Assembly: GCA_017305715.1 (NCBI GenBank)
Contig: JAFKKG010000009.1
Location: 372,001-436,000, forward strand
Length of the DNA stretch: 64,000 bases
Origin: Hyphomicrobiales bacterium
GTDB lineage: Bacteria; Pseudomonadota; Alphaproteobacteria; Rhizobiales; Xanthobacteraceae
Direction of reading: 5' to 3'
The position numbers and the translations under genes are program-made. The notes under the pieces were generated by a model that was not told the DNA's origin, ran no database searches, and was given only the letters and a program-made list of their open reading frames with translations. This document shows positions 1 through 64,000 of this stretch, piece after piece (position 1 is the first letter of the stretch; every line of letters begins with the position of its first letter).

Positions 1-519
1 GAGTTCTATTTCATCGAAATGAACACCCGCATCCAGGTCGAGCACCCCGTCACCGAGATGATCACCGATATCGATCTCGTGCTGGAGCAGATCCGCATCG
101 CCGCCGGCGGCGACCTGCCGGCGACGCAGGACGAGATCGCCATCATCGGCCATGCCATCGAGTGCCGCATCAACGCGGAAAATCCGCAGACGTTTCGCCC
201 CTCGCCCGGCAAGATCACGCAATTCCATCCGCCCGGCGGCCTCGGGGTGCGGATCGATTCGGCCGTCTATCAGGGCTATGTGATTCCGCCTTATTACGAT
301 TCGCTGGTCGGCAAACTGATCGTCCATGGCAAGACCCGCGGCGAATGCCTGATGCGGCTGCGCCGCGCGCTGGACGAGATGGTGGTCGAAGGTATCGAGA
401 CCACGCTGCCGCTGTTCCGCGCGCTCGTGCGGGAGCCCGGCATTATCGACGGCGACTACCATATCCACTGGCTCGAGCAGTACCTTGCCGGCCAGGCGGC
501 GGAGACCAGGTCCTCCTGA
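1..519 (+). CDS. accC: Acetyl-CoA carboxylase biotin carboxylase subunit, C-terminal part
   Basis: The frame is open from base 1, so the start lies outside the window and 172 residues are visible. Biotin carboxylase uses ATP and bicarbonate to carboxylate biotin on the BCCP carrier, the first step of fatty acid synthesis. Residues 7-19 (MNTRIQVEHPVTE) are the conserved ATP-grasp active-site strand with its catalytic Arg and Glu. The segment ECRINAEN followed by RPSPGKI near residues 57-70 marks the C-terminal carboxylase domain. The protein ends at a TGA at 517-519, at the usual distance from these motifs. A close relative such as propionyl-CoA or pyruvate carboxylase is possible, but those normally continue into further domains. 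accB would be expected just upstream. Confidence 0.93.
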   Translation, partial: EFYFIEMNTRIQVEHPVTEMITDIDLVLEQIRIAAGGDLPATQDEIAIIGHAIECRINAENPQTFRPSPGKITQFHPPGGLGVRIDSAVYQGYVIPPYYDSLVGKLIVHGKTRGECLMRLRRALDEMVVEGIETTLPLFRALVREPGIIDGDYHIHWLEQYLAGQAAETRSS

Positions 520-630
520 AAAGGCCCCGGTGGCCTGCGGAACCAATGGTCCAGACCGGCGTTAGGCAGCATTGGGGGCTCTTTCTTTCAGGGGCGGCTT
601 GTTTCCTTTGGTTCATGAAGCGAGATCATT

Positions 631-2163
631 GTGACGGCTGACGCCCAGCGTCGCCGCGCTCTGGGGCAAATCCTGCTGCTTGCGGCGGGGTTTCTGGTGC
701 TGGTCGCGATCAGCGCGAGTTCCGTTGTGCTGGTCAACAAGGCCAGGGATGCCAGCAGCCTGGTGGTCCACACTGTCGAGGTCGAGAGCCAGATATCCAA
801 TTTGCTGCTCGAAATCCGCCGCGCCGAAAGCGCCACCCGCGCTTATCTGCTCACCTCGGCGCCGCAATTTCTGACCGAGTATCAAGCCGCGGCGGCCAAC
901 ATCGTTCCCGCAGCCGACCAGCTGGCCAAAGCCACCAGCGACAACCCGGTCCAGGTTGAAAACTATGCCAGGCTGCGCAAGGCGATCGATCAACGCCTGA
1001 GCGAATTTTCGCGTGGCATCGATCGCATCAGGGACAATGACGTCGCCACCAGCGTCACCGTGTTGCGCAACGGCACCTCTACCGAAGCGGTGCAGGCGAT
1101 CGCCGATGCCGGACGCGCCATGCGCGCCGAAGAGGATCGATTGTTTGCGATGCGCACCGCAGCTGCCGACCGGGCGCAGGTCCTCGCCTCCTCCGTAACC
1201 ATCGCAGGCTCGGGGCTCGTGATTGCGCTTGCCGGCCTATCGATCTTCCTGGTGCGCCGCTCCGCCCGCGCCCGCGATCACGCCGAGACCCAATTGCGCG
1301 ACAACAACGTCAATCTCGAAGCCACGGTCGACGAGCGCACCGCCGATCTGCGCGAAGCCAATGACGAAATCCAGCGCTTCGCCTATATCGTCAGCCACGA
1401 TCTGCGCTCGCCGCTGGTGAACATCATGGGCTTCACCAGCGAGCTCGAGGAATTGCGCGGCGACATCTTCAGGCGGATCGCGTCACTGGCGCGCGCGCAA
1501 TCGGCGGCCCCGGTGACGGCCGACAATGCCACCGATACCGCCGAGCCCGCGCTGGAAGGTCCCGACAAGCAGCTCTCGGAAGATTTCACCGAGGCGCTGG
1601 GCTTCATCAAATCGTCGATCGGCAAGATGGACCGCCTGATTTCGGCGATCCTTAACCTCACCCGCGAGGGGCGCCGAGAGTTCGAGCCGGTGCGGATCGA
1701 CACAAGCGAGCTGATCGAAGGTATCGTTGCCACCATGGCGCATCAGGCACTGGAAGCGCAGGCCCAGATCCGGATCGAGCCGCTGCCTGCCATCGTCAGC
1801 GACCGCCTTGCGCTGGAGCAGATTTTCTCAAATCTGATCGACAATGCGCTGAAATATCTCAAGGAGGGGGTTCCCGGCGACATCCGGGTTCGCGGCCGTA
1901 CCAAACTCGGTTTTGCCATCTTCGAGATAAGCGACAATGGCCGCGGCATCGATCCCAAGGACCATCAGCGTATTTTCGACCTGTTCCGCCGCGCCGGAAC
2001 CCAGGACAAGCCCGGGCAAGGCATTGGTCTTGCCCACGTCCGCGCGCTGGTCCGGCGGCTGGGCGGAACCATGTCGGTCGCCTCGGAACTTCACCACGGC
2101 AGCACATTCACGATTACACTGCCGATCAATTGGAACGTCAATAACCGGAACCGAGAAGCATGA
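631..2163 (+). CDS. CHASE3-domain sensor histidine kinase
   Basis: A 510-residue membrane sensor kinase starting at GTG. Residues 12-35 form TM1. An extracytoplasmic helical CHASE3-type domain follows (RRAESATRAYLLT near 64-76), then TM2 near 190-210 and a coiled linker. The HisKA segment has its phosphoacceptor His near residue 255 (SHDLRSPL). The ATPase domain shows the N box (NLIDNALKY), G1 (SDNGRGID) and G2 (GQGIGLA). Between HisKA and ATPase there is an unusually long Ala/Glu-rich insert (about residues 285-320). It overlaps the next gene by ATGA, so it is translated with two response-regulator proteins and probably phosphorylates one or both. The stimulus cannot be read from the sequence. 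Confidence 0.9.
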   Translation: MTADAQRRRALGQILLLAAGFLVLVAISASSVVLVNKARDASSLVVHTVEVESQISNLLLEIRRAESATRAYLLTSAPQFLTEYQAAAANIVPAADQLAKATSDNPVQVENYARLRKAIDQRLSEFSRGIDRIRDNDVATSVTVLRNGTSTEAVQAIADAGRAMRAEEDRLFAMRTAAADRAQVLASSVTIAGSGLVIALAGLSIFLVRRSARARDHAETQLRDNNVNLEATVDERTADLREANDEIQRFAYIVSHDLRSPLVNIMGFTSELEELRGDIFRRIASLARAQSAAPVTADNATDTAEPALEGPDKQLSEDFTEALGFIKSSIGKMDRLISAILNLTREGRREFEPVRIDTSELIEGIVATMAHQALEAQAQIRIEPLPAIVSDRLALEQIFSNLIDNALKYLKEGVPGDIRVRGRTKLGFAIFEISDNGRGIDPKDHQRIFDLFRRAGTQDKPGQGIGLAHVRALVRRLGGTMSVASELHHGSTFTITLPINWNVNNRNREA

Positions 2164-2600
2164 GTAATCCAGTTACTATCATCATGATCGAGGACGACGA
2201 GGGCCATGCCCGACTGATCGAGCGGAACATCCGCCGTTCCGGCGTCAACAATGAGATCATTCCGTTCACCAACGGTACAGCCGCGCTGAAATACCTGTTC
2301 GGCCAGGATGGGACGGGACTGGACCATAAGGGGAACGCGCTGTTGATCCTGCTCGATCTCAACCTGCCCGATACGTCGGGCATCGATATCCTCAAGCAGG
2401 TCAAGGAAAACAAATACCTGAAGGCAACCCCGGTCGTGGTTCTGACCACAACAGACGATTCCCATGAAATAAAGCGCTGCTACGAACTCGGTTGCAACGT
2501 GTACATCACCAAGCCGGTGAATTACGAAAGCTTCGCCAACGCCATTCGCCAGCTCGGCCTGTTCTTCTCCGTCATCCAGGTACCACCAGCCGCCACATGA
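2160..2600 (+). CDS. Single-domain response regulator, Rcp1-like
   Basis: A 146-residue stand-alone receiver domain. The acidic pocket is IEDDEGH near residues 10-16, the phosphoacceptor is Asp66 in LLDLNLPDTSG, and the conserved Thr and Lys follow (VVLTTTDD, then ITKPVN). Early FTNGTAALKYL and the length match the Rcp1 family that partners bacteriophytochrome-type kinases. There is no output domain, so it probably relays phosphate or acts by protein contact. Its start overlaps the stop of the upstream kinase and its stop overlaps the start of the next gene (both ATGA), which implies translational coupling of the three. Confidence 0.9.
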   Translation: MSNPVTIIMIEDDEGHARLIERNIRRSGVNNEIIPFTNGTAALKYLFGQDGTGLDHKGNALLILLDLNLPDTSGIDILKQVKENKYLKATPVVVLTTTDDSHEIKRCYELGCNVYITKPVNYESFANAIRQLGLFFSVIQVPPAAT

Positions 2601-3691
2601 CCCCTGCGACGCCGACCCTGCTCTATATCGACGACGACGCCGCGTTGGCGCGGTTGGTTGACCGCGGCCTGACGCGGCTCGGCTTCAAGGTCGTGCACGC
2701 CGCCGACGGTCAATCGGGCCTCGATCGGCTGGCGCAGGGCGGCATCGACGCCATCGCGCTCGATCAGCACATGCCCGGCCTCGACGGCCTTGAAACACTG
2801 GAGCGGATTTCGGCGATCCCGGGCGCACCACCGGTGGTGTTCGTCACCGCATCGCAGGATTCGGCGATCGCTGTCACCGCGCTGAAGGCGGGTGCGGCCG
2901 ATTATCTGGTCAAGGATGTCCAGGGCGATTTCATCCCCCTGCTCCAGGTCGCCGTGACCGGCGCATTGCGCCAGGCCGCCCTGCAAAAAGCCCGCGATGA
3001 GGCCGAGGCCGAAGTGCACGCCTCCCGCGACCGCTACGCCGCGCTGGCCGCCGAGCGTGAGGTGTTGCTGCGCGAAGTCAACCATCGCGTGGGCAACTCC
3101 CTGCAGATCATCGCATCGCTGCTGCATTTGCAGGCCAATTCGGCTGTTCAGGACGACGTCAAGGCCGCGCTCACCAACGCGATGGGGCGTGTCGCCGCGG
3201 TTGCCCAGGTGCATCGCCGGCTCTACACCTCGCATGATCTGAAAAGCGTGCTGCTGAACCAGTATCTCGAGGCGCTGCTGGAGGATCTGCGGCGCTCCGC
3301 CGAGGGCAACAAGATGTCGCGCCTCACGCTGACGGCCGAGCCGATCGAGATCGATCCGGACCGCGCCGTCGCCATCGGCATCATCGTCAACGAGTTGGTG
3401 ATGAATGCCGTGAAATACGCCTACCCCGATGGATCCGGTCCCATTCACGTCGAGCTGAACGCGACGGGCGATGATGTCGTGCTGGCGATCGCCGATGACG
3501 GCGTCGGCCTCAACGTCAAGGCCGATCCGCGTTCCACCGGCATGGGCCAGCGCATCGTATCCGCGATGGCGTCAAAACTTGAAGCCGACGTCGCGCGCGA
3601 CCCCGCCCATGCCGGGACAAGGATCGTGCTGCGCTTCCGCCGCGTCAGTGCCCCGGCGCCGAAGTCCGCGAACGCCGCGGCGGCCGGCTAG
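2597..3691 (+). CDS. Response regulator fused to HisKA_2-type histidine kinase
   Basis: 364 residues, started at the ATG that overlaps the previous stop (2597). An in-frame start 35 codons upstream would add a tail without domain sense. The N-terminal receiver has DDDAALA near 12-18, Asp56 (ALDQHMPG) and the Lys of LVKD. A short coiled linker leads to a HisKA_2 dimerisation domain with phosphoacceptor His163 (EVNHRVGNSLQII), then an HATPase domain (NELVMNAVKYAYP, DDGVGL). The REC-kinase order means it can receive phosphate from the first kinase and start a second phosphotransfer. HisKA_2 kinases of alphaproteobacteria often serve light or general-stress pathways, but no such partner (PhyR, NepR, EcfG) is present here. 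Confidence 0.9.
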   Translation: MTPATPTLLYIDDDAALARLVDRGLTRLGFKVVHAADGQSGLDRLAQGGIDAIALDQHMPGLDGLETLERISAIPGAPPVVFVTASQDSAIAVTALKAGAADYLVKDVQGDFIPLLQVAVTGALRQAALQKARDEAEAEVHASRDRYAALAAEREVLLREVNHRVGNSLQIIASLLHLQANSAVQDDVKAALTNAMGRVAAVAQVHRRLYTSHDLKSVLLNQYLEALLEDLRRSAEGNKMSRLTLTAEPIEIDPDRAVAIGIIVNELVMNAVKYAYPDGSGPIHVELNATGDDVVLAIADDGVGLNVKADPRSTGMGQRIVSAMASKLEADVARDPAHAGTRIVLRFRRVSAPAPKSANAAAAG

Positions 3692-3795
3692 AGCACGATC
3701 CGGAAAAGTGTGGGGCGGTTTTCCGAAAAGATCATGCTCAAACAAAGAGCTAAAGCGCGATGACGATTCAACCCAATCTCATCGCGCTTTAGGCC
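3691..3795. repeat. Dispersed palindromic repeat with terminator-like hairpin
   Basis: Non-coding sequence between convergent genes. It begins right at the stop of the kinase gene and carries a perfect 14-bp inverted repeat (3750-3763 and 3779-3792, arm CTAAAGCGCGATGA). Its first half pairs internally as well (CCGGAAAAGTG against the nearby CGGTTTTCCG). I recall this module as a very common intergenic repeat in Bradyrhizobium; copy number cannot be tested here. The hairpin probably ends transcription from both sides. Confidence 0.7.
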
Positions 3796-3801
3796 CCCTA
3801 G

Positions 3802-4773
3802 CTAGTTCGGCGCAAGTCCGGCCTCGCGGATGATTGCCGTGTTGTCTTCGTATTCCTTCTTCTGGAAGCGCGCAAACGCCTCCGGGCTCTCGGAGCCCTT
3901 GGGCACCAGCCCCTCCTTGCCGAGCGCCTGATGCAACGACTTGTCCGCAACCACCGTCTGGATCGCCGCGTGGAGCTTTGCAACGATGTCTGCCGGCGTC
4001 TTCGCCGGCGCGAAGAGGCCAAACCAGGAAATCGAATCCATGCCGGTGAGGCCAACCTCCGCGGCTCCCGGAATATTCGGCATCACGGATGAGCGCTCGG
4101 CGCTCGTTGTACACAGCGCTACGAGCGCACCTGACTCGACATGTGGCAGGATCGTTGGCGGTGTTCCGATGATCATCGGAATGTTGCCGCCCAACACGGC
4201 GGTTACGGTTTCGGCGCCGCCCTTGAACGGAACATTGACCAGCTTGATTCCGGCGATTTTGGAAATTTGAACGGCGGGTATCTGGAATCCGACGTTGGAT
4301 GTACCGTAGAATACGCCATTGGGGTCGGCTTTTGCCTTCGCGACGAATTCTGCCCAGTTCTTCACGCCATATCCTGCCGATATGGCGACGAGACTCGAAC
4401 TCGTTGTAACCTGCGAGATCGGTACAAGCGCCGTCAGCGGATCGTACGACAGTCTCAGCATCGCCGGCGCGATCACCTGGGAGACGTTCGAGCCGAGATA
4501 AAGCGTATGCCCGTCTGGCTCAGCGCGCACCGTCTGGACAGCCGCCAGTGTCGAGGATGCGCCGGCAACATTCTCGATCACGTTCTTGGCGCCCAGGACC
4601 GCATCGAGGCGGAAAGCAAATTGGCGCATCGTCAAATCGGCAGAGCCGCCCGGCGGAAAACCGACGAGGTATCGGATGAGCTTGGTCGGGTACTGCTGCG
4701 CGCGGGAGGCGGCAGGCCATAGGGCGGCTGCAGCGGCAGAAATCGAACCATGCAGGAAGCGGCGTCGGTTCAT
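3802..4773 (-). CDS. Tripartite tricarboxylate transporter substrate-binding protein (Bug/TctC family)
   Basis: 323 residues from an ATG with a good Shine-Dalgarno (GGAGG) 7 bases upstream; longer in-frame starts have none. The N-terminus is a twin-arginine-like signal (MNRRRFLHGS, cleavage after ASRA). The mature protein opens with YPTKLIRYLVGFPPGG, the family's ligand-loop signature, followed by the two-lobe Bug fold. It should bind a carboxylate in the periplasm. No TctA/TctB membrane genes are adjacent, so it is an orphan binding protein, as is common for this expanded family. The adjacent downstream-strand DASS carrier may act on a related substrate, which is inference. Confidence 0.88.
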   Translation of the reverse strand: MNRRRFLHGSISAAAAALWPAASRAQQYPTKLIRYLVGFPPGGSADLTMRQFAFRLDAVLGAKNVIENVAGASSTLAAVQTVRAEPDGHTLYLGSNVSQVIAPAMLRLSYDPLTALVPISQVTTSSSLVAISAGYGVKNWAEFVAKAKADPNGVFYGTSNVGFQIPAVQISKIAGIKLVNVPFKGGAETVTAVLGGNIPMIIGTPPTILPHVESGALVALCTTSAERSSVMPNIPGAAEVGLTGMDSISWFGLFAPAKTPADIVAKLHAAIQTVVADKSLHQALGKEGLVPKGSESPEAFARFQKKEYEDNTAIIREAGLAPN

Positions 4774-4811
4774 TGTTATCCTCCAGCAAACATGCCGAGA
4801 CCCCGGGGCGG

Positions 4812-6257
4812 TCACGCGACCCATTGCAGCCACGGCAGCACGATCAAGAGCAGTCCAGCAAAATAGACCAGCCCGAAGATCAGACCGAACTTCCAGAAAT
4901 CACCTTTCCCGATGTAGCCGCTGCCGTAATACATCGGCGCCGGTCCGGTGGCATAGGGCGAGATCACGCCCATGATGCCCAGCGAATAGACGCACAGCAG
5001 CGTCAGCGTCGGGACCGACAATCCCGGGATGCTGGTGCCGACGGCGAGCACGACAGGCAGCACCGCCGCTGCATGCGAGGTGATGCTGGAAAAGAAATAG
5101 TGCACCCAGAAGAAGAACGTGACCAGCAGGATCATTCCCATCAGCGGGCTGACGCTGGCGAGCGGTTTTGCGTACCCTTCCGCCACCCATTTGATGAAGC
5201 CGATCTCATTGAGACCCGCCGACAATGTGAGCAGCGAGGTGAAATAGAAAAACACCTCCCACGCGCTCTTCTCGCGAACGATGTCCTCGAACTCGATCAC
5301 GCCAGTCAGCAGCATCAGGGAGATCACGACGAAGACCACCATGGTCGGGTTGATGAAATTGGACCCGAGCCATGGCAGGCTGATGGTGGGATTGGAGCCG
5401 CAGATCCACAGGAACATCGCCAGCAGCACCAAGGCGGCCATGATCCACTCGCTGCGCGACGGCGGGCCCATGGCAGCGATTTCGCCTGCGCTCCAGGCGA
5501 CGATTTCGGGGCTTTCCTTCACTTCGGGCCGGCACACGGCATAACTCAGGAGCGGCACCAGCAGCAGCAACAGGATTCCGAGCGGCGCAAAGCCGACGAA
5601 CCATTGCGACCAGCCGACGTCGACATTGACGATCTTCTTGGCGATGGACAGCGCCGCTGCGTTCGGCGCCAGCGCGGTCAGGAACAGCGAACTGGTGACG
5701 CCGGTCGTCGCAAACGCGGTCCACATCACATAGGTGCCGATCTTGCCGGCGGTGGGCCCGGGTTCGGAGCCATAGATGCGCGGGATGTTGCTGACGATCG
5801 GATAGATGGTGCCGCCGCTGCGCGCGGTATTGGATGGCGTCGCCGGTGCGAGCACCAGGTCGGAAAACGCCACCGCATAGCCGAGGCCGATGGTGCGGCG
5901 GCCGAGGCTGCGGACCAGCATCAAGGCGAGCCGCCGGCCAAGGCCACTCTTGCGGTAACCGATCGAGAACACGAAGGCCCCGACGATCAGCCATACGGTA
6001 GACTCGGCGAACCCGCCCAGCATCCAGCGCAGCGCCTTGTTGGGGTCATGTTCGACATAGCCGGAGAGGCCCGCGACCGTCAGGCCGATCAGGCCGACCG
6101 CGCCGACCGGCATCGATTCCAGGATCAGACCGGTGATGACGGCCGCGAAGATCGCAAAATAGTGCCATTGATTGGCGGTGAGCCCGGCCGGAACCGGCAC
6201 CAGATAGATCGCGAGCCAGACCGCCAGCGGCGCGATGGTCTTCCAGGTGATTTTCAC
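4812..6257 (-). CDS. DASS-family (SLC13/CitT-like) dicarboxylate or tricarboxylate transporter
   Basis: A 481-residue inner-membrane carrier with about 12 hydrophobic segments, starting at GTG. It carries the first SNT sodium/substrate motif (ATPSNTARSGGT, near residues 139-150) and a C-terminal partner motif (ATGPAPMYYGSGY). These are typical of 2-oxoglutarate/malate, citrate or tartrate carriers of the CitT/TtdT branch. The gene lies 38 bp upstream of the TctC-like gene on the same strand, so they are likely co-transcribed with this carrier first. Sequence alone does not settle the substrate or the mode (antiport or Na+ symport). Confidence 0.88.
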   Translation of the reverse strand: MKITWKTIAPLAVWLAIYLVPVPAGLTANQWHYFAIFAAVITGLILESMPVGAVGLIGLTVAGLSGYVEHDPNKALRWMLGGFAESTVWLIVGAFVFSIGYRKSGLGRRLALMLVRSLGRRTIGLGYAVAFSDLVLAPATPSNTARSGGTIYPIVSNIPRIYGSEPGPTAGKIGTYVMWTAFATTGVTSSLFLTALAPNAAALSIAKKIVNVDVGWSQWFVGFAPLGILLLLLVPLLSYAVCRPEVKESPEIVAWSAGEIAAMGPPSRSEWIMAALVLLAMFLWICGSNPTISLPWLGSNFINPTMVVFVVISLMLLTGVIEFEDIVREKSAWEVFFYFTSLLTLSAGLNEIGFIKWVAEGYAKPLASVSPLMGMILLVTFFFWVHYFFSSITSHAAAVLPVVLAVGTSIPGLSVPTLTLLCVYSLGIMGVISPYATGPAPMYYGSGYIGKGDFWKFGLIFGLVYFAGLLLIVLPWLQWVA

Positions 6258-6370
6258 GCGTTCCCCTTTGTTTCCCCCAACGGTCTCTTTTCGCGTCCCG
6301 GCACCCGGGGCCGCGCTGCCGTTTTTTCAAGACGTAGCATAGGGCATCGGCGTACTGCTATCCTCCCTGC

Positions 6371-7051
6371 ATGACATCGCGCGACTCCGCCGCTTCCGAA
6401 ATCACGCCCGAGGTGCTGCTGCGCGCCTATGCCTGCGGCATCTTCCCGATGGCCGAGAGCGCCGACGATCCGACGCTGTTCTGGGTCGAGCCGGAAATGC
6501 GCGGGGTGATTCCGTTCGACGGCTTCCGGATCGCCTCGCGGCTCGCGCGCACGGTGCGCTCCGATGCCTTTACCGTCACCGTCGACACCGCCTTCAAGGC
6601 GGTTATTGCAGGTTGCGCCGCGCCGCAGCAGGGGCGCGACGACACCTGGATCAACAAGCGGATCCGCGATCTCTATCTCGGGCTGCACCAGATCGGCCAC
6701 TGCCACAGCGTCGAGGTCTGGCAGGACGACAATCTGGTCGGCGGCCTCTACGGCGTCAGCCTCGGCCGCGCCTTCTTCGGCGAAAGCATGTTCCACACCG
6801 CCCGCGACGCCTCGAAGGTGGCGCTGGTGCATCTGGTGGCGCGGCTGATCGAAGGCGGTTTTGAACTGCTCGACACCCAGTATGTGACGGAGCATTTGAA
6901 GAGCTTCGGCGCGGTCGAAATTTCCAGGCGCCGCTACCGCACGCTGCTGGATCGTGCGATCGCGGGCGAGCCGGCCAATTTCCTGAAATTGCCGTTCGAT
7001 CGCCCGGTCAGCGGCGCCGACGCGCTGGCGATTGTCGCAAAACGCGGCTGA
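6371..7051 (+). CDS. aat: Leucyl/phenylalanyl-tRNA--protein transferase
   Basis: 226 residues, the normal family length. This cytosolic enzyme transfers Leu or Phe from aminoacyl-tRNA to proteins with N-terminal Arg or Lys and so marks them for ClpS/ClpAP degradation. Diagnostic segments are [12 protein letters not shown] near 19-30, [13 protein letters not shown] near 37-49, and the GNAT-like core [18 protein letters not shown] near 122-139. It starts at ATG 6371, divergent from the DASS gene with about 110 bp between. Confidence 0.95.
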
Positions 7052-7072
7052 AAACCCCTCCTGCTTTCGATT

Positions 7073-7086
7073 GTGACATCCGTCAC
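7073..7086. promoter_or_regulatory. CRP-like palindrome GTGA-N6-TCAC
   Basis: The sequence TGTGACATCCGTCACA contains a perfect GTGA-N6-TCAC palindrome that also matches the longer CRP consensus TGTGA-N6-TCACA. Its centre is about 90 bp before the ATG at 7169. It belongs to the set of matching sites at 35770, 36491, 36882 and 46186. Binding by a CRP/FNR-family protein is inferred from the motif. Confidence 0.55.
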
Positions 7087-7168
7087 AGTCCGCCCCCGCG
7101 ACCTCTCGTATCCCTGTTCATGGCCGGCGGAAATGCTTCGGCCTCCGCTAACGACAGGGATCGTTCCG

Positions 7169-8320
7169 ATGAGCACCGCGCTCGAACCGACACTGACGGC
7201 CGAGGACATCGAAGCATTCGTCGCAGCCCGCCTCGCCGAGCAGGCCGTGGCCGACGCGCCGGCGCCCGCTTTCACCATGCCGCCGCAATTGCCGCTGGCG
7301 CTGCCGCCGCAGTTGCCAAAGCAGCCGGCGCAGAACTTCATCGCGCGGCATTGGCGCGGCGAACTCTCGCTGCCGCGCGCCTTCTGGATCAATTACATGC
7401 TGCTCGGCATCGCCGTCGGCCTTGTGGTTGGCGCGCTGGCCGTGGCGATCAATCTTCACGGCGTCGATCAGCCGGTGCGCTGGCTGATCTCGCTCAGCCT
7501 GACCTGGACCGCGATCACCCTGTTCACGACCTGGGCTGCGATCGGTGTCTGGCGGGCCGCTACGGCCTACCGCCGCGCCGGCAAACGCTTCTGGGGCGTT
7601 GCCGCCAAGGTGACGATCGCGCTCGGAATGATCCACCTCGGTTACAGCGTCCTGTTCGTCGCGATCCCGCAAGGCGCCGGCATCTACGAGATCGTGACCG
7701 GCGATACGGGCCTCGGAACGCACCAGTTCAAGGTCTTGAACAACGGCACCATGCTGGACTTCTCCGGCGGCATCTCGTTCGGCACGGCAAAGGAGTTCGA
7801 GACGATGCTGAAGGCGATGGACAATGTGCGCACCGTGCGGCTGAATTCGAACGGCGGACGCATCGCGGAAGCGCAGAAGATCTCCGACCTGATCCACGCG
7901 CGGGGCCTGTCGACCTACGTTACCCAGCACTGCGTCTCGGCCTGCACCGTCATATTCCTCGGCGGCAAACAGCGTTATCTGAACGCGGGCGCCAAGCTCG
8001 GCTTTCACCAGCCCTACTTTCGCGGCATGACCGCAGTCGAACAGCGCGCCTCGATCGCCCGCGAGCAGGCGCGACTTGAAAAGTTCGGCCTCAGCAAGAC
8101 CTTCGCAGAGCGCGCCAACGCCGCCAGCCCCTTGGGCATGTGGTATCCCGAACCGGGCGAACTGCTGCGCGAGCGCGTGGTCACCTCGATCTATACGCCG
8201 CAGCCGCCGAAACCGCCGAAGCCGGTGGCGGCCGCTGCGCCGACACCAGCCGCCCCTGTCACCCCTGCCGTACCCGCGCTGCCCGCGACGCGGACCTCGT
8301 ATCAGGGCGCTCCACAATAG
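7169..8320 (+). CDS. Membrane protein with ClpP-like (COG3904-type) domain
   Basis: 383 residues, started at the ATG after ACAGGGA rather than at upstream in-frame codons lacking a ribosome site. A Pro/Ala-rich cytoplasmic N-terminus precedes three hydrophobic segments (about 75-98, 107-130, 146-170). A soluble ClpP/crotonase-like domain follows: SGGISFGTA, then LNSNGGRIAEA (oxyanion-type loop), CVSACTVIFLGG with the candidate nucleophile Ser, and LGFHQP with the candidate His. A Pro-rich tail closes it. The arrangement suggests a membrane-anchored serine-protease-like protein, though catalysis is unproven. It is preceded by a CRP-like palindrome at 7073-7086. Confidence 0.72.
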   Translation: MSTALEPTLTAEDIEAFVAARLAEQAVADAPAPAFTMPPQLPLALPPQLPKQPAQNFIARHWRGELSLPRAFWINYMLLGIAVGLVVGALAVAINLHGVDQPVRWLISLSLTWTAITLFTTWAAIGVWRAATAYRRAGKRFWGVAAKVTIALGMIHLGYSVLFVAIPQGAGIYEIVTGDTGLGTHQFKVLNNGTMLDFSGGISFGTAKEFETMLKAMDNVRTVRLNSNGGRIAEAQKISDLIHARGLSTYVTQHCVSACTVIFLGGKQRYLNAGAKLGFHQPYFRGMTAVEQRASIAREQARLEKFGLSKTFAERANAASPLGMWYPEPGELLRERVVTSIYTPQPPKPPKPVAAAAPTPAAPVTPAVPALPATRTSYQGAPQ

Positions 8321-8373
8321 CGCGCGCGGCCACTTCCGCGCGCCCCATCAGTGAGCCTGGATGCTGAGCGGGC

Positions 8374-9360
8374 CTAGTTTCCGAACAATCCGCCGAACAA
8401 CCCGCCGGGCCGCTGCTGCGGCGGAGGTGGCGGCTGTTGCTGGAATTGCGGCTGCGGCGGCAGGCCCGACGGCGGCGGACGCGGCGCGGCCTGCTTCGGC
8501 GCCGGCGGACGCTTGGCGACGGGAGGCGGTGGCGGCGGCTTTGGCGGTTCGGGCTGCGCGCTGACGATGGTCTGGTCCGGGCCTTTGCAGTCGGTCAGCC
8601 AGATATCGTAGACCGGGTGCTCGACGCCGTGCAGGCCGGGGCTTGCGGCGTACATCCAGCCCGAGAAGATCCGCTTCACCTCGCCCTGCAGCGTGATCTC
8701 GTCGACCTCGACAAAGGCGTCGGTGTTGGCGGCTTCCGTGGCCGGGCGGGTGTAGCAGGCCGATGTCTTCACGCGCAGCGCGCCGAACTGGACGGTCTCG
8801 CCGATATCCTCGTCGAAATTGATGATACGTCCGGTGATCTTGTCGAGGCCCGAAAAGCTCGCCTTCTTGTTGGTCACCTTCGATGCCGGCGGCTCGGACA
8901 CCACCTCGTCGCCCGGCTGCAGGCTGGCGGAGGCCGGCGGCACCGGTCCCTTGGGCTGGCGCTGTCCCGGAGCCGGACTGCCCGGCGGCGCGTTGGCAAC
9001 GCCCGGCCCACCCGGCTGCGGCGGCGCTACCGCGATACCCGGCTGGGTATTCTGCGGAACCACGGTGGAGCCCGGCGGCGGTGCCAGCGGCTGAGTCTGC
9101 ACGCTGCCGGGGGCCGGCACGCCCTGCCCCGGCGGCAGACGGTTTGGCGTCGGCAGCAGGCGGCCGCGCGGCAATTCCGGCACTTCCTCGTCGTCGTCGG
9201 GCGGCTGCTGTTGCTGATTTCCACGCGGGATCGCGCCCGGCGGCCGCAGCGGCGGATCGGAAAAAATATTGCCGATCTGCGCGCGCGCGGGCGGCGCAAG
9301 CGAGATTGTCGAGGCGGCCAGCAGGGCCGCAAAACCAGTCAGGGCAATGGTTCGAAACAT
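8374..9360 (-). CDS. DUF2155 domain protein, secreted, proline-rich
   Basis: 328 residues. A Sec signal peptide (about 1-27, cleavage after PARA) is followed by a Pro/Gly/Gln-rich low-complexity stretch to about residue 155. Next is the DUF2155 domain: LDKITGRIINFDEDIGE, then ACYTRP, TDAFVEVDEITL, FSGWMYAASPGLHGVEHPVYDIWLTDC. Two conserved Cys flank the domain. The C-terminal 80 residues are again Pro-rich and end in LFGGLFGN. The family is common next to complex I and cell-envelope genes in alphaproteobacteria, but its function is unknown. An outer-membrane or periplasmic role is likely. It is convergent with the gene ending at 8320. Confidence 0.85.
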   Translation of the reverse strand: MFRTIALTGFAALLAASTISLAPPARAQIGNIFSDPPLRPPGAIPRGNQQQQPPDDDEEVPELPRGRLLPTPNRLPPGQGVPAPGSVQTQPLAPPPGSTVVPQNTQPGIAVAPPQPGGPGVANAPPGSPAPGQRQPKGPVPPASASLQPGDEVVSEPPASKVTNKKASFSGLDKITGRIINFDEDIGETVQFGALRVKTSACYTRPATEAANTDAFVEVDEITLQGEVKRIFSGWMYAASPGLHGVEHPVYDIWLTDCKGPDQTIVSAQPEPPKPPPPPPVAKRPPAPKQAAPRPPPSGLPPQPQFQQQPPPPPQQRPGGLFGGLFGN

Positions 9361-9601
9361 CTCGCGGCTTTAAAAGGCGAATCGGGCTCGCGACATAGTA
9401 CAGACTAATCCGCCGCTCGCGTGTCCTCCGGTTAACACGGCGAATACGGCGGGGAAAGGGCGGTTTCCCGCGCTTTCCGTTCCACTGGTCAGTCCCCGCC
9501 ACACGTGGAATAGTCTTGACGTACCCGCCCTCGCCCGGCCCATCCGTGGCGAAAACCATCAAAATCCGGGACAACCGGAGCCGTTGGAGGAAATCCCAGC
9601 C

Positions 9602-10381
9602 ATGACCGATCGAATTCGCCTGGACGGCCGGGTCGCCGTCGTCACCGGCGCGGCCGGCGTCATCGGAACCGCTGCTATTAAGCTGCTGGCCGAGCGCGGC
9701 GCGCGCATTGTCGCGGTCGACCGCAGGCAGGCCGATCTGGCCGCCGCCATCAAGGAACTGCCGGCCTCCGCCGAGGCGCTGGCGATTGCCGCCGATGTCA
9801 CCAGCGAGGACGAGGTCGCCGACTATGTCCGCACCGCCGTCGACCGGTTCGGCACCATCGACGCCTTCTACAACAACGCCGGCATCGAGGGCGACATCAA
9901 GCCGATCCCGCAATATTCGCTGGAGAGTTTTCGAAAGGTGCTCGACGTCAACGTGGTCGGTGTCTTCCTCGGCATGAAGCATGTGCTGCCGGTGATGCTC
10001 AAACAGAACAAGGGCAGCATCATCAACACCGCCTCGATCGCCGGGCTGATGGGCTCGCCCCATATCGCCGTCTACAGCGCCAGCAAGCACGCCGTCATCG
10101 GGCTCACCAAGAGCGCGGCCTGGGAATGCACCGGCACCGGCGTGCGCGTCAATTGCGTCTGCCCCGGCCTGATCGACAGCCGCATGCTGTCGACGATCTT
10201 CCAGGGCCGCAATGGCGGCAACGCCCCGATGCCGATCGAAAAGATGGTAGACCGGATTCCGGCCCGCCGGCTGGGCCAGGCCTCCGAAGTCGCCTCCATC
10301 GTGGCGTTCCTCGCCTCCGACGAGGCGAGCTACGTCTCCGGCTCCGCCTACACCGTCGATGGCGGCCGCACGGCCGCGTAA
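9602..10381 (+). CDS. Short-chain dehydrogenase/reductase
   Basis: 259 residues from the ATG that follows GGAGGAAATCCCAGCC. A classical SDR: TGAAGVIG coenzyme loop near residues 17-24, NNAG near 92, catalytic Ser (TASIAG), YSASK with Tyr and Lys, and a C-terminal VSGSAYTVDGG. The loop ending in Asp (VAVDRRQ) suggests NAD(H) over NADP(H). The substrate is unknown. A hydrolase and a transporter follow on the same strand, but a palindromic repeat separates this gene from them, so operon membership is uncertain. Confidence 0.88.
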   Translation: MTDRIRLDGRVAVVTGAAGVIGTAAIKLLAERGARIVAVDRRQADLAAAIKELPASAEALAIAADVTSEDEVADYVRTAVDRFGTIDAFYNNAGIEGDIKPIPQYSLESFRKVLDVNVVGVFLGMKHVLPVMLKQNKGSIINTASIAGLMGSPHIAVYSASKHAVIGLTKSAAWECTGTGVRVNCVCPGLIDSRMLSTIFQGRNGGNAPMPIEKMVDRIPARRLGQASEVASIVAFLASDEASYVSGSAYTVDGGRTAA

Positions 10382-10386
10382 GGAAT

Positions 10387-10463
10387 TGTCATTCCGGGGC
10401 GCGCAAGCGAACCCGGAATCTCGAGATTTCGGGTTCGATGCTTCGCATCGCCCCGGAATGACA
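10387..10463. repeat. Nested palindromic repeat (REP-like)
   Basis: Outer arms GTCATTCCGGGGCG (10388-10401) and CGCCCCGGAATGAC (10449-10462) are perfect complements. An inner pair AACCCGGAAT / ATTTCGGGTT is centred on CTCGAG. The structure would form one long hairpin in RNA. Similar elements are frequent intergenic repeats in Bradyrhizobium as I recall. It lies between the SDR and hydrolase genes and may stabilise or stop the upstream transcript. Confidence 0.7.
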
Positions 10464-10488
10464 GTGCAAAATAACAGAGGTCTTCGCC

Positions 10489-11433
10489 ATGCCCGTTGTT
10501 CTCGATCCCGACGCCGCCGCCGTCTACAAGGCTTTTCAGGAAGCCGGCCGCCCGCCCTATGAGTCGGGCACGGCGGCCCAGGCCCGCGCGATGTATCTGG
10601 CCGCCCGTGCCGTTTCCAATCCGGAGCCACCGGAGCTGGAATCGGCAAAGCCGCTGTCGATCCCCGCCCCGCATGGCGCGATCCCGGCCCGCATCTACAC
10701 GCCGAAGACACTGCGCAAAAACAATGGCCTCGCGCCCTGCCTCGTATTCTACCATGGCGGCGGCTGGGTGATCGGCGACCTCGACTCCCACGATGTCGTC
10801 TGCCGCAAGCTCGCGCATGAGGGCGAATTGATCGTGATCTCGATCGACTACCGCCTCGCCCCCGAACACAAATTCCCCGCCGCCGTCGACGACGCCATGT
10901 CGGCCGTCAAATGGATCGCATCGAACGCCAAAGAACTCGGCATCGATGCATCGCGCCTCGTGGTCGGCGGCGATTCGGCCGGCGGCAATCTTGCGGCCGT
11001 CACAGCCCTCGCCGCGCGCGACGGCGACGGCCCCAAGCTCGCCGGCCAGGTGCTGATCTATCCCGCCACCGATTTCAGCTGGTCGCATCCCTCGCACAGC
11101 GAGCCCGAGACCAGCATCCTCCTGACGCATTCCGTGATCCGATGGTTCGGCAACCACTATCTCGGCGATGCCGACATCAATGACTGGCGCGCCTCGCCCG
11201 CGCGCGCCAAAACATTGGCCGGTCTGCCGCCGGCCTATCTGCTGACCGCCGGCGCCGATCCCCTGCGCGACGAAGGCGACGAATACGCCGCGCGATTGAA
11301 GGAAGCCGGCGTTCCCGTCACCTACAAGCACTTTCCCGGCCAATTCCACGGCTTCTTCACCATGGGAAAGTTGCTGCAACAGGCCAATGTTGCGGCAACT
11401 GACATTGCGACCTGGCTGAAGTCGCTGAATTGA
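10489..11433 (+). CDS. Alpha/beta hydrolase, hormone-sensitive-lipase family esterase
   Basis: 314 residues. HSL-family signs are the oxyanion-hole motif HGGG near residue 87 (FYHGGGWVIGD), the nucleophile elbow GDSAGG near residue 164, the acid in DPLRDEGDEYA, and the catalytic His in FHGFF near the C-terminus. This points to a cytosolic esterase or lipase for short acyl esters. The gene is 9 bp upstream of the transporter start, so these two are very likely co-transcribed. The true substrate is not evident. Confidence 0.9.
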   Translation: MPVVLDPDAAAVYKAFQEAGRPPYESGTAAQARAMYLAARAVSNPEPPELESAKPLSIPAPHGAIPARIYTPKTLRKNNGLAPCLVFYHGGGWVIGDLDSHDVVCRKLAHEGELIVISIDYRLAPEHKFPAAVDDAMSAVKWIASNAKELGIDASRLVVGGDSAGGNLAAVTALAARDGDGPKLAGQVLIYPATDFSWSHPSHSEPETSILLTHSVIRWFGNHYLGDADINDWRASPARAKTLAGLPPAYLLTAGADPLRDEGDEYAARLKEAGVPVTYKHFPGQFHGFFTMGKLLQQANVAATDIATWLKSLN

Positions 11434-11442
11434 CCTGCAACA

Positions 11443-12651
11443 ATGCTGATCTTTGGGATACCCGTCGACTTCATCCTGTTCGCGCTCACACTGCTTGGCG
11501 TCGCGCTGTTTCACCACCACACACTGCCGGTCGCGCTGGCCGGGCTGTCGGCGATCATCCTCTACAAGCTGACCTTCACGGGATTCAAATATGGCGCCGG
11601 CCTTGGCGGCTTCGGCCACCACATGGCCCATGAATGGGTCACGCTCGCCAATCTGTTCCTGCTGCTGACGGGATTTGCACTGCTGTCGCGGCACTTCGAG
11701 GAGAGCCGGATTCCCCAGGAGATGCCGGCGCTGCTGCCGGACGACTGGAAGGGCGGCGTCATCCTTCTGGTGCTGGTGTTTTTGCTCTCGAGCTTCCTCG
11801 ACAATATCGCCGCGGCCCTGATCGGCGGCACCGTGGCGCGCAGCGTCTTCCGGGGCAAGGTCCATATCGGCTATCTCGCGGCCATTGTCGCCGCCTCGAA
11901 TGCCGGAGGCGCCGGCAGCGTCGTCGGCGACACCACGACCACCATGATGTGGATCGCCGGCGTCAGCCCGCTCGCCGTCGTCGCGGCTTACATCGCCGCT
12001 GTGGTTGCGATGCTGATCTTCGCGGTACCCGCATCGGTGCAGCAGCAACGCTATTCGCCGATCGTCAAGAATCCGCCGAGCGGACTGAAGATCGACTCTA
12101 CCCGCGTGTTCATCGTCGCGGCCATTCTGGTGGCTGCACTGGCCGCCAACATCACCGCCAATCTGAAATTCCCGGCCCTGCTCGACACCGTCCCCGTGCT
12201 CGGCATCGCGGTCTGGGCCGTGATCCTGCTGACCGCAAGCTTACGCAAGCCGGACTGGTCGGTGATGCCCGAAACGTTCAGGGGCACCATCTTCCTGCTG
12301 GCGCTGGTGACGGCGGCGTCGATGATGCCGGTTGAAAAGCTTCCCGCCGCCTCATGGCCGACAGCGCTCGGCCTCGGCTTCGTCTCCGCGGTGTTCGACA
12401 ACATCCCGCTCACCGCGCTGGCGCTGAAGCAAGGCGGCTATGATTGGGGCTATCTCGCTTATGCCGTCGGTTTCGGCGGATCGATGATCTGGTTCGGCTC
12501 CTCGGCCGGCGTCGCGTTGTCGAACATGTATCCGGAAGCCAAATCGGTCGGACGATGGATCAGCCAGGGCTGGCCGATCGCGGTCGCCTATGTCGCCGGA
12601 TTTTTCGTCATGCTTGCCGTGCTCGGCTGGCATCCCGACGCGCCACGTTGA
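11443..12651 (+). CDS. Ion-transporter-superfamily membrane carrier (NhaD/citrate-transporter-like)
   Basis: 402 residues with about 11-12 hydrophobic segments. The paired motifs SFLDNIAAALIGGT with GAGSVVGDTTTTMMWI (first half), and VFDNIPLTALAL with GGSMIWFGSSAGVALSN (second half), show the inverted-repeat architecture of the IT superfamily. The Asp-Asn pairs resemble NhaD-type Na+/H+ antiporters. Annotation as a citrate transporter is equally common for such proteins, so the substrate is left open. It lies directly behind the hydrolase gene. Confidence 0.78.
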   Translation: MLIFGIPVDFILFALTLLGVALFHHHTLPVALAGLSAIILYKLTFTGFKYGAGLGGFGHHMAHEWVTLANLFLLLTGFALLSRHFEESRIPQEMPALLPDDWKGGVILLVLVFLLSSFLDNIAAALIGGTVARSVFRGKVHIGYLAAIVAASNAGGAGSVVGDTTTTMMWIAGVSPLAVVAAYIAAVVAMLIFAVPASVQQQRYSPIVKNPPSGLKIDSTRVFIVAAILVAALAANITANLKFPALLDTVPVLGIAVWAVILLTASLRKPDWSVMPETFRGTIFLLALVTAASMMPVEKLPAASWPTALGLGFVSAVFDNIPLTALALKQGGYDWGYLAYAVGFGGSMIWFGSSAGVALSNMYPEAKSVGRWISQGWPIAVAYVAGFFVMLAVLGWHPDAPR

Positions 12652-12665
12652 TCGGAACGGGCGAA

Positions 12666-12692
12666 CGCCGCCGGGAGGTCACTCCGGCGGCG
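12666..12692. terminator. Hairpin between convergent genes
   Basis: Arms CGCCGCCGG and CCGGCGGCG are perfect 9-bp complements around a 9-base loop, 15 bases after the transporter stop. No clear T tract follows. It probably serves the transporter and perhaps the opposite small gene. Confidence 0.5.
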
Positions 12693-12721
12693 TCCCATTT
12701 CAATTCGCAAAGTCAGTCGGC

Positions 12722-13021
12722 TTAGCGGCCACCGCCGCCACCGCCGCCACCACCTCCACCGCCACCACCGGCAGTCAGCATGCTGTTGCTGTAGCGGGGA
12801 TCGAGGTTTTTCATGTATTGCGGACTGATATCAGTGCTACGCGCACCGGGTGTCCGCCTCCCCCGCCCGGGGTCCTGGGCGGTGTAATCGCCTGCGCAGC
12901 CCCACGGCACGCACGAATGGTCGGGGTGGAAAAAGAACGCGTTGGCGCTGTTCGTTCCGATCGCACCCATCGCCAGCAGCGAAAGGGAGGCGGCAGCGAA
13001 TAGTTTCGATTTGATCGACAT
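12722..13021 (-). CDS. Small secreted protein with poly-glycine tail
   Basis: 99 residues from the ATG at 13019-13021, chosen because GGAG lies 6 bases before it; in-frame ATGs 2 and 4 codons upstream lie inside that ribosome site. Residues 1-28 are a signal peptide ending SANA. The mature part begins FFFHPDHSCVPWGCAGDY, with two Cys likely to be disulphide bonded, and ends in about 14 consecutive Gly plus Arg. I do not recognise a family beyond the small Gly-rich exported proteins frequent in Bradyrhizobium. The start region contains a small hairpin (CGGTTTC/GAAACCG, 13037-13053). Confidence 0.65.
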   Translation of the reverse strand: MSIKSKLFAAASLSLLAMGAIGTNSANAFFFHPDHSCVPWGCAGDYTAQDPGRGRRTPGARSTDISPQYMKNLDPRYSNSMLTAGGGGGGGGGGGGGGR

Positions 13022-13144
13022 CTGCATCTCCATGGTTCGGTTTCTGCGAAACCGTCATGGCTCGCATGCAACTTCGACGGCGCGAGATGGCAGCCGGTTC
13101 GGTGAAGGCCCCCTGAAAAATTGCCGCATGCCGGCAATGAACCT

Positions 13145-13166
13145 GACGTCGCGCTGCCGCGACGTC
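13145..13166. terminator. Perfect 9-bp hairpin
   Basis: GACGTCGCG and CGCGACGTC with a 4-base loop. It lies on the exit side of the minus-strand GlxA-type gene, so a terminator is the simplest reading, although no T run is present. Confidence 0.4.
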
Positions 13167-13190
13167 GACAGCCCTGCCGCCGTGGCCCGA

Positions 13191-14138
13191 TCACCCGGCC
13201 CGCGCGGCGCGGCGCAGCGATTGCGGCGGCTGACCGAAGGCGCGGATGAAGGCGCGGCGCATCCGCTCGGGATCGCGGAAGCCGGTGGTTTCGGCGACGC
13301 GTTCGATCGCCTCGCTGGAGGATTGCACACGCTGCCGGGCCACTTCGATCCGCAAGCGCTCGACCGCCTTTGACGGCGTGGTGCCGGTTTCGGCGATGAA
13401 GGCGCGGGTGAAATGCCGCGAACTCATCCCGGCGTGCTCGGCCAGGTCCTCCACCGTGAGCGGCGCATCGAGATGTTCGCGCGCCCACGCCAGCAGCGGA
13501 CCAAAGCGGCCGGTCGGCGCCTTCAATTCCAGCAGCGACGAGAATTGCGACTGGCCGCCGCTGCGGCGGTGGTACAATACGAGCTGCTTGGCGGTGCGCT
13601 GCGCGACCTCGTCGCCATAATCCTCGACCACCATCGCGAGCGCGAGATCGATGCCCGCGCTGATTCCGGCCGAGGTCCAGATATTGCCGTCGCGCGCGTA
13701 GATGCGATCGGCTTCGAGCTTCACCTTCGGATAGGCCGAGACGAAATGGCGCGTGCGCTGCCAATGCGTGGTGGCGCGGCGGCCGTCGAGCAGGCCGGCC
13801 TCGGCGAGCACGTAGGCCCCGGAGCAAACGCTGGCGACGCGAACGCCGCGTTTGGCCAGGGCGCGCACGAAGGCCAGGGTCTTCGGGCAGGTCGCCGCCG
13901 TTCGCACACCGTTGCCGCCCGCCACGATCAACGTCGTGATCGCGCTGGATGGTTTCAGGCCACGCGCCAGCATCTCGACACCCGACGAGCTGCGCACCGG
14001 GCCCGGCGTCGCCGCCAGGGTCTTGATCGCAGGGTCGTTGCCGGCGAAGCGGGCCGCGATCTCGAACACCGAGATCGGACCCGACGCATCGAGCAACTGG
14101 AAGTCCGGATAGATCAGCACACCGATCATTTGAGGCAA
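13191..14138 (-). CDS. GlxA-type AraC-family regulator with DJ-1/PfpI domain
   Basis: 315 residues if started at TTG 14138; an ATG three codons in (14129) is the alternative, and AAGGA lies upstream of both. The N-terminal DJ-1/PfpI-like domain (residues 4-170) contains the nucleophile-elbow VCSGAYVLAEAG. The C-terminal 100 residues are two AraC helix-turn-helix motifs (LTVEDLAEHAGMSSRHFTRAF, VAETTGFRDPERMRRAF). Such proteins activate amine or quaternary-ammonium catabolism or related genes. It is divergently oriented from a second DJ-1 protein across a 240-bp gap, the likeliest target. Confidence 0.88.
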   Translation of the reverse strand: MPQMIGVLIYPDFQLLDASGPISVFEIAARFAGNDPAIKTLAATPGPVRSSSGVEMLARGLKPSSAITTLIVAGGNGVRTAATCPKTLAFVRALAKRGVRVASVCSGAYVLAEAGLLDGRRATTHWQRTRHFVSAYPKVKLEADRIYARDGNIWTSAGISAGIDLALAMVVEDYGDEVAQRTAKQLVLYHRRSGGQSQFSSLLELKAPTGRFGPLLAWAREHLDAPLTVEDLAEHAGMSSRHFTRAFIAETGTTPSKAVERLRIEVARQRVQSSSEAIERVAETTGFRDPERMRRAFIRAFGQPPQSLRRAARAG

Positions 14139-14211
14139 TGTCCTTAAATGAGGGAATTATGGCATTTCGGACAAGAAGGCATCATGACAGGATAGATAAG
14201 TCAAGGCCGGG

Positions 14212-14345
14212 GTTGGGATGCCCGGACTTGATCCGGGCATCCATCGTGCTTCGCAACAGTCGCTGCGAAGCGGATGGATTGCCGGGTCCCTGGGCGGAGC
14301 GCAAGCGACGCCGTTCTTCAAACGGCTACGCCCGGCAAGGACAGG
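14212..14345. repeat. Palindromic intergenic repeats
   Basis: The first unit is ATGCCCGGA / TCCGGGCAT (14219-14241) around CTTGA. It is followed by GATGGATTGCCGGGTCCC, then a run ending in GCCCGGCAA that pairs with GGATTGCCGGG. The block fills much of the spacer between the two divergent DJ-1 genes, so promoter elements there must lie close to each start. It resembles dispersed repeats known from Bradyrhizobium. Confidence 0.55.
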
Positions 14346-14379
14346 CGTGGCCAGAACTCGCAAACCTTAGGAGGTCGTC

Positions 14380-15066
14380 ATGTCCGCGCCGCTTCAAATC
14401 GGTCTGGTGCTGTTTCCGAAGGTAACCCAGCTCGATTTCACCGGGCCCTTGCAGGTGTTCTCCAGCGTGCCCGGCGCACAGGTACATCTGATCTGGAAGC
14501 GCATCGAGCCGGTCTCGAGCGACTCCGTGATGATGCTGACGCCGACCATCGCCTTTGCGGATTGCCCCCAGCTCGACGTCATCTGCGTGCCGGGCGGGTT
14601 CGGCACCGACGACATGATCAACGACGAGGAGATGCTGGCGTTCCTGAAGCAGCAGGCCGAAGGAGCGAAGTTCGTCACCTCGGTCTGCACGGGATCGCTG
14701 GTGCTCGGCGCGGCCGGCCTGCTGAAAGGCTACCGCGCGGCGACGCACTGGACCGCGATGGATTTCCTCTCCGCGTTCGGCGCCACGCCAACCAGGACCC
14801 GCGTCTGCGTCGACCGCAACCGCGTCACCGGCGGCGGCGTCACCGCAGGGATCGACTTTGCGCTGACGCTGGTGTCGCTGCTGGTCGACCGGCGCACCGC
14901 GGAAGCAATCCAGCTCCGGCTCGAATACAACCCGGCGCCACCGTTCAATTCAGGCTCGCCCGATACCGCGCCGCCGGAAATCCTCGCACTGATGAAGGAG
15001 CGGATCGCACCGGCGCAAATCCGCCGCGGCGAAATGATCAATCGCGCCGCCGCACGGCTGGGGTAA
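14380..15066 (+). CDS. DJ-1/PfpI family protein, isonitrile hydratase-like
   Basis: 228 residues, the same length as Pseudomonas putida isonitrile hydratase InhA, which hydrates isonitriles to N-substituted formamides. The family nucleophile is in TSVCTGSLVLGAAGLL near residue 104, preceded by the loop VPGGFGTDDM near 70. DFTGPLQVF near the N-terminus carries the conserved Asp. ATHWTAMDFL and GGGVTAGIDFAL complete the pattern. It starts after GGAGGTCGTC. The neighbouring GlxA-type regulator may control it. Another DJ-1 activity (amidase or glyoxalase-like) is not excluded. Confidence 0.82.
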   Translation: MSAPLQIGLVLFPKVTQLDFTGPLQVFSSVPGAQVHLIWKRIEPVSSDSVMMLTPTIAFADCPQLDVICVPGGFGTDDMINDEEMLAFLKQQAEGAKFVTSVCTGSLVLGAAGLLKGYRAATHWTAMDFLSAFGATPTRTRVCVDRNRVTGGGVTAGIDFALTLVSLLVDRRTAEAIQLRLEYNPAPPFNSGSPDTAPPEILALMKERIAPAQIRRGEMINRAAARLG

Positions 15067-15083
15067 CGTCAAGCTGCACCTCG

Positions 15084-15755
15084 TCATTCCCGAGCAGCAG
15101 CCTGCGCCGGGCGCCTGCGTGCCACCGTGCCGATCCGATAGGCGCAACGACGGGCACCGGCAAGGATGTGTTCGGTGCGCTCGACAGTGACACCGGCCCC
15201 CAGCACCGCGCGGAAGATCGCCAGTTCCGAGCGACACAAACCCTGGCAAGCCGCCGCCGCTGCGCAAATCGGGCAGTGATTCTCGACGAAGAGAAAGCTT
15301 CCCTGCGCGTCGTCGGTGACATCAGCCATGTAGCCCTCGCGGCTTCGCATTTTCGCGAGCGCGATGAGCTTCTGACGCAGCGAACGCCGCGCTCCGACGC
15401 CGTTCAGGTAATCGGCCACGGTCGCGCGCGCGCGATGTTCGATCAGTTCCTCCAGCCCGCGATTTCCAAACACCTCGCGCATGGAACGGAGCAAATCGAC
15501 CGTCAGATCGGCATGACGGTCGGGAAAGCGGGCGTGCCCCCGCTGCGCCAGCCGCCAGTATTTCCGTGGCCGCCCTCGCCCTTCGCGCTGATCCTCGCTC
15601 TCCACCAGACCCGCCGTTTCGAGCTTGACGAGATGCTGTCGTGCGCCGGCCGGAGTCATGCCAAGACGCGCGCCGACATCGGCGGCGGTCTGCGCGCCGC
15701 GGGTTTTCAGATCGAACAGGATACGCTCCTGGCTGCGGTCTTGGTCCTGAATCAT
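15084..15755 (-). CDS. SufR/DeoR-like winged-helix regulator with cysteine cluster
   Basis: 223 residues. The N-terminal winged helix (residues 8-70: ILFDLKTRGAQTAADVGARL, AGARQHLVKLETAGLV, GRPRKYW) matches the SufR-type subgroup of ArsR/DeoR-like repressors. The C-terminal half has clustered Cys residues, ENHCPICAAAAACQGLC, and a later Cys in GARRCAYRIG, like the iron-sulphur ligand set of SufR. It probably senses an Fe-S cluster, redox state or a metal. It is divergent from an MFS gene across 162 bp holding an inverted repeat (15767-15790), its likely operator. Confidence 0.8.
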   Translation of the reverse strand: MIQDQDRSQERILFDLKTRGAQTAADVGARLGMTPAGARQHLVKLETAGLVESEDQREGRGRPRKYWRLAQRGHARFPDRHADLTVDLLRSMREVFGNRGLEELIEHRARATVADYLNGVGARRSLRQKLIALAKMRSREGYMADVTDDAQGSFLFVENHCPICAAAAACQGLCRSELAIFRAVLGAGVTVERTEHILAGARRCAYRIGTVARRRPAQAAARE

Positions 15756-15766
15756 GATGACTTTAA

Positions 15767-15790
15767 TTTAGAAAGCAATTACTATCTAAA
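15767..15790. promoter_or_regulatory. Candidate operator TTTAGA-N12-TCTAAA
   Basis: A perfect 6-bp inverted repeat with 12-base spacer, immediately upstream of the SufR-like gene start and facing the divergent MFS gene. The local A/T-richness fits a shared promoter. Assignment as the regulator's own operator rests on position only. Confidence 0.4.
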
Positions 15791-15917
15791 CTAGTTTGGA
15801 TTTCGTTCGCTGGCAAATCCGGCGGCGCCAGGGCGCTGTCCGGCGACATGCACGACGGTCCGCGGGAAGAAAACGCGTCAAACAAAAATCCTGAGCCCCG
15901 GCAGCGAGGAAACCGAT

Positions 15918-17321
15918 ATGCAGCAGGACCCGGCGCGCGCGGGGTGGCGATCGCTTCTCAAGCGGGAATGGATACCGACGCTCGCCGTCCTGCTCGGCGG
16001 CGTGCTGTTGCAATCGATGAACGTGCTCATGCTGACAACCGTGTTGCCGTCCATTGTCGGCGAACTCGGTGGCGTCGCCATGCTGAGTTGGCCGACGGCC
16101 GCGTTTCTCGCATCATCCATCGTCGCCACGAGCTGTGCCGGCCTGCTCGCGGGAGCGGTCGGCGCCAGGACGACCTACTGCCTGGGCGTAACGATATTCG
16201 GCCTCGGGGCGTTGCTCTGTTCGATGGCGACGACGATGGGCTGGATCGTCGCCGGCCGGCTGGTCCAGGGATTCGGCGGCGGCCTGGAGGCGGCCGCGGC
16301 CTATGTCGCGATACGGGCCACTTTCCCGGAGGCGGTGTGGTCGCGGACGATCGCACTGATGTCGACGAGTTGGAGCATGTCGGTGTTGCTCGGACCGCTG
16401 GTCGGCGGGATGTTCGCCCGTTTCGGCAACTGGCGCAGCGCGTTCGTCGCGACCGCGGTCGTCGCCGGCACATTGGCCGTGAGCGCCCTTGTCATTTTGC
16501 CGCCGGGCAAGACCGGACGCCAGGCCTCGGCAGCGGAGCTGCCCGCAGGACGGATCGCGCTGATCTGCATTGCCATCGCGGCCATGTCTTCAGCCTCGAT
16601 CGTTGAATCGCCGTTTGCAAAATGCGCTCTGATCGCCTTCGCGGTCGGCGCCCTGGTGGCGATGTTGCGGATCGATCGGCTCGCCGCCGCGCCGCTGCTG
16701 CCGAGCGATGCGTTTTCGTTGCATACCCCGACCGGCATGGGGCTATGGCTGGCGCTGCTGCTCTGCATCACCTTCAGCCCGCTTCAGATCTACGTGCCGC
16801 TTTTCCTTCAGCATCTGCGGGGCCTGGATCCGCTGGCCGCCGGCTTCACGGTCGCAAGTGGTTCACTGGGATGGACGATCGCGTCCATCGCCACGGCCAA
16901 CGCAACCCGGCAGTGGTCGGATCGGATGATGTCGGCCGGACCAGCCATCATGGGTATCAGCCTGATGGCTATCGCCTTGCTTCTCCCAAGCTCCGTACCG
17001 ACTCTCGTGGTGGTCCCTGCCATTGTCGCGCTCGGGATCGGCATTGGCCAATGCTGGCCGTTTGTCGCGCATCGGATCATGAGCGGCGCCAAGGCGGAGG
17101 ACGAGGTGGTTGCGGCCTCCGCGGTACCCACCGTCCAGCAAACCGGGTTCGCGCTCGGCGCAGCGCTTGCCGGCGTGGTCGCCAATGCCGGTGGCTTCTC
17201 CGCCGGAATTACCGATCAAGGCATCATGCAGGAGGCGTTCTGGGTGCCCGCGAGTTTCGTCGTCCCGGCCGCCCTCGCGTGCCTGGCGAGTTGGCGGCTG
17301 CTCCGCTTGCGGGAAGCCTGA
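15918..17321 (+). CDS. MFS transporter (drug-efflux type)
   Basis: 467 residues with 12-14 hydrophobic helices. Motif-A-like loop GLLAGAVGARTTYCLG near 74-90 and motif C-like GPLVGGMFARFGNWRSAF near 158-175 mark the drug:H+ antiporter group. The N-terminus is short and cytosolic, and the end is a basic RLREA. It is divergent from the SufR-like repressor, the usual layout for a repressor-controlled exporter. The substrate is unknown. A strong terminator follows (17350-17379). Confidence 0.85.
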   Translation: MQQDPARAGWRSLLKREWIPTLAVLLGGVLLQSMNVLMLTTVLPSIVGELGGVAMLSWPTAAFLASSIVATSCAGLLAGAVGARTTYCLGVTIFGLGALLCSMATTMGWIVAGRLVQGFGGGLEAAAAYVAIRATFPEAVWSRTIALMSTSWSMSVLLGPLVGGMFARFGNWRSAFVATAVVAGTLAVSALVILPPGKTGRQASAAELPAGRIALICIAIAAMSSASIVESPFAKCALIAFAVGALVAMLRIDRLAAAPLLPSDAFSLHTPTGMGLWLALLLCITFSPLQIYVPLFLQHLRGLDPLAAGFTVASGSLGWTIASIATANATRQWSDRMMSAGPAIMGISLMAIALLLPSSVPTLVVVPAIVALGIGIGQCWPFVAHRIMSGAKAEDEVVAASAVPTVQQTGFALGAALAGVVANAGGFSAGITDQGIMQEAFWVPASFVVPAALACLASWRLLRLREA

Positions 17322-17349
17322 GCCGGCTCAACGCCCATCGCAACAAGAA

Positions 17350-17379
17350 AAAGGCCGCCTGGTTGCCCAGACGGCCTTT
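17350..17379 (+). terminator. Rho-independent terminator of the MFS gene
   Basis: AAAGGCCG-C-CTGG pairs with CCAG-A-CGGCCTTT (one mismatch, 4-base loop), followed by CCTGTCC rather than a long T run; the arms supply AAA/TTT ends. It lies 28 bases after the MFS stop. Confidence 0.75.
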
Positions 17380-17383
17380 CCTG

Positions 17384-17892
17384 TCCTACGGCGGCGCCAC
17401 ACTGTGACGGGCGATCTCAGAACCTCCGCACCGGGGGCCTATCTCCCAGCCGTATCCTGATCGGGTGCCGCTGCTCATCGGGGCAGTCGCGAACTGGAGC
17501 CCGAACCGTACGCGATGGTTTCCCATCTCCGTAAGATGGGTTCATTGAACGGCGAACGGTTAAAACGCGCAAGCAGCCGAAAACGGATGTCCCCGCTGAT
17601 CCCGTTATTCACAGGCCCGCTTGCGACGCAGCAAACCGAACCAAACCTCAACTTTCTCGTCGCTTAGTCCAACCGGAGCACTTAGCGAATTTCGAGTTGC
17701 CAAGGACAATTTGACCCACGGCGCGGCGTACGCGCATGAATTCCGGCACTCCAAGACCAGCATGGAGTCTCTGCGTCCGTGCCTGCGGCCGCCGAACTAC
17801 CTAGCGAAGACAATCACCGCTGATAACGTATCACCCACATTCCAAGGTTGCCGCTCCTAGGATACGATACGGTCCGAGGGAAATAGCTCGAA
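17384..17892. other. Gap without a supported gene
   Basis: About 510 bases. A 79-codon frame (17621-17860) is open but has no ribosome site and no recognisable composition, so I do not call it. I find no tRNA-like end or direct repeat that would mark an integration site, although the following two genes are visibly richer in A/T than the backbone. Confidence 0.5.
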
Positions 17893-18864
17893 ATGGACCA
17901 ACAAACAAAGATCGGCATCGGCGCAGCGGCTGGGATTGCGCTAATGGCCCTTCTTGAGCCGCATTTTTTCGAATCGCATTTAGTTTTGACGATTCTTATT
18001 TATGTTTTGTTGATCTGCTTAACGGTTTGGGGCTTCTGGCCCGCTGGCGTCGCGGCCATTCGAATTGAGCGGGGGAAATTGAAGCGGATGTGGCCCCAAT
18101 ATTTGATGGTTGTCAGCGGAGTTCTGTTCTTTATGGGGCTTGTTGGATTCCTACAAATTAATGTTCGTCCACCCAAACTACATGGATCATCAGAGGCCGC
18201 TAGTTCGCCGCCCAATCGTCAGGAAAACGAGTCGCGCTCGACAGGACAAATTGAAACGGGGCGCCTTGTTTCTCAAGCTCAGTTCGCAAAGGTTTCAGAG
18301 CTAGAAAGCTTTCTTGGCGGCAAAGACGAAAATGGTCTGCGACAAGCCTTTGACATCCCAAATATCCTTCAGAAAAATATCAATACTCAGCTAGTACGAA
18401 TAGGATTCATCAAAGCCGGAAAAGAAAGGCAATTTATCTATTCGAACTATAGTGACAACGGTAGTGTAATAGTGTGGGCGAAGGAGGGGCACTTCAGTGT
18501 TGGTCCATCCGGAGTTCATATTGACGCTGGCCCAAAAGACGTTTTGTTTCTTGTCACCACTTCAAGATTTCAGGAAGCTCAAGCTAAAATAGTCGCGTTT
18601 CTAAATTCCGCCCTCGTTCCAGATTCAGTAAAGCAACCTTTAAGCGCCTTTAATGACGTGGTGAACAAGATACCTGAACTAATGATGACGATCCTCGATA
18701 GCCGAATGCACCAGGACGAAAATTTCTTCATTTACAACATGGAAATGGGAACGCAATTTTATGGGGTCATTGTAAGCGAGTTTGCGACCAGGACTCCTCA
18801 CCTCAAGCCAGCCGCGGATATCGTGCTCACCGCTATCTCCGCCAGTTGGAACATCAGTAAATGA
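17893..18864 (+). CDS. Hypothetical membrane-anchored protein
   Basis: 323 residues of no family I recognise. Three hydrophobic segments occupy the N-terminus (about 8-22, 30-50, 70-92). A polar, Ser/Asn/Gln-rich linker (95-125) follows, then a soluble domain with a beta-rich middle (RQFIYSNYSDNGSVIVWAKEGHFSVG near 175-200). Codon use is A/T-richer than in neighbouring genes, as for the next gene, which suggests transfer. It may be functionally paired with the AlbA_2 protein 170 bp downstream, which is inference from position only. Confidence 0.6.
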   Translation: MDQQTKIGIGAAAGIALMALLEPHFFESHLVLTILIYVLLICLTVWGFWPAGVAAIRIERGKLKRMWPQYLMVVSGVLFFMGLVGFLQINVRPPKLHGSSEAASSPPNRQENESRSTGQIETGRLVSQAQFAKVSELESFLGGKDENGLRQAFDIPNILQKNINTQLVRIGFIKAGKERQFIYSNYSDNGSVIVWAKEGHFSVGPSGVHIDAGPKDVLFLVTTSRFQEAQAKIVAFLNSALVPDSVKQPLSAFNDVVNKIPELMMTILDSRMHQDENFFIYNMEMGTQFYGVIVSEFATRTPHLKPAADIVLTAISASWNISK

Positions 18865-18930
18865 GCTATCCCCCTTTCTCCACACTCGCTTGTGTCAGCC
18901 ACCCGGAGCGGTTGCCACTTTGCTTCTACT

Positions 18931-18951
18931 ATTTGCGCGGGCCGCGCAAAT
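18931..18951. promoter_or_regulatory. Perfect 21-bp palindrome
   Basis: ATTTGCGCGG-G-CCGCGCAAAT, ten perfect base pairs around one base, between the membrane-protein gene and the AlbA_2 gene (85 bp before its ATG). The near-absent spacer argues for a protein-binding site rather than an RNA hairpin. It could equally be a decayed terminator. Confidence 0.4.
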
Positions 18952-19035
18952 ATGATGCCGAGGGGAAGGGTCGAAGAAGTTGCAGTACCGGTTGAGCAGC
19001 AAGAGTAGCTAAGGCACCAGCGGACGCAGGTTGCG

Positions 19036-19986
19036 ATGAGTGACGACTTCCCAATTCATAGGACGCGCTCTGATCTTGAAAAATTGCTCGCCGATGGTGG
19101 CATGGAGGGCACTCGCCTCGAATTCAAGGCCTCCGCTGCTCTGACCCGAGACGGCAGACAAACCGACGAAATGTGCATTAACGTGTCGGCTATGGCTAAT
19201 TCGGCCGGTGGGCAGATAATCTACGGCATTGATGAGGCCAAGAAATCACAGGGCCCAATACGCGTTGACGATGGCATATGCGATGTTTCCATTACGCGCG
19301 AATGGATCGGCCAGATACTGAATGCCCGCGTTCAACCTCGCATGAATGACGTTCGCATCGACGAGATTGACTTAGGTTCAGGAAAGCGAGGCTTCGCTAT
19401 ATCGGTAGCACCAACCAAGATAGGCCCACATCAAGCACCTGACAGCCGATATTATAAGCGCTTTGAACTGGAAGTGAGGCCGATGGCCGATTACGAGGTG
19501 CGCGATGTAATGTCCCGCACCACGGCTCCTTACCTCGAACCTGTATTGACCTTCGATGGTCGAGAAACAACCGCGTTGAACTTCGCTTCGAATCCGCAGG
19601 CATCTGATCCAATTGGCTTAAATGTCACCTTACATAACCTCGCTTCCGTCCAAGCAGAGTACACGGGCTTCGTCATTGGATTTGACATTTCTTTCTTGCC
19701 GACCATGCGGCCTCCCATGATGCCTATCGGCCGGTTTGCAGACCAGAATGGAAATACCCTCAACTGGTTTCAGAGGCGCATTAGCGTGCCGACAGATTTC
19801 CCCATTTTCAAGGAACTTCCGTTTGAAGCGTTGCCCCCCGACAACTACCTCGCCCTCCCCGAACATGCCCTAAAGATCAGAGGATTTCTTATTCGCGTCC
19901 GCGTTTACTCGCCTGGCTTCTCATGTGACCGCGCCTGGAGCATCCAAAACAGCGGATCCCGATTGAAGATTATCTCGCTTGATTAG
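19036..19986 (+). CDS. AlbA_2 (Schlafen-like) domain protein
   Basis: 316 residues. The N-terminal 150 residues match the AlbA_2 / divergent-AAA-associated domain: EGTRLEFKAS near 24-33, ICINVSAMANSAGGQIIYGID-like block near 55-72 (here starting at Cys54), and YYKRFELEVRPM near 138-149. This domain occurs in Schlafen proteins and in bacterial nuclease or regulatory proteins, several of them tied to defence. The C-terminal half (about 165-310) is beta-rich and unfamiliar. No DUF4062, helicase or ATPase partner is adjacent. The A/T-rich coding and isolated setting suggest acquisition. Confidence 0.7.
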   Translation: MSDDFPIHRTRSDLEKLLADGGMEGTRLEFKASAALTRDGRQTDEMCINVSAMANSAGGQIIYGIDEAKKSQGPIRVDDGICDVSITREWIGQILNARVQPRMNDVRIDEIDLGSGKRGFAISVAPTKIGPHQAPDSRYYKRFELEVRPMADYEVRDVMSRTTAPYLEPVLTFDGRETTALNFASNPQASDPIGLNVTLHNLASVQAEYTGFVIGFDISFLPTMRPPMMPIGRFADQNGNTLNWFQRRISVPTDFPIFKELPFEALPPDNYLALPEHALKIRGFLIRVRVYSPGFSCDRAWSIQNSGSRLKIISLD

Positions 19987-20105
19987 ATCACAAGCGAAAA
20001 CGGTGCACGAGTCCCTGTCTTCACCGCGCGGTCGCCAAGCGTCTCGACCCCGCGCAATAAATTTGCCGGCCTGAAATGCCCGGGAAGTCACCTTGCTCAG
20101 TTCGA

Positions 20106-20516
20106 TTAGTTTCCCGGCGTCCAGGCCTGGTAATCGCCGGTGGCCTTGGGACGGCGGCCGCTCGCCAGCGTCGAACCGGAAGGACGATAGGCCCCGGGCG
20201 TGCCGGTCAGGTTCGGCTGATGCGGCTTTTCCCACTCGCGCGGGATGTACTTCTCTTCGCTCGGGGCGACGTCGACGGTGTGGTGCAGCCAGCCGTGCCA
20301 TGACGGCGGCACCCTGGTCGCTTCGGCGTAGCCGTTATAGACCACCCAGCGCCGCTGAAAGCCGAGCGTCGGATCGATCTTGCCGCCCTTGGTGCGATAA
20401 TAGGTGTTGCCCTGCTCGTCCTGGCCGACCAATTCGCCAAAGCGCCACGTCCACAATTGCGTGCCGAAGGTCTGGCCGTTCCACCAGGTGAAGAATTTGA
20501 CCAGAAACTGCTTCAT
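20106..20516 (-). CDS. NADH:ubiquinone oxidoreductase subunit NDUFA12 family (B17.2)
   Basis: 136 residues from ATG 20514-20516, which gives the family N-terminus MKQFLVKFFTWWNGQTFGTQ. Further family marks are RFGELVGQDEQGNTYYRT near 23-40 and RRWVVYNGYAEATRVPPSWHGWLHH near 51-75. The tail PHQPNLTGTPGAYRP is usual. The protein is an accessory subunit of complex I, located on the membrane-facing side, found in alphaproteobacteria and mitochondria. It stands alone, away from the nuo operon, as is normal for this gene. Confidence 0.92.
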   Translation of the reverse strand: MKQFLVKFFTWWNGQTFGTQLWTWRFGELVGQDEQGNTYYRTKGGKIDPTLGFQRRWVVYNGYAEATRVPPSWHGWLHHTVDVAPSEEKYIPREWEKPHQPNLTGTPGAYRPSGSTLASGRRPKATGDYQAWTPGN

Positions 20517-20788
20517 GGGAGGGCTCGGCCGGTTCGAGAGGACGTGACGCCCTGATGCCATTGGCGGACCCGATTGTCCATATCCGATCACCAATGGCGG
20601 CCATGCCTGGCCGGGGCCGCATTTGCGCCGGTTTCCGGCGTCGAATTGTGGCCGAATCCCTGCGATCCGTTCATCCCGCGTACAGTTCCCAACTGGCAGG
20701 TTGGGGCCGCGCACGAACGGTGCGCGGGCTCGGGAACGGCCACCCTCTGAGGGGGTTAGGTCAGGTAATCCCGGAGATGGAGCCGACA

Positions 20789-21352
20789 ATGATCAGTTTA
20801 AAAGTTTTGGCTAGAACCGTGGCGATCGCGGTGCTTGTTGTACGGGTGGTGTTGCCCGGTGCAAGCTTCGCGCAAGGTCAGGGCGCGGCGCGTGGCAGCG
20901 GTGGAGGCGGCGGCGGTGTCCGCGGCATAGGCGGCGGCGGTGGCGGCGGTGGTGTCCGTGGCATCGGTGGCGGCGGTGGTGCCCGCGGCGCAGGTGGTGG
21001 CGGTGGCTTCCGCGGCGGTGGAGGTGGCGGCGGCGTCCATATCGGCGGCGGCGGTTATCGCGGCGGATATGGCGGTGGCGGCTACTATCGTCATGGTGGC
21101 GGCGGTTTCATCCCGGGTGCGGTGGCGGGTGCCGTGATCGGCGGAGCCCTGGCGTCGCAGAGCTATGGCTATTACGGCGGTCCGGGCTATTACGCGCCCG
21201 GCTATTATGACGACGGCTACGCCGATGACGGCGTAGTGGCGGTGGACCCCGCCGGCGGCGACGATACCTACTGCAGGCAGCGGTACCGGTCCTACGATCC
21301 GGCATCGGGAACCTATCTCGGCAATGACGGTTTCCGGCACCCCTGCCCGTAA
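20789..21352 (+). CDS. Glycine-rich BA14K-family secreted protein
   Basis: 187 residues from ATG 20789, with GGAG six bases upstream. Residues 1-29 are a signal peptide (ASFA). Residues 30-105 are a Gly-rich array with repeated GGGGGVRGIGG and GGYRGGYGG units. A hydrophobic glycine-zipper segment (FIPGAVAGAVIGGALA) and a Tyr/Gly stretch follow. The end CRQRYRSYDPASGTYLG...FRHPC is the BA14K signature known from the Brucella 14-kDa immunoreactive protein. It is probably anchored in or beneath the outer membrane. The gene is divergent from NDUFA12. Confidence 0.82.
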   Translation: MISLKVLARTVAIAVLVVRVVLPGASFAQGQGAARGSGGGGGGVRGIGGGGGGGGVRGIGGGGGARGAGGGGGFRGGGGGGGVHIGGGGYRGGYGGGGYYRHGGGGFIPGAVAGAVIGGALASQSYGYYGGPGYYAPGYYDDGYADDGVVAVDPAGGDDTYCRQRYRSYDPASGTYLGNDGFRHPCP

Positions 21353-21405
21353 CCGCATTGCGCAGACCTGAGATCAGAGCGGCGCATTCCGGTGCGCCGC
21401 TCTTC

Positions 21406-22353
21406 TCATGCCCGCAGCGCCACCGCGACGCCGCCGAGCGCAATCACCAGGGCCGCCACCTCGCGCCAGCCGAGCGGCTCGTGCAGCATCGCGGCAGCCG
21501 CGAGCACGCCGACCACCGGCACCAGCAAGGTGCCGATCGACGCGGTCGCCGCCGGCAGCCGCTCGAGCGCTGCGAACCAGCAGACGTAACACAGGCAAAA
21601 CTGGATCGCGGTCATATAGGCCATCGACGCCCAGCCGGTCGATGACAGTGCTGCAATCTGCGGTTGTTCGACCGCGAACCCGATGATCGCGATCGGCAGG
21701 CAACCGAGACCGACCTGCCAGGCCGCCAGCGACAGCGGCGGCATGGCGAGCGGGAAGTGCTTGGTCAGCACGGTGCCGAGCGCGGTGCATACCGCGCCGG
21801 CCAGCGCACACAGAATGCCCGGCAGCTTCTCGACATTGGCGTTGAAGCCATTGCCGCCGATCAGCACCGCAATGCCGGCAAGCGCGACCGACAACGACAG
21901 CGCGCGCAGCAACGACAGCCGTTCGCCGAGCACCGGCCACGCCAGAAACGCCACCCAGACCGGAATCGATATGCCGAGCACCGCAGCTTCACTGGCGCTC
22001 AGCCACAGCAGCGCGAGCCCCATGAACGCAACCCAGCCGCCAAGCGACAATGTCGAAACCAGCAGCAGACGCAGCCGCATTCCCCTGGGCACACCGAGCG
22101 ACTGCTGCTGGGCCAGTGCGATCAACGCCAGCGCCGCGGCGCCGACGATGCCGCACAGGCCGCGCGACGACAGCGGCGGCACCTCCGTCAGCAGATGTTT
22201 CATGATCGGGAAGTTGAGCCCCCACCCCACCGAGGCGATCGCGAGCACAATGAGGCCGACCGGCGACATTCCGGGACGACCCGCTGGGCGGGAAACAGAC
22301 ATGGCGGGCTTGGATCCGGAAACGGGAGGCGCACTGATTTCTTGTTCGGACAC
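21406..22353 (-). CDS. EamA-family DMT transporter
   Basis: 315 residues from GTG 22353; an ATG 17 codons in is the alternative. Ten hydrophobic helices are arranged as two EamA repeats: GLIVLAIASVGWGLNFPIMKHL near 33-54 starts the first, and GILCALAGAVCTALGTVLTKHF near 168 starts the second. The protein is a drug/metabolite-superfamily permease of unknown substrate. It converges with the BA14K gene and is divergent from the response regulator at 22484. Confidence 0.85.
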   Translation of the reverse strand: MSEQEISAPPVSGSKPAMSVSRPAGRPGMSPVGLIVLAIASVGWGLNFPIMKHLLTEVPPLSSRGLCGIVGAAALALIALAQQQSLGVPRGMRLRLLLVSTLSLGGWVAFMGLALLWLSASEAAVLGISIPVWVAFLAWPVLGERLSLLRALSLSVALAGIAVLIGGNGFNANVEKLPGILCALAGAVCTALGTVLTKHFPLAMPPLSLAAWQVGLGCLPIAIIGFAVEQPQIAALSSTGWASMAYMTAIQFCLCYVCWFAALERLPAATASIGTLLVPVVGVLAAAAMLHEPLGWREVAALVIALGGVAVALRA

Positions 22354-22483
22354 AGACTACCGGAATTCGGCGTCAAGCAAATCTCATATGCACTCCATCA
22401 TACAGACGATTTGACGAGGTTCCGTCTTAATTGTTCCCGGGGCCGTGCGAGTCGCGGGCCGCAGCCCGAACAAAAGGAAACAT

Positions 22484-22888
22484 GTGCCGCGCGTTCTCGT
22501 GGTCGATGACGACCCGATGGTTTGCAACGCCGTCGAGGTTTGTCTGCAGCGCCGGGGTTTCGAGGTCACCGTTGCCGACGGTGGTGAGGCCGGGCTTCGC
22601 GCGCTCGAGACGTCCGGGTTCGACGTCATGCTGATCGACGTCTTCATGCCGCACATGCGTGGGCTTGAATCCATCCGGATGTTCCACGAGCGGCGGCCCG
22701 ATGTTCCGGTCATCGCGATGTCGGGTTACGCCTTCGCCGATCCCGAAGGCGCGCCGGAATTCCTGCGGACGACCATCGAGCTCGGCGCGGCATGCTGCCT
22801 GCGCAAGCCGTTCACGCCAAACGCGCTGTTGACCAGCGTCAATGAATGCCTCACCAAATCGATGCAGTCCGCGCGGCTCTCCAAATGA
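22484..22888 (+). CDS. Single-domain response regulator
   Basis: 134 residues from GTG 22484, chosen because AAAGGAAA lies 5-10 bases before it. A longer GTG start at 22445 would add 13 residues without family support. It is a receiver domain with DDDP near 8-11, phosphoacceptor Asp52 (LIDVFMPHMRG), Ser (AMSGYAF) and Lys (LRKPFTP). It ends 17 bp before the hybrid kinase and forms a two-gene signalling unit with it. There is no output domain. Confidence 0.88.
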   Translation: MPRVLVVDDDPMVCNAVEVCLQRRGFEVTVADGGEAGLRALETSGFDVMLIDVFMPHMRGLESIRMFHERRPDVPVIAMSGYAFADPEGAPEFLRTTIELGAACCLRKPFTPNALLTSVNECLTKSMQSARLSK

Positions 22889-22905
22889 TGAAATAAACAG
22901 CGTCA

Positions 22906-25149
22906 ATGCCTTCGCAGCGTATCATCCTCGGAGTTGGCCTCGCGATCCTCCTTCTTATCGGTGCTGCCTCGGTCGGCCTGGACTTGAAGTCGCGCGCCGA
23001 CACCGATTCACTGGATCGCGCCAACGAGGTGCTGAGAAGGATATCGGATTTGCGGCCGCTGCTTCGCAGTGCCGAAAGCGCCGCGCGCGGCTTTGCGCTC
23101 ACCGGCAACCCGGACTTCGCCAAGGAATATCAAAGTTCAAGTGACGCGATCCTGCCGGCCTTCGACGACGTGATCAGGACGGCACAAGCCAACCCTCGCC
23201 AAACGCAACTGCTCGAGGAAACCAAGGCACTTGTGGCTCGCCAGATCGCCATTGACGGCGAGTTGATCAAGCTCAGGAATGCCGGAGATCAGGCCGGAAT
23301 TGCCACATTGATGGCCAGGGCCGGGGCGCGCGCCGAGACGGAAACGATCGCCGACAATCTGAGCAAGGCGGTCGCCGCGGAGCGGCAGCTACGGAGTTTG
23401 CAGCGCACCGAATTCCAGACCAGCGGGCGGATTCTGCTCGCGATCGATCTGGCCGGGGTGGCGCTGATCCTGCTGCTGGGCACCGTGCTCGCGCTATCGA
23501 CAGCCCGCTCGCGCCGTGAGTTGCACGAATCGCTCACGGCAACCAGGGCCACCAATGAGGCGCTGGAGGCGGCGGTCGCCGAGCGCACCGAGCATCTGGT
23601 CAAGGCCCATCAGGACCTCCGGCATTCCACTGAAATAATTCAGAAAACCTTCAACAGCGTGGCGGAAGGCGTGCTCGTGCTCGACGCCAAGGGCCGCCTG
23701 CTGTTCTCGAATGCCGCCGCACGGAAGATGCTGCGCCACGAAGACGGCTCGTCCGTCCGTGACATCCAGAAGCTGAGCGTCGGCTACCGCGCCGACGGCG
23801 TGACCCGGCTGACGGCCCGCGAGATGCCTTCCGCGCAGGTGTTGCGCGGCGATCCCTTCGACGAGCAGGAAATCGTGCTGCGCCCGACCGACGGACGGCC
23901 GGCGCAGCATCTGGTGGTCTCCGGCCGCCCGCTGCACGACGCATCGGGCGCCATCAGCGGCGCGGCGCTGGTCTACCACGACATCACCGCCTGGCGCGAA
24001 ACCGAACGCAAGCTGCAACAATCGCAGAAGCTCGACGCCATCGGCAAGCTCACCGGCGGCGTCGCGCATGACTTCAACAACATGCTGACCGTCATCACCG
24101 GGACCACCGAAACGCTGGTGGCGGGCCTTGGCGAGCACCCGACGCTGAAGAAGACCGCCGAGCTGATCGATATCGCCGCCGAACGCTGCAGCGAGCTGAT
24201 CCAGCACTTGCTGGCGTTCGCGCGCCGCCAGCCGCTGCAACCACGCAATGTCGACATCAATGGAACCGTGCTCGACATCGCCAAGCTGCTGCGCCCTACC
24301 CTTGGCGAGCAGATCGAGATCGACTCGATCCTCGAGCCGGAAGTCGCGGCCGCCCATATCGACGCCTCGCAGCTCGCCAACTCCCTGCTCAACATGGCGA
24401 TCAACGCCCGCGATGCGATGCCCGAGGGCGGCAAGCTGCTGCTCGAAACCCGCAACGTGGTGCTCGATGACGCCTATGCGCAGGCCAATCCCGACGTGAT
24501 GCCCGGCCCTTACGTCATGCTGGCGGTCAGCGACACCGGCACCGGCATGTCCAAGGCGGTGCAGGACAAGGTGTTCGAGCCGTTCTTCACCACCAAGGAA
24601 GTCGGCAAGGGTTCCGGGCTCGGCATGAGCATGGTCTACGGCTTCGTCAAACAATCCGGCGGCCATATCCGGATCTACAGCGAGGAAGGCCACGGCACCA
24701 CGATCAAGCTGTACCTGCCGCCGGCGCGCGGACCAACGTCAGCGGCGGTTGCGGCGGCCGCGCCCCCGGCCGGCGGCAGCGAGACCATCCTGGTCGTGGA
24801 AGACGATGACCTGGTGCGCAAATTCGTCACCACGCAGTTGCAGAGCCTCGGCTATCTGACGCTCGATACCGCAGACGGCCCGTCGGCGCTGCAGGCGGTC
24901 GAGAATGGCCTGGCGTTCGATTTGCTGTTCACCGACGTGATCCTGCCCAACGGCATGTCCGGCCGGCAGCTCGCCGACGAGATCGCAAAACGCCGGCCCG
25001 GCATCAGGGTTCTTTATACCTCCGGCTATACCGACAACGCGATCGTGCACCACGGCCGGCTTGATCCCGGCGTGCTGCTGCTGAGCAAGCCCTATCGCAA
25101 ATCGCAGCTCGCCAAGATGATCCGCCAGGCGCTGACGGGATCGGCCTGA
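22906..25149 (+). CDS. CHASE3-PAS hybrid histidine kinase with C-terminal receiver
   Basis: 747 residues. TM1 (7-25) and TM2 (about 178-200) bracket a CHASE3 sensor domain (SAESAARGFALTGNPDF near 57-73). A coiled coil (EALEAAVAERTEHL) and a PAS domain (about 245-355) follow. HisKA has phosphoacceptor His388 (GGVAHDFNNMLTVI). The ATPase domain shows NMAINARDAMP, DTGTGM and GLGMSMVYGFVKQSGG. A C-terminal receiver has Asp677 (FTDVILPNGMSG). The HDFNNML form is the HisKA class common in hybrid kinases. The CHASE3 region resembles that of the kinase at 631-2163, so the two sensors may be related. Confidence 0.92.
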   Translation: MPSQRIILGVGLAILLLIGAASVGLDLKSRADTDSLDRANEVLRRISDLRPLLRSAESAARGFALTGNPDFAKEYQSSSDAILPAFDDVIRTAQANPRQTQLLEETKALVARQIAIDGELIKLRNAGDQAGIATLMARAGARAETETIADNLSKAVAAERQLRSLQRTEFQTSGRILLAIDLAGVALILLLGTVLALSTARSRRELHESLTATRATNEALEAAVAERTEHLVKAHQDLRHSTEIIQKTFNSVAEGVLVLDAKGRLLFSNAAARKMLRHEDGSSVRDIQKLSVGYRADGVTRLTAREMPSAQVLRGDPFDEQEIVLRPTDGRPAQHLVVSGRPLHDASGAISGAALVYHDITAWRETERKLQQSQKLDAIGKLTGGVAHDFNNMLTVITGTTETLVAGLGEHPTLKKTAELIDIAAERCSELIQHLLAFARRQPLQPRNVDINGTVLDIAKLLRPTLGEQIEIDSILEPEVAAAHIDASQLANSLLNMAINARDAMPEGGKLLLETRNVVLDDAYAQANPDVMPGPYVMLAVSDTGTGMSKAVQDKVFEPFFTTKEVGKGSGLGMSMVYGFVKQSGGHIRIYSEEGHGTTIKLYLPPARGPTSAAVAAAAPPAGGSETILVVEDDDLVRKFVTTQLQSLGYLTLDTADGPSALQAVENGLAFDLLFTDVILPNGMSGRQLADEIAKRRPGIRVLYTSGYTDNAIVHHGRLDPGVLLLSKPYRKSQLAKMIRQALTGSA

Positions 25150-25912
25150 AAGCGAATCGGCCCGGGGGAATCAGCGGCGCGTTCGGCCCTCTCGGCTCCC
25201 GCGACCATCCCTGCGCCGGCATGCCGGCTCGCACGCCTCCGTAGGCCTACGTGAGTCTTCGAAGTGCAATCCCAAACGCCGCCTCGGACGCGAATAAATA
25301 CTTGCCCTGTGAACAGCCGGGAGAAGGTGAAACTCCACAGCCCCCGAACATTTTTTTCCTTGTCGAATCCCTGAGGACTCACCGATACTTGCGCCCATCA
25401 CAGGCGCGGCATCGGCCCCTGTTATCCCCCTCTTTCCACCATATTTAGTATTTGATTCAGGAACTCGTACTAGTCCTTGACGGGCGTAACGGACTTGGCC
25501 TAGCTTTATTCCTGTTCGGCGCGAGTGTGTTTTGGGTCCCCGCCGGTCATCCCAAATGGGTTCCGAAACGACCACTCCGCCACCGGCGAAGGCCGCGGGC
25601 GAAGGACTTTTTGTCCCCGAAAAGGGGCCAGTTCGGGGCGCAAAAAACCGGGCCGGAATAGGCCCAAAGTGAAGCGTTGGGGCGTTGAATTGCGTGACCT
25701 GGAAGGCCCGGTTGGGTCCCCCGGAAATGCCAGCGACAAGGTCGATGCGCTGCATCGGTCCTGCCGCCAGAGAGACAGACCGGGTTCACCGGTTGAGCTG
25801 CGGATCGAGCGATCAGGGCTGCCAACAGCAGCCATGGTCCGGGAGGTCCGCTCAAGGATAACATTCCGGCAACCGCCATGCGGGCCGGTCAGAAGAAGAC
25901 GGGGCACGACCA
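25150..25912. other. Long leader region before nrdJ
   Basis: About 760 bases with no convincing gene; open frames here lack starts, ribosome sites and family resemblance. I looked for a cobalamin riboswitch and did not find its conserved core. One possible NrdR box lies at 25436-25451, and a TTGACG at 25477 could be a -35 element with a poor -10. The last 230 bases read as degenerate coding sequence but fit no family I know. Confidence 0.5.
25436..25451. promoter_or_regulatory. Possible single NrdR box
   Basis: CCACCATATTTAGTAT matches 8 of 10 core positions of the NrdR consensus as I recall it (C-w-A-t-A-T-a-T-w-G). NrdR boxes normally occur in pairs and I see no good second copy, so this is weak. 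Confidence 0.22.
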
Positions 25913-28900
25913 ATGCGAATCGAACGGCGCAACACCACAGCTGGCCAATCACCCTACGCAGGGATTGATTTCAGATTGACGACATCGGAGATCCGCAATC
26001 CCGATGGCTCGATCGTGTTCCGGCTCGAGAATGTGGAAGTGCCGCAGTTCTGGTCGCAGGTCGCCTCCGACGTGCTCGCCCAGAAGTATTTCCGGAAAGC
26101 CGGCGTCGCCGCCCGCCTGAAGAAGGTCGAGGAAGAGACGGTGCCGTCCTGGCTGTGGCGCTCGGTGCCCGACACCGAGGCGTTGGCGGCTCTGCCCGAG
26201 AACGAGCGCTTCGTCAGCGAACTCAGCGCCAAACAGGTATTCGACCGCCTCGCCGGCTGCTGGACCTATTGGGGCTGGAAGGGCAGCTACTTCTCGAGCG
26301 AAGAAGACGCGCAGGCGTTCTATGACGAGCTGCGCTTCATGCTCGCCAAGCAGATGGTCGCGCCGAACTCCCCGCAATGGTTCAACACCGGGCTGCACTG
26401 GGCCTACGGCGTCGATGGTCCCGGCCAGGGCCACTATTACGTCGACTGGAAGACCGGCAAGCTGACGAAATCGAAATCGGCCTACGAGCATCCGCAGCCG
26501 CATGCCTGCTTCATCCAGGGCGTCGAGGACGACCTCGTCAACGAGGGCGGCATCATGGACCTCTGGGTCCGCGAGGCCCGGCTGTTCAAATACGGCTCCG
26601 GCACCGGCTCCAATTTTTCGCGTTTGCGCGGCGAAGGTGAAAAGCTGTCCGGCGGCGGCCGCTCCTCGGGCCTGATGAGCTTCCTCAAGATCGGCGACCG
26701 CGCGGCAGGCGCGATCAAGTCCGGCGGCACCACGCGCCGCGCGGCCAAGATGGTCGTGGTCGACGCCGACCATCCGGATATCGAGACCTATATCGACTGG
26801 AAGGTGAAGGAGGAGCAGAAGGTCGCAGCGCTCGTCACCGGCTCCAAGATCAACCAGAAGCACCTGAAGGCCGTGCTGAAGGCCTGCGTCAACTGCGAAG
26901 GCAGTGGCGACGACTGCTTCGATCCCGAGAAGAACCCGGCCCTGCGCCGCGAGATCAAGCTCGCGCGCCGTGCGCTGGTGCCTGACAATTACATCAAGCG
27001 CGTGATCCAGTTCGCCAAGCAGGGCTACAAGGACATCGATTTCCCGATCTACGACACCGACTGGGATTCGGAAGCCTACCTCACCGTCTCCGGCCAGAAC
27101 TCCAACAACTCGGTTTCGCTGAAGGACGACTTCCTGCGTGCGGTGGAAACCGACGGCGACTGGAACCTGATCGGCCGCACCAGCAAGAAGGTGACCAAGA
27201 CGCTGAAGGCCCGCGACCTCTGGGAAAAGATCGGTCACGCCGCCTGGGCGTCGGCCGATCCCGGCCTGCACTTCAACACCACCATGAACGACTGGCACAC
27301 CTGCAAGGCGTCCGGCGACATCCGCGCCTCCAATCCGTGCTCGGAATACATGTTCCTGGACGACACCGCCTGCAACCTGGCCTCCGCGAACCTGATCACG
27401 TTCTACTCGACCACGACCAAGCGGTTCGACGTCGACGCCTATGAGCATCTCTGCCGGCTCTGGACCATCGTGCTCGAAATCTCCGTGATGATGGCGCAGT
27501 TCCCGTCCAAGGCGATCGCCGAACTCTCCTACGAGTTCCGCACGCTCGGCCTCGGCTTTGCGAACATCGGCGGCCTCTTGATGACCATGGGCCTGCCCTA
27601 CGACAGCAAGGAAGGCCGCGCGCTGTGCGGTGCGCTGACCGCGATCATGACCGGCGTCAGCTACGCCACCTCGGCCGAGATGGCCAAAGAACTCGGCCCG
27701 TTCCCCGGCTACAAGAAGAACGCCGCCCACATGCTGCGCGTGATCCGCAACCACCGCCGCGCCGCCCATGGCGAAAGCCGTGGCTATGAGGCGCTCGCCG
27801 TCAATCCGGTGCCGCTCGACCACGCCTCCTGCCCGCAGGCCGACATCGTCACCCATGCCAAGGCCGCCTGGGATCTCGCGCTCGAACTCGGCGAGGTCAA
27901 TGGTTTCCGCAATGCGCAGACCACGGTGGTGGCGCCGACCGGCACCATCGGCCTCGTGATGGATTGCGACACGACCGGCATCGAGCCTGATTTCGCGCTG
28001 GTGAAATTCAAGAAGCTCGCCGGCGGCGGCTACTGGAAGATCATCAACCAGGCCGTCCCCGTCGCGCTGCGCACGCTCGGCTACCGCGAAAGCGATATCG
28101 CCGAGATCGAGGCCTATGCCGTCGGCCACGGCTCGCTGTCCAATTCGCCCGGCATCAACGTCTCCACGCTGAAGGCCAAGGGTTTTACGGATGAGGCGAT
28201 CGCAAAAGTGGAAGCGGCGCTGCCGACCGCCTTCGACATCAAGTTCGCCTTCAACAAATGGACCTTTGGCGAAGACTTCCTGCGCGAGACGCTGAAGCTG
28301 GCGCCGGAAGCCATTGCCGCCCCCGGCTTTGACCTGCTCGCCGCCGTCGGCTTCACCAAGCGCGAGATCGAAGCCGCCAACGTGCACATCTGCGGCGCGA
28401 TGACGGTGGAAGGCGCCCCGCACCTGAAGGCCGAGCACTATCCGGTGTTCGACTGCGCCAACCCCTGCGGCAAGATCGGCAAGCGGTATCTGTCGGTCGA
28501 GAGCCACATCCGCATGATGGCGGCCTCGCAGCCCTTCATCTCGGGTGCGATCAGCAAGACCATCAACATGCCGAACGACGCCACCGTCGAGGATTGCAAG
28601 TCGGCCTATCTGCTGTCCTGGAAACTGGCGCTGAAGGCCAACGCGCTCTACCGCGACGGCTCGAAGCTGTCGCAGCCGCTGAACTCGCAGCTCATCAGCG
28701 ACGATGACGACGAGGAAGATGCGGTCGAGGCGCTCTACGAGAAGCCGATGGCCGCGCGCACCGCGCAGGTCTCGGAAAAGATCGTGGAGAAACTGGTCGA
28801 GCGCATCGTCGTGATGCGCGAGCGCGAGAAGATGCCGGATCGCCGCAAGGGCTACACCCAGAAGGCGGTCGTCGGCGGCCACAAGGTGTACTTGCGCACC

Positions 28901-29689
28901 GGCGAATATGACGACGGCCGGATCGGCGAGATATTCATCGACATGCACAAGGAAGGCGCGGCGCTGCGCTCCTTCATCAACAACTTTGCGATCGCGGTCT
29001 CGCTCGGCCTGCAATATGGCGTGCCGCTGGAGGAATATGTCGACGCCTTCACCTTCACCCGCTTCGAGCCGGCGGGCCCCGTGCAGGGCAACGACTCGAT
29101 CAAGTATGCGACCTCGATCCTCGACTACGTGTTCCGCGAACTCGCGGTCAGCTACATGAGCCGCTTCGACCTCGCCCATGTCGATCCCACCGAGTCGAAT
29201 TTCGACGCGCTCGGCAAGGGCGTCGAGGAAGGCAAGGAGCCGGCCGACTACGGCCACAACCAGGCCAGCAAATATCTGTCCAAGGGCCTCACCCGCTCGC
29301 GCACGGATAATCTGGTGGTCATGCGCGGTGGCTCGACGGCGGTCTCCTCCGGCAACGAATCGGCCCCCTCTGGTGGCTCCCGCGTCACCTCCCTCGCCGC
29401 CCACGGCGCAACCTCACGCGCCGCGGATGCGGTGGAAGGCGCGGTCGCCCTGAAGCAGGAGGCCCAGCACGATCTGTCGCCGACGGAGAAACTGGAAGCG
29501 CTGCAATGGAGCAAGGCGGGAGCGGCGCAGGCCGCGGCTCCCACCGTGACCAAGGCCGAACGTCGCGCCGAAGCCAAGGCGCGCGGCTATGAGGGCGAGA
29601 TGTGCTCGGAGTGCGGGAACTTTACTCTCGTCCGCAACGGGACGTGCATGAAGTGCGATACGTGTGGGAGCACGACGGGGTGTTCGTGA
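25913..29689 (+). CDS. nrdJ: Vitamin B12-dependent ribonucleoside-diphosphate reductase (class II)
   Basis: 1258 residues, the length of the alphaproteobacterial NrdJ. It reduces ribonucleotides to deoxyribonucleotides using an adenosylcobalamin-derived thiyl radical and works with or without oxygen. Core motifs are [13 protein letters not shown] near 199, [13 protein letters not shown] near 231, [21 protein letters not shown] near 474 and [13 protein letters not shown] near 667. A long insert typical of this subgroup lies in the middle. The C-terminus is a Cys-rich zinc-ribbon ([15 protein letters not shown]) that regenerates the active-site disulphide. It is a single-gene unit with a strong terminator. 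Confidence 0.96.
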
Positions 29690-29722
29690 GCAACCGATCG
29701 AATTGAAAATAACTAGAAATGA

Positions 29723-29748
29723 AAAGGCCGCTCCACCGAGCGGCCTTT
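29723..29748 (+). terminator. Rho-independent terminator of nrdJ
   Basis: AAAGGCCGCTC and GAGCGGCCTTT are perfect 11-bp arms around a 4-base loop, with TTTGTTCC after the stem, 34 bases past the nrdJ stop. Confidence 0.85.
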
Positions 29749-29810
29749 GTTCCTCGGGACTCAAAGCTCGCTTACACAAATCACTGAGGCCTTCAGAATA
29801 GTGCGATTTG

Positions 29811-30332
29811 CTATTTAAAGGTCAAGGCTTCTTCAAAGGCAATTTGGGCTAAGTCTCGCGACACATGAGGCTTGAGTTCAACAAACTTCTTGATCTTGTC
29901 TGAACTGCTCAGATCGGAGAAATTTGTGTTTACAAAAACAGCCGTGGAGACACGTTCAAGCTCAGCAACATTTTTCTTCGCTAGCCGTCGGCAGATATCA
30001 TCCACAGATTCAAAAACCGTAGAAAAGAAATTTGAGGAGGCGCGATCTAACGCGCCCCACAAGGCCTCGTTCAAGCGATAGGAGGGGCCATAATGACCAC
30101 GAAGCTCCAACGAGAGGACACTCCGAGCAGACATGTGGTTCAAGCTCTTGTTCAGGTCAAATGAATACGGTCCATGCTTGTAAAGGATGAACTCGCTCTC
30201 AAATGGAACATTCTTAAGAGCTTTTGTCATATATGCGGTTTTCTGGATATGAGTTTCGCCGCACCAGCTACCCGCTCGAGTAAGCCGATCGACGACCCCA
30301 CCAATTAAGACCATCTCTCGTGAAGTTGTCAT
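29811..30332 (-). CDS. YwgA-like protein coupled to HD phosphohydrolase
   Basis: 173 residues from ATG 30330-30332, which overlaps the stop of the upstream HD gene (ATGA). The segment THIQKTAYMTKALKNVPFESEF followed by LYKHGPYSFDLNKSL near 28-62 resembles the YwgA family (COG3432) and the HGPYS loop of related SocA/Panacea-type proteins. Residues 90-170 are helical and charged. In Bacillus the YwgA gene sits beside YwfO, the same HD type as here, so the pair is conserved across phyla. Its role is unknown; a regulator or antitoxin-like partner of the phosphohydrolase is inference. The coding sequence is visibly A/T-rich. Confidence 0.68.
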   Translation of the reverse strand: MTTSREMVLIGGVVDRLTRAGSWCGETHIQKTAYMTKALKNVPFESEFILYKHGPYSFDLNKSLNHMSARSVLSLELRGHYGPSYRLNEALWGALDRASSNFFSTVFESVDDICRRLAKKNVAELERVSTAVFVNTNFSDLSSSDKIKKFVELKPHVSRDLAQIAFEEALTFK

Positions 30333-31693
30333 AGCAAGCGTGTCCCTCGAAGAATTTCCTCTCGCCGACGCTCTATCCATGAGGCGACGTCACCGGCAAT
30401 CTTAGGCTCAGCGAAGATAAAATCCGTCACCGTAAGCGGAATCTTCGCGATAACACTGGAAACCTGCGTAGATTCTTCAATTCGACGATCATGCAGTAAC
30501 ACGGGAAACTGATTCGGGTTACTGGATTGCAAATACGGATCGTAACGAAGGCTCTCTTTTCCAAACTCTTGAACTGCGCGAGAATGGATGTAATAGCCAG
30601 GACTGAGCGGGGTATTCGGTTCCAACTCAATAGCCCCTCCCTCGATTGACTTATTGAGAAGCGCTTCGTCGGCAGGATTACGACTATATACCCTTCGAAA
30701 ATGCCCCCGCTTCAAAATTGCCAAAGCAGCTCGATGTCCAATTGCCGAAGGATCTTTCGCTGCGAGTCTCATCGCAGAGAGCACCTCATTATCGGTTTGC
30801 GACAAATGAAATTCGATATTTGGCTCGTAGCCACTCGGCCCGTAGTGAGCTTTCATAAACTCGATTAGATGAATGTCGTAAATTCGGCGCGCGCTATGAA
30901 AGTAGACTTGCTCATACATAAAATATCGAGCCAGCAACAATGCCTCAGCAGAGTGAATTCCACCTTCTTCAATTCCCAGCGACGGCTCTCTGCTATCGTC
31001 CGGTTCGGACGACTGAGGTAAAATTCGCAAAGATGAAATCAGCTTTAGATGGTCAAATTTTCCGTATGAGACCCCCAAATGATAAGAATCTCGCAGCAGG
31101 TAATCGATTCGATCGACTCCAAATGCATCACCCACTATAATTTCAGAGAGAATTGCTTCCCAATCTGAAAATTCTTCCGGTCCACGGTATTTTTTGCGTC
31201 CGACTGCTAGTTTCTTCACATGCTCGGCGTGAACCCAAAAGCCAGTTTTCCAAACATCCTGAAGATACTCGCTTCCTATTGAGCTCAGAGTCAGAGACTC
31301 ATGGTCTTGATGTTTTGGTAACAAATCTTTTTCTGCCGCGTGCGAGAATGGCAAATGTCCCATGTCGTGGCACAAAGCGGCTAAGCAAAGAACCGTCCGC
31401 CAGTAAGGCAGATTTTTCCTATCTGGAATCAGATATTCGATGTCGGGATGAAGGTTTGCTGGTTCGGTTATTATGTCGAACACTTTCCCAGCCAAATGCA
31501 TCACCCCTAGAGAGTGCTCGAATCTTTTGTGGGAACCTCCCGGGTAGACAAGATATGTCAACGCTAACTGGTGGATGTGCCGCAACCGTTGAAAAAGCGG
31601 AGAATCAACCAACATCCGTTCTTGGCGATCGAGTTGAATGAAATCGTGCAACGGATCACGAAATTCATGAATTCGCTTCAAGAGCTTTTGCAC
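30329..31693 (-). CDS. HD-domain phosphohydrolase, SAMHD1/YwfO-like (COG1078)
   Basis: 454 residues from GTG. The opening IHEFRDPLHDFIQLDRQE is the COG1078 start. The metal site is complete: His60 in RFEHSLGVMHLA, His109-Asp110 in CHDMGHLPFSHAAE, and Asp194 in VDRIDYLLRDSYHLG, the order seen in SAMHD1 and in Enterococcus EF1143, a dNTP triphosphohydrolase. The likely reaction is hydrolysis of dNTPs to deoxynucleosides and triphosphate. It is coupled to the YwgA-like gene and sits next to nrdJ, which makes dNTP precursors. A/T-rich codon use suggests transfer. A general cellular or antiviral role cannot be told apart. Confidence 0.85.
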   Translation of the reverse strand: MQKLLKRIHEFRDPLHDFIQLDRQERMLVDSPLFQRLRHIHQLALTYLVYPGGSHKRFEHSLGVMHLAGKVFDIITEPANLHPDIEYLIPDRKNLPYWRTVLCLAALCHDMGHLPFSHAAEKDLLPKHQDHESLTLSSIGSEYLQDVWKTGFWVHAEHVKKLAVGRKKYRGPEEFSDWEAILSEIIVGDAFGVDRIDYLLRDSYHLGVSYGKFDHLKLISSLRILPQSSEPDDSREPSLGIEEGGIHSAEALLLARYFMYEQVYFHSARRIYDIHLIEFMKAHYGPSGYEPNIEFHLSQTDNEVLSAMRLAAKDPSAIGHRAALAILKRGHFRRVYSRNPADEALLNKSIEGGAIELEPNTPLSPGYYIHSRAVQEFGKESLRYDPYLQSSNPNQFPVLLHDRRIEESTQVSSVIAKIPLTVTDFIFAEPKIAGDVASWIERRREEILRGTRLL

Positions 31694-31882
31694 TATCAGA
31701 CGCCCGCCGAGAATGTTCCCCTAATGTTCTCAATAGCATTTCCAACCTGCCAATGTCATCCCTATTCAAAAAATTAATTAAATGACAGCAATTTCAAAGG
31801 CTTATAAAATAAAATCTAACCTCGCTCGCACGTGGCTTTGCTTTGAGGGCTGATGAGCGAAGCGTAATCCCTACCCCTCCCG

Positions 31883-32290
31883 TCACTTCTTATTCTCCTC
31901 GCAAAACTTCAACGCCGCCAGCGCCTCTCCCGCCCGCGGAATCTTGACTTCGACGCTGTTGTCCTCGTCGTCCTCGAAATCGATCGTCAGCAGTGTTGCC
32001 TTGCCGAGCTTGTCCAGGATCGACTGTTTGAATTCGAAGGTAAGGCGGACGGCGGTCTTGTCGACGACCTCCACTTTCGCCTTCTTCATGATGTTGTTGC
32101 CGTCGGTGCCGACATCGGCGTTCAGGACCTTGCCGACCTTCTCCCATTCCCACCCGTCGTAGATCAGCGCGATCACGATCGCGTCCTTGGAGTAGCTCAG
32201 CACGATCACGTATTGGCTGTCGTCGTCATCCTTGTCCTTGCGCTTCTCGACCTCCCAGTCGCCGACTTTGGTTTGCGTGATTACGGTCAC
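31883..32290 (-). CDS. Hypothetical protein, 135 residues
   Basis: Starts at GTG 32288-32290 and has no family I recognise. It is rich in Lys/Asp (VEKRKDKDDDDSQYV near 14-28), has beta-strand patterning throughout and no signal or membrane segment. GC content is like the chromosome and unlike the HD gene beside it. The start codon lies inside a 16-bp imperfect inverted repeat (32284-32299 and 32335-32350), which could fold over the ribosome site. Confidence 0.6.
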   Translation of the reverse strand: MTVITQTKVGDWEVEKRKDKDDDDSQYVIVLSYSKDAIVIALIYDGWEWEKVGKVLNADVGTDGNNIMKKAKVEVVDKTAVRLTFEFKQSILDKLGKATLLTIDFEDDEDNSVEVKIPRAGEALAALKFCEENKK

Positions 32291-32350
32291 AGTGCACTCA
32301 ATCGAGCCGGTCGTCGATAGCGATGCCTTGAATCGAGTGCACTGTCACCG
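32284..32350. repeat. 16-bp inverted repeat over a start codon
   Basis: Arms CGGTCACAGTGCACTC (32284-32299) and GAGTGCACTGTCACCG (32335-32350) match at 15 of 16 positions with a 35-base loop. The left arm contains the GTG start of the 135-residue gene. The structure could act on translation or be the edge of a small inserted element. Confidence 0.6.
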
Positions 32351-32361
32351 TAGTTCAAGTA

Positions 32362-32841
32362 TCAAATCTTTTGAGCAAGATACTCGAAGTGACGCGCTCG
32401 TGCCGGTGCAAAGAATTTTCGATACTCATCTTCCGAATAGACGTACGACTTGTCGTTGTTGCAGTAATAACAAATAAGTGTGCAGTTTTCCGGCGAGTAG
32501 TTCGAATTAGGGTTTTTACGTTCAAGTTCAAGACAAGGACCGCGCTTGCCGTTGTGGTTCACTTTTCTCGTTCTGAGCAAATCCGCATTGATTAGCCTAT
32601 TGATGAGGTCAATCGATGTCTCGCAGTAGGCGCAGCGACCATGTTGCTCGTCGAATTTCTTAATCCACCAGTCAACCAGTTCGGTTGAGCTGGAGAACCC
32701 GTCCAACGCTCCATGCTTTGTGCGCGAATACAGCCTCTTCACCCGACTGCGTTCACGTGCGCGATAATTTTCGGTTTGATACGAATGATCTGCTTTAATT
32801 TGATAGTTCACGTCGTTCCTCTTCCTAGATTGGGAAACCAT
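32362..32841 (-). CDS. HNH-type nuclease-like protein
   Basis: 159 residues from ATG 32839-32841; a GTG at 32922 would add 27 residues, and neither has a strong ribosome site. The C-terminal 90 residues form a compact Cys-paired module: GRCAYCETSID, then CLELERKNPNSNYSPENC and LICYYCNNDKS. It is a variant HNH finger with Glu-Arg where the first His-Asp is usual, seen in phage-type HNH proteins. The basic N-terminus could bind DNA. A/T-rich coding and flanking inverted repeats point to a mobile or acquired gene. No partner methylase or toxin is adjacent. Confidence 0.65.
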   Translation of the reverse strand: MVSQSRKRNDVNYQIKADHSYQTENYRARERSRVKRLYSRTKHGALDGFSSSTELVDWWIKKFDEQHGRCAYCETSIDLINRLINADLLRTRKVNHNGKRGPCLELERKNPNSNYSPENCTLICYYCNNDKSYVYSEDEYRKFFAPARARHFEYLAQKI

Positions 32842-32935
32842 CTTCGCAACCACGATGACGCGTTCGCAATTGTTGTCAAATAACTCGAATATAATGTCTG
32901 TTGACCTAATGAATGGCCCCACCGCTACAGCCCGT

Positions 32936-33015
32936 AGGGCGGATTAGCGGAGCGTAATCCGCCGGTATGCGTTTTTCGAAGGCGGCGGATTACGCCTTCG
33001 GCTAGTCCGCCCCTT
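32936..33015. repeat. Dispersed repeat, GGCGGATTA type
   Basis: GGCGGATTA (32938-32946) pairs with TAATCCGCC (32955-32963) around GCGGAGCG. A second imperfect hairpin (GGCGGATTACGCC ... TAGTCCGCC) follows at once. Related units occur at 34395-34496, 35660-35756, 36084-36168 and 43722-43798. With the rest of the 336-bp gap (32842-33177), no gene is seen. Confidence 0.65.
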
Positions 33016-33177
33016 CCGCGACGCCGGACACATCCGCGCTTGGGCAACTTGCCTGCTTCCCCTCAGGTTTTCCTGTGCGGCATCAAACGCAAGGGGCCGC
33101 CAACGGAGGCGGCCCAATGCTGTTTCGTGAACCCCCAATTGGGGCCGCCCCGCATGTCGGTGGGCGAGAAGCTGCAC

Positions 33178-33360
33178 TTACCTGGTCAACTGGTCCAAAA
33201 TCGCCTGAAACCGTTGGGACGGATCGTTCATGCCGCTCGATCCGCCCGCCTTCGCGCGAATATTTGCGAAGAAGTAGGAGAAAAAGCCGCCGGCAACCTG
33301 GTCGAGGTCGGCGTCCGAAACAGCAGCCTCGGTGTTCTGGTTGTTCTGGTTCGCATTCAT
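33178..33360 (-). CDS. Small double-glycine leader peptide (GG peptide 1)
   Basis: 60 residues from ATG 33358-33360, with GGAGA five bases upstream. The leader (1-25) ends in SDADLDQVAGG, the pattern of Nif11/class-II-bacteriocin-type leaders cut after Gly-Gly by peptidase-ABC exporters. The 35-residue remainder begins FFSYFFANIRAKAGG and is polar at the end, without Cys. Two further intact genes (35859, 36223) and one broken gene (45839) share the leader motif but not the core. A GTGA half site lies 84 bp upstream (33437). Precursor of an exported peptide is the best guess; bacteriocin activity is unproven. Confidence 0.7.
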   Translation of the reverse strand: MNANQNNQNTEAAVSDADLDQVAGGFFSYFFANIRAKAGGSSGMNDPSQRFQAILDQLTR

Positions 33361-33436
33361 GGTCTTCTCCAACGTTTCGGTGCGGGATCATTCCCGGCAT
33401 CCATCGTGGAGATACCCGCGATCGGTCCGGCCGAGT

Positions 33437-33450
33437 GTGATATGTCGCCA
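33437..33450 (-). promoter_or_regulatory. Degenerate CRP-like site before GG peptide 1
   Basis: Read in the direction of the gene the site is TGGC-GACATA-TCAC. Only the gene-proximal half (TCAC) is intact, but the centre is 84 bp from the start codon, as for the other peptide genes. Confidence 0.35.
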
Positions 33451-33511
33451 GAGAATATCTTGATTTTTGCTTGAGAACGTCGTGACGCTCTCTGAAGATG
33501 CCCTCGCCTGC

Positions 33512-33883
33512 TCACGCATTTGCGCTTCGCATTGATTTATCCGACAGCCACGAACACACCGCGGCCGGCACGCCTCCGACAAGCCCGACCATCAGGACTG
33601 GCCATAGCTCGTCTGATCCTCCCGACAGGAAGCGCACGATCAGGACGGCCGCCAGTGCCGCCGTGCCCGCCGTTCCCATGACCCGCAGACGGGTCGGCTT
33701 TGCGGAAAGCGCCCAATCGACCCAAGCCAGCAGCAACGCGGGAATGACCGCGATCGCGTACACCATTTGGAAGGACGACGAATCCATCAGTCTGAAATCG
33801 TGACGCGTGATCATGTCGGGGGCGTTGAAGACGACCAGCGCGAGAGGCGGAAAGAGAACCGCGAAAATCAGAAGGCGCTTCAT
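33512..33883 (-). CDS. Small membrane protein, DUF5413-like
   Basis: 123 residues from ATG 33881-33883. Four hydrophobic segments are seen: LIFAVLFPPLALVVF at the N-terminus, then MVYAIAVIPALLLAWVDWAL near 40-59, VMGTAGTAALAAVLIVRFL near 68-86, and PVLMVGLVGGVPAAVCSWLS near 95-114. It resembles small Bradyrhizobium membrane proteins grouped as DUF5413, from memory and with limited certainty. It stands between GG peptide 1 and the 49-residue gene at 34169. Any link to peptide export is speculation. Confidence 0.6.
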   Translation of the reverse strand: MKRLLIFAVLFPPLALVVFNAPDMITRHDFRLMDSSSFQMVYAIAVIPALLLAWVDWALSAKPTRLRVMGTAGTAALAAVLIVRFLSGGSDELWPVLMVGLVGGVPAAVCSWLSDKSMRSANA

Positions 33884-34168
33884 GTGACCAGACCCGCCTG
33901 AACCCGATGATCCGGAACCACGGCCATCCCGGCTTTCGACGCCATGAAGCTTTGCCCAGTGCTGGCGCAGGGCCAGTTCGCAGGGCGGAACGGCGCCGAT
34001 GGCTTCGTCATCAGTGCCGCCAAAGAATGTGGCACGGGACCGGCCTGGCCACGTCCAACCCAAAACACACTGCCGTGAACGAAACCCTTTGTCCGGGATC
34101 GCGAAGCCGTCCTGAAACAAACCCCTCTTACCTTGTGATGTAACCTAACACGCTTAAGGGAGAGCGGA

Positions 34169-34318
34169 ATGCGTACTCTCATATTTGGCGTCATGTTACT
34201 CGCCGTCGTGGCCGCTGGATCATCCTACACATTGATCTCGTCCTCGCTTGCGGCATCCCGGGACGCGAAAGCGGCGACATTCGCCGAACGATTTGCCCCG
34301 GCCCTCTGGCAGCAATGA
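34169..34318 (+). CDS. Small single-helix secreted or membrane protein (49 aa)
   Basis: Frame MRTLIFGVMLLAVVAAGSSY and on to FAPALWQQ, stop TGA 34316-34318. AAGGGAGAG lies 5-8 bases before the ATG. A hydrophobic helix at residues 3-16 looks like a signal peptide or anchor. It is too short for family assignment; the ribosome site and composition are the support. Confidence 0.5.
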   Translation: MRTLIFGVMLLAVVAAGSSYTLISSSLAASRDAKAATFAERFAPALWQQ

Positions 34319-34394
34319 CGAAGTCCGCCGGCGCTGTCACGTCGGCGAAACCACTTCGCTGACGCTGTCGATAGCTTGCAGGGCGGTTTGGGGC

Positions 34395-34496
34395 GCGGCG
34401 TCATCCGGCGCCTTGCTCCGAAAGCGGCGGATGACGCTTCCGCCTTCGCCCTGCGAGCTGCGGCGGACAGGTCGGCTAATCCGCGCTACCCCTCGT
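34395..34496. repeat. Dispersed repeat, GGCGGATTA type
   Basis: GCGTCATCCGGCGCCTTGCTCCG is followed by GGCGGATGACGC and later GGCTAATCCGC. The segment CCTTGCTCCG-AAAG-CGGCGGA recurs at 36110-36135 (CCTTGCTCCGGAAAGGGCGGA), which shows the two are copies of one element. It ends at the ArsR stop. Confidence 0.55.
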
Positions 34497-34803
34497 CGGC
34501 CATCCCCAAAATCGTCTTCAGCAATTTCGGAAACCGCGCGTTGATATCCGCCTCGCGGACCACGTTGCGGTGCTCGACGCCTTTTTTCGAGGTCTGGATC
34601 AGCCCGGCTTCGCGCAGCACGCGAAAATGGTTCGACAGGGTCGATTTGGCCATGCCGGGGCAAGGTGCTGCTTCCGTGCAGGACATGCAGTCCTTGCGCT
34701 CGAGCAGGCTTTTCACGATGCGCAGCCGCATCGGGTCCGCCAGCGCTGCCAGCACTCCGGCCAATGTGATGTCCTCGCGCGGCGGATGAACGAATTGCAC
34801 CAT
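34486..34803 (-). CDS. ArsR/SmtB-family repressor
   Basis: 105 residues from ATG 34801-34803. It has a winged helix with LAALADPMRLRIVKSLL near 18-34 and recognition region MAKSTLSNHFRVLREAGLI near 51-69, then the wing SKKGVEHRNVV. Cys residues in RKDCMSCTEAAPCPG (near 37-51) could sense a metal, thiol or redox change. It is divergent from an SDR gene over 98 bp containing a perfect 13-bp-arm palindrome (34834-34866). That suggests it represses itself and the SDR. Confidence 0.88.
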   Translation of the reverse strand: MVQFVHPPREDITLAGVLAALADPMRLRIVKSLLERKDCMSCTEAAPCPGMAKSTLSNHFRVLREAGLIQTSKKGVEHRNVVREADINARFPKLLKTILGMADEG

Positions 34804-34833
34804 GCCCAAATATATAGCGCTCCCCTTGAACAG

Positions 34834-34866
34834 GTTCAATAGTTCACTATTACTGAACTATTGAAC
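34834..34866. promoter_or_regulatory. Operator palindrome of ArsR-type repressor
   Basis: GTTCAATAGTTCA-N7-TGAACTATTGAAC, 13 bp perfect arms. Inner 6-mers AGTTCA/TGAACT are also palindromic. It lies between the ArsR start (34803) and the SDR start (34902), so one bound dimer could block both promoters. Confidence 0.75.
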
Positions 34867-34901
34867 GAACGCGCCACAAGCGCGACGATGGAGAATGCAA
34901 C

Positions 34902-35651
34902 ATGACCAAGAGACTTGAAGGCAAAGTGGCGCTGGTAACCGGCGCATCCAAGGGCATCGGCGCCGAGATCGCCGCCCGCCTGGCCGCGGAAGGGGCGTCG
35001 GTCGCCGTCAACTACAGCGCCAGCAAGGAGGCCGCCGACCGCGTGGTGGCGGCGATCAAGGGCAAGGGCGGCAAGGCCGTCGCCGTCCATGGCAATCTGA
35101 GCGACGGCAACGGCGCAAAAAAGGTGGTGGCGGAAACCGTCAAGGCGTTCGGCGCGATCGACGTCCTCGTCAACAATGCCGGCATCTATGAGTTTGCGCC
35201 GCTGGACGGCATCACGCCCGAGCACTTCCACAAGCATTTCGATCTCAACGTGCTCGGGCTGCTGCTGGTGTCGCAGGAAGCCGCGCGGCATTTCAATGAC
35301 GGCGGCAGCATCATCAACATCAGTTCGGGGGTGTCGACGATCGCGCCGCCGAATTCCGCGGTCTACACCGCGACCAAGGCGTCGGTCGACGCCATCTCCG
35401 CGGTGCTTTCGAAGGAACTGGCGCCGCGCAAGATCCGCGTCAATACCGTCAACCCCGGCATGATCGCCACCGAAGGCGTGGTTTCGGCCGGCCTCGCCGA
35501 AGGCGATATGCGCAACTGGATCGAGTCCGCCACGCCGCTCGGGCGGATTGGCAAGGTCGAGGAAATCGCGGCGGCGGTCGCCTTCTTCGCGTCAAGCGAC
35601 GCGTCCTATATCACCGGCGAAACGTTGCACGTGACGGGCGGCCTGCACTGA
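34902..35651 (+). CDS. Short-chain dehydrogenase/reductase under ArsR control
   Basis: 249 residues. TGASKGIG coenzyme loop near 13-20, NNAG near 90, catalytic Ser (NISSGVS), YTATK with Tyr and Lys, and GETLHVTGG at the end. VNYSASKE after the second strand favours NADP(H). It resembles 3-oxoacyl-ACP-reductase-like or glucose-dehydrogenase-like SDRs of xenobiotic and stress operons; the substrate is not known. It is divergent from the ArsR gene across a shared operator. Confidence 0.9.
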   Translation: MTKRLEGKVALVTGASKGIGAEIAARLAAEGASVAVNYSASKEAADRVVAAIKGKGGKAVAVHGNLSDGNGAKKVVAETVKAFGAIDVLVNNAGIYEFAPLDGITPEHFHKHFDLNVLGLLLVSQEAARHFNDGGSIINISSGVSTIAPPNSAVYTATKASVDAISAVLSKELAPRKIRVNTVNPGMIATEGVVSAGLAEGDMRNWIESATPLGRIGKVEEIAAAVAFFASSDASYITGETLHVTGGLH

Positions 35652-35659
35652 CCGGCGCG

Positions 35660-35756
35660 CCGTCGTACCGGCGGATTGGCGAAGCGTCATCCGCCGGTAC
35701 CTGCTTTCCAAATCGGCGGCCGCGCCTTGCGCCGACCGACTGGGCTGGTCCAACTT
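35660..35756. repeat. Dispersed repeat, GGCGGATTA type
   Basis: GTACCGGCGGAT (35665-35676) and ATCCGCCGGTAC (35689-35700) are perfect 12-bp arms around TGGCGAAGCGTC. A trailing GGCGG...GCCGACC part follows. Same family as 32936. Confidence 0.65.
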
Positions 35757-35769
35757 GCCGCCGCAAGAT

Positions 35770-35783
35770 GTGAGTTAGATCAC
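35770..35783 (+). promoter_or_regulatory. CRP-like palindrome before GG peptide 2
   Basis: GTGAGTTAGATCAC, followed by GGAAAGG. Centre 82 bp before ATG 35859. Shares TCACGGA with the sites at 36491 (minus orientation) and 46186. Confidence 0.6.
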
Positions 35784-35858
35784 GGAAAGGCACAAGTTGC
35801 GCTTCCATCGTTCATGACGTGACGGATCATCCGCTCACTGGAACCAGAGGAGAAGCGC

Positions 35859-36059
35859 ATGCCTGCGATGAGCAACAGCGAAGCACGTACAACCCAAGAC
35901 GGCGTGGACGTTCTGGCGGACACCGATCTTGATCCCGTAGCTGGCGGAGTTTGCCGCGAGCCGGACAAGGTCATCGTGATTGATTTGCCGAACCTCGGGA
36001 TTGCGTTCACTTACTCGAATTGCGGCGGCACCTTCAACATGTGGAACTTCAACAGATAG
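35859..36059 (+). CDS. Small double-glycine leader peptide (GG peptide 2)
   Basis: 66 residues from ATG 35859 with GAGGAG seven bases upstream. The leader (1-30) ends LADTDLDPVAGG. The core of 36 residues contains two Cys (VCREPDK and YSNCGG), alternating hydrophobics (KVIVIDLPNLGIAF) and ends NMWNFNR. The Cys pair could form a disulphide or be modified. It shares the leader pattern and the upstream CRP-like site with GG peptides 1 and 3. I cannot assign a product class; automated databases often file such proteins as bacteriocin-like. Confidence 0.7.
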   Translation: MPAMSNSEARTTQDGVDVLADTDLDPVAGGVCREPDKVIVIDLPNLGIAFTYSNCGGTFNMWNFNR

Positions 36060-36083
36060 GGTTAGGGTGAGACCGGGTTACAC

Positions 36084-36168
36084 CGACGGCGCGCGGATTG
36101 AATCGCACGCCGCCTTGCTCCGGAAAGGGCGGACCACGCTTCGTGATCCGCCCTGCCCGCTCGCATAG
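36084..36168. repeat. Dispersed repeat, GGCGGATTA type
   Basis: GGCGCGCGGATTGAATCGCACGCCGCC, then CCTTGCTCCGGAAAGGGCGGA and CGTGATCCGCCCTGCCCG, in order like the copy at 34395. It separates GG peptides 2 and 3. Confidence 0.55.
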
Positions 36169-36222
36169 GTCAGCGATGTTCGTCGGGTTGACGAGGCCGC
36201 TTTCAGCCCCGACGGCCCACCC

Positions 36223-36411
36223 CTAGGCGATCATCGTCCGCCCGCCGCCAAAATTGATATTCGCCCAGGGCAAATAAAACTGTTTGACCCAGTTCAGGTA
36301 CTGGAGTTCGCCTTCGATCGCCCGCCGTCCGCCGCTCACCTGATCCAGTTCGACAACGGTCAATTCGACCGTGTTCTGCCGGCTGCCGGGTTCATCGTTT
36401 CGCGTGTTCAT
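36223..36411 (-). CDS. Small double-glycine leader peptide (GG peptide 3)
   Basis: 62 residues from ATG 36409-36411 with GGAG six bases upstream. The leader (1-28) ends LTVVELDQVSGG. The core (34 residues) is aromatic: ELQYLNWVKQFYLPWANINFGGG, without Cys. It is convergent with GG peptide 2. The gene's 5' region has a 7-bp inverted repeat (GAAGGAT-G-ATCCTTC, 36435-36449) and a perfect CRP-like palindrome 86 bp from the start. The core differs fully from the other two peptides, so the genes are not recent duplicates. Confidence 0.7.
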   Translation of the reverse strand: MNTRNDEPGSRQNTVELTVVELDQVSGGRRAIEGELQYLNWVKQFYLPWANINFGGGRTMIA

Positions 36412-36490
36412 GTTCTGCTCCGTTGCACAAGAAAGAAGGATGATCCTTCGATCCATCCGGTCAGGGTGAGACCACAGCGATTCAATTTCC

Positions 36491-36504
36491 GTGATTTGAA
36501 TCAC
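36491..36504 (-). promoter_or_regulatory. CRP-like palindrome before GG peptide 3
   Basis: GTGATTCAAATCAC in the gene direction, followed by GGAAATTGAATCGC. Centre 86 bp before the start codon. Very similar to 46186 (GTGATCTGAATCAC). Confidence 0.6.
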
Positions 36505-36550
36505 GAGCGCAGCGCCGGCGGACCGGTCGGCTCCGATCCGCCCCGCCGCT

Positions 36551-36751
36551 CTACTGACCGGGGCTGTTCGGAGCCTTATCCAGGAGGTCGTAGATTTCGT
36601 CGGGCGTTTCCCGAACCGTGACGGCTGCCTTGTCACTCAGGAACTGGATGGTCGTCGCGTTGGCGGTCCGTTCGAAATACGCGACCGCGCTCATATTGAC
36701 ATGGATGACGCCAGTAGAATTTTCGCGGTTGAGCTCAAGAAAAGTAAGCAT
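36551..36751 (-). CDS. Small FlbD-like protein
   Basis: 66 residues from ATG 36749-36751 with a strong GGAG 8 bases upstream. The layout MLTFLELNRENSTGVIHVNMSAVAYFE, ATTIQFLSDKAAVTVRETPDEIYDLL follows the FlbD/small beta-barrel pattern: short strands, a residue-specifying loop, then a helix after a conserved Glu-x-Pro-Asp-Glu. FlbD of flagellar operons is of similar length but no flagellar genes are here. The CRP-like palindrome 137 bp upstream places it with the GG peptides. Function unknown. Confidence 0.62.
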   Translation of the reverse strand: MLTFLELNRENSTGVIHVNMSAVAYFERTANATTIQFLSDKAAVTVRETPDEIYDLLDKAPNSPGQ

Positions 36752-36881
36752 TTCGGGCTCCTTTAATGCCGCCGCGGCGTGGCGCCGGGCAGCGTGTGCC
36801 GTACAATCCCCCACCCATACTTGAATTCGGCGCGCTGCGGTTGAAATTATCGGCGGATGCCAAGCAAGTGCGGCCGCTTCA

Positions 36882-36895
36882 GTGAGCCAGCTCAC
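36882..36895 (-). promoter_or_regulatory. CRP-like palindrome before FlbD-like gene
   Basis: GTGAGCTGGCTCAC in the gene direction, followed by TGAAGC. Centre about 137 bp before the start codon at 36751, farther than for the peptide genes. Confidence 0.5.
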
Positions 36896-37023
36896 GTAGG
36901 TGCGCGCGATCTCCTCGGCTATTCGTCGAACAGGAACCGTGGCCGCTCTCACGCGACAAGGCGCTTGCTTATGCTGCGCCGCTCCCTCATGTAGCCGACA
37001 TCAGCACCAACCATGAGCCATCC

Positions 37024-37368
37024 ATGACCGCCCTGAAACCGCAGGCCAGCTACGACGATTTCTCCCGTCTCGACATCCGGATCGGCAAGGTCGTGGACGT
37101 CCAGCCGTTTCCGCGCGCCCGCAATCCCTCGTACAAGATCGGCGTCGATGTCGGCGCCGACCGGGTGATGTGGTCGAGCGCGCAGATCACCAATTATGCG
37201 CCCGCCGACCTGCTCGGCTCGCTGGTCGTATGCGTCTGCAATTTCGGACCGAAGAACATCGCCGGCTTCACGTCCGAACTGCTGATCCTCGGCGCCAGGG
37301 ACGCAGCCGGCAATGTGATCGTCCTTGGCCCGCGCAGCGAGGTCGCGATCGGCGAGCCGGTCTTCTGA
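37024..37368 (+). CDS. csaA: tRNA-binding-domain chaperone CsaA
   Basis: 114 residues, the whole of which is an OB-fold tRNA-binding domain. YDDFSRLDIRIGKVVDVQPFP near 10-30 and YKIGVDVGADRVMWSSAQIT near 37-56 are CsaA hallmarks, and the end VLGPRSEVAIGEPVF is family-typical. CsaA binds unfolded polypeptides and is linked to protein export in bacteria lacking SecB-like functions. A stand-alone MetG C-terminal-like protein is the alternative name. The gene is divergent from the small FlbD-like gene. Confidence 0.9.
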   Translation: MTALKPQASYDDFSRLDIRIGKVVDVQPFPRARNPSYKIGVDVGADRVMWSSAQITNYAPADLLGSLVVCVCNFGPKNIAGFTSELLILGARDAAGNVIVLGPRSEVAIGEPVF

Positions 37369-38263
37369 CGCCGCCGACGCCGGATTGTTCTGCATCTGAC
37401 TCCATTCCGTTCTCAAAGAACGAATCGGAATCGAAAAAATCGCCGCGAACGATTTCCTACCAAATGGTTTATCCGCGCGACCATCAGCGAACATCGAATG
37501 GTTTCGATACCCGGATGCAACAGAACGACCCGACGGGCAAATCACCTGTTCGGTTTTCCGGAAGTCATGTCAAGCCCTGAATTGACAATATTTCGTATTT
37601 ACAGAAGAACAAATCAGGCGCATATTTCCGCCATCCCGTCCCGGCCAGAGGGGCGCTCGCGATCGTCACGAACGTGGGACGGGGTTGCGGTGGACGTAAC
37701 GGTTGCGCTTGACGCGCGCGGCTGGAGCGTACGGCAAAGACGTGTGGTCCCGACGCCGCGATGCTGGCGTCCATGCACCTGGGGGCGTTCGACTTCCCAG
37801 GGCGCGACGGAGGCAAAAGAGCCGTTCTCCGGGGAGAGCACGTGATAAGCCGTAAAGCCATCGCGCAGGGAAGGCTGGGTGTTCTCCGCTGCCCTGTATG
37901 CTCGTGTGCGCACTTTTCTGTGCACGTTGCACACGAGACCGCGGGTGCAGCGCGCACCCGGTCTTCCCTGCGCCCTTTGCTTGGAGGGCGGGAAGTTTCC
38001 AGGCAAAGCTCGGGCGCCATGCGTCGCGAGAACGCCAACTCATATTCACGTCGTCCCGGCCCTGAGCCGGGACCCGTAACCCCAGGGAGCAGTTTCGCGA
38101 AGGGTTTCTGCTGCCGAGCGTTCACCGAGAAATCACGCAGTATGGGTCCCCCGATGCGCAATAGCGCATCTGAGCGTTCGCCGGGACGACGAGAGATCGG
38201 CGCCTGCCGCCGCGAGATCGCGGAAATGTGGACAATCGCCGTCCCACCAACTAATTCCCCTCC
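37369..38263. repeat. Repeat-derived 0.9-kb gap
   Basis: No gene is supported. The central 37,690-38,220 part contains segments I remember as a high-copy Bradyrhizobium intergenic repeat. These include TGCTCGTGTGCGCAC, a hairpin CGGGTGCAGCGCGCACCCG (37943-37961), and a REP-like CGTCCCGGCCCTGAGCCGGGAC (38053-38074). Short frames across it on both strands are typical spurious calls in such genomes. The first 300 bases look non-repetitive and empty. Confidence 0.55.
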
Positions 38264-39151
38264 ATGACCGTCATTTCCATCCAGTCCCAGGTCGCCTTCG
38301 GCCATGTCGGCAACTCGGCTGCGGTGTTTGCGATGCAGCGGCACGGCATCGACGTGATTGCGGTGCCGACCACGCTGCTGAGCAACCGGCCGGGCTATCC
38401 GACCATCCGCGGCCGGGTGCTGGAGGCGCAACTGGTCGCTGATCTCCTGCTCGGGGTCGAGGAGCGCGGCGCGGTCGATACGTGCCGGATGATATTGTCC
38501 GGCTATCTCGGGTCGGCCGAGACCGCCGCCGTGGTCGCGGACTTCGTGGCGCGCGCGCGGGCCCGCAATCCCGCGCTGCGCTATGCCTGCGATCCCGTGC
38601 TCGGCGATCGCGACCGCGGCCTGTTCGTCAAGCCGGACATCCCGCCGCTGGTGCGCGACCGGCTCTGCACCCTCGCCGACATCATCACCCCCAATCATTT
38701 CGAGTTCGACTGGCTGTGCGGCGCAGGCGCCACGACGTCCGGTCAGATGCTGGATGCGGCGCGCACATTGATGGCGCGCGGCCCATCGACGGTCGTCATC
38801 ACGTCGGCCGAACTCGATGACACGCCGGACGGCGAGATCGAGACGCTGGCGATCGAAGCGGCAAACGCCTGGCGCGTGCGCACGCCGAAACTTCCCATCA
38901 GCCCGAACGGCACCGGCGACCTGTTCGCCGCGCTGTTCACCGCCGCTCGCATGCAGGACCAGAATACGCCGGAAGCGCTGGGCCATGCCGCCTCCGCCAT
39001 CTACGCCGTCCTGGCGCGCACCGCCGCGCGGGGCACCGAGGAGATGCGGATCGTCGAGAGCGCGGAGGAACTCGTGCATCCGAAGCGGCGGTTCGAGGCG
39101 GTTGCGATAGACTCCCTCTCCCCGCACTTCGCGGGGAGAGGGTTGGGGTGA
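38264..39151 (+). CDS. pdxY: Pyridoxal kinase
   Basis: 295 residues. Ribokinase-fold vitamin B6 salvage kinase that phosphorylates pyridoxal to PLP. It opens with [17 protein letters not shown] (substrate loop), then [13 protein letters not shown] near 38-50, [14 protein letters not shown] near 108-121, [11 protein letters not shown] near 139-149, and the ATP/anion-hole [11 protein letters not shown] near 224-234. The last dozen residues ([13 protein letters not shown]) are encoded by a dispersed repeat that begins inside the gene (39112), so the normal stop has apparently been replaced by the repeat's TGA. Activity should be unaffected. Confidence 0.92.
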
Positions 39152-39255
39152 GGGGCTCTATCCGCGAACGCCGGTTTCAATCGATGGACCTGTCCCCCCT
39201 CACCCGAAATTCGCTATGGCGAATTTCGACCTCTCCCCGCAAGCGGGGCGAGGTG
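39104..39255. repeat. Dispersed repeat overlapping the end of pdxY
   Basis: CTCCCCGCACTTCGCGGGGAG (hairpin) leads into AGGGTTGGGGTGAGGGG. A second related part has CCCCTCACCC, GAAATTCGC/GCGAATTTC (hairpin around TATG), CCTCTCCCCGC and AGCGGGGCGAGGTGA. The two parts are partly inverted copies of each other. The TGA of pdxY at 39149-39151 lies within the first unit. Confidence 0.7.
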
Positions 39256-39347
39256 ACCAACCGCCATCGGGTGCATATCGGCGTGTCGTTGTGCTACTCA
39301 CCCATCCTGCGGAAGCCACCCGCCGAGATGGAGCCTGGACCAAAAAA

Positions 39348-40412
39348 ATGAGCCGTTACTGGAGCCGCCTGACGCACGACCTGAAGCCCTATGTGCCGGG
39401 CGAACAGCCCCGCATCGCGGATTTGGTCAAGCTCAACACCAATGAGAGCCCTTTTGCGCCCTCGCCGCGCGCGCTGGAAGCGATCCGCGCCGAGGCCGCC
39501 GACAGCTTGCGGCTCTATCCGGACCCGCAGGCGACAGCGCTGCGGGCGGCGCTCGCCACCTATCACAAGGTGCAGCCCGAACAGGTGTTCGTCGGCAACG
39601 GCTCTGACGAGGTGCTGGCCCATGCGTTCGTGGCCCTGCTCAAGCACGACTCGCCGCTGCTGTTCCCCGACATCACCTACAGCTTCTATCCCGTCTATTG
39701 CGGCCTGTTCGGCATCGCCCATCAGGAGGTGCCGCTCGATGAGGCGATGCGGATCCGCATTGCCGATTATCGGCGGCCGGCCGGCGCGATCATCGTGCCC
39801 AATCCGAATGCGCCCACCGGCGTGGCGCTGTCGCGGGCCGAGATCGCGGCCCTGCTGGCGCAGCATCCCGACATACCCGTCGTGATCGACGAGGCCTATG
39901 TCGATTTCGGCGCCGAGACGTCCATTCCGCTGGTCGCCTCGCATCCGAACCTGCTGGTGGTGCAGACCATGTCGAAGTCGCGGGCGCTTGCGGGCCTGCG
40001 CGTCGGCTATGCGATCGGCGATGCCGGCCTGATCGAGGCGCTGACGCGCGTGAAGGACAGTTTCAACTCCTACCCGCTCGGCCGGCCCGCCCAGGCCGGC
40101 GCCATCGCGGCGCTGGAGGACGAGGCCTGGTTCCAGCAGAGCCGCGCGCGGGTGATCGAGGGCCGGCAGCGGCTCACGAGCGGCCTGGGTCAGCTCGGCT
40201 TCGAGGTGCTGCCGTCGGCCGCCAACTTCGTGTTCGCGCGCCATCCGGCACATCAGGGCGCCGCCCTGGCTGCCGCCTTGCGCCAGCGCGCGGTGATCGT
40301 CCGCCATTTTGCCGCGCCCCGGACCTCGGACTATCTGCGCATCACGGTCGGCACGGACGGGCAAACCGGGCGGTTGCTGTCTGCGCTGTCGGAAATCCTG
40401 GGTCGTGCGTAA
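39348..40412 (+). CDS. hisC: Histidinol-phosphate aminotransferase
   Basis: 354 residues from ATG 39348; the frame is open further upstream, but that stretch is repeat. A fold-type I PLP enzyme that converts imidazole-acetol phosphate to histidinol phosphate. [10 protein letters not shown] and KLNTNESPF near 11-35 are HisC-typical. Others are NGSDEVL near 84, PNPNAPTG near 146, DEAYVDFG near 178, and the PLP lysine in [15 protein letters not shown] near 207. It is not near other his genes, so it may be a second HisC-like paralogue also acting on phenylalanine or tyrosine. Confidence 0.9.
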
Positions 40413-40531
40413 GACGAGGTAATGCGCCTATTTGATATTCGGCCATTTGCAGCCGGTGCGTTGCCTTCCAACCGGGCACAGCGTAATTTTACGGCGGTTT
40501 GCGGATTCATGCTCGTCGGACGGGAGAAGCC

Positions 40532-41614
40532 TTGCCAGCCCAGGATTTCGGCCTCGCCGAACAGGAATTTGCCGAAGCCAGCCTTGACCCCTCGCGCTGG
40601 GTCCAGGCGCTCACCGCCGTGGCTTCCGCCACCGGGAGCTTTGGGGCCGTCCTGCTGCCCTTGGCGGGCAATACCTTGCCGAACGTTCCCTATACCGAAA
40701 ACTGCACCGGCCCGATGGAGGACTATTTCCGCGACGGATGGCACCTGCAGGACGGGCGCATGGCCACCGTCCCGACCCTGACGCAACACGGCGTCGCCGA
40801 CGATTTCGACGGCTACAGCGCCGACGAGATCGCCAGACATCCCTTCTACCAGGAATTCCTCGCCCCGCACCGCCTGCGCTGGTACGCCGGCATCAAGGTC
40901 GCCTGCGGCGACGATCTGTGGGCGGTCGCGCTGCAACGCACGATCGATCAGGGCCCGTTTTCGGCCGAGGAGAAAGACGGGCTGGCGCGCCTCTCAAGCC
41001 GGCTTTCGACGGGCGCTGCGATCGCCCGCGCGCTCAGCGCGTCGGCCGCGTCGGGCGCCCTGGAAGCCTTTGAAATGAGCGGCACCGCGGTGGTCCTGCT
41101 CAACCGCCATGGCAACGTGTTCAAGGCCAATGCGTCGGCCGAACGCCTGCTGGTCGATGATATCAGGATCGTCGAAGGACAACTCGTCGCCAGGGACACG
41201 CGCGCGACGATGGCCTTGAACCGCGCCATTCACCATTTGCTGTGGCGCCCGACCGGCGGACTGTCCGCACCGGTCGCATTGCCCCGCGCCTCGCGCCGGC
41301 CGCTGCTGGCCTACCCGGCAAGATTGACGGAGTCCACCGCCAATGCGCTGGCCGATTGCCAGGCGATGGTCATCCTGATCGATCCCGACAGCAAGACGCG
41401 AACGCCGGAGATGAACCTGCGAATGGCATTTCGGCTGACCGACGCGGAAGCGAAGCTGGCGACCCAACTGGCGCTCGGCGAGTCCCTGGAAAAAGTGGCC
41501 GATCAATTCGGCATCGCCAAGGAGACCGCGCGCAGCCAGCTCAAGGGCATCTTTGCCAAGATCGGCGTCCATCGGCAGGCCGAACTCGTCGCCGTGCTGG
41601 CCGGGCTGCTGTAA
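40532..41614 (+). CDS. LuxR-type helix-turn-helix regulator
   Basis: 360 residues if started at TTG 40532, which has GGGAGAAG four bases upstream; an in-frame ATG start at 40499 would add 11 residues. Residues 15-300 form a sensor region without a membrane segment (PAS/GAF-like, including MSGTAVVLLNRHGNVFKANASAERLL). The last 65 residues are the GerE DNA-binding motif (LTDAEAKLATQLALGESLEKVA, GIAKETARSQLKGIFAKIGV). The gene is 4 bp upstream of the next gene, so they are co-transcribed. The ligand is unknown. Confidence 0.85.
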   Translation: MPAQDFGLAEQEFAEASLDPSRWVQALTAVASATGSFGAVLLPLAGNTLPNVPYTENCTGPMEDYFRDGWHLQDGRMATVPTLTQHGVADDFDGYSADEIARHPFYQEFLAPHRLRWYAGIKVACGDDLWAVALQRTIDQGPFSAEEKDGLARLSSRLSTGAAIARALSASAASGALEAFEMSGTAVVLLNRHGNVFKANASAERLLVDDIRIVEGQLVARDTRATMALNRAIHHLLWRPTGGLSAPVALPRASRRPLLAYPARLTESTANALADCQAMVILIDPDSKTRTPEMNLRMAFRLTDAEAKLATQLALGESLEKVADQFGIAKETARSQLKGIFAKIGVHRQAELVAVLAGLL

Positions 41615-41618
41615 GCAC

Positions 41619-42530
41619 ATGCAAGTCGCGGTCATCGGCGCGGGCGCCGTCGGATGCTATTATGGCGGGCTGCTGCTCAGGGGCGGCCATGAGGTGACAT
41701 TCATCGGCCGGCAGCCGCATGTCGACGCCATCAATGCCCATGGCCTGCTGCTCGACCTCAAGACCTTCAAGGGCCGCCTGCCCGCCAGGGCCGCGACCGA
41801 CACCACGGGGCTCGCCTCGCCCGATCTGGTGCTGGTGTGCGTCAAGTCGGCCGATACCGAACAGGCCGGCCGGTCGCTGGCCGGACGCTTGCGGCCGGAA
41901 ACATCCGTGCTCAGCCTGCAGAACGGCGTCGACAATGCGCAGCGCCTCGCCGCCGTTACCGGCCACGCCGTGATCCCCGTCGTCGTCTATGTCGGCAGCG
42001 AGATGGCCGGACCCGGCCATATCAGACATCACGGCGGCGGCGACCTTTCGATCGGCGCCTCGGCTGGCAGCGAAACGCTGGCGCAGACGCTGCGCGCCGC
42101 CGGCATCGGCGTCACCATCGCTGACGACATTGAGGTCACGCTATGGAGCAAGCTGATCATCAATTGCGCCTTCAACGCGCTGTCGGCCGTGGCTGATATC
42201 TCCTACGGACCGATGCTGGAAGTCGAAGGCACCCGAAATGTCGTCGCTTCCGCCGTGCAGGAAGCTGTCACCGTGGCAGGCGCCTGCGGTGTCCGCATTC
42301 CCGATGACATCATCGCGCATATCATGAAGATCCCCGCCAACATGCCGAACCAGAAATCCTCCACCGCGCAGGATCTGGCGCGCGGCAAGCCGAGCGAGAT
42401 CGACTTCCTCAACGGCTATGTCGTGCGCAGGGGCGCCGAACTCGGCATCCCGACGCCGAGCAATCAAGCCCTGCAGGTGATGGTCAAGCTGGCACAGCGC
42501 AGCAAGGAATTGTCGGGGAACCGACAATAG
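41619..42530 (+). CDS. 2-dehydropantoate 2-reductase family protein (PanE-like)
   Basis: 303 residues. The N-terminal Rossmann motif GAGAVGCYYGGLLLRGGHEV near 7-26, followed by CVKSADTEQAG and LQNGVDN near 107, fits the ketopantoate reductase family. The C-terminal helical domain has WSKLIINCAFNALSA near 178-192 with the catalytic Lys, and KSSTAQDLARGKPSEIDFLNG near 246-266. It would reduce ketopantoate to pantoate with NADPH for coenzyme A, but many such paralogues act on other 2-oxo acids. It sits directly behind a LuxR-type regulator. Confidence 0.88.
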   Translation: MQVAVIGAGAVGCYYGGLLLRGGHEVTFIGRQPHVDAINAHGLLLDLKTFKGRLPARAATDTTGLASPDLVLVCVKSADTEQAGRSLAGRLRPETSVLSLQNGVDNAQRLAAVTGHAVIPVVVYVGSEMAGPGHIRHHGGGDLSIGASAGSETLAQTLRAAGIGVTIADDIEVTLWSKLIINCAFNALSAVADISYGPMLEVEGTRNVVASAVQEAVTVAGACGVRIPDDIIAHIMKIPANMPNQKSSTAQDLARGKPSEIDFLNGYVVRRGAELGIPTPSNQALQVMVKLAQRSKELSGNRQ

Positions 42531-42542
42531 CAGGCGTCAAGC

Positions 42543-42571
42543 GCCCGCATGAGCGAGCGTGTCATGCGGGC
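42543..42571 (+). terminator. Hairpin after the PanE-like gene
   Basis: GCCCGCATGA and TCATGCGGGC, perfect 10-bp arms with a 9-base loop, 13 bases past the stop. There is no T tract. Confidence 0.55.
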
Positions 42572-42753
42572 GAGCAGCCAATCCGGGCTTCGCGCGCGTG
42601 AAATCAACGTCCACGCCACGCCGGAAGGCGGGATTTCGCGCATCCGTACTACTACCGGGTACTCCCCCGAAAGCCCACCGGGCCTACAGAATCGTGGCAT
42701 GAAGCCTGCATGGATTTAACCAACCGGGTGCTTCTCTATTAAAGAAGGCCGCC

Positions 42754-42969
42754 ATGCTCGTTACTCTTGTCGCCGTTCTCTGCAACGGCCCGCTATGCCT
42801 CGAGAAAATCGTCACCAACAGTGAGCAATCAGGCATCACCATGACTGCGTGCATGGTCAATGCACAAATCGGCATCGCCGACTGGCTCGCCAAAGGTCCG
42901 TATCGGCAGTGGACACTGCAACGATACAAGTGCGTCGCGGGCAAATACGTTCCCAAAAACGAGGTATGA
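42754..42969 (+). CDS. Small conserved-looking protein, 71 residues
   Basis: The frame runs MLVTLVAVLCNGPLCLEKIV, TACMVNAQIGIADWLAKGPY, WTLQRYKCV, ending PKNEV. The short hydrophobic start resembles a weak signal and there are four Cys (two early, one middle, one late), which fits an exported disulphide protein. I recall similar unnamed proteins in Bradyrhizobium. A convincing ribosome site is not seen (AGAAGG lies 6 bases upstream of the ATG at best). Confidence 0.6.
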   Translation: MLVTLVAVLCNGPLCLEKIVTNSEQSGITMTACMVNAQIGIADWLAKGPYRQWTLQRYKCVAGKYVPKNEV

Positions 42970-43011
42970 GGGCTGCGCCAACCTCTTCGATGAGAGGTTC
43001 GCTCCTGTCGG

Positions 43012-43548
43012 CTACTGCACCACGTCCAGTTTGACGTTGGTGACACCCTTTCCGACCATTCCGAGCGCGTTTGCTGCGGAATAGGAGACGTCGACCACGC
43101 GCCCTTGAACAAAGGGGCCGCGGTCATTGACCCGCACCGTCACCGACTTGCCGCTGGCGACATCCGTCACGCGCAGCTTGGTGCCGAACGGCAAGGTCGG
43201 ATGCGCCGCGGTCATCTCCATCGTATTGAACTTCTCGCCGCTCGCGGTCTTGGTTCCCTCGGTGTAGAAGCTGGCCACACCATGCGAGGCGGTCTTGGCA
43301 TCGCCGGTATCTTTGCGCGACGCCAACCGAACATGCTTTCTTACGGCTGCCACGCGCCGCTTGATCGCCGGCGACGCCGTTCGATCGTTGTCCAGCGATG
43401 CCACCCGGCTGGCGCGCAGTTCGGATTTTTGGCTGACGACCGAGGACTGCGCACAGGCCGCAAGCGAAGCACCTGCAGCGACGACGGCGAGCAGCCGAAC
43501 AGCTTTTCGCGCACGCGTGGCCTGCACCAAAGACGCCTTTGAACACAT
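43012..43548 (-). CDS. rlpA: RlpA-like septal ring lytic transglycosylase, lipoprotein
   Basis: 178 residues from ATG 43546-43548. Residues 14-32 are a lipoprotein signal with lipobox LAAC (GASLAACAQ). The double-psi beta-barrel follows: HGVASFYTEGTKTASGEKFN near 88-107, AAHPTLPFGTKLRVTD near 112-127 and VRVNDRGPFVQGRVVDVSYSAA near 137-158, with the catalytic Asp in NDRGPF. It cleaves naked glycan strands in the outer wall. No SPOR domain is present, as is common in Rhizobiales. Confidence 0.9.
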   Translation of the reverse strand: MCSKASLVQATRARKAVRLLAVVAAGASLAACAQSSVVSQKSELRASRVASLDNDRTASPAIKRRVAAVRKHVRLASRKDTGDAKTASHGVASFYTEGTKTASGEKFNTMEMTAAHPTLPFGTKLRVTDVASGKSVTVRVNDRGPFVQGRVVDVSYSAANALGMVGKGVTNVKLDVVQ

Positions 43549-43721
43549 GCTGCAATCCCCAACCTGCGCCCCCGCCCAAGCCGAAAACCAACAGGCCAAG
43601 TTCCGAATCCAATCGGGGCGAAACGGCGGCCCGCCTGAGGCAAGCCACGGCCACAATTTTCATTTCGGTCCGGTGTGCTGATTTGGCCACAGCGCGAGGG
43701 GTGGAAGGGGGCGCGGGTTGA

Positions 43722-43798
43722 CAAAATCCGGCGTAATCCGCCGCTTAATCGACCAACCAGGAAGGCGAATTGCGCTTCGCTGATCCGCCCTGCCCGGT
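43722..43798. repeat. Dispersed repeat, GGCGGATTA type
   Basis: AAAATCCGGCGTAATCCGCCGCTTAATC is followed by AAGGCGAATTGCGCTTCGCTGATCCGCCCTGCC. Same family as 32936 and 36084. It separates rlpA from the cupin gene. Confidence 0.55.
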
Positions 43799-43799
43799 C

Positions 43800-44189
43800 T
43801 CACTTGCGCTCGTCAGCCGTGAAAAATTTCGTCCCGTCGAAAAAGCGGTTCGGGCGATTGAACACCGAGATGAAGGTCGCCCCGTTGGGTGCATGCGCGA
43901 CATGGATGTTGCCGCCGGGCCGCCACACGAAGTCACCGGCGCCGCAGCTGCCCTCGGCGTCTTCCAGCGAACCCTCGAGCATGAAAGTCTGCTCGAGCGC
44001 GGTGTGCTCGTGCAGCGGCACGATCGCGCCCGGCGCCATCTTGAACAGGATGGTCGAGCGGCCCTCGTCGTCCTTGTAGAGGATCTTCATCTGAATGCCG
44101 TCGAAATCCGTCGGCTGCCACGGCATGGATGATGCGGCGACGAAAGTCGAGCGAAGTTCGGGCGGGTTGACGGGCACAGGCTTGTTCAT
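43800..44189 (-). CDS. Cupin-domain protein (ChrR-like fold)
   Basis: 129 residues from ATG 44187-44189. A single cupin barrel: MAPGAIVPLHEHTALEQTFMLEG near 58-80 gives the motif-1 His-x-His plus Glu, and RPGGNIHVAHAPNGA near 94-108 gives motif 2. It resembles the anti-sigma ChrR cupin and acetylacetone-dioxygenase-like proteins; a zinc or iron site is likely. It is 28 bp downstream of the cyclase gene on the same strand, so the two probably share a transcript. Confidence 0.8.
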   Translation of the reverse strand: MNKPVPVNPPELRSTFVAASSMPWQPTDFDGIQMKILYKDDEGRSTILFKMAPGAIVPLHEHTALEQTFMLEGSLEDAEGSCGAGDFVWRPGGNIHVAHAPNGATFISVFNRPNRFFDGTKFFTADERK

Positions 44190-44217
44190 GGCTGCTTCTC
44201 CGTGTTGCCAATCGTGC

Positions 44218-45624
44218 TCAGGATATCTCGTAGACCGACATCTTGTCAGCAATGCCGCTCAGCGTCACGCTTCTGGGCGCCGGCGTCAGCCCCTTGGCCT
44301 CGAGCAGCGAGCGGGCCCTCGCGTTCTCTACCACGGATTCCGTCACCACGATCGAACGTGACGCCGCAAGCCCCTGGACGCGCGAGGCGATGTTCACCGT
44401 CTGGCCAAAATAGTCCTGCTGGGCATTGAGCGTGACCGCAAGGCACGATCCTTCGTGGATGCCCATCTTCAGGCTCAGGCTCTGATGCTGGCGCGCGGCG
44501 CCAAGATCACTCATGGCCTCGCGCATGCGGATCGCGGCGGCAATGGCGCGGTCCGGCGTCTCGAACGTCGCCATGACGGCATCGCCAATGGTTTTGACGA
44601 CCGCGCCCCGTTCGGAAGCGATGATCTCCTGCAGCAATCTGAAATGCTCGTTGACGAGATCGAAGGCGGTCAGGTCACCGACGCGCTCATAGAGTTCCGT
44701 GGAGCCCCTGAGATCGCTGAACAGGAACGTCAGGCTCAGGATCTTGAGGCGCTGGCCGATCGCAAGGGTGTCGGTCCGGTAGATATCGCGAAAGGTCTGG
44801 TTGGTGAGCAGGCGCGTCGCCGTGAGCACGGGCTTGCGTCGCGTCAGGATGGCGTCCAGCGCCGCATTCGCCACCCATACCGCCGGCAAGACGCGGCCGT
44901 CGGTGCGGTTTTCCAGCGTCAGCCGCAGCGGCCCGGGGCGCAGGGCGATGGAGTCGTGGGGAACCTGGACCTTGTTGAAGATCACGGACAGGTTCTGGCG
45001 CTCGCCGGCTTCCTCGCCCTTGACCTCGATGAACTGGGCCGCATGGGTCACGGGATCGAACACGATCACCGTGCCCTGCGGGATATGCAGGGATAGGATC
45101 GCCCTTTCGCTTGGCGGCAGGTCCACGATCTCGAGCGTGACCTCATCCAGCAGCTTCCCGGGATCGCCGGGAAGATCGATCGCCGAGCTCCAGAAGACCT
45201 GGCGATAATATTCGGCCGGCGACAATTCATCGGGCGTGTGCGCCGCGATTTTCCGCAGGCGCGGACTCACCGTGAAAGTCACCTCGACGAGGTCGTCAAG
45301 CCGCGTCTCATAACCCGCAGCACAGAACGCGCAATTATACTGCGCGCTATTGAGCGTCTTCAGGCTCTTGTTGGCGGAAAGCACCCCGGCGCAGCTCGGG
45401 CACATCACGTTCCATGTCATCTCGAACATGCCGAGCCCGACCGCATGCAGGAGCGTCGCGATGACCCGCTCCTCGTCGAGGCCTTCCCGGGTCGCCAGTT
45501 CAAGGGCATTGATCTTGTTCAAGCCATGGTCCGGGGCCTCCCGCACCATGCGCTCGAGCATGTCCGCAACATTCCCGTCGGCCGAAAGGCGCAGGGCCGC
45601 AAACAAGGTCTCGGTTTCGCTCAT
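44218..45624 (-). CDS. DUF5939 protein with class III adenylate/guanylate cyclase domain
   Basis: 468 residues. The N-terminal 280 residues fit DUF5939: an early helical part, then a zinc-ribbon-like pair CPSC near 73 and CAFC near 97. The C-terminal class III cyclase domain has the metal Asp in FSDLRGSTELYERVGD near 301, VKTIGDAVMATF near 343, and GIHEG with LAVTLNAQQDYFGQTVNIASR near 390-415. It makes cAMP or cGMP in the cytosol, with the N-terminus presumably sensing a ligand. The nearby CRP-like sites make a cyclic-nucleotide link tempting but unproved. Confidence 0.86.
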   Translation of the reverse strand: MSETETLFAALRLSADGNVADMLERMVREAPDHGLNKINALELATREGLDEERVIATLLHAVGLGMFEMTWNVMCPSCAGVLSANKSLKTLNSAQYNCAFCAAGYETRLDDLVEVTFTVSPRLRKIAAHTPDELSPAEYYRQVFWSSAIDLPGDPGKLLDEVTLEIVDLPPSERAILSLHIPQGTVIVFDPVTHAAQFIEVKGEEAGERQNLSVIFNKVQVPHDSIALRPGPLRLTLENRTDGRVLPAVWVANAALDAILTRRKPVLTATRLLTNQTFRDIYRTDTLAIGQRLKILSLTFLFSDLRGSTELYERVGDLTAFDLVNEHFRLLQEIIASERGAVVKTIGDAVMATFETPDRAIAAAIRMREAMSDLGAARQHQSLSLKMGIHEGSCLAVTLNAQQDYFGQTVNIASRVQGLAASRSIVVTESVVENARARSLLEAKGLTPAPRSVTLSGIADKMSVYEIS

Positions 45625-45756
45625 GCGCCGATGCTACCTCAAACAAGGCAGCGGGAACACCCGCTGTGCGAGCCCTTGCCCCTGTCAAAAAATCGTCATG
45701 GCGCGCGAGGAACCGCCCTGCCGTAGCTGGAAGCGCGAAGGCGGAAGCGCCAGAAC

Positions 45757-45770
45757 ATGGTCCGCGTCAC
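45757..45770 (+). promoter_or_regulatory. Degenerate CRP-like site before the broken GG peptide gene
   Basis: ATGG-TCCGCG-TCAC then GGCTGAACCCGCGCTTCC. The downstream half is intact and the centre is 76 bp before ATG 45839. The following GCGCTTCC recurs after the site at 35770. Confidence 0.35.
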
Positions 45771-45838
45771 GGCTGAACCCGCGCTTCCGAACGAAACAAG
45801 CGCGAACCGATAATCCGCTCGCCACGCCGGAGAACACG

Positions 45839-46164
45839 ATGACGCGCGATCGCGAAGCAAGCGCGCAAGAGCCTCCTCCGAACAACTCGAACTCGTGGCG
45901 GGAGGATCCGTGATCCAGGAGATGATGGCAAACCTCAAGCTGATGGGCGAAATCCTCTCGAACGTCAGCAAGACGCGCTCCGAGATCAGCATGACGTTCG
46001 CGCGCCACGCGCGGGCGCAATTGATTTGCCGGCGGACGAATCAGAATCGCGCGCCAAGAGAAAAGGCCGGCGGGCGTTACGCCACCGGCCTTCTCTTGCA
46101 GCTGCCGGCCCAGGTCCGGTTCCGCCGCGATTCCATGACGGAAATCCTGGGTGAGCTTGGTTAA
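45839..46164 (+). pseudogene. Frameshifted double-glycine leader peptide gene (GG peptide 4)
   Basis: ATG 45839 has GGAG six bases upstream and reads MTRDREASAQE before stopping at codon 25. The other forward frame, open from 45814, reads SSEQLELVAGG and then SVIQEMMANLKLMGEILSNV, SKTRSEISMTFARHARAQ. Joining the two at about 45871 gives a normal leader peptide of the type at 33178. A one- or two-base change there would explain the break. The second frame runs on to 46164 through a terminator hairpin, so its original stop is also lost or the read-on is meaningless. A sequencing error is possible. Confidence 0.55.
46059..46096 (+). terminator. Rho-independent terminator
   Basis: AAGGCCGG (46063-46070) pairs with CCGGCCTT (46085-46092), and the loop holds an inner GGCG/CGCC stem. 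TCTCTT follows. It is positioned to end the transcript of the frameshifted peptide gene. Confidence 0.75.
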
Positions 46165-46185
46165 TCAAACGTTAACAGAATCGGA

Positions 46186-46199
46186 GTGATCTGAATCAC
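46186..46199 (+). promoter_or_regulatory. CRP-like palindrome before DUF6894 gene
   Basis: GTGATCTGAATCAC followed by GGATCGCC. Centre about 151 bp before ATG 46344. Differs from the 36491 site at only one or two spacer bases. Confidence 0.55.
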
Positions 46200-46343
46200 G
46201 GATCGCCAAGATTCGCTCCGTTAGTCTCAAGGTCACATTACGGCACATGCCCGTAATTCCCCGTCGGGAATCTACCGGAATATCCAGCGGAATCCGCCGC
46301 TGCTATTCCTGAAACACAGATTCGCTTTGTGAAGGAGACCAAC

Positions 46344-46577
46344 ATGACCCAGGTCTATTTCCACTGCTCCAACTCCCGCGAAGTCCGCGTCGATCAGTTC
46401 GGCGCGGTGGTGAGCAGCCTCGCCGAGGCGCGCGACCGCGCTGCCTGCGTGGTGCGATCGCTCATCATGGAACAAAGCACGGAAGACTGGCGCGACTGGG
46501 TCGTCCATGTCAGCGACGATTTCGATGAGGAGATCTTTGAAGTCTCCTTCTCATCCGTCCTCGGAAAGCCGAACTGA
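46344..46577 (+). CDS. DUF6894 small protein
   Basis: 77 residues from ATG 46344 with GAAGGAG 6 bases upstream. The pattern TQVYFHCSNSREVRVDQFGAVV, LAEARDRAACVVRSL, WRDWVVHVSDDFDEEIFEVSF is that of the DUF6894 family, very abundant in Bradyrhizobium. It has a beta-alpha-beta outline and no signal. Function unknown. A CRP-like palindrome lies upstream and a 48-residue basic gene follows after 7 bp. Confidence 0.78.
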   Translation: MTQVYFHCSNSREVRVDQFGAVVSSLAEARDRAACVVRSLIMEQSTEDWRDWVVHVSDDFDEEIFEVSFSSVLGKPN

Positions 46578-46584
46578 GGTTGTC

Positions 46585-46731
46585 ATGACCCGCCGCATCG
46601 ACCGCATCGTGATGGAATGGCGCCGTCTGATCGACCGGGTCTGCGATAGCTATCGCCCCGAGCGGCATTACATGCGCGGCCCGGGGCCGAAATGGCATGC
46701 CAAGCATCCCTCGGCAGGCCCGACGCTCTGA
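46585..46731 (+). CDS. Small basic protein, 48 residues
   Basis: MTRRIDRIVMEWRRLIDRVC, SYRPERHYMRGPGPKWHAKHPSAG. GAGGT lies 5 bases before the ATG and it starts 7 bp after the DUF6894 stop, so it is likely co-transcribed. It is strongly basic with a helical N-terminus. I recognise no family. Confidence 0.5.
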   Translation: MTRRIDRIVMEWRRLIDRVCDSYRPERHYMRGPGPKWHAKHPSAGPTL

Positions 46732-46735
46732 GGGT

Positions 46736-47329
46736 TCATTGATACGGCGGCGCCTGCTTCGCGCGCTGCGTTTTCGCCGCCTCCATCCACCAAGCCAGAT
46801 CATCGGCAAAACGCAGAAATGCGCGCGCCAGGGATTTGCCGCCCTCGCCGGTCGGCTTGCCGTCGGCATCGAGCGTTTGCGCGATCGGTCCGACCGATAT
46901 CTGGGACGAGATCACCACCATGCCCATTTCGGAAAGCGTGCCGTGCCACGCCAGCGCCGCGCGGGCGCCGGAGAAGCGTCCGGCCGAATAGCTGGCGATC
47001 GCGGCGGGCCGCCAGAACCACTCCTCCAGAAAATGGTCAGTGAGGTTCTTCAAGCCGGGCTGCATGCCCCAATTGTATTCGCCGGTGACGAACACGAACC
47101 CGTCAGCGCCGCGGATTTTTCCTGCCAGTTCTTCCAGCACCGCCGGGGCCTGGCCCTTCGGATGTTCCTTGTACATCCGGTCCAGCATCGGCAGCCCGAC
47201 CGCCTTGGCATCGATCAATTCGACGTCATTGCCGCGGCCGCGCAGGCCGTCGACGATGAACCGGGCGAGGCGGATGCCCATGCGGTCGGAGCGATAGGAG
47301 CCATAGAGAACGAGGATGCGATGTGCCAT
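46736..47329 (-). CDS. NADPH-dependent FMN reductase family protein
   Basis: 197 residues. Flavodoxin-like fold with the FMN phosphate loop LYGSYRSDRMGIRLARF near 8-24 and the family motif FVTGEYNWGMQPGLKNLTDHF near 80-100 (usual form EYN-x-S-x-PG-x-LKN). It is likely an NAD(P)H:quinone or chromate/azo-type reductase, cytosolic and dimeric. It converges with the small basic gene, only 4 bp between the stops. Confidence 0.88.
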   Translation of the reverse strand: MAHRILVLYGSYRSDRMGIRLARFIVDGLRGRGNDVELIDAKAVGLPMLDRMYKEHPKGQAPAVLEELAGKIRGADGFVFVTGEYNWGMQPGLKNLTDHFLEEWFWRPAAIASYSAGRFSGARAALAWHGTLSEMGMVVISSQISVGPIAQTLDADGKPTGEGGKSLARAFLRFADDLAWWMEAAKTQRAKQAPPYQ

Positions 47330-47376
47330 GCCGGCAGGCTAGCATGACCGCCGACGGTTTCGCTATCGCAGCGCCG

Positions 47377-47562
47377 TCAGCTCTGGTGCGGTCCCCGCAT
47401 GATCTTCATGGCGTCCTCGACATGGCGCCATTCGCTGGCTTCCTCGGCCTCGCCCTTGCGCTCGCAGGCGATGGCGTTCTGCGCCGCCTGGGCGATCGCC
47501 GCCGGCCCATGCTTCTCGAGCATCTGCCGCGCGATGGTGTGGATTTGCATCTGGGATGTCAT
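47377..47562 (-). CDS. Hypothetical helical protein, 61 residues
   Basis: ATG 47560-47562 follows AGGGAG by six bases. The sequence MTSQMQIHTIARQMLEKHG, AAIAQAAQNAIACERKGE, EWRHVEDAMKIMRG is fully helical and cytosolic. Similar short proteins are common and unnamed in Bradyrhizobium. It stands alone between the flavin reductase and the SDR. Confidence 0.65.
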   Translation of the reverse strand: MTSQMQIHTIARQMLEKHGPAAIAQAAQNAIACERKGEAEEASEWRHVEDAMKIMRGPHQS

Positions 47563-47683
47563 ATCGCACTCCCTGAGGTTGGACGCCGCAGGAGCCGGTT
47601 CCGGCATTGGCCTGCGGCCTGCCGTGAGAACCACCCAACCCGCCTGCGCGTTCCACCCGAGTGCCCCCGATCCTGGTTCCGCC

Positions 47684-48472
47684 TCAGATTTCTCCCAGCT
47701 CCGGCGGCTCGAACCAGTTGGTCAGCGACAGGCCGCCGTCGATCGTGATCGCCGCGCCCGTGACATAGGCCGACACCCGGTTCGACAGCACCGCCAGCGC
47801 CAGCGGCGCAAGGTCCTCCGCCTGGCCGAGGCGGCCGAGCGGGATGTGCTTTGCCAGCGAGGGATCGGCGACGAAGCCGCCGGCGGCAATGGCGCCGGGC
47901 ACCAGGGCGTTGACCCGGATGCCATAGCGGCCGAACGTCTTCGCCAGTTCCTTCACCAGCATCGCCATGCCGGCTTTGGCGGTCGAATAATGCGGCAGGT
48001 TGCGCGGCGTGCCGGCGTGCAGCGAGGTCAGCAGCAGAAACGAGCCGGGTTGCTTTGCGGCGATCAGCCCCTGCGCCAGTTTGCGCGCGAGGTGAAAGCC
48101 GCCTTCGAGATTGACCGCATGCATCTGCGCCCAGGTCTCCGTACTTACAGCCAAGGCGTGATCGGCCTCGCGCCGCGGCGGCGAGGCTGAGTGCACGAAA
48201 TGCGTCACCCGCCCGACGGCGGACTGCGCGTGCTTCAGCAGCTCTTCCCGCGCGGCGGCCTTGGCCAGATCGCCGACCCACGGCACGGCCAGTTCTGGCC
48301 GCGGCAAAACCTTGATCGCCGCAGCCACCCGCTCCTCGCTGATATCGGCGAATACCGTCCGCACGCCCTCACCGACCAGCGCCTGCGCGATAGCCCGGCC
48401 GATGCCGTTGCCTGCACCGGTCACCAGCGCCGCCTCGCGCGCGGGATCGAATGGATGGCTGAGCAGGCTCAT
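47684..48472 (-). CDS. Short-chain dehydrogenase/reductase
   Basis: 262 residues from ATG 48470-48472, with GGGAG 7 bases upstream. TGAGNGIG near 18-25, FADISEE after the second strand (Asp favours NAD+), Ser in LLTSLHAG, and YSTAK with Tyr/Lys. The NNAG region is replaced by VHSASPPRRE near 88, an unusual form. The end is VTGAAITIDGG. It is divergent from the acyl-CoA synthetase gene and may act in the same lipid or carboxylic-acid route, though this is inference. Confidence 0.87.
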   Translation of the reverse strand: MSLLSHPFDPAREAALVTGAGNGIGRAIAQALVGEGVRTVFADISEERVAAAIKVLPRPELAVPWVGDLAKAAAREELLKHAQSAVGRVTHFVHSASPPRREADHALAVSTETWAQMHAVNLEGGFHLARKLAQGLIAAKQPGSFLLLTSLHAGTPRNLPHYSTAKAGMAMLVKELAKTFGRYGIRVNALVPGAIAAGGFVADPSLAKHIPLGRLGQAEDLAPLALAVLSNRVSAYVTGAAITIDGGLSLTNWFEPPELGEI

Positions 48473-48636
48473 TGGCGTTCTCCCGGGCGGCGTGGACACC
48501 AAGCATAGGCGGCGCACGGGACTGCGCCAAATTTCTTTCGGAACCCGGCTGCAAAACACAAGCGCCGGATGCCATAGTCCGGTCTATTACCGCCAAGCCG
48601 CATCAAGACGGCAATAGTCGATACAGGAGGGGGAAA

Positions 48637-50241
48637 ATGGTCTTGAAGGAATCTCACGTTGCAGGCGCGGCCACGGCCGTCAGCGACGTTACGCTCGGCC
48701 AGTTGCTGGAGCAGGCCGCGCGGTCGGCGCCGGACCGGATCGCGCTGATTGCGGGCGTCCCCGATCCCGCCGCGCGCCGGCAGTGGACGTATGCCGAGTT
48801 ATACGCCGAAGCGCAGCGCACCGCGCGCGCCCTGCTCTGCCGTTTCAAGCCGGGCGAGCGGGTCGCGGTCTGGGCCTATAATCTGCCGGAATGGGTGATG
48901 ATGGAGTTCGGCGCGGCGATGGCCGGCATGGTGCTGGTCACCGTCAATCCGGGTTTTCGCGCCAGCGAGGTGGAATATGTGCTGAAGCAGTCCCGCGCCG
49001 CCGGCGTGTTCGTGGTGCCGGCATTTCGCGGCAATCCGATGCTGGAGACGGTGCATCAGGTCGCCGCGCGCTGCCCGGAATTGCGCGAGATCATTTCGTT
49101 TGAGGATTGGGCATCCTTTATCGCCGCCGGTAACGACCAAAACATCACCCTGCCGGACGTCAAGCCGACCGATCCGGTCATGATCCAGTACACGTCGGGC
49201 ACGACAGGGTTTCCAAAAGGCGCCCTGCTGCATCATCGCGGCCTCGCCAACAACGGCGCCGATACCGCCCTGCGGATGGGAATCGAGCCCGGCGACGTCT
49301 TCATCACCACGATGCCGCTGTTTCACACCGGCGGCTGCGTCTGCTGCGTGATCGGCGCGGTGTCGAGCGCGGCAACCCAGGTGCTGATCGAGGCGTTCGA
49401 GCCCGGCCTCGTGCTGGAAATGTTCGCGACCTATCGCGGCAACGCCATGCTCGGCGTTCCCACCATGCTGGTGGCGATGCTGGAACATCCCTCCTTCGCC
49501 ACCACCGATCTGTCGTCGGTCAGGGCGATCTGTTCGGGCGGCTCGACCGTACCGGCCGCGCTGGTGCAGCGGCTCGAAAAACAACTCGGCGCGCCCTTCA
49601 CCATCGTGTTCGGCCAGACCGAATGCTCGCCGGTGGCGGCGATGACCAAGACCACCGATACCATCGAGGACAAGGCGGGCACCATCGGCCTGCCGCTGCC
49701 GAACATGGAGAACAAGATCGTCAATCCCGACACCGGCAAGACCGTGCCGATCGGCGAAATCGGTGAGTTCTGCACGCGTGGCTACCATGTCATGCTCGGT
49801 TATTTCGAAATGCCGGACGCTACCGCCGCGGCGATCGACGCCGATGGCTGGCTGCATACCGGCGACCTCTGCGCGATGGATTCCCGCGGCTACTGCACGG
49901 TCGAGGGCCGGCTCAAGGACATGATCATCCGCGGCGGCGAGAACATCTATCCACGCGAGCTCGAGGAATTGCTGTTCCGCCATCCCAAGATCAGCGAGAT
50001 CGCAGTCGTCGGGCTTCCGCACGAAAAATGGGGCGAGGAAGTCGCCGCCTTCATCCGTCCGGCGCAGGGTGCCGTGATCGACAAGGAGGAGCTGGCGGCC
50101 TACATGCGGGCTTCGCTCGCCCCGCACAAGACGCCAAGGCACTGGTTCGTGGTCGAGGCGTTTCCGCTGACCGGATCGGGCAAGATCCAGAAATTCAAGC
50201 TGCGCGAGAGTTGGGCGAAAGGGGAACTGACGGCGCTGTGA
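48637..50241 (+). CDS. Fatty-acyl-CoA synthetase (AMP-dependent ligase)
   Basis: 534 residues from ATG 48637 after CAGGAGGGGG. ANL-superfamily motifs: the P-loop YTSGTTGFPKGALLHH near 186-201, FGQTECSPVAA near 325, GWLHTGDLCAMDSRGY near 403 and RGGENIYPRELEEL near 431. The catalytic Lys is near the end (TGSGKIQKFKL). It activates a medium- or long-chain carboxylate to acyl-CoA in the cytosol. Related benzoate/cyclohexane-carboxylate ligases are possible. Confidence 0.9.
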   Translation: MVLKESHVAGAATAVSDVTLGQLLEQAARSAPDRIALIAGVPDPAARRQWTYAELYAEAQRTARALLCRFKPGERVAVWAYNLPEWVMMEFGAAMAGMVLVTVNPGFRASEVEYVLKQSRAAGVFVVPAFRGNPMLETVHQVAARCPELREIISFEDWASFIAAGNDQNITLPDVKPTDPVMIQYTSGTTGFPKGALLHHRGLANNGADTALRMGIEPGDVFITTMPLFHTGGCVCCVIGAVSSAATQVLIEAFEPGLVLEMFATYRGNAMLGVPTMLVAMLEHPSFATTDLSSVRAICSGGSTVPAALVQRLEKQLGAPFTIVFGQTECSPVAAMTKTTDTIEDKAGTIGLPLPNMENKIVNPDTGKTVPIGEIGEFCTRGYHVMLGYFEMPDATAAAIDADGWLHTGDLCAMDSRGYCTVEGRLKDMIIRGGENIYPRELEELLFRHPKISEIAVVGLPHEKWGEEVAAFIRPAQGAVIDKEELAAYMRASLAPHKTPRHWFVVEAFPLTGSGKIQKFKLRESWAKGELTAL

Positions 50242-50332
50242 TGCGCGGTCCGCGCCCGAAGCTTGTACCGGGCTGCCGCCGGCGCTAGCTTTTGCAAAAC
50301 CTGAAAGCCCGAACAAAGCCAGGGAGGTCACG

Positions 50333-50713
50333 ATGCGCGCTGCGCCGTTGCTGTTTGGATTGGTTCTGCTCGCGACGCCCGCGCATGCCGCGCCCCGCTC
50401 GGAATATGTGACAATGGTGCTGCAGGCGTTCGCGGCCAAGGTGGAATGTCCCGGCACGGATGTCGTCTATCAGGATCTGGTGCAGAAAGCGCAGGAGATG
50501 CAGCTGCCGGATGGCACCACCGAACAAGTGCGAAAGGCCATCGCCTTCATGCATACCGGCGGAAAAATGGGCGAGCGCGCGGACGACGGGGTGATGCGGG
50601 AAGTCGCCGTCGCGACAAAGACGACCGACCTCGATCAGAAGCGTTTGGGCATGACGACCTGGTGCGAGACCCAGAAGAGCAGGCTCGCCGGCTTCATACG
50701 CGCCAAGAACTAG
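50333..50713 (+). CDS. Small exported protein, 126 residues
   Basis: Residues 1-20 are a signal peptide (LLFGLVLLATPAHA). The mature part has two Cys (VECPGTD near 40, TTWCETQK near 109) that could pair. It is mainly helical and has no family I recognise. AGGGAGG lies 5-8 bases before the ATG. It stands alone 92 bp after the synthetase gene. Confidence 0.68.
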   Translation: MRAAPLLFGLVLLATPAHAAPRSEYVTMVLQAFAAKVECPGTDVVYQDLVQKAQEMQLPDGTTEQVRKAIAFMHTGGKMGERADDGVMREVAVATKTTDLDQKRLGMTTWCETQKSRLAGFIRAKN

Positions 50714-50869
50714 CGCCGAGCTCGCAAGACGTGGGGGTGTCCCGATACGCGCTCGCTCGCCGACACCGCTTGAGCTGGATCAATTCGACAGATCACTTGT
50801 ATTTGTAGACTATTCCAAGCAGCATGAAAACGGCCTATTCTGGTCGCCGACCATCTGCGGGAAAACTAC

Positions 50870-51292
50870 ATGCGAACCCGCGTCAGGAAATTCGCGCACG
50901 TACTGGAGCGCTTTGGCCTTGCGATGGCCGGCGCTGCGAGCGGGCTGTTTGTGGGCGCACTGGTCGGCAGCAGCGTTGCGCAGTTCACCACGCAGGCTTT
51001 CCTGCTTTTCATGATGCTCGGTGGCGCGATAGGATTTTATCTGGGCATCGATACCCCGCAGCGTCCCTTCCACGCCAATTCGGACGGCCATTGGGACGGC
51101 AAGATCGATACGCCGGAATTGCTCAGCGCGGTCGGCACGTTCCTCGCCACCGGATCAGCCTTTGCTTCCGTCGGCGTGATCGTGCTCCGTCACGCGCCGC
51201 ACCTCGCCTGGACCTGGATGATCATGGCAGGCTGGGTCCTGGGCATCACCATGCAGATCATCGCCGGCGCGATTGCACGCTGGCGGGGATGA
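50870..51292 (+). CDS. Hypothetical membrane protein, 140 residues
   Basis: Four hydrophobic helices: ERFGLAMAGAASGLFVGALVG, FLLFMMLGGAIGFYLGI, ELLSAVGTFLATGSAFASVGVIV, WTWMIMAGWVLGITMQIIAGAIA. A polar loop FHANSDGHWDGK near 68-79 separates the pairs. No family recognised. It converges with the CsoR-like gene (12 bp). Confidence 0.68.
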   Translation: MRTRVRKFAHVLERFGLAMAGAASGLFVGALVGSSVAQFTTQAFLLFMMLGGAIGFYLGIDTPQRPFHANSDGHWDGKIDTPELLSAVGTFLATGSAFASVGVIVLRHAPHLAWTWMIMAGWVLGITMQIIAGAIARWRG

Positions 51293-51304
51293 GATGGGTT
51301 CGCC

Positions 51305-51580
51305 CTATCGGTCGGACCGGCCGATGACGGCCATCAACTCCGATATCTTCCGACGCTGATCTGACTTGTCGCCGCTGGCAATCGCGTGCTCGACGCAATG
51401 CGAGACGTGATCCTTCAACACTTCTTCCTCGACGCGCCGGAGCGCGGCGCGAACGGCCGATATCTGCGTCACGATGTCGATGCAGTAGCGGTCCTCGTCC
51501 ACCATCTTCGACAAACCGCGGACCTGGCCCTCGATGCGGCTCAGACGTTTTTGACAGGATGCCTTGATGTCTGTTCTCAT
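51305..51580 (-). CDS. csoR: CsoR-family copper-sensing repressor
   Basis: 91 residues from ATG 51578-51580. All-helical CsoR/RcnR fold: [25 protein letters not shown] near 9-33 and [14 protein letters not shown] near 54-67. The Cu(I) ligand set Cys-x(n)-His-x3-Cys is present (Cys33 in RYCIDI; His and Cys in VSHCVEH), which favours copper over nickel (RcnR) or formaldehyde (FrmR). It is divergent from the copper ATPase with a G/C-box operator between. Copper binding would release DNA and turn the ATPase on. Confidence 0.88.
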
Positions 51581-51587
51581 GCGGCCT

Positions 51588-51607
51588 ATATACCCCCATA
51601 GGGTATA
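51588..51607. promoter_or_regulatory. CsoR operator TATACCCCC-ATAGGGTATA
   Basis: TATACCC-CCATA-GGGTATA: an inverted repeat with C-run/G-run centre typical of CsoR-type boxes. It begins 7 bp before the csoR ATG and ends 23 bp before the ATPase ATG, so binding can block both promoters. Confidence 0.75.
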
Positions 51608-51630
51608 CATTGCAAGGGACTGCATTGGTG

Positions 51631-54060
51631 ATGAGCCACAACGACAAGAAGCCGGAAAGCAAAGCCAATCCGGACCACGCGATCGCCAAATCCTGTTGCG
51701 GCGGCGGCCATGACCATCACGATCACGGCCACCATGATCACGGGCACCACAGCCATCGCGATCACCACGCCCCTGCCAAAATGCTCGATCCCGTCTGCGG
51801 AATGACGGTCGATCCCGCCACCAGCAAGCATCGCTTCGACCACGGGGGCGAGGCCTTTCACTTCTGCTCGGCGGGCTGCAGAACGAAATTCGCCGCCGAT
51901 CCGAGAAAGTATCTGGAGAAAACCGAGGCAAAGGAGGACGTGCCCGAAGGCACGATCTACACCTGCCCAATGCATCCCGAGATCCGGCAGGTCGGTCCCG
52001 GAAGCTGCCCGATCTGCGGCATGGCGCTGGAGCCGGATGTCGTCAGCCTCGACGCCCCGCCCAATCCTGAACTCGCCGATATGACGCGGCGCTTCTGGAT
52101 CGGCCTTGCGCTGTCCGTGCCGGCGGTGGTGCTCGAAATGGGCGGACATCTCGTCGGCGGACACGGCCTGGTCGATCCGACGCTGTCGAACTGGATTCAA
52201 CTGGTGTTCGCAACACCCGTGGTGATCTGGGCCGGCTGGCCCTTTTTCGTGCGCGGCTGGCAATCGCTGCTGACGCGCCATCTCAACATGTTCACGCTGA
52301 TCGCGATCGGTACCGGCGTCGCCTATCTCTACAGCCTGGTCGGCACCATCGCGCCCGGCGCTTTTCCGGCTAATTTCCGCGGCCACGGCGGTGCGGTCGC
52401 GGTCTATTTCGAATCCGCGGCCGTCATCACCGTTCTCGTATTGCTCGGCCAGGTGCTGGAACTGCGCGCCCGCGAGGCGACGTCCGGCGCCATCAAGGCG
52501 CTGCTGCAACTGGCGCCGAAGACCGCGCGGCGAGTTGGTGACGACGGCGCCGACCATGAAGTCGAGATCGACAGTCTCACGGTCGGCGACAGACTGCGCG
52601 TCCGCCCCGGCGAGAAAGTGCCGGTCGACGGTGTCATTCTCGAAGGCCGTTCGTCGCTCGATGAATCCCTGGTGACCGGTGAATCCATGCCGGTGACCAA
52701 GGAAGCCGGCGCCAAGGTGATCGCGGGCACGCTGAACCAGTCCGGCGGTTTCGTGATGCGCGCGGAAAAGGTCGGCCGCGACACGCTGTTGTCCCAGATC
52801 GTCCAGATGGTCGCGGACGCGCAGCGCTCGCGTGCGCCGATCCAGCGGCTGGCCGATCAGGTCGCCGGCTGGTTCGTTCCCGCCGTCATCGCGGTCGCGC
52901 TGATCGCCTTCGGCGTGTGGTCGTATGTCGGGCCGGAGCCGCGCATGGCCTTTGGCCTGGTTGCCGCCGTGAGCGTGCTGATCATCGCCTGTCCCTGCGC
53001 GCTCGGCCTGGCGACGCCGATGTCGATCATGGTCGGCGTCGGGCGCGGCGCGCAGGCCGGCGTGCTGATCAAGAATGCTGATGCCCTGGAGCGGATAGAA
53101 AGGGTCGATACGCTGGTGGTCGACAAAACAGGCACGCTCACCGAGGGCAAGCCAAAGGTTACGGCCATCATTGCCGCAGCGGGATTCGACGGAAACGAAA
53201 TCCTGCGGCTCGCCGCCAGCGTGGAGCTGGCAAGCGAACATCCCCTCGCCGACGCCATCGTGCGATCGGCGAAAGAACGCATGCTTGAATTGGGCAAGGT
53301 CGAGGAATTCGACTTCCCGACCGGCAAGGGCGCGAGCGGCAAGGTCGACGGCAAATTCGTTCTGCTCGGCAATTCCAGATTCATGACATCGCTTGGCGTC
53401 GATACAGGTCCGCTGGATTCCGATGCCGAGCGCATGCGCGCCGATGGCGCCACCGTCATCAACATCGCAATTGACGGCAAACCGGCCGGGCTGTTCGCCA
53501 TCGCCGATCCGGTCAAGGCGTCCACGCCGGCGGCGCTGAAGGCGCTGGCCGAGGAAGGCGTCAAGGTCATCATGCTGACCGGCGACAACAAGACCACGGC
53601 CAATGCCGTCGCGCGGCAACTCGGAATCTCCGACGTCGAGGCTGACGTGCTTCCGGATCAAAAGAGCGCCGTCGTCGACAGGCTGCAGAAGGCCGGTCGG
53701 ATCGTCGCCATGGCCGGGGATGGCGTGAACGACGCGCCGGCGCTGGCGGCGGCCGAGGTCGGCATCGCCATGGGAACCGGCACCGACGTGGCGATGGAAA
53801 GCGCCGGGATCACGCTTCTGAAGGGCGATCTCGGCGGCATCGTGCGCGCGCGAAAACTGTCGCAGGCTACCATGCGCAACATCCGGCAGAACCTGTTCTT
53901 CGCGTTCATCTACAATGCCGCCGGTGTCCCGATCGCCGCGGGTATCCTCTATCCCACTTTCGGTATTCTGCTCTCGCCGATCATCGCCGCGGCGGCGATG
54001 GCACTGTCGTCGGTCAGCGTCGTCGGGAACGCGCTGCGGCTCCGCGTCACGCGCCTGTGA
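51631..54060 (+). CDS. copA: Copper-exporting P1B-type ATPase
   Basis: 809 residues from ATG 51631 (TTG codons at 51610 and 51625 are alternatives; AAGGGA precedes the latter). Domains in order: a His-rich tail ([15 protein letters not shown]), a YHS domain ([10 protein letters not shown] ... [12 protein letters not shown]), a metal-binding CPMHPEI...CPICGM domain, then eight TM helices. CPC motif in [11 protein letters not shown] near 461, DKTGTLTEG near 497, SEHPLADAI near 538, GDGVNDAPA near 703. TM7/TM8 have FIYNAAGVP and MALSSVSVV, the CopA-type Cu(I) ligands. It exports Cu(I) to the periplasm under CsoR control. Confidence 0.92.
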
Positions 54061-54176
54061 TCGGGCGGGCGCGATTTGGAGATCATTAATCACATCTGCC
54101 GGCGCGAAAGGTCCGTTCAAAAAAATTCCACAATGTCCGCTACGAAAAGAACTCCACTTCGAAAAGGAGGACTTTC

Positions 54177-54413
54177 ATGCGGTTGGGACAGGCGACCTTT
54201 GTGGCAACGATAGCCGCCCTGCTCGCGGCGGCGGTGCCCGGACTTGCCAAGAACGCTGAAACGCCGAAGACCAGTGAGCAGCCGGCTGCGGCATCCTGCC
54301 GTTCCTACCAGCAGGCCGCTGATAAATCGTGGATCGAACTTCCGTGCCAGGAGATCGGCGCCACCCCCTCGCACAAATCGTCGGCGCGAAAACCGGATAG
54401 CGAGGTCCGCTGA
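54177..54413 (+). CDS. Small exported protein, 78 residues
   Basis: AAAAGGAGGA lies 6 bases before the ATG. Residues 1-24 are a signal peptide (LLAAAVPGLA). The mature part has two Cys (ASCRSYQQ and LPCQEIG) and a basic tail. Similar unnamed proteins are common in Bradyrhizobium. It sits 116 bp after copA; co-regulation with copper is possible but not shown. Confidence 0.65.
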   Translation: MRLGQATFVATIAALLAAAVPGLAKNAETPKTSEQPAAASCRSYQQAADKSWIELPCQEIGATPSHKSSARKPDSEVR

Positions 54414-54551
54414 GGGAACGCCGGTGGCTTCGTCCTTTGCGCGGGGATGAGGTTGTCCCGCCGCGCCGCCCGTAGCGTAAACTTCAGATTAATGCACACC
54501 ACTTAGGATAGAGGACGGCACTTCCCTTCCATCCTGAATGGCTCGCACCCC

Positions 54552-56633
54552 ATGAAAATCGGCACCCTCCTGACCGCCGCCATCGTCTCGCTGTCCGCCG
54601 TCGGCGGTGGCCTTGCCGTGTATGTGGCGGTCGCGAAATACCAGACCATGGACAGGGTTTCGGTCGCGCAGAGCCGGTTGGCGGTGGTCCGGGCCGTCGG
54701 CGAAATCCCGCGCTACATGAATCCCGAACGGGGTTTTGCCACCAACATCCTGTACGGGCCGGCCGTGGTCGCCCCGACGATGCGATCGGAACTGGTCGAG
54801 AAGTACCGCAAGCAGACCGACGGTGCGCGCGAGCGGATGAACGCGATCCGTAGCGACCTTTCCGCGCTCGACGATGGCATGGCCGTCGGCAGCGGCATTG
54901 ACGCATTGAACGTGAAATTCGTCGCCCTGCGCGAGGCCATGGACAAGGCCATCGACGGCCCCGCCGATGCGCGCAAGGAGGCCGCCCGGAAGATCGTCGC
55001 CGACAATGCCGTGTTCAACACGGCGGTGACCGCCCTGCTCGACGAGCAGGTACGCCGGATGGCGCAGCTTGATGGCGACGCCTACCGGCAGGCCAGCTAC
55101 GCCAACATCGCCTGGATGCTGCGCGACGTCGGCGGCCTCAACGCCAGCCTGCACAAGAATCTCGTCGGTTCCAACCGCGCGGCGACCGACGCCGAGAAGA
55201 TGGAGCTAAGCCGTTCCCAGGGCCGTACCGACCAGATCCTCGTCTCGTTGCAGCAACTCCGCGGCAATCCCGCGACACCGGCCAATGTGTCGGCGGCGCT
55301 CGACAAGATGAACGAAGCCTATGTCGAACGCTTCGGCAAGGAGCTGAAGATGGTGAGGGATGGCGCCATCAGCGGCAAATACGAGCATAATGTCGACACC
55401 TATTACGCGGAATCGCAGCTCGGCCTCGCCGCCGTGATCGCGGTGCGCGATGCCTTTTACGAGAATGCCGAGCAGATCCTGGCTGCCGCCTATTCCTCGG
55501 CGCGTTTCAGTTTCATGATGGCGCTTGCGGGCCTGATCGCCGTCGTCGGCGCCAGCGCCGGCATGATCCTGATGGTCCGCCGCCGCGTCTGCAGGCCGAT
55601 CGTCGATCTCACCGCGTCCATGACGCGGCTCGCCAGCGGCAACGTCTCCGACGTGATTGTTGGCGCCGAACGGGGCGACGAGATCGGCGCGATGGCGGCG
55701 GCCGTGGGCGTCTTCAAGGACAACATGATCGCGGCCGAACGGCTGTCGGCTGAAAAAGCCGCCGAGAACGACGTCAAGATGCGGCGTGTTCAGGTGCTTG
55801 ACGAACTCACCCGGGCGTTCGAGGCCAAGGTCAGCGAGCTCGTCGGCGGGTTGTCGTCGGCCTCGTCGGTGATGGAAAACACGGCGCGCTCGATGTCTTC
55901 GACCGCGGAAGCCACCAACCGTCAGGCCGGTATCGTGGCCGCCGCCTCCGAGCAGACTTCGAGCAACGTCCAGACCGTTGCCAGCGCCACGGAAGAGCTC
56001 ACCTCCTCGATTTCGGAGATCGGCCGCCAGGTCGCGCAATCCACCGAGATCGCCGCCCGCGCCGTCGACAATGCCCGCCGCACCGGCGACACCGCGCGCG
56101 CGCTGGCCGAAGGCGCGCAGAAGATCGGCGACGTCGTGACGCTGATCCAGACCATCGCGGCCCAAACCAACCTCCTGGCGCTCAACGCCACCATCGAGGC
56201 GGCGCGCGCCGGCGAAGCCGGCCGCGGCTTTGCGGTCGTCGCCTCCGAAGTCAAATCGCTGGCCGGCCAGACTGCGAAGGCGACCACCGAGATCTCTGAG
56301 CAGATCGCCGCCATTCAGGCCGCCAGTGACGAGACCGTGACCGCCATTCAGAACGTCGCCAACGTCATTGCCGAGATCGACCAGATCGGCACGGCGATTG
56401 CCGCCGCCATCGAGGAACAGGGGTCGGCGACCAAGGAAATCTCCCGCAGCGTCCAGGAAGCCGCGCGCGGCACCCAGGAAGTCAACTCCAACATCTCCGG
56501 CGTGCAGCGGGCCGCCGACGAGACCGGTTCGGCCGCCACCCAGGTGCTGGGCGCGGCCGAGCAATTGTCGTCGCAGTCCAAGGACCTCGCCGGCCAGGTC
56601 AATCGCTTCCTCAGCGAGGTTCGGGCCGCGTAA
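54552..56633 (+). CDS. Methyl-accepting chemotaxis protein
   Basis: 693 residues. TM1 (3-27), a large periplasmic sensor of about 290 residues, TM2 near 318-342, and a HAMP domain ([15 protein letters not shown] and on). The cytoplasmic signalling tip [37 protein letters not shown] is at about 535-572, with heptad coiled coils on both sides. No C-terminal CheR-tether pentapeptide is seen (it ends FLSEVRAA). The sensor type is not one I can name, so the ligand is unknown. No che genes are in the window. Confidence 0.92.
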
Positions 56634-56751
56634 TCAGGCGGCTGCGGCCGGCGCATGCTTGCCGGTCTGAACGGCCTCACACGGCCGTCGTCCTCCTGTG
56701 GTAGACGATGGTCACGGCACCGGGCCGCCAACTTCAGAACGAGCCGTCGTC

Positions 56752-57381
56752 ATGGATCAACTCGCGCCGCCGCGCCCAAAACTTGCCGAAACCGTCGTTG
56801 AACCCACCGTCAAATTGCGCGAAGTCAGCATCGGCGCCTGCTGCGAGGTGCTCGGCGATACCGCGATCGAATATGCCGAACTCGGCGACTATTCCTATCT
56901 CGGTCCGGGCTGCATGGTCGCGGATGCCAGGATCGGAAGATTCTGCGCGATCGCGGCGCAGGTGCGCATCGGCGCGCCGAACCATCCGCTCGACCGCCCG
57001 TCGCAGCATCGCTTCACCTATTGTCCCGAGTACTACTCGGCCGGCGCGCAGCGCGATCACACCTTTTTCCGGGACCGGCGGGCCGATCGCGTCGTGATCG
57101 GCAATGATGTCTGGATCGGTCACGCCGTCATCGTGGTGCCGGGCGTCACGGTGGGCGACGGCGCCGTGCTGGCGGCCGGCGCCGTGGTTACCCGCGACGT
57201 GGCGCCCTACACCATCGTCGGCGGCGTGCCGGCAAAACGGATCAGGGAGCGCTTCAGCCGCGATATCGCCGCGCAGCTTGCCAGGATTGCGTGGTGGAAT
57301 TGGCCTGCGGAAACCATCTTCCAGCGCCTTCCGGAATTCCAGTCCGGCGACGTCGCGGCATTTTGCGCGCGGTGGGGCTAA
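56752..57381 (+). CDS. Hexapeptide-repeat acyltransferase (phosphonate-locus type)
   Basis: 209 residues from ATG 56752. A left-handed beta-helix of hexapeptide repeats ([27 protein letters not shown], then [31 protein letters not shown]) with loop [21 protein letters not shown] near 76-97. This pattern matches the acetyltransferase-like proteins found in phosphonate (phn) operons. No phn gene is present here. A general xenobiotic-type acetyltransferase is the alternative. Its TAA stop overlaps the stop of the convergent cupin gene. Confidence 0.8.
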
Positions 57382-57761
57382 TAAAAAAACGATGTCTCAA
57401 GCAACAAGCATCCTTCCGGACCGGCCTTGAAGGGCCCGTGTTTGGCGTGAGGCGGACGGCAGGCGAAGGCCGGCGCGTGGAACGCCTCGAAGCGATGGGG
57501 CGGCTCCTGCGAGGCCACGAGGAGCGTTCCCTGGATAACCACGACCTCCTCGTAAAATTCGTGCTCGCGCACGGCATCGATCTCGGCATTGGGCGCCCAG
57601 CGCGCGAGGCGATTGAGATGCCCCTTGCCGGCGGCTTCATCGAGCGATCCGGCCAGCGTCTTGGCTTCGATACCGGGCGCGATGGTTTCCCAGCCTGACG
57701 AAAGATCGATGTTGAAGAACTCCCGGTGTTCCTTTCCGGTCCTCGGGTCGCGCTGATCCAT
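57378..57761 (-). CDS. Cupin-like small protein, 127 residues
   Basis: ATG 57759-57761 with AGGA 7 bases upstream; an ATG two codons earlier is also possible. A cupin barrel seems likely: [21 protein letters not shown] near 66-86 and [28 protein letters not shown] near 99-126. It resembles DUF4437-type cupins. The gene overlaps the convergent acyltransferase stop by 4 bases. Function unknown. Confidence 0.72.
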
Positions 57762-57833
57762 GGTCATGTCCTGTGTTGCAAATCCAACCGTCGAACCCAA
57801 CATAGCGCACCAGTTCCTGTCAGGCTGCAAGCG

Positions 57834-58709
57834 CTAGTCCCGTTTAAAGCGATAGTCGAAGCGATTGCCGTCCGTTGTGATCAGGCCAACCGTCGGATTC
57901 GGGAAATGGACCGGCAGGATCAGCGTATCGGTGCCGGCGACGGAGGCAAAGAACGTCCGCCGCGATACCGCGGACTGCTTCGGATCCCAGTCGACGCCGG
58001 GCGACCAATCAGGCTCCCGGCACTGAATCGCATGGTGCATGAGGTCGCCGGCCACCACCGCGCGCTGCCCTTTCGAAAAGATATTGACGCAGCAATGGCA
58101 GGGCGAATGCCCAGGGGTCGGCGTCAGCGTGACGGTATCATCGAGCGCATAATCGTCGTCGACCAGCAGCGCCTGACCCGCTTCGACGACCGGCAGACAA
58201 TTGTCGCGAAATGTCTTGCCCGGCCGCTCTCCGCCCTTGGCGTATTCGGCTTCCCACACCGCATATTCTTTTTTGTGGAATATGTATTTTGCGTTGGGGA
58301 ATGTCGGCACCCAGCGCCCGTCGCGCAGAGTGGTGTTCCAGCCGGTGTGGTCGATGTGCAAATGGGTGCAGAATACGTAGTCCACTTGCTCGAAGCCGAC
58401 GCCGAGCGCGAACAATTCGTTGCGCCAGCGCTCCTTGCCCGGGAAATCGAACGGCGGCGGATGGCCCTTGTCCTCGCCCGTGCAGGTATCGACCAGGATG
58501 GTGTGGCGCGGCGTGCGGACCACGAATGTCTGGTAGGTGATGAACATCTTGCCGGATGCCGCATCGAAGAATTCCGGCTCCATCGTTGGCAGATGTCGCT
58601 TGAAAACCGTGTCATCATAGGCCGGAAAGAAATCCTGCGGCCGCCGCCACGGACCCTCGCGCTCGATGACGGCATCGATGGTGATGTCGCCGATTCTCAG
58701 CTGCTTCAT
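57834..58709 (-). CDS. Metallo-beta-lactamase-fold hydrolase
   Basis: 291 residues. The metal motif HLHIDHTGW near 117-125, then HKKEYAVWEAE, PTPGHSPCH near 198-206 with a third His, and VAGDLMHH near 221 with the bridging Asp. It resembles quorum-quenching lactonase-like or PNGase-type MBL proteins (N-terminal RIGDITIDAVIERE); no signal peptide. It is 72 bp upstream of the cupin gene on the same strand and possibly co-transcribed with it. Confidence 0.87.
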   Translation of the reverse strand: MKQLRIGDITIDAVIEREGPWRRPQDFFPAYDDTVFKRHLPTMEPEFFDAASGKMFITYQTFVVRTPRHTILVDTCTGEDKGHPPPFDFPGKERWRNELFALGVGFEQVDYVFCTHLHIDHTGWNTTLRDGRWVPTFPNAKYIFHKKEYAVWEAEYAKGGERPGKTFRDNCLPVVEAGQALLVDDDYALDDTVTLTPTPGHSPCHCCVNIFSKGQRAVVAGDLMHHAIQCREPDWSPGVDWDPKQSAVSRRTFFASVAGTDTLILPVHFPNPTVGLITTDGNRFDYRFKRD

Positions 58710-58799
58710 CGCTTCTCCCCGATCTTCTCGGTGAGCGTATCGGGCGGATCGGCAAGCTTCAAGCAGTGGTCGGCGCGAGGACCCATGCGGTTTCGCGCT

Positions 58800-60422
58800 T
58801 CAACTGCGCAGGCCCGGCGCCTCGTGGCCGGTGCGCGCGACATATTCCGTATAGCCGCCGCCGAATTGGTGGATGCCTTCGGGCGTCAGTTCCAGCACGC
58901 GGTTGGAGAGCGCGGCCAGGAAATGGCGGTCATGCGAGACGAACAGCATGGTGCCCTCGAATTCGGAGAGCGCGTTGATCAGCATCTCCTTGGTCGCCAG
59001 ATCCAGATGGTTGGTGGGCTCGTCAAGCACCAGGAAATTCGGCGGGTCGAACAGCATCTGCGCCATCACCAGCCGCGCCTTCTCGCCGCCCGACAATACC
59101 CGGCATTTCTTCTCGACATCGTCGCCGGAAAATCCGAAGCAGCCGGCGAGCGCCCGCAAGGAGCCCTGTCCGGCCTGCGGAAAGCAATCTTCCAGCCACT
59201 GGAACACGGTGCGTTCGCCGTCGAGCAGGTCCATCGCGTGCTGCGCGAAATAGCCCATCTTGACGCTGCCGCCGATCGCAACCGTGCCGTCATCGGGCTC
59301 GGTCGAGCCGGCCACCAGCTTCAGCAGCGTCGACTTGCCGGCGCCGTTGACGCCCATCACGCACCAGCGTTCACGGCGGCGGATCATGAAATCGAGCCCT
59401 TGATAGATGGTGCGGCTGCCATAACCCTTGTGGACGTTCTTCAGGCTGACGACGTCCTCGCCGGAGCGTGGCGCCGGCAGGAAGTCGAACGCCACGGTCT
59501 GGCGCCGCTTCGGCGGCTCCACGCGCTCGATCTTGTCGAGCTTCTTGACCCGGCTCTGCACCTGGGCGGCGTGCGAGGCGCGCGCCTTGAAGCGCTCGAT
59601 GAATTTGATCTCCTTGGCCAGCATCGCCTGCTGGCGCTCGAACTGGGCCTGCTGCTGTTTCTCGTTGAGCGCGCGCTGCTGTTCGTAGAATTCGTAATTG
59701 CCGGAAAAGGTCGTCAGCGTGCCGCCGTCGATCTCGACCACCTTGTTGATGATGCGGTTGATGAACTCGCGGTCATGCGAGGTCATCAACAGCGCGCCTT
59801 CGTAGCCGCGCAAAAACTGCTCGAGCCAGATCAGGCTTTCCAGATCGAGATGGTTGCTCGGCTCGTCCAGCAGCATCACGTCCGGACGCATCAGCAGGAT
59901 GCGCGCCAACGCCACGCGCATTTTCCAGCCGCCGGACAGCGCGCCGACGTCGCCGTCCATCATCTCCTGGCTGAAGCCGAGGCCCGACAGCGCCTCGCGC
60001 GCCCGGCCGTCGAGCGCATAGCCGTCGAGTTCCTCGAAGCGGTGCTGCACCTCGCCATATTGGGCGATAATGTCGTCCATCCTGTCCGCCTGGTCGGGGT
60101 CGGCCATCGCCGCTTCAAGCGCCCTGAGTTCGGCAGCCACGATGCTGACGGGTCCGGCGCCGTCCATCACCTCCGCGACCGCGCTGCGGCCCGCCATCTC
60201 GCCGACATCCTGGCTGAAATAGCCGATGGTGATGCCGCGATCGAGCGACACCTGCCCCTCGTCGGGCAGCTCTTGCCCCGAGATCATCCGGAACAGTGTG
60301 GTTTTGCCGGCCCCATTCGGCCCGACAAGCCCAATCTTTTCTCCCTTTTGCAGGGCTGCGGACGCTTCGATGAAGAGGATCTGGTGGCCGACTTGCTTAC
60401 TGACGTTATCGAGACGGATCAT
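58800..60422 (-). CDS. ABC-F family ATPase
   Basis: 540 residues, two ABC domains in one chain without membrane helices. First site: GPNGAGKTT near 34, LSGGWKMRVALAR near 161, LLDEPSNHLDL near 182. Second site: GVNGAGKST near 354, LSGGEKARLVMA near 442, LVLDEPTNHLDL near 464. Between them lies the P-site tRNA-interaction linker, a charged coiled coil (RALNEKQQQAQFERQQAMLAK). The length and linker resemble the YbiT branch. It acts at the ribosome to relieve stalled translation. A stand-alone gene. Confidence 0.92.
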   Translation of the reverse strand: MIRLDNVSKQVGHQILFIEASAALQKGEKIGLVGPNGAGKTTLFRMISGQELPDEGQVSLDRGITIGYFSQDVGEMAGRSAVAEVMDGAGPVSIVAAELRALEAAMADPDQADRMDDIIAQYGEVQHRFEELDGYALDGRAREALSGLGFSQEMMDGDVGALSGGWKMRVALARILLMRPDVMLLDEPSNHLDLESLIWLEQFLRGYEGALLMTSHDREFINRIINKVVEIDGGTLTTFSGNYEFYEQQRALNEKQQQAQFERQQAMLAKEIKFIERFKARASHAAQVQSRVKKLDKIERVEPPKRRQTVAFDFLPAPRSGEDVVSLKNVHKGYGSRTIYQGLDFMIRRRERWCVMGVNGAGKSTLLKLVAGSTEPDDGTVAIGGSVKMGYFAQHAMDLLDGERTVFQWLEDCFPQAGQGSLRALAGCFGFSGDDVEKKCRVLSGGEKARLVMAQMLFDPPNFLVLDEPTNHLDLATKEMLINALSEFEGTMLFVSHDRHFLAALSNRVLELTPEGIHQFGGGYTEYVARTGHEAPGLRS

Positions 60423-60501
60423 TGGGGCCTGAACAATGGAAATTGCTGGCCGCTCTTATTCCATGTGGCGCGCAGGGGAAAGCCTATTCCGGGCTATACC
60501 G

Positions 60502-61251
60502 CTAAGCCGCCCGCATCAGCTTCAAGGTGGCGGCCAGCCGCAAACTGCGCTTTCCCGCCAGCGCGATGGCTTCCAGCTCCGCGCCCTCACCGTTACAAGT
60601 GCCTGCGAAGCCGATGCCGACCTCATGGCCGCCAAACACCGGATTTTCGCCCTTCGCCGGCGTATGCTCCTGGTTGAGGATTTCACCTTTCCAGCGTCCG
60701 TCGGCGGAACTGTAGGAACCGAGGTAGTAGAAAAAGGCATCGCCGCCGAGGATGCGGCCATTCATCAGCAGCATGACGCCGGATAGGCCGGCATCGACGC
60801 CATCGAGCGCGCGGATGCGAATGGAATAGAGCCCGTTGACGATACCGCCAACTCCGACTTCGCCGACCGGCGGCAGCGCCTCGTCGTCGAGCCGGGTCAG
60901 ATTGGCCCAGAACAACGCGCCCGGCCGCGGAGCGGCACTGCCTTCCAAGCGGATGGTGTTGCCCTTCAACCTGCCCCGCACGCTGATCGCGGCGACGTCC
61001 GCGCCCATCAGCGGCTTGTAATGGGGATCGTCATTGTGGCGCTGGGTGATGACGTCGCCCAGAATTTCCCCGCCCTGCTCCTGATAGGTCCCCAGATGCG
61101 CGAACGCGGAATTGCCGCCCAGCATCCGGCCCTCATGCATGCACATGATGCTGCGCCCGAACGCGTCGTCCACGCCGTATTCAGCCTTGTAAAGCCCATC
61201 CAGCAACGGAGATTTCCAGCCTTGTTGATTCGTTTCGCGGGGGCATAGCAC
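60502..61251 (-). CDS. Tandem GrlR-like domain protein (paralogue A)
   Basis: 249 residues from GTG 61251; a TTG at 61206 would start at LLDGLYKAEYG, a more natural N-terminus. Two GrlR-like units (the enterobacterial type III secretion regulator fold, a small beta-barrel) follow one another. Unit one is GLYKAEYG, GGNSAFAHLGTY, DVITQRHNDDPHY. Unit two is NGLYSIRIRALDG, GGDAFFYYLGSYSSADGRWKG, NQEHTPAKGENPVFGGHEVGIGFAG. A second copy lies at 63372-64000. No type III secretion gene is near, so the role is unknown. Confidence 0.75.
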   Translation of the reverse strand: MLCPRETNQQGWKSPLLDGLYKAEYGVDDAFGRSIMCMHEGRMLGGNSAFAHLGTYQEQGGEILGDVITQRHNDDPHYKPLMGADVAAISVRGRLKGNTIRLEGSAAPRPGALFWANLTRLDDEALPPVGEVGVGGIVNGLYSIRIRALDGVDAGLSGVMLLMNGRILGGDAFFYYLGSYSSADGRWKGEILNQEHTPAKGENPVFGGHEVGIGFAGTCNGEGAELEAIALAGKRSLRLAATLKLMRAA

Positions 61252-61343
61252 CGCCCACGGGGCGGAACCAGCGGACGATTTAGCGCAGGTATCGCAACGT
61301 TCGTGTCATACTCGTGGGCAACCGGCGATACAGCCAGAACCGA

Positions 61344-61799
61344 ATGGGGAAACAGGTGCAGACCCTCCTGCTTTATGCGCTGGCGCTCGGCGCCGGCGTC
61401 AGCGTCGCAACGCAACAGATCCTGAACGGCAACCTTCGCGAGGCGTTGGGATCGCCGGCCTGGGCCGGATTGATCAGCTATGCCGGCGGACTTCTCACGA
61501 TGATCGTCGCGGTGCTCGCGCTCGCCGAGCCGGTACCGTCGCTTCGGATCATGGCCAACGTGCCGTGGTGGGCCTGGTCGGGTGGGCTGTTCGGCGGCGT
61601 CTTCATTCTGCTCGCGATCCTGCTGTTGCCCTCGCTCGGCGCAGCGACGCTGTTCGCGCTGGTTATCGCGGGTCAGGTGCTGGCTGCCGTCACGCTCGAT
61701 CATTTCGGCGTGCTCGGGCTGACGCCGCATCCGATCAGCCTGGCGCGGCTGGCGGGCGCCGTGCTGCTGATCGCCGGCGTAATCCTGATGCGGGATTGA
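61344..61799 (+). CDS. DMT-family small membrane protein (YdcZ/DUF606)
   Basis: 151 residues from ATG 61344; a GTG at 61356 with GGGGA five bases before it may be the true start. Five hydrophobic helices: LLLYALALGAGVSVATQQILNG, WAGLISYAGGLLTMIVAVLAL, WSGGLFGGVFILLAILLLPSLGAATLFALVIAGQV, ISLARLAGAVLLIAGVILM. It is a half-size DMT permease that works as a dimer or pair; the substrate is unknown. It lies between the two GrlR-like paralogues, divergent from the first. Confidence 0.82.
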   Translation: MGKQVQTLLLYALALGAGVSVATQQILNGNLREALGSPAWAGLISYAGGLLTMIVAVLALAEPVPSLRIMANVPWWAWSGGLFGGVFILLAILLLPSLGAATLFALVIAGQVLAAVTLDHFGVLGLTPHPISLARLAGAVLLIAGVILMRD

Positions 61800-61819
61800 A
61801 CGACGCACGCCCTCGCCGT

Positions 61820-62647
61820 TCAGAAGCACAGATTCGTCACCACATTGCCGCGCTTGTCCTTGATCGCATAGGGACACCGCATCCGCTCCAGCGCCTTCTT
61901 GGCGTCTTCGTCGCCGAGGGCCGCGGCGCGCTCGTAGTAGCTCTTGGCCGCGCCAGCATCCTTCGAACCGCCGCGGCCCTGCTGTGCGAACGCGCCCATG
62001 CGCTCCAGCGCGCCGGGGTGATTTTGCGCCGCGGCTTTTTCAAACAATGCCCGTGCTGCGACATCGTCCTTGCTGCCGCCATTGCCCTCCGCCAGCAACA
62101 TGCCCAGCTGATACTGCGCCTCCGCATTGGTCTCGGCGCCCTTCGACAGCAATTCCCGCGCCCGCGCCGGATCGACCGATCCGCCGGCGCCACCGCCGAG
62201 GGCTGCAAGATTGCTGACGCCACGCGGATTGCCGGCTTGCGCCGCGCGCTCGAGCAGCCTGCGCGCCTGCGCCTCGTCGCGCGCGACGCCGGCGCCCGTC
62301 CCATAGAGCACGCCGAGTTCGACCATGGCCGAGGTCGAGCCCTTGTCGGCCGCCTTGCGCCAGGCCGCGACGGCCTCAGGCGTTTGCCGATTGGCCGCGT
62401 AGGCGCGTCCGAGCTGGTACATCGCCCGCCGCGAGGAGTTCGCGGCGATCCTGCAGTATTTGATGGCGGTCGCGATATCGGACGCCGCGATGTCAGGCGT
62501 GCCCTTGACGTCGGCCGGCTTGTCGGGGTCGGAGGGATCGGCCGCGACACGGTCGCACAGCACGAGGTCGGCCGATTGCGCGTGCGCCCAAGCAGGCGCC
62601 GCCAGCACCCCCATCGCAACCGCGAACCCCTGAAACAGCTTTCTCAT
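61820..62647 (-). CDS. Sel1-repeat secreted protein
   Basis: 275 residues from ATG 62645-62647. Residues 1-24 are a signal peptide (APAWAHAQ). Five or six Sel1-like (TPR-type) repeats follow: SRRAMYQLGRAYA, STSAMVELGVLYGTGAGVARDEAQARRLLERAAQAGN, AEAQYQLGMLLAEGNGGSKDD, HPGALERMGAFAQQGRGGSKDAGAAKSYYERAA. The C-terminus KRGNVVTNLCF ends in a Cys-Phe. Probably a periplasmic adaptor that binds a partner protein; no specific pathway is seen. It converges with the YdcZ-type gene. Confidence 0.85.
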   Translation of the reverse strand: MRKLFQGFAVAMGVLAAPAWAHAQSADLVLCDRVAADPSDPDKPADVKGTPDIAASDIATAIKYCRIAANSSRRAMYQLGRAYAANRQTPEAVAAWRKAADKGSTSAMVELGVLYGTGAGVARDEAQARRLLERAAQAGNPRGVSNLAALGGGAGGSVDPARARELLSKGAETNAEAQYQLGMLLAEGNGGSKDDVAARALFEKAAAQNHPGALERMGAFAQQGRGGSKDAGAAKSYYERAAALGDEDAKKALERMRCPYAIKDKRGNVVTNLCF

Positions 62648-62680
62648 GGGTCGGCAGGTTGCGTCCACCGGCCGGCAATT

Positions 62681-63367
62681 TCAAGGCTCGAGCCCGCTCG
62701 CACGCAGCACCGGCGCGACCTCGCCCGAGGCGAGAAAGCGCAGCAGCCGGTCCGACAATTCGGTCAGGCTCGACGCCGCCATCCGGCCAGCCGAAAACAC
62801 GGCGGGCGTTTGCAGTTCACGGGGGATGGGGCCGACGACGTCGATGCCGCCGACCTGCTTCAACTCGCTGATCTGCTGGATCGCAAGATCGGCCTCGCCG
62901 GTCACCAGCCGTTCGGCGGTGAAGCCCTGCGGAATGATGGTCGCCCTGGCGTTGATCTCGGATGCGATGCCGAGCCGCTCGATCAACTGCGCAAACAGGA
63001 TGCCGCTCGCGCCGATCCGCGAATAGGCGACCGAACGGGCCGCAAGCAGCGCTGTGCGCAGCGCAGGCCCGGTTGCGATGTCGGGATGGGCGGCGCCCGC
63101 CTTCACCGCGATACCGACATAGGACCTTGCAAGGTCCACGCAGCTACCCGCCACAACGCGCCGTTCGCGGATCATGTCGTCCAGCCCCTCGCGTGTCAGA
63201 ATGACGACGTCGGCGCCCTCGCCGCCGCGCAGGCGCTCGAGCAGCGCCAGGGTCGGCGCGAAATCGGCATCGATGCGGATGCCGCTGGCGGCCTCATATT
63301 GTCCGGCCAGGTTGTGAACCGCCCCTTTCAGGGCCAGCGTCGAGAGCACGCGCACGGCTTGGTCCAT
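62681..63367 (-). CDS. ModA-like substrate-binding protein without signal peptide
   Basis: 228 residues, ATG 63365-63367. The fold is of the periplasmic-binding type used for molybdate/anions: VRVLSTLALKGAVHNLAGQYEAASG near 5-29, GADVVILTREGLDDMIRERRVV near 50-71, VDLARSYVGIAVKAG near 75, QGFTAERLVTGEADLAIQQISEL near 146. Yet the N-terminus (MDQAVRVLSTLALKG) has no signal peptide, so the protein would stay in the cytosol. It may sense a small ligand or metabolic anion. It lies 4 bp downstream of the second GrlR-like gene, so they are likely one operon. Confidence 0.75.
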   Translation of the reverse strand: MDQAVRVLSTLALKGAVHNLAGQYEAASGIRIDADFAPTLALLERLRGGEGADVVILTREGLDDMIRERRVVAGSCVDLARSYVGIAVKAGAAHPDIATGPALRTALLAARSVAYSRIGASGILFAQLIERLGIASEINARATIIPQGFTAERLVTGEADLAIQQISELKQVGGIDVVGPIPRELQTPAVFSAGRMAASSLTELSDRLLRFLASGEVAPVLRASGLEP

Positions 63368-63371
63368 GGCA

Positions 63372-64000
63372 TCAGGCCCGGTGCATCAGTTTGAGCACCG
63401 CCGTCATGCGCAGGCTGCGCTTGCCCGCGAACGCGGTAGCTTCCAGCAGCGCGCCCTGATCGTCGCATGTGCCGGCAAAGCCGATGCCGACCTCATGGCC
63501 GCCGAACACCGGGTTCTCGCCCCGGTCCGGCGTGTGTTCCTGGTTGAGGATCTGGCCCTTCCAGCGGCCATTCTCCGAGGTGTAGCTGCCGACATAGTAA
63601 AACGAAGCGTCGCCGCCGAGGATGCGGCCGTCGCTGAGCAGCATCACGCCGGTGAGGCCACCCTCGACGCCATCCAGCATCCGGATGTGAATGGAATAGA
63701 GCCCGTTGATGATGCCGCCCTCGCCGACCCCGCCGGCGATCGGAATCGTCTCTTCCTCGATCGGCGTCATGACCGAACTGAAGACCGCCCCCGGCAATTC
63801 CTTGAGGTGGCCGGCAAAACGATAGAGCGCGCCATCCGGTTTACCCTTTGCCAGCAGGGTGGCATCGTCGGTGCCGGCCATCGCGCGGTAGGCCGGGTCG
63901 GGATTGTGGCGGACGGTCTGGATCATGATGTCAACGCTGCCATCGGCCTCCTTCTTTTGATAGGTGCCGATATGGGCAAAGGCCGAATTGCCGCCGAGCA
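63372..64000 (-). CDS. Tandem GrlR-like domain protein (paralogue B), 5' end outside window
   Basis: The frame stays open to the window edge, with LGGNSAFAHIGTYQKKEADG continuing the first GrlR-like unit; about 209 residues are seen. The second unit is GLYSIHIRMLDGVEGGLTGV, GGDASFYYVGSYTSENGRWKG, NQEHTPDRGENPVFGGHEVG. The C-terminal 100 residues are very close to paralogue A at 60502-61251. Four bases separate it from the leaderless ModA-like gene downstream, which it probably precedes in an operon. Confidence 0.76.
   Translation of the reverse strand, partial: LGGNSAFAHIGTYQKKEADGSVDIMIQTVRHNPDPAYRAMAGTDDATLLAKGKPDGALYRFAGHLKELPGAVFSSVMTPIEEETIPIAGGVGEGGIINGLYSIHIRMLDGVEGGLTGVMLLSDGRILGGDASFYYVGSYTSENGRWKGQILNQEHTPDRGENPVFGGHEVGIGFAGTCDDQGALLEATAFAGKRSLRMTAVLKLMHRA

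Follow-up and report, generated by a model that had tools for sequence, protein, structure and literature searches.

A dispersed family of double-glycine leader peptide genes with a shared, putative CRP-type operator and a single candidate exporter

Peptide genes of the window

Three short genes, referred to here as P0001, P0002 and P0003, lie in the window (the whole 64,000-nucleotide stretch of DNA that was analysed) and are listed with their upstream elements in Table 1. Each starts with an ATG preceded by a purine-rich ribosome site. The leaders end in SDADLDQVAGG, ADTDLDPVAGG and VVELDQVSGG respectively; the core of P0001 begins FFSYFF and contains no cysteine, and that of P0002 contains two. 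The open reading frames were found exactly where the first-pass annotation had placed three proteins of 60–66 amino acids with leaders of 25–30 residues ending in Gly-Gly, and its description of good ribosome sites for the intact genes agrees with the sequence. A fourth copy had been described as broken. It is indeed counted as such because its ATG is in a different frame from the leader ending, and the frame of the leader contains no ATG, GTG or TTG between the preceding stop codon and the motif. The palindromes given in Table 1 for P0002 and P0003 were absent from the first-pass annotation.

Window positions 33000–36700 were compared with 117 genomes of the genus, two candidate places being scored per genome, and the stretch from 34505 to 35654 gave matches of 80–87% in 17 other genomes. 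This stretch presumably encodes an ArsR-type regulator and an SDR enzyme. Matches to P0001–P0003 were absent from the examined stretches of G221 and G296, and it is to these two genomes that the absence applies.

Table 1. Peptide genes, relic and palindromic boxes in the window.
Feature	Position	Strand	Details
P0001, GG-leader peptide gene	33178–33360	−	60 aa; leader 25 residues (33286–33360), core 35 aa
Degenerate box of P0001, GCGACATATCACAC	33435–33448	−	2 mismatches; −88 from start codon
P0002, GG-leader peptide gene	35859–36059	+	66 aa; leader 30 residues (35859–35948), core 36 aa
Box of P0002, GTGAGTTAGATCAC	35770–35783	+	−89 from start codon; proposed CRP-type operator
P0003, GG-leader peptide gene	36223–36411	−	62 aa; leader 28 residues (36328–36411), core 34 aa
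Box of P0003, GTGATTCAAATCAC	36491–36504	−	−93 from start codon
Relic of fourth gene	45839–46164	+	ATG with ribosome site at 45839; leader end SSEQLELVAGG (45874–45906) in another frame
Decayed box of relic, ATGGTCCGCGTCAC	45757–45770	+	2 mismatches; −82 from relic ATG

A genome-wide leader family

The genome, a Bradyrhizobium genome of 7.45 Mb, has 45 occurrences of the back-translated leader motif, YTNGANNNNGTNDSNGGNGG, as against 11 of the reversed control. Translation of the 45 places and judgement by eye gave 16 intact leader genes (15 with short leaders and one with a long NHLP leader), one relic and 28 places in other reading frames. At least 24 GG-leader genes, dispersed across the genome, were recognised in total, a lower bound in that 30 loci and 20 chosen regions were read from 139 places matching a relaxed motif, and 30 loci from 208 places having a box followed by an ATG. 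The search of other small open reading frames for the leader, which the first-pass annotation had proposed, thus finds many in this genome and further ones in relatives. Chance as the origin of the leaders was ruled out by the excess over the reversed motif together with the enrichment of the box described below.

The leaders are 17–31 residues long in 23 of the 24 peptides and 84 in the other, and typically end in L-x-x-V-x-G-G. The cores, of 23–48 residues, are mostly basic and have between none and two cysteines each. Among these paralogous peptides the final 14 residues of the leader have a mean pairwise identity of 0.46 and the cores one of 0.20, part of the likeness of the leaders being due to the choice of genes by leader motif. 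Two pairs, P0001/L023 and L029/L030, are clear paralogues. All 24 peptides have L, I or V at position −12 relative to the scissile bond, a position that played no part in the search; they also have V or I at −4 and L or M at −7, both of which had largely been used as search criteria. Peptidase-containing ABC transporters bind GG peptides at residues −4, −7, −12 and −15 (PMC7018657). Judged by their hydrophobic residues at −4, −7 and −12 and by the C39 exporter of the same genome, the peptides of this family are classed as putative GG peptides of such transporters.

A shared palindrome upstream

Of the 21 peptide genes identified from the leader only, 16 have the exact palindrome GTGA-N6-TCAC roughly 90 bp ahead of the start codon. 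For the same 21 genes the other 255 half-sites gave a mean of 0.04 genes and at best two, and spacers from 0 to 19 other than 6, the length that gave the 16 genes, gave none or one each. The box was found at the matching distance in 2 of 146 long open reading frames. A scan starting from the box added three leader genes whose motifs have diverged; one of these lies directly behind the exporter operon described below. P0001, having a degenerate box only, is an exception; its paralogue L023 has a box at −86. Boxes also precede other genes, for example at window position 7073.

It is highly improbable that the box reflects common descent only, promoter and leader having been copied together with the palindrome as a passenger, or as a general CRP element with no role in peptide control. 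Such copying would account for the clear paralogues and for the promoter region that P0001 shares with its homologue in G231 (81% over 33350–33502). Against it, the eight bases of the box and its 6-bp spacer are constant among the 16 genes whereas the inner and flanking bases vary, and, as an exact box was the basis on which these genes had been selected, the fair measure is the 16 of 21 against 0.04.

Thirteen matches to PF13545 exceed the cut-off in the genome. Two of them, at loci L305 and L306, have the pattern R-E-S-x-N-K/R and are candidates for the regulator; the helix of L307 was unreadable. The best PDB matches of L306 are the Crp/Fnr-family regulators 3i54 and 3d0s, and the alignment places R-E-x-x-N-K in the recognition helix. 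Both structures we take to be Rv3676. The operator of the E. coli CRP and Rv3676 regulons is TGTGA-N6-TCACA (PMC3938503), and the box has the same eight operator bases and spacer as these cAMP receptor protein regulons. GTGA-N6-TCAC is described as a putative CRP-type operator, and we infer both the binding of a CRP-type protein and the direction of regulation.

A single C39 exporter

One C39 peptidase match (130 bits) was found in the genome, on a contig other than that of the window. Residues 29–739 of this exporter align with chains of bacteriocin transporters, for example 4ry2. The gene belongs to an operon, L047:4808–11200, in which HlyD, C39-ABC and second ABC genes are adjacent, and which is NHLM by the NCBIfam cut-offs (TIGR03796, 1060 against 853 bits; TIGR03797, 861 against 709; TIGR03794, 293 against 156). 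The first-pass annotation had called for a C39-type exporter in the genome and had proposed that the window genes are served in trans. Such an exporter exists, and service in trans fits because the only one sits on another contig. The view that these are precursors cut at Gly-Gly and exported by a C39 ABC transporter gains sequence support from the genome-wide leaders and this single exporter; the cores would be cleaved off and secreted.

No box with one mismatch or fewer was found within 400 bp upstream of the HlyD gene in any of the four exporter loci checked. This indicates that the exporter and its substrates are not co-regulated by the box, and control of the exporter by the same box as the peptides was ruled out for these loci. 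Comparison of six exporter loci gave, among the matches listed, no nameable regulator conserved beside the exporter. A divergent gene is conserved there among the same matches.

Relation to known families

The label of Nif11-type leader given in the first-pass annotation was dropped: no Nif11 model was matched at E 0.01 by any of the 24 peptides, which matched nine families in all, and P0001–P0003 gave no match to Nif11 in Pfam. Nor did these three match TIGR03793 (NHLP, the long nitrile-hydratase-like leader), or TIGR01847 and TIGR03949 at E 1. No curated bacteriocin leader model was matched over its cut-off by P0001–P0003, the matches being weak ones, of P0001 to a bacteriocin-like model (12.2 against 40 bits) and of P0003 to the CTB family (12.5 against 32 bits). 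Two of the 24 peptides weakly match TIGR03949 (best E 0.0041).

The NHLP and N11P leaders of Haft and colleagues (2010) average 83 and 70 residues, and their precursors have a GG cleavage site and hypervariable cores, with several per genome and some far from the export genes (PMC2887384). The present system is like these in its exporter triad, GG site, hypervariable cores and several genes, some distant from the exporter, but its leaders are shorter and TIGR03793 is matched by one peptide of the 24. Neither Bradyrhizobium nor promoter occurs as a word in the main text of that source. Class II bacteriocins and microcins (TIGR01847, TIGR03949) are similar in the kind of ending before GG and in leader length, for which TIGR01847 averages 24 in the same source; the genes here, however, are dispersed, and the window peptides match neither model. 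The pneumococcal PCAT systems rtg, com and blp share the recognition residues and a regulator-switched locus (PMC7018657), but rtg keeps regulator, transporter and peptides in one locus, whereas in the present system scattered genes are linked by a palindrome, with the exporter standing outside the boxed set.

A role as precursors of modified natural products (RiPPs), with modifying enzymes acting in trans, seems unlikely for these peptides. The one TIGR03793 match (E 2e-21) is the long-leader gene L032:1770–2126, which adjoins a JmjC_2 oxygenase gene, and the CCRG-2 RiPP leader model is matched by three of the 24 peptides (best E 9.5e-6) and, over its cut-off, by a boxed peptide of a relative (26.2 against 24 bits). 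The cores are nevertheless not rich in cysteine, and no modifying enzyme was seen by eye in the list of open reading frames around the window genes.

Co-occurrence and orthologues in relatives

Genes with both box and leader lie beside NHLM exporters in 14 of 24 Bradyrhizobium/Xanthobacteraceae loci (32 peptides), a set that includes close relatives, and in none of 56 loci elsewhere; the box is therefore not a mark common to every NHLM system. Any other half-site gave at best five peptides in these 24 loci, with a mean of 0.15. The remaining 10 loci have no such gene in the stretch examined, several of them ending at contig ends. Among 117 genomes of the genus the mean count of leader motifs was 10.4 with an exporter and 5.2 without (Mann-Whitney p = 5e-10, uncorrected for ancestry), exporters being scored from eight candidates per genome only. 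G305 has 11 raw motif matches yet no exporter match over the cut-off among its eight scored candidates, and G285 has 15 matches and a partial exporter.

Boxed leader matches were present in 5 of 15 genomes with a strong C39 match and in none of 8 without, among 23 chosen genomes of the family, numbers too small to decide the matter. These genomes have 138 motif places, and the reading covered 30 loci, with 49 regions for them; the places left aside were for the most part V-G-G-G matches, or motifs found repeatedly in long genes that are conserved. One such gene we take, by its letters, to be RadA. G177 combines boxed peptides with a C39 transporter that is a strong match yet stays under the NHLM cut-off, which shows that the box is not confined to NHLM systems.

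Orthologues of P0003 were found in at least four genomes (G280, G209, G285 and G220), three of which have an exporter over the cut-off and one a partial match below it. The box is identical in G280 and G209 and has a single changed spacer base in G220; in G285 no box was found. In 9 of the 10 pairs among the five orthologous P0003 genes, identity is higher over the core than over the leader. Between paralogues the leaders are alike and the cores are not, but the cores are not variable in every comparison. The first-pass annotation had listed conserved cores with variable leaders as grounds for refutation; here they are read instead to mean that each core is a product maintained within its orthologous group, and for this one core the computed comparison points to purifying selection.

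Purifying selection would also fit a fixed receptor, as expected if the same cassettes and exporter delivered cores that act on a plant host instead of other bacteria. RaxX of Xanthomonas, with which such a role may be compared, leaves the cell through a peptidase-containing transporter. It is a 60-residue precursor with sequence and functional similarity to the PSY peptides, which are plant hormones (PMC6637879). Many named carriers of the present system are, by record title, rhizobial species. We nonetheless hold a plant target to be doubtful, as no core is hormone-like by eye and some cores in relatives (loci L222 and L224) look Gly-rich or membrane-like to the eye, a more bacteriocin-like character. 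Signalling between cells of one strain would likewise suit a conserved P0003 core, and P0003 has a weak similarity to the VP1 pheromone model, but 17 bits is far below the cut-off of 85 and at least 24 different cores in a single genome would seem beyond the needs of signalling; we regard pheromones as distinctly improbable.

A regulon of exported peptides

The reading that best joins the computed observations (the genes, the operator with its distance, the single C39 match with its NHLM operon, the co-occurrence in the genus and the selection acting on one core), and to which we assign a probability of roughly three in four, is that at least 24 GG-leader peptide cassettes form a regulon under CRP-type control and are exported in trans via NHLM. 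Each cassette would comprise the operator about 90 bp before the start, a ribosome site, the leader and a private core. A regulator of the cAMP-receptor type (CRP family) would bind the operator and control the set jointly, and the C39-ABC protein of the NHLM operon would dock the leader, cut after Gly-Gly and export the core. One signal would thus probably release a mixture of peptides through a single pump, and bacteriocin-like competition is our leading guess for the function of the cores. If this is right, a peptide repertoire is switched as a set in a genus that includes nitrogen-fixing symbionts. Among the papers that literature searches listed, none describes a regulon of GG peptides of this kind. 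Annotation has difficulty in seeing small peptide genes whose cores diverge; here leader and operator both lead to one set of genes, so that a simple search could list a large part of the peptides that the genus exports. Whether a peptide cocktail is directed against rivals in soil and on roots or towards the plant, and whether control is of the CRP type, can now be tested.

It is conceivable, though we put it forward tentatively, that promoter plus leader is a portable cassette, in which one CRP-type signal and a shared exporter serve two dozen or more peptides and new cores are captured by joining the cassette and then held by selection, as for P0003. Were this so, it would be a regulated, modular peptide secretome, so far unrecognised, in a genus of nodulating bacteria. 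Leader and operator are kept with a different core in two comparisons, L035 with the G196 gene in L209 and P0001 with the G231 gene.

The GG-leader genes of the window and of the genome

The three open reading frames of the window (P0001, P0002 and P0003) and their double-glycine (GG) leaders match the first-pass annotation exactly, and none reached a model cut-off in Pfam or NCBIfam. The fourth copy is broken, as had been claimed: SSEQLELVAGG and the ATG at 45839, which has a ribosome site, stand in different frames, and the motif frame has no start codon. The genome (7.45 Mb, 51 contigs), judged by its kin, belongs to Bradyrhizobium; the closest named exporter loci at full coverage, among the matches listed, are from Bradyrhizobium sp. 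JYMT SZCCT0428 and AUGA SZCCT0176 (92% identity).

The genome-wide leader search that had been suggested found further intact genes beyond the window. The strict motif occurred at 45 places versus 11 for the reversed control, and all 45 were judged by eye: 16 are intact leader genes, one is the relic and 28 lie in other frames. With a relaxed motif the count was 139, versus 24 in the control, and the subset read added five genes; a scan starting from the operator described below added three more, with leaders missed by the motif searches. The total is at least 24 GG-leader genes plus the relic, spread across many contigs with some in small clusters (Table).

In all 24 peptides, counted from the scissile bond, position -4 is V/I, -7 is L/M and -12 is L/I/V; positions -4 and -7 are largely built into the search motifs while -12 was not a criterion. 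One report (PMC7018657) gives -4, -7, -12 and -15 as the residues binding the C39 peptidase. Leaders are 17–31 residues long with a single exception of 84, the NHLP precursor of L032 (TIGR03793, E 2e-21, 1 of 24 peptides; also Pfam NHase_alpha). Cores are 23–48 residues long and the pI exceeds 7.5 in 21 of the 24 peptides. The L032 precursor gene is followed after ~160 bp by a JmjC_2 oxygenase gene, possibly forming a peptide-modifying pair. The core motif NPQPLPP was seen in boxed GG peptides of three loci (L029, L030, L177) from two genera (g1, g10).

A shared putative operator and its candidate regulator

An exact palindrome, GTGA-N6-TCAC (the box), is found upstream of 16 of the 21 genes that the leader alone had identified, starting 71–119 bp before the start codon and in 12 cases at 86–94. 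The remaining 255 half-sites average 0.04 of the same 21 genes, the best giving 2; this comparison covers exact boxes, and the mismatch boxes (Table) stand outside it. Spacers other than 6 gave 0 or 1 gene each, and the bases inside the spacer and flanking the half-sites are variable. Of 146 long ORFs taken from the window and the exporter locus L047, many of which are surely spurious, 2 have an exact box at the same distance. The relic has a box-like sequence with two mismatches at -82. Four exact palindromes in the window have no GG peptide behind them, one being 96 bp upstream of a 383-residue ORF. Three palindrome-rich intergenic stretches of the window match several places in relatives' loci and are probably a repeat family.

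The box has the same eight bases and the same spacer as the CRP operator TGTGA-N6-TCACA, as given in PMC3938503. Thirteen Crp-type helix-turn-helix matches in the genome were over the cut-off, and two of these, L305 (ARESVNR) and L306 (TRESINK), have a recognition helix with R-E-S-x-N-K/R; the helix of L307 was unreadable. L306 carries a cyclic-nucleotide domain, and its best solved relatives, which we take to be mycobacterial, are Crp/Fnr-family regulators with RETVNK at the recognition-helix position. A protein of the L305/L306 type is a candidate regulator from its sequence. We infer that such a protein, perhaps with cyclic nucleotide, would most likely bind the box and control the scattered genes together.

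The exporter and its co-occurrence with leaders

The genome has a single C39 match; its operon (L047) encodes HlyD, C39-ABC and a second ABC and passes all three NHLM equivalog models. The C39-ABC contains ECGAA, NHFVVL and NDP, matching the motifs in which active C39 peptidases have their Cys, His and Asp. This transporter would most likely recognise the leaders, cut after GG and export the cores.

The best 80 of the matched NHLM C39 gene loci were compared. Box, ribosome site and GG-leader ORF, scored in that order with an exact box, were found together at 14 of the 24 loci from Bradyrhizobium/Xanthobacteraceae, with 32 peptides over 0.48 Mb; the 24 are non-independent, with close relatives among them. 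None of the 56 loci from other groups (0.99 Mb) had the combination. The other 255 half-sites gave a mean of 0.15 peptides, maximum 5, in the same 24 loci. By eye, the relatives' cores range from Gly-rich to membrane-helix-like.

Of 117 genus genomes, with 8 candidates scored in each, 36 had an NHLM C39-ABC over the cut-off; of 198 family genomes, with 5 candidates each, 14 did. The mean strict-motif count in the 117 genomes, which includes unrelated reading frames, was 10.4 with the exporter versus 5.2 without (Mann-Whitney p = 5e-10, or 1e-9 minus our own genome, ancestry uncorrected). Among 23 chosen family genomes, boxed leader matches (at most 1 mismatch, box at -80 to -130) were found in G064, G196, G053, G055 and G177, each of which has a C39 match scoring over 100 bits. 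Boxed matches were seen in 5 of the 15 genomes with a C39 match this strong versus 0 of the 8 without (G024, G086, G105, G138, G153, G167, G187, G189), too small a difference to decide alone. These eight have a few small unboxed ORFs with the motif, e.g. L138 and L156, of doubtful standing. No boxed match was seen in G122 or in nine NHLM-bearing genomes (G010, G013, G018, G057, G060, G082, G098, G103, G114), and some of these ten have GG peptides that lack a box, a part of them with long leaders.

Both GG peptides and NHLM exporters have been described before, and precursors far from their export genes have been reported (PMC2887384). A search of open-licence papers found no report of a short-leader, box-controlled GG set in Bradyrhizobium.

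Conservation and possible function of the cores

P0003 and its promoter occur in at least four of the 116 other genus genomes (G280, G209, G285, G220). The box is exact in three orthologues and none was found in G285. The exporter is over the cut-off in three of the four; the fragmented G285 assembly has a partial match of 732 bits, below it. In 9 of 10 pairs the core shows higher identity than the leader, and in all 10 its dN is lower than its dS (0.04 versus 0.39 for P0003–G280), the pairs being non-independent and the sequences short. Thus the claim that leaders are kept while cores diverge holds between paralogues but not within the P0003 orthologues, where the core is better kept, as expected of a product with a target. 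In contrast, P0001 and its G231 homologue, with promoter regions 81% identical, have in common a C-terminal tail resembling ND....FQ.IL.QLT; the beginning of the core is not shared.

Because of the number and diversity of the cores and the membrane-like members in relatives, bacteriocin-like competition is the leading guess for function; the cores might also be plant-directed or act as signals.

Surroundings of the exporter operon

No box was found upstream of the NHLM transporter operon in any of the four exporter loci inspected. A conserved protein of ~175–199 residues, divergent from the NHLM HlyD gene, is present in four exporter loci (L047, L168, L177, L209); the L047 copy matched nothing in Pfam or NCBIfam at E 0.01. 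Close to the exporter, a single protein combines cyclic-nucleotide-binding and patatin phospholipase domains and weakly resembles TIGR03896, a bacteriocin-type transport-associated protein (41 bits versus 161). One boxed peptide (VCGG leader, core FINDGGC/FFNDGGC) has near-identical copies on either side of the NHLM operon in opposite orientations, an arrangement suggestive of a mobile or invertible unit between them.

Table. Positions of GG-leader genes, boxes and neighbouring features
Feature	Location	Strand	Remark
Cluster of GG-leader genes	C1:172-174 kb
Cluster of GG-leader genes	C36:18-20 kb
Cluster of GG-leader genes	C35:90-102 kb
Cluster of GG-leader genes	window		P0001, P0002, P0003
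Leader-defined gene without exact box	L014		box at -91, one mismatch
Leader-defined gene without exact box	L081		box at -91, one mismatch
Leader-defined gene without exact box	L043		box at -96, one mismatch
Leader-defined gene without exact box	L032		box at -144, one mismatch
Leader-defined gene without exact box	P0001		box at -88, two mismatches
NHLP precursor	L032:1770-2126		G000 (own genome), contig C35
JmjC_2 oxygenase	L032:2286-3539		G000 (own genome), contig C35
Exact palindromes, no GG peptide	window 7073, 32277, 36882, 46186		7073 precedes the 383-residue ORF
Palindrome-rich stretches	window 32929-33012, 34373-34440, 35670-35719		intergenic
Boxed GG peptide, Gly-rich core	L047:4680-4516	minus	directly behind NHLM operon
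Conserved protein	L047:11430-12029
Cyclic-nucleotide-binding/patatin protein	L047:2386-4239
VCGG-leader peptide, box	L168:8851	plus	copies also in L219, L220, L221, L223
VCGG-leader peptide, box	L168:~1550	minus
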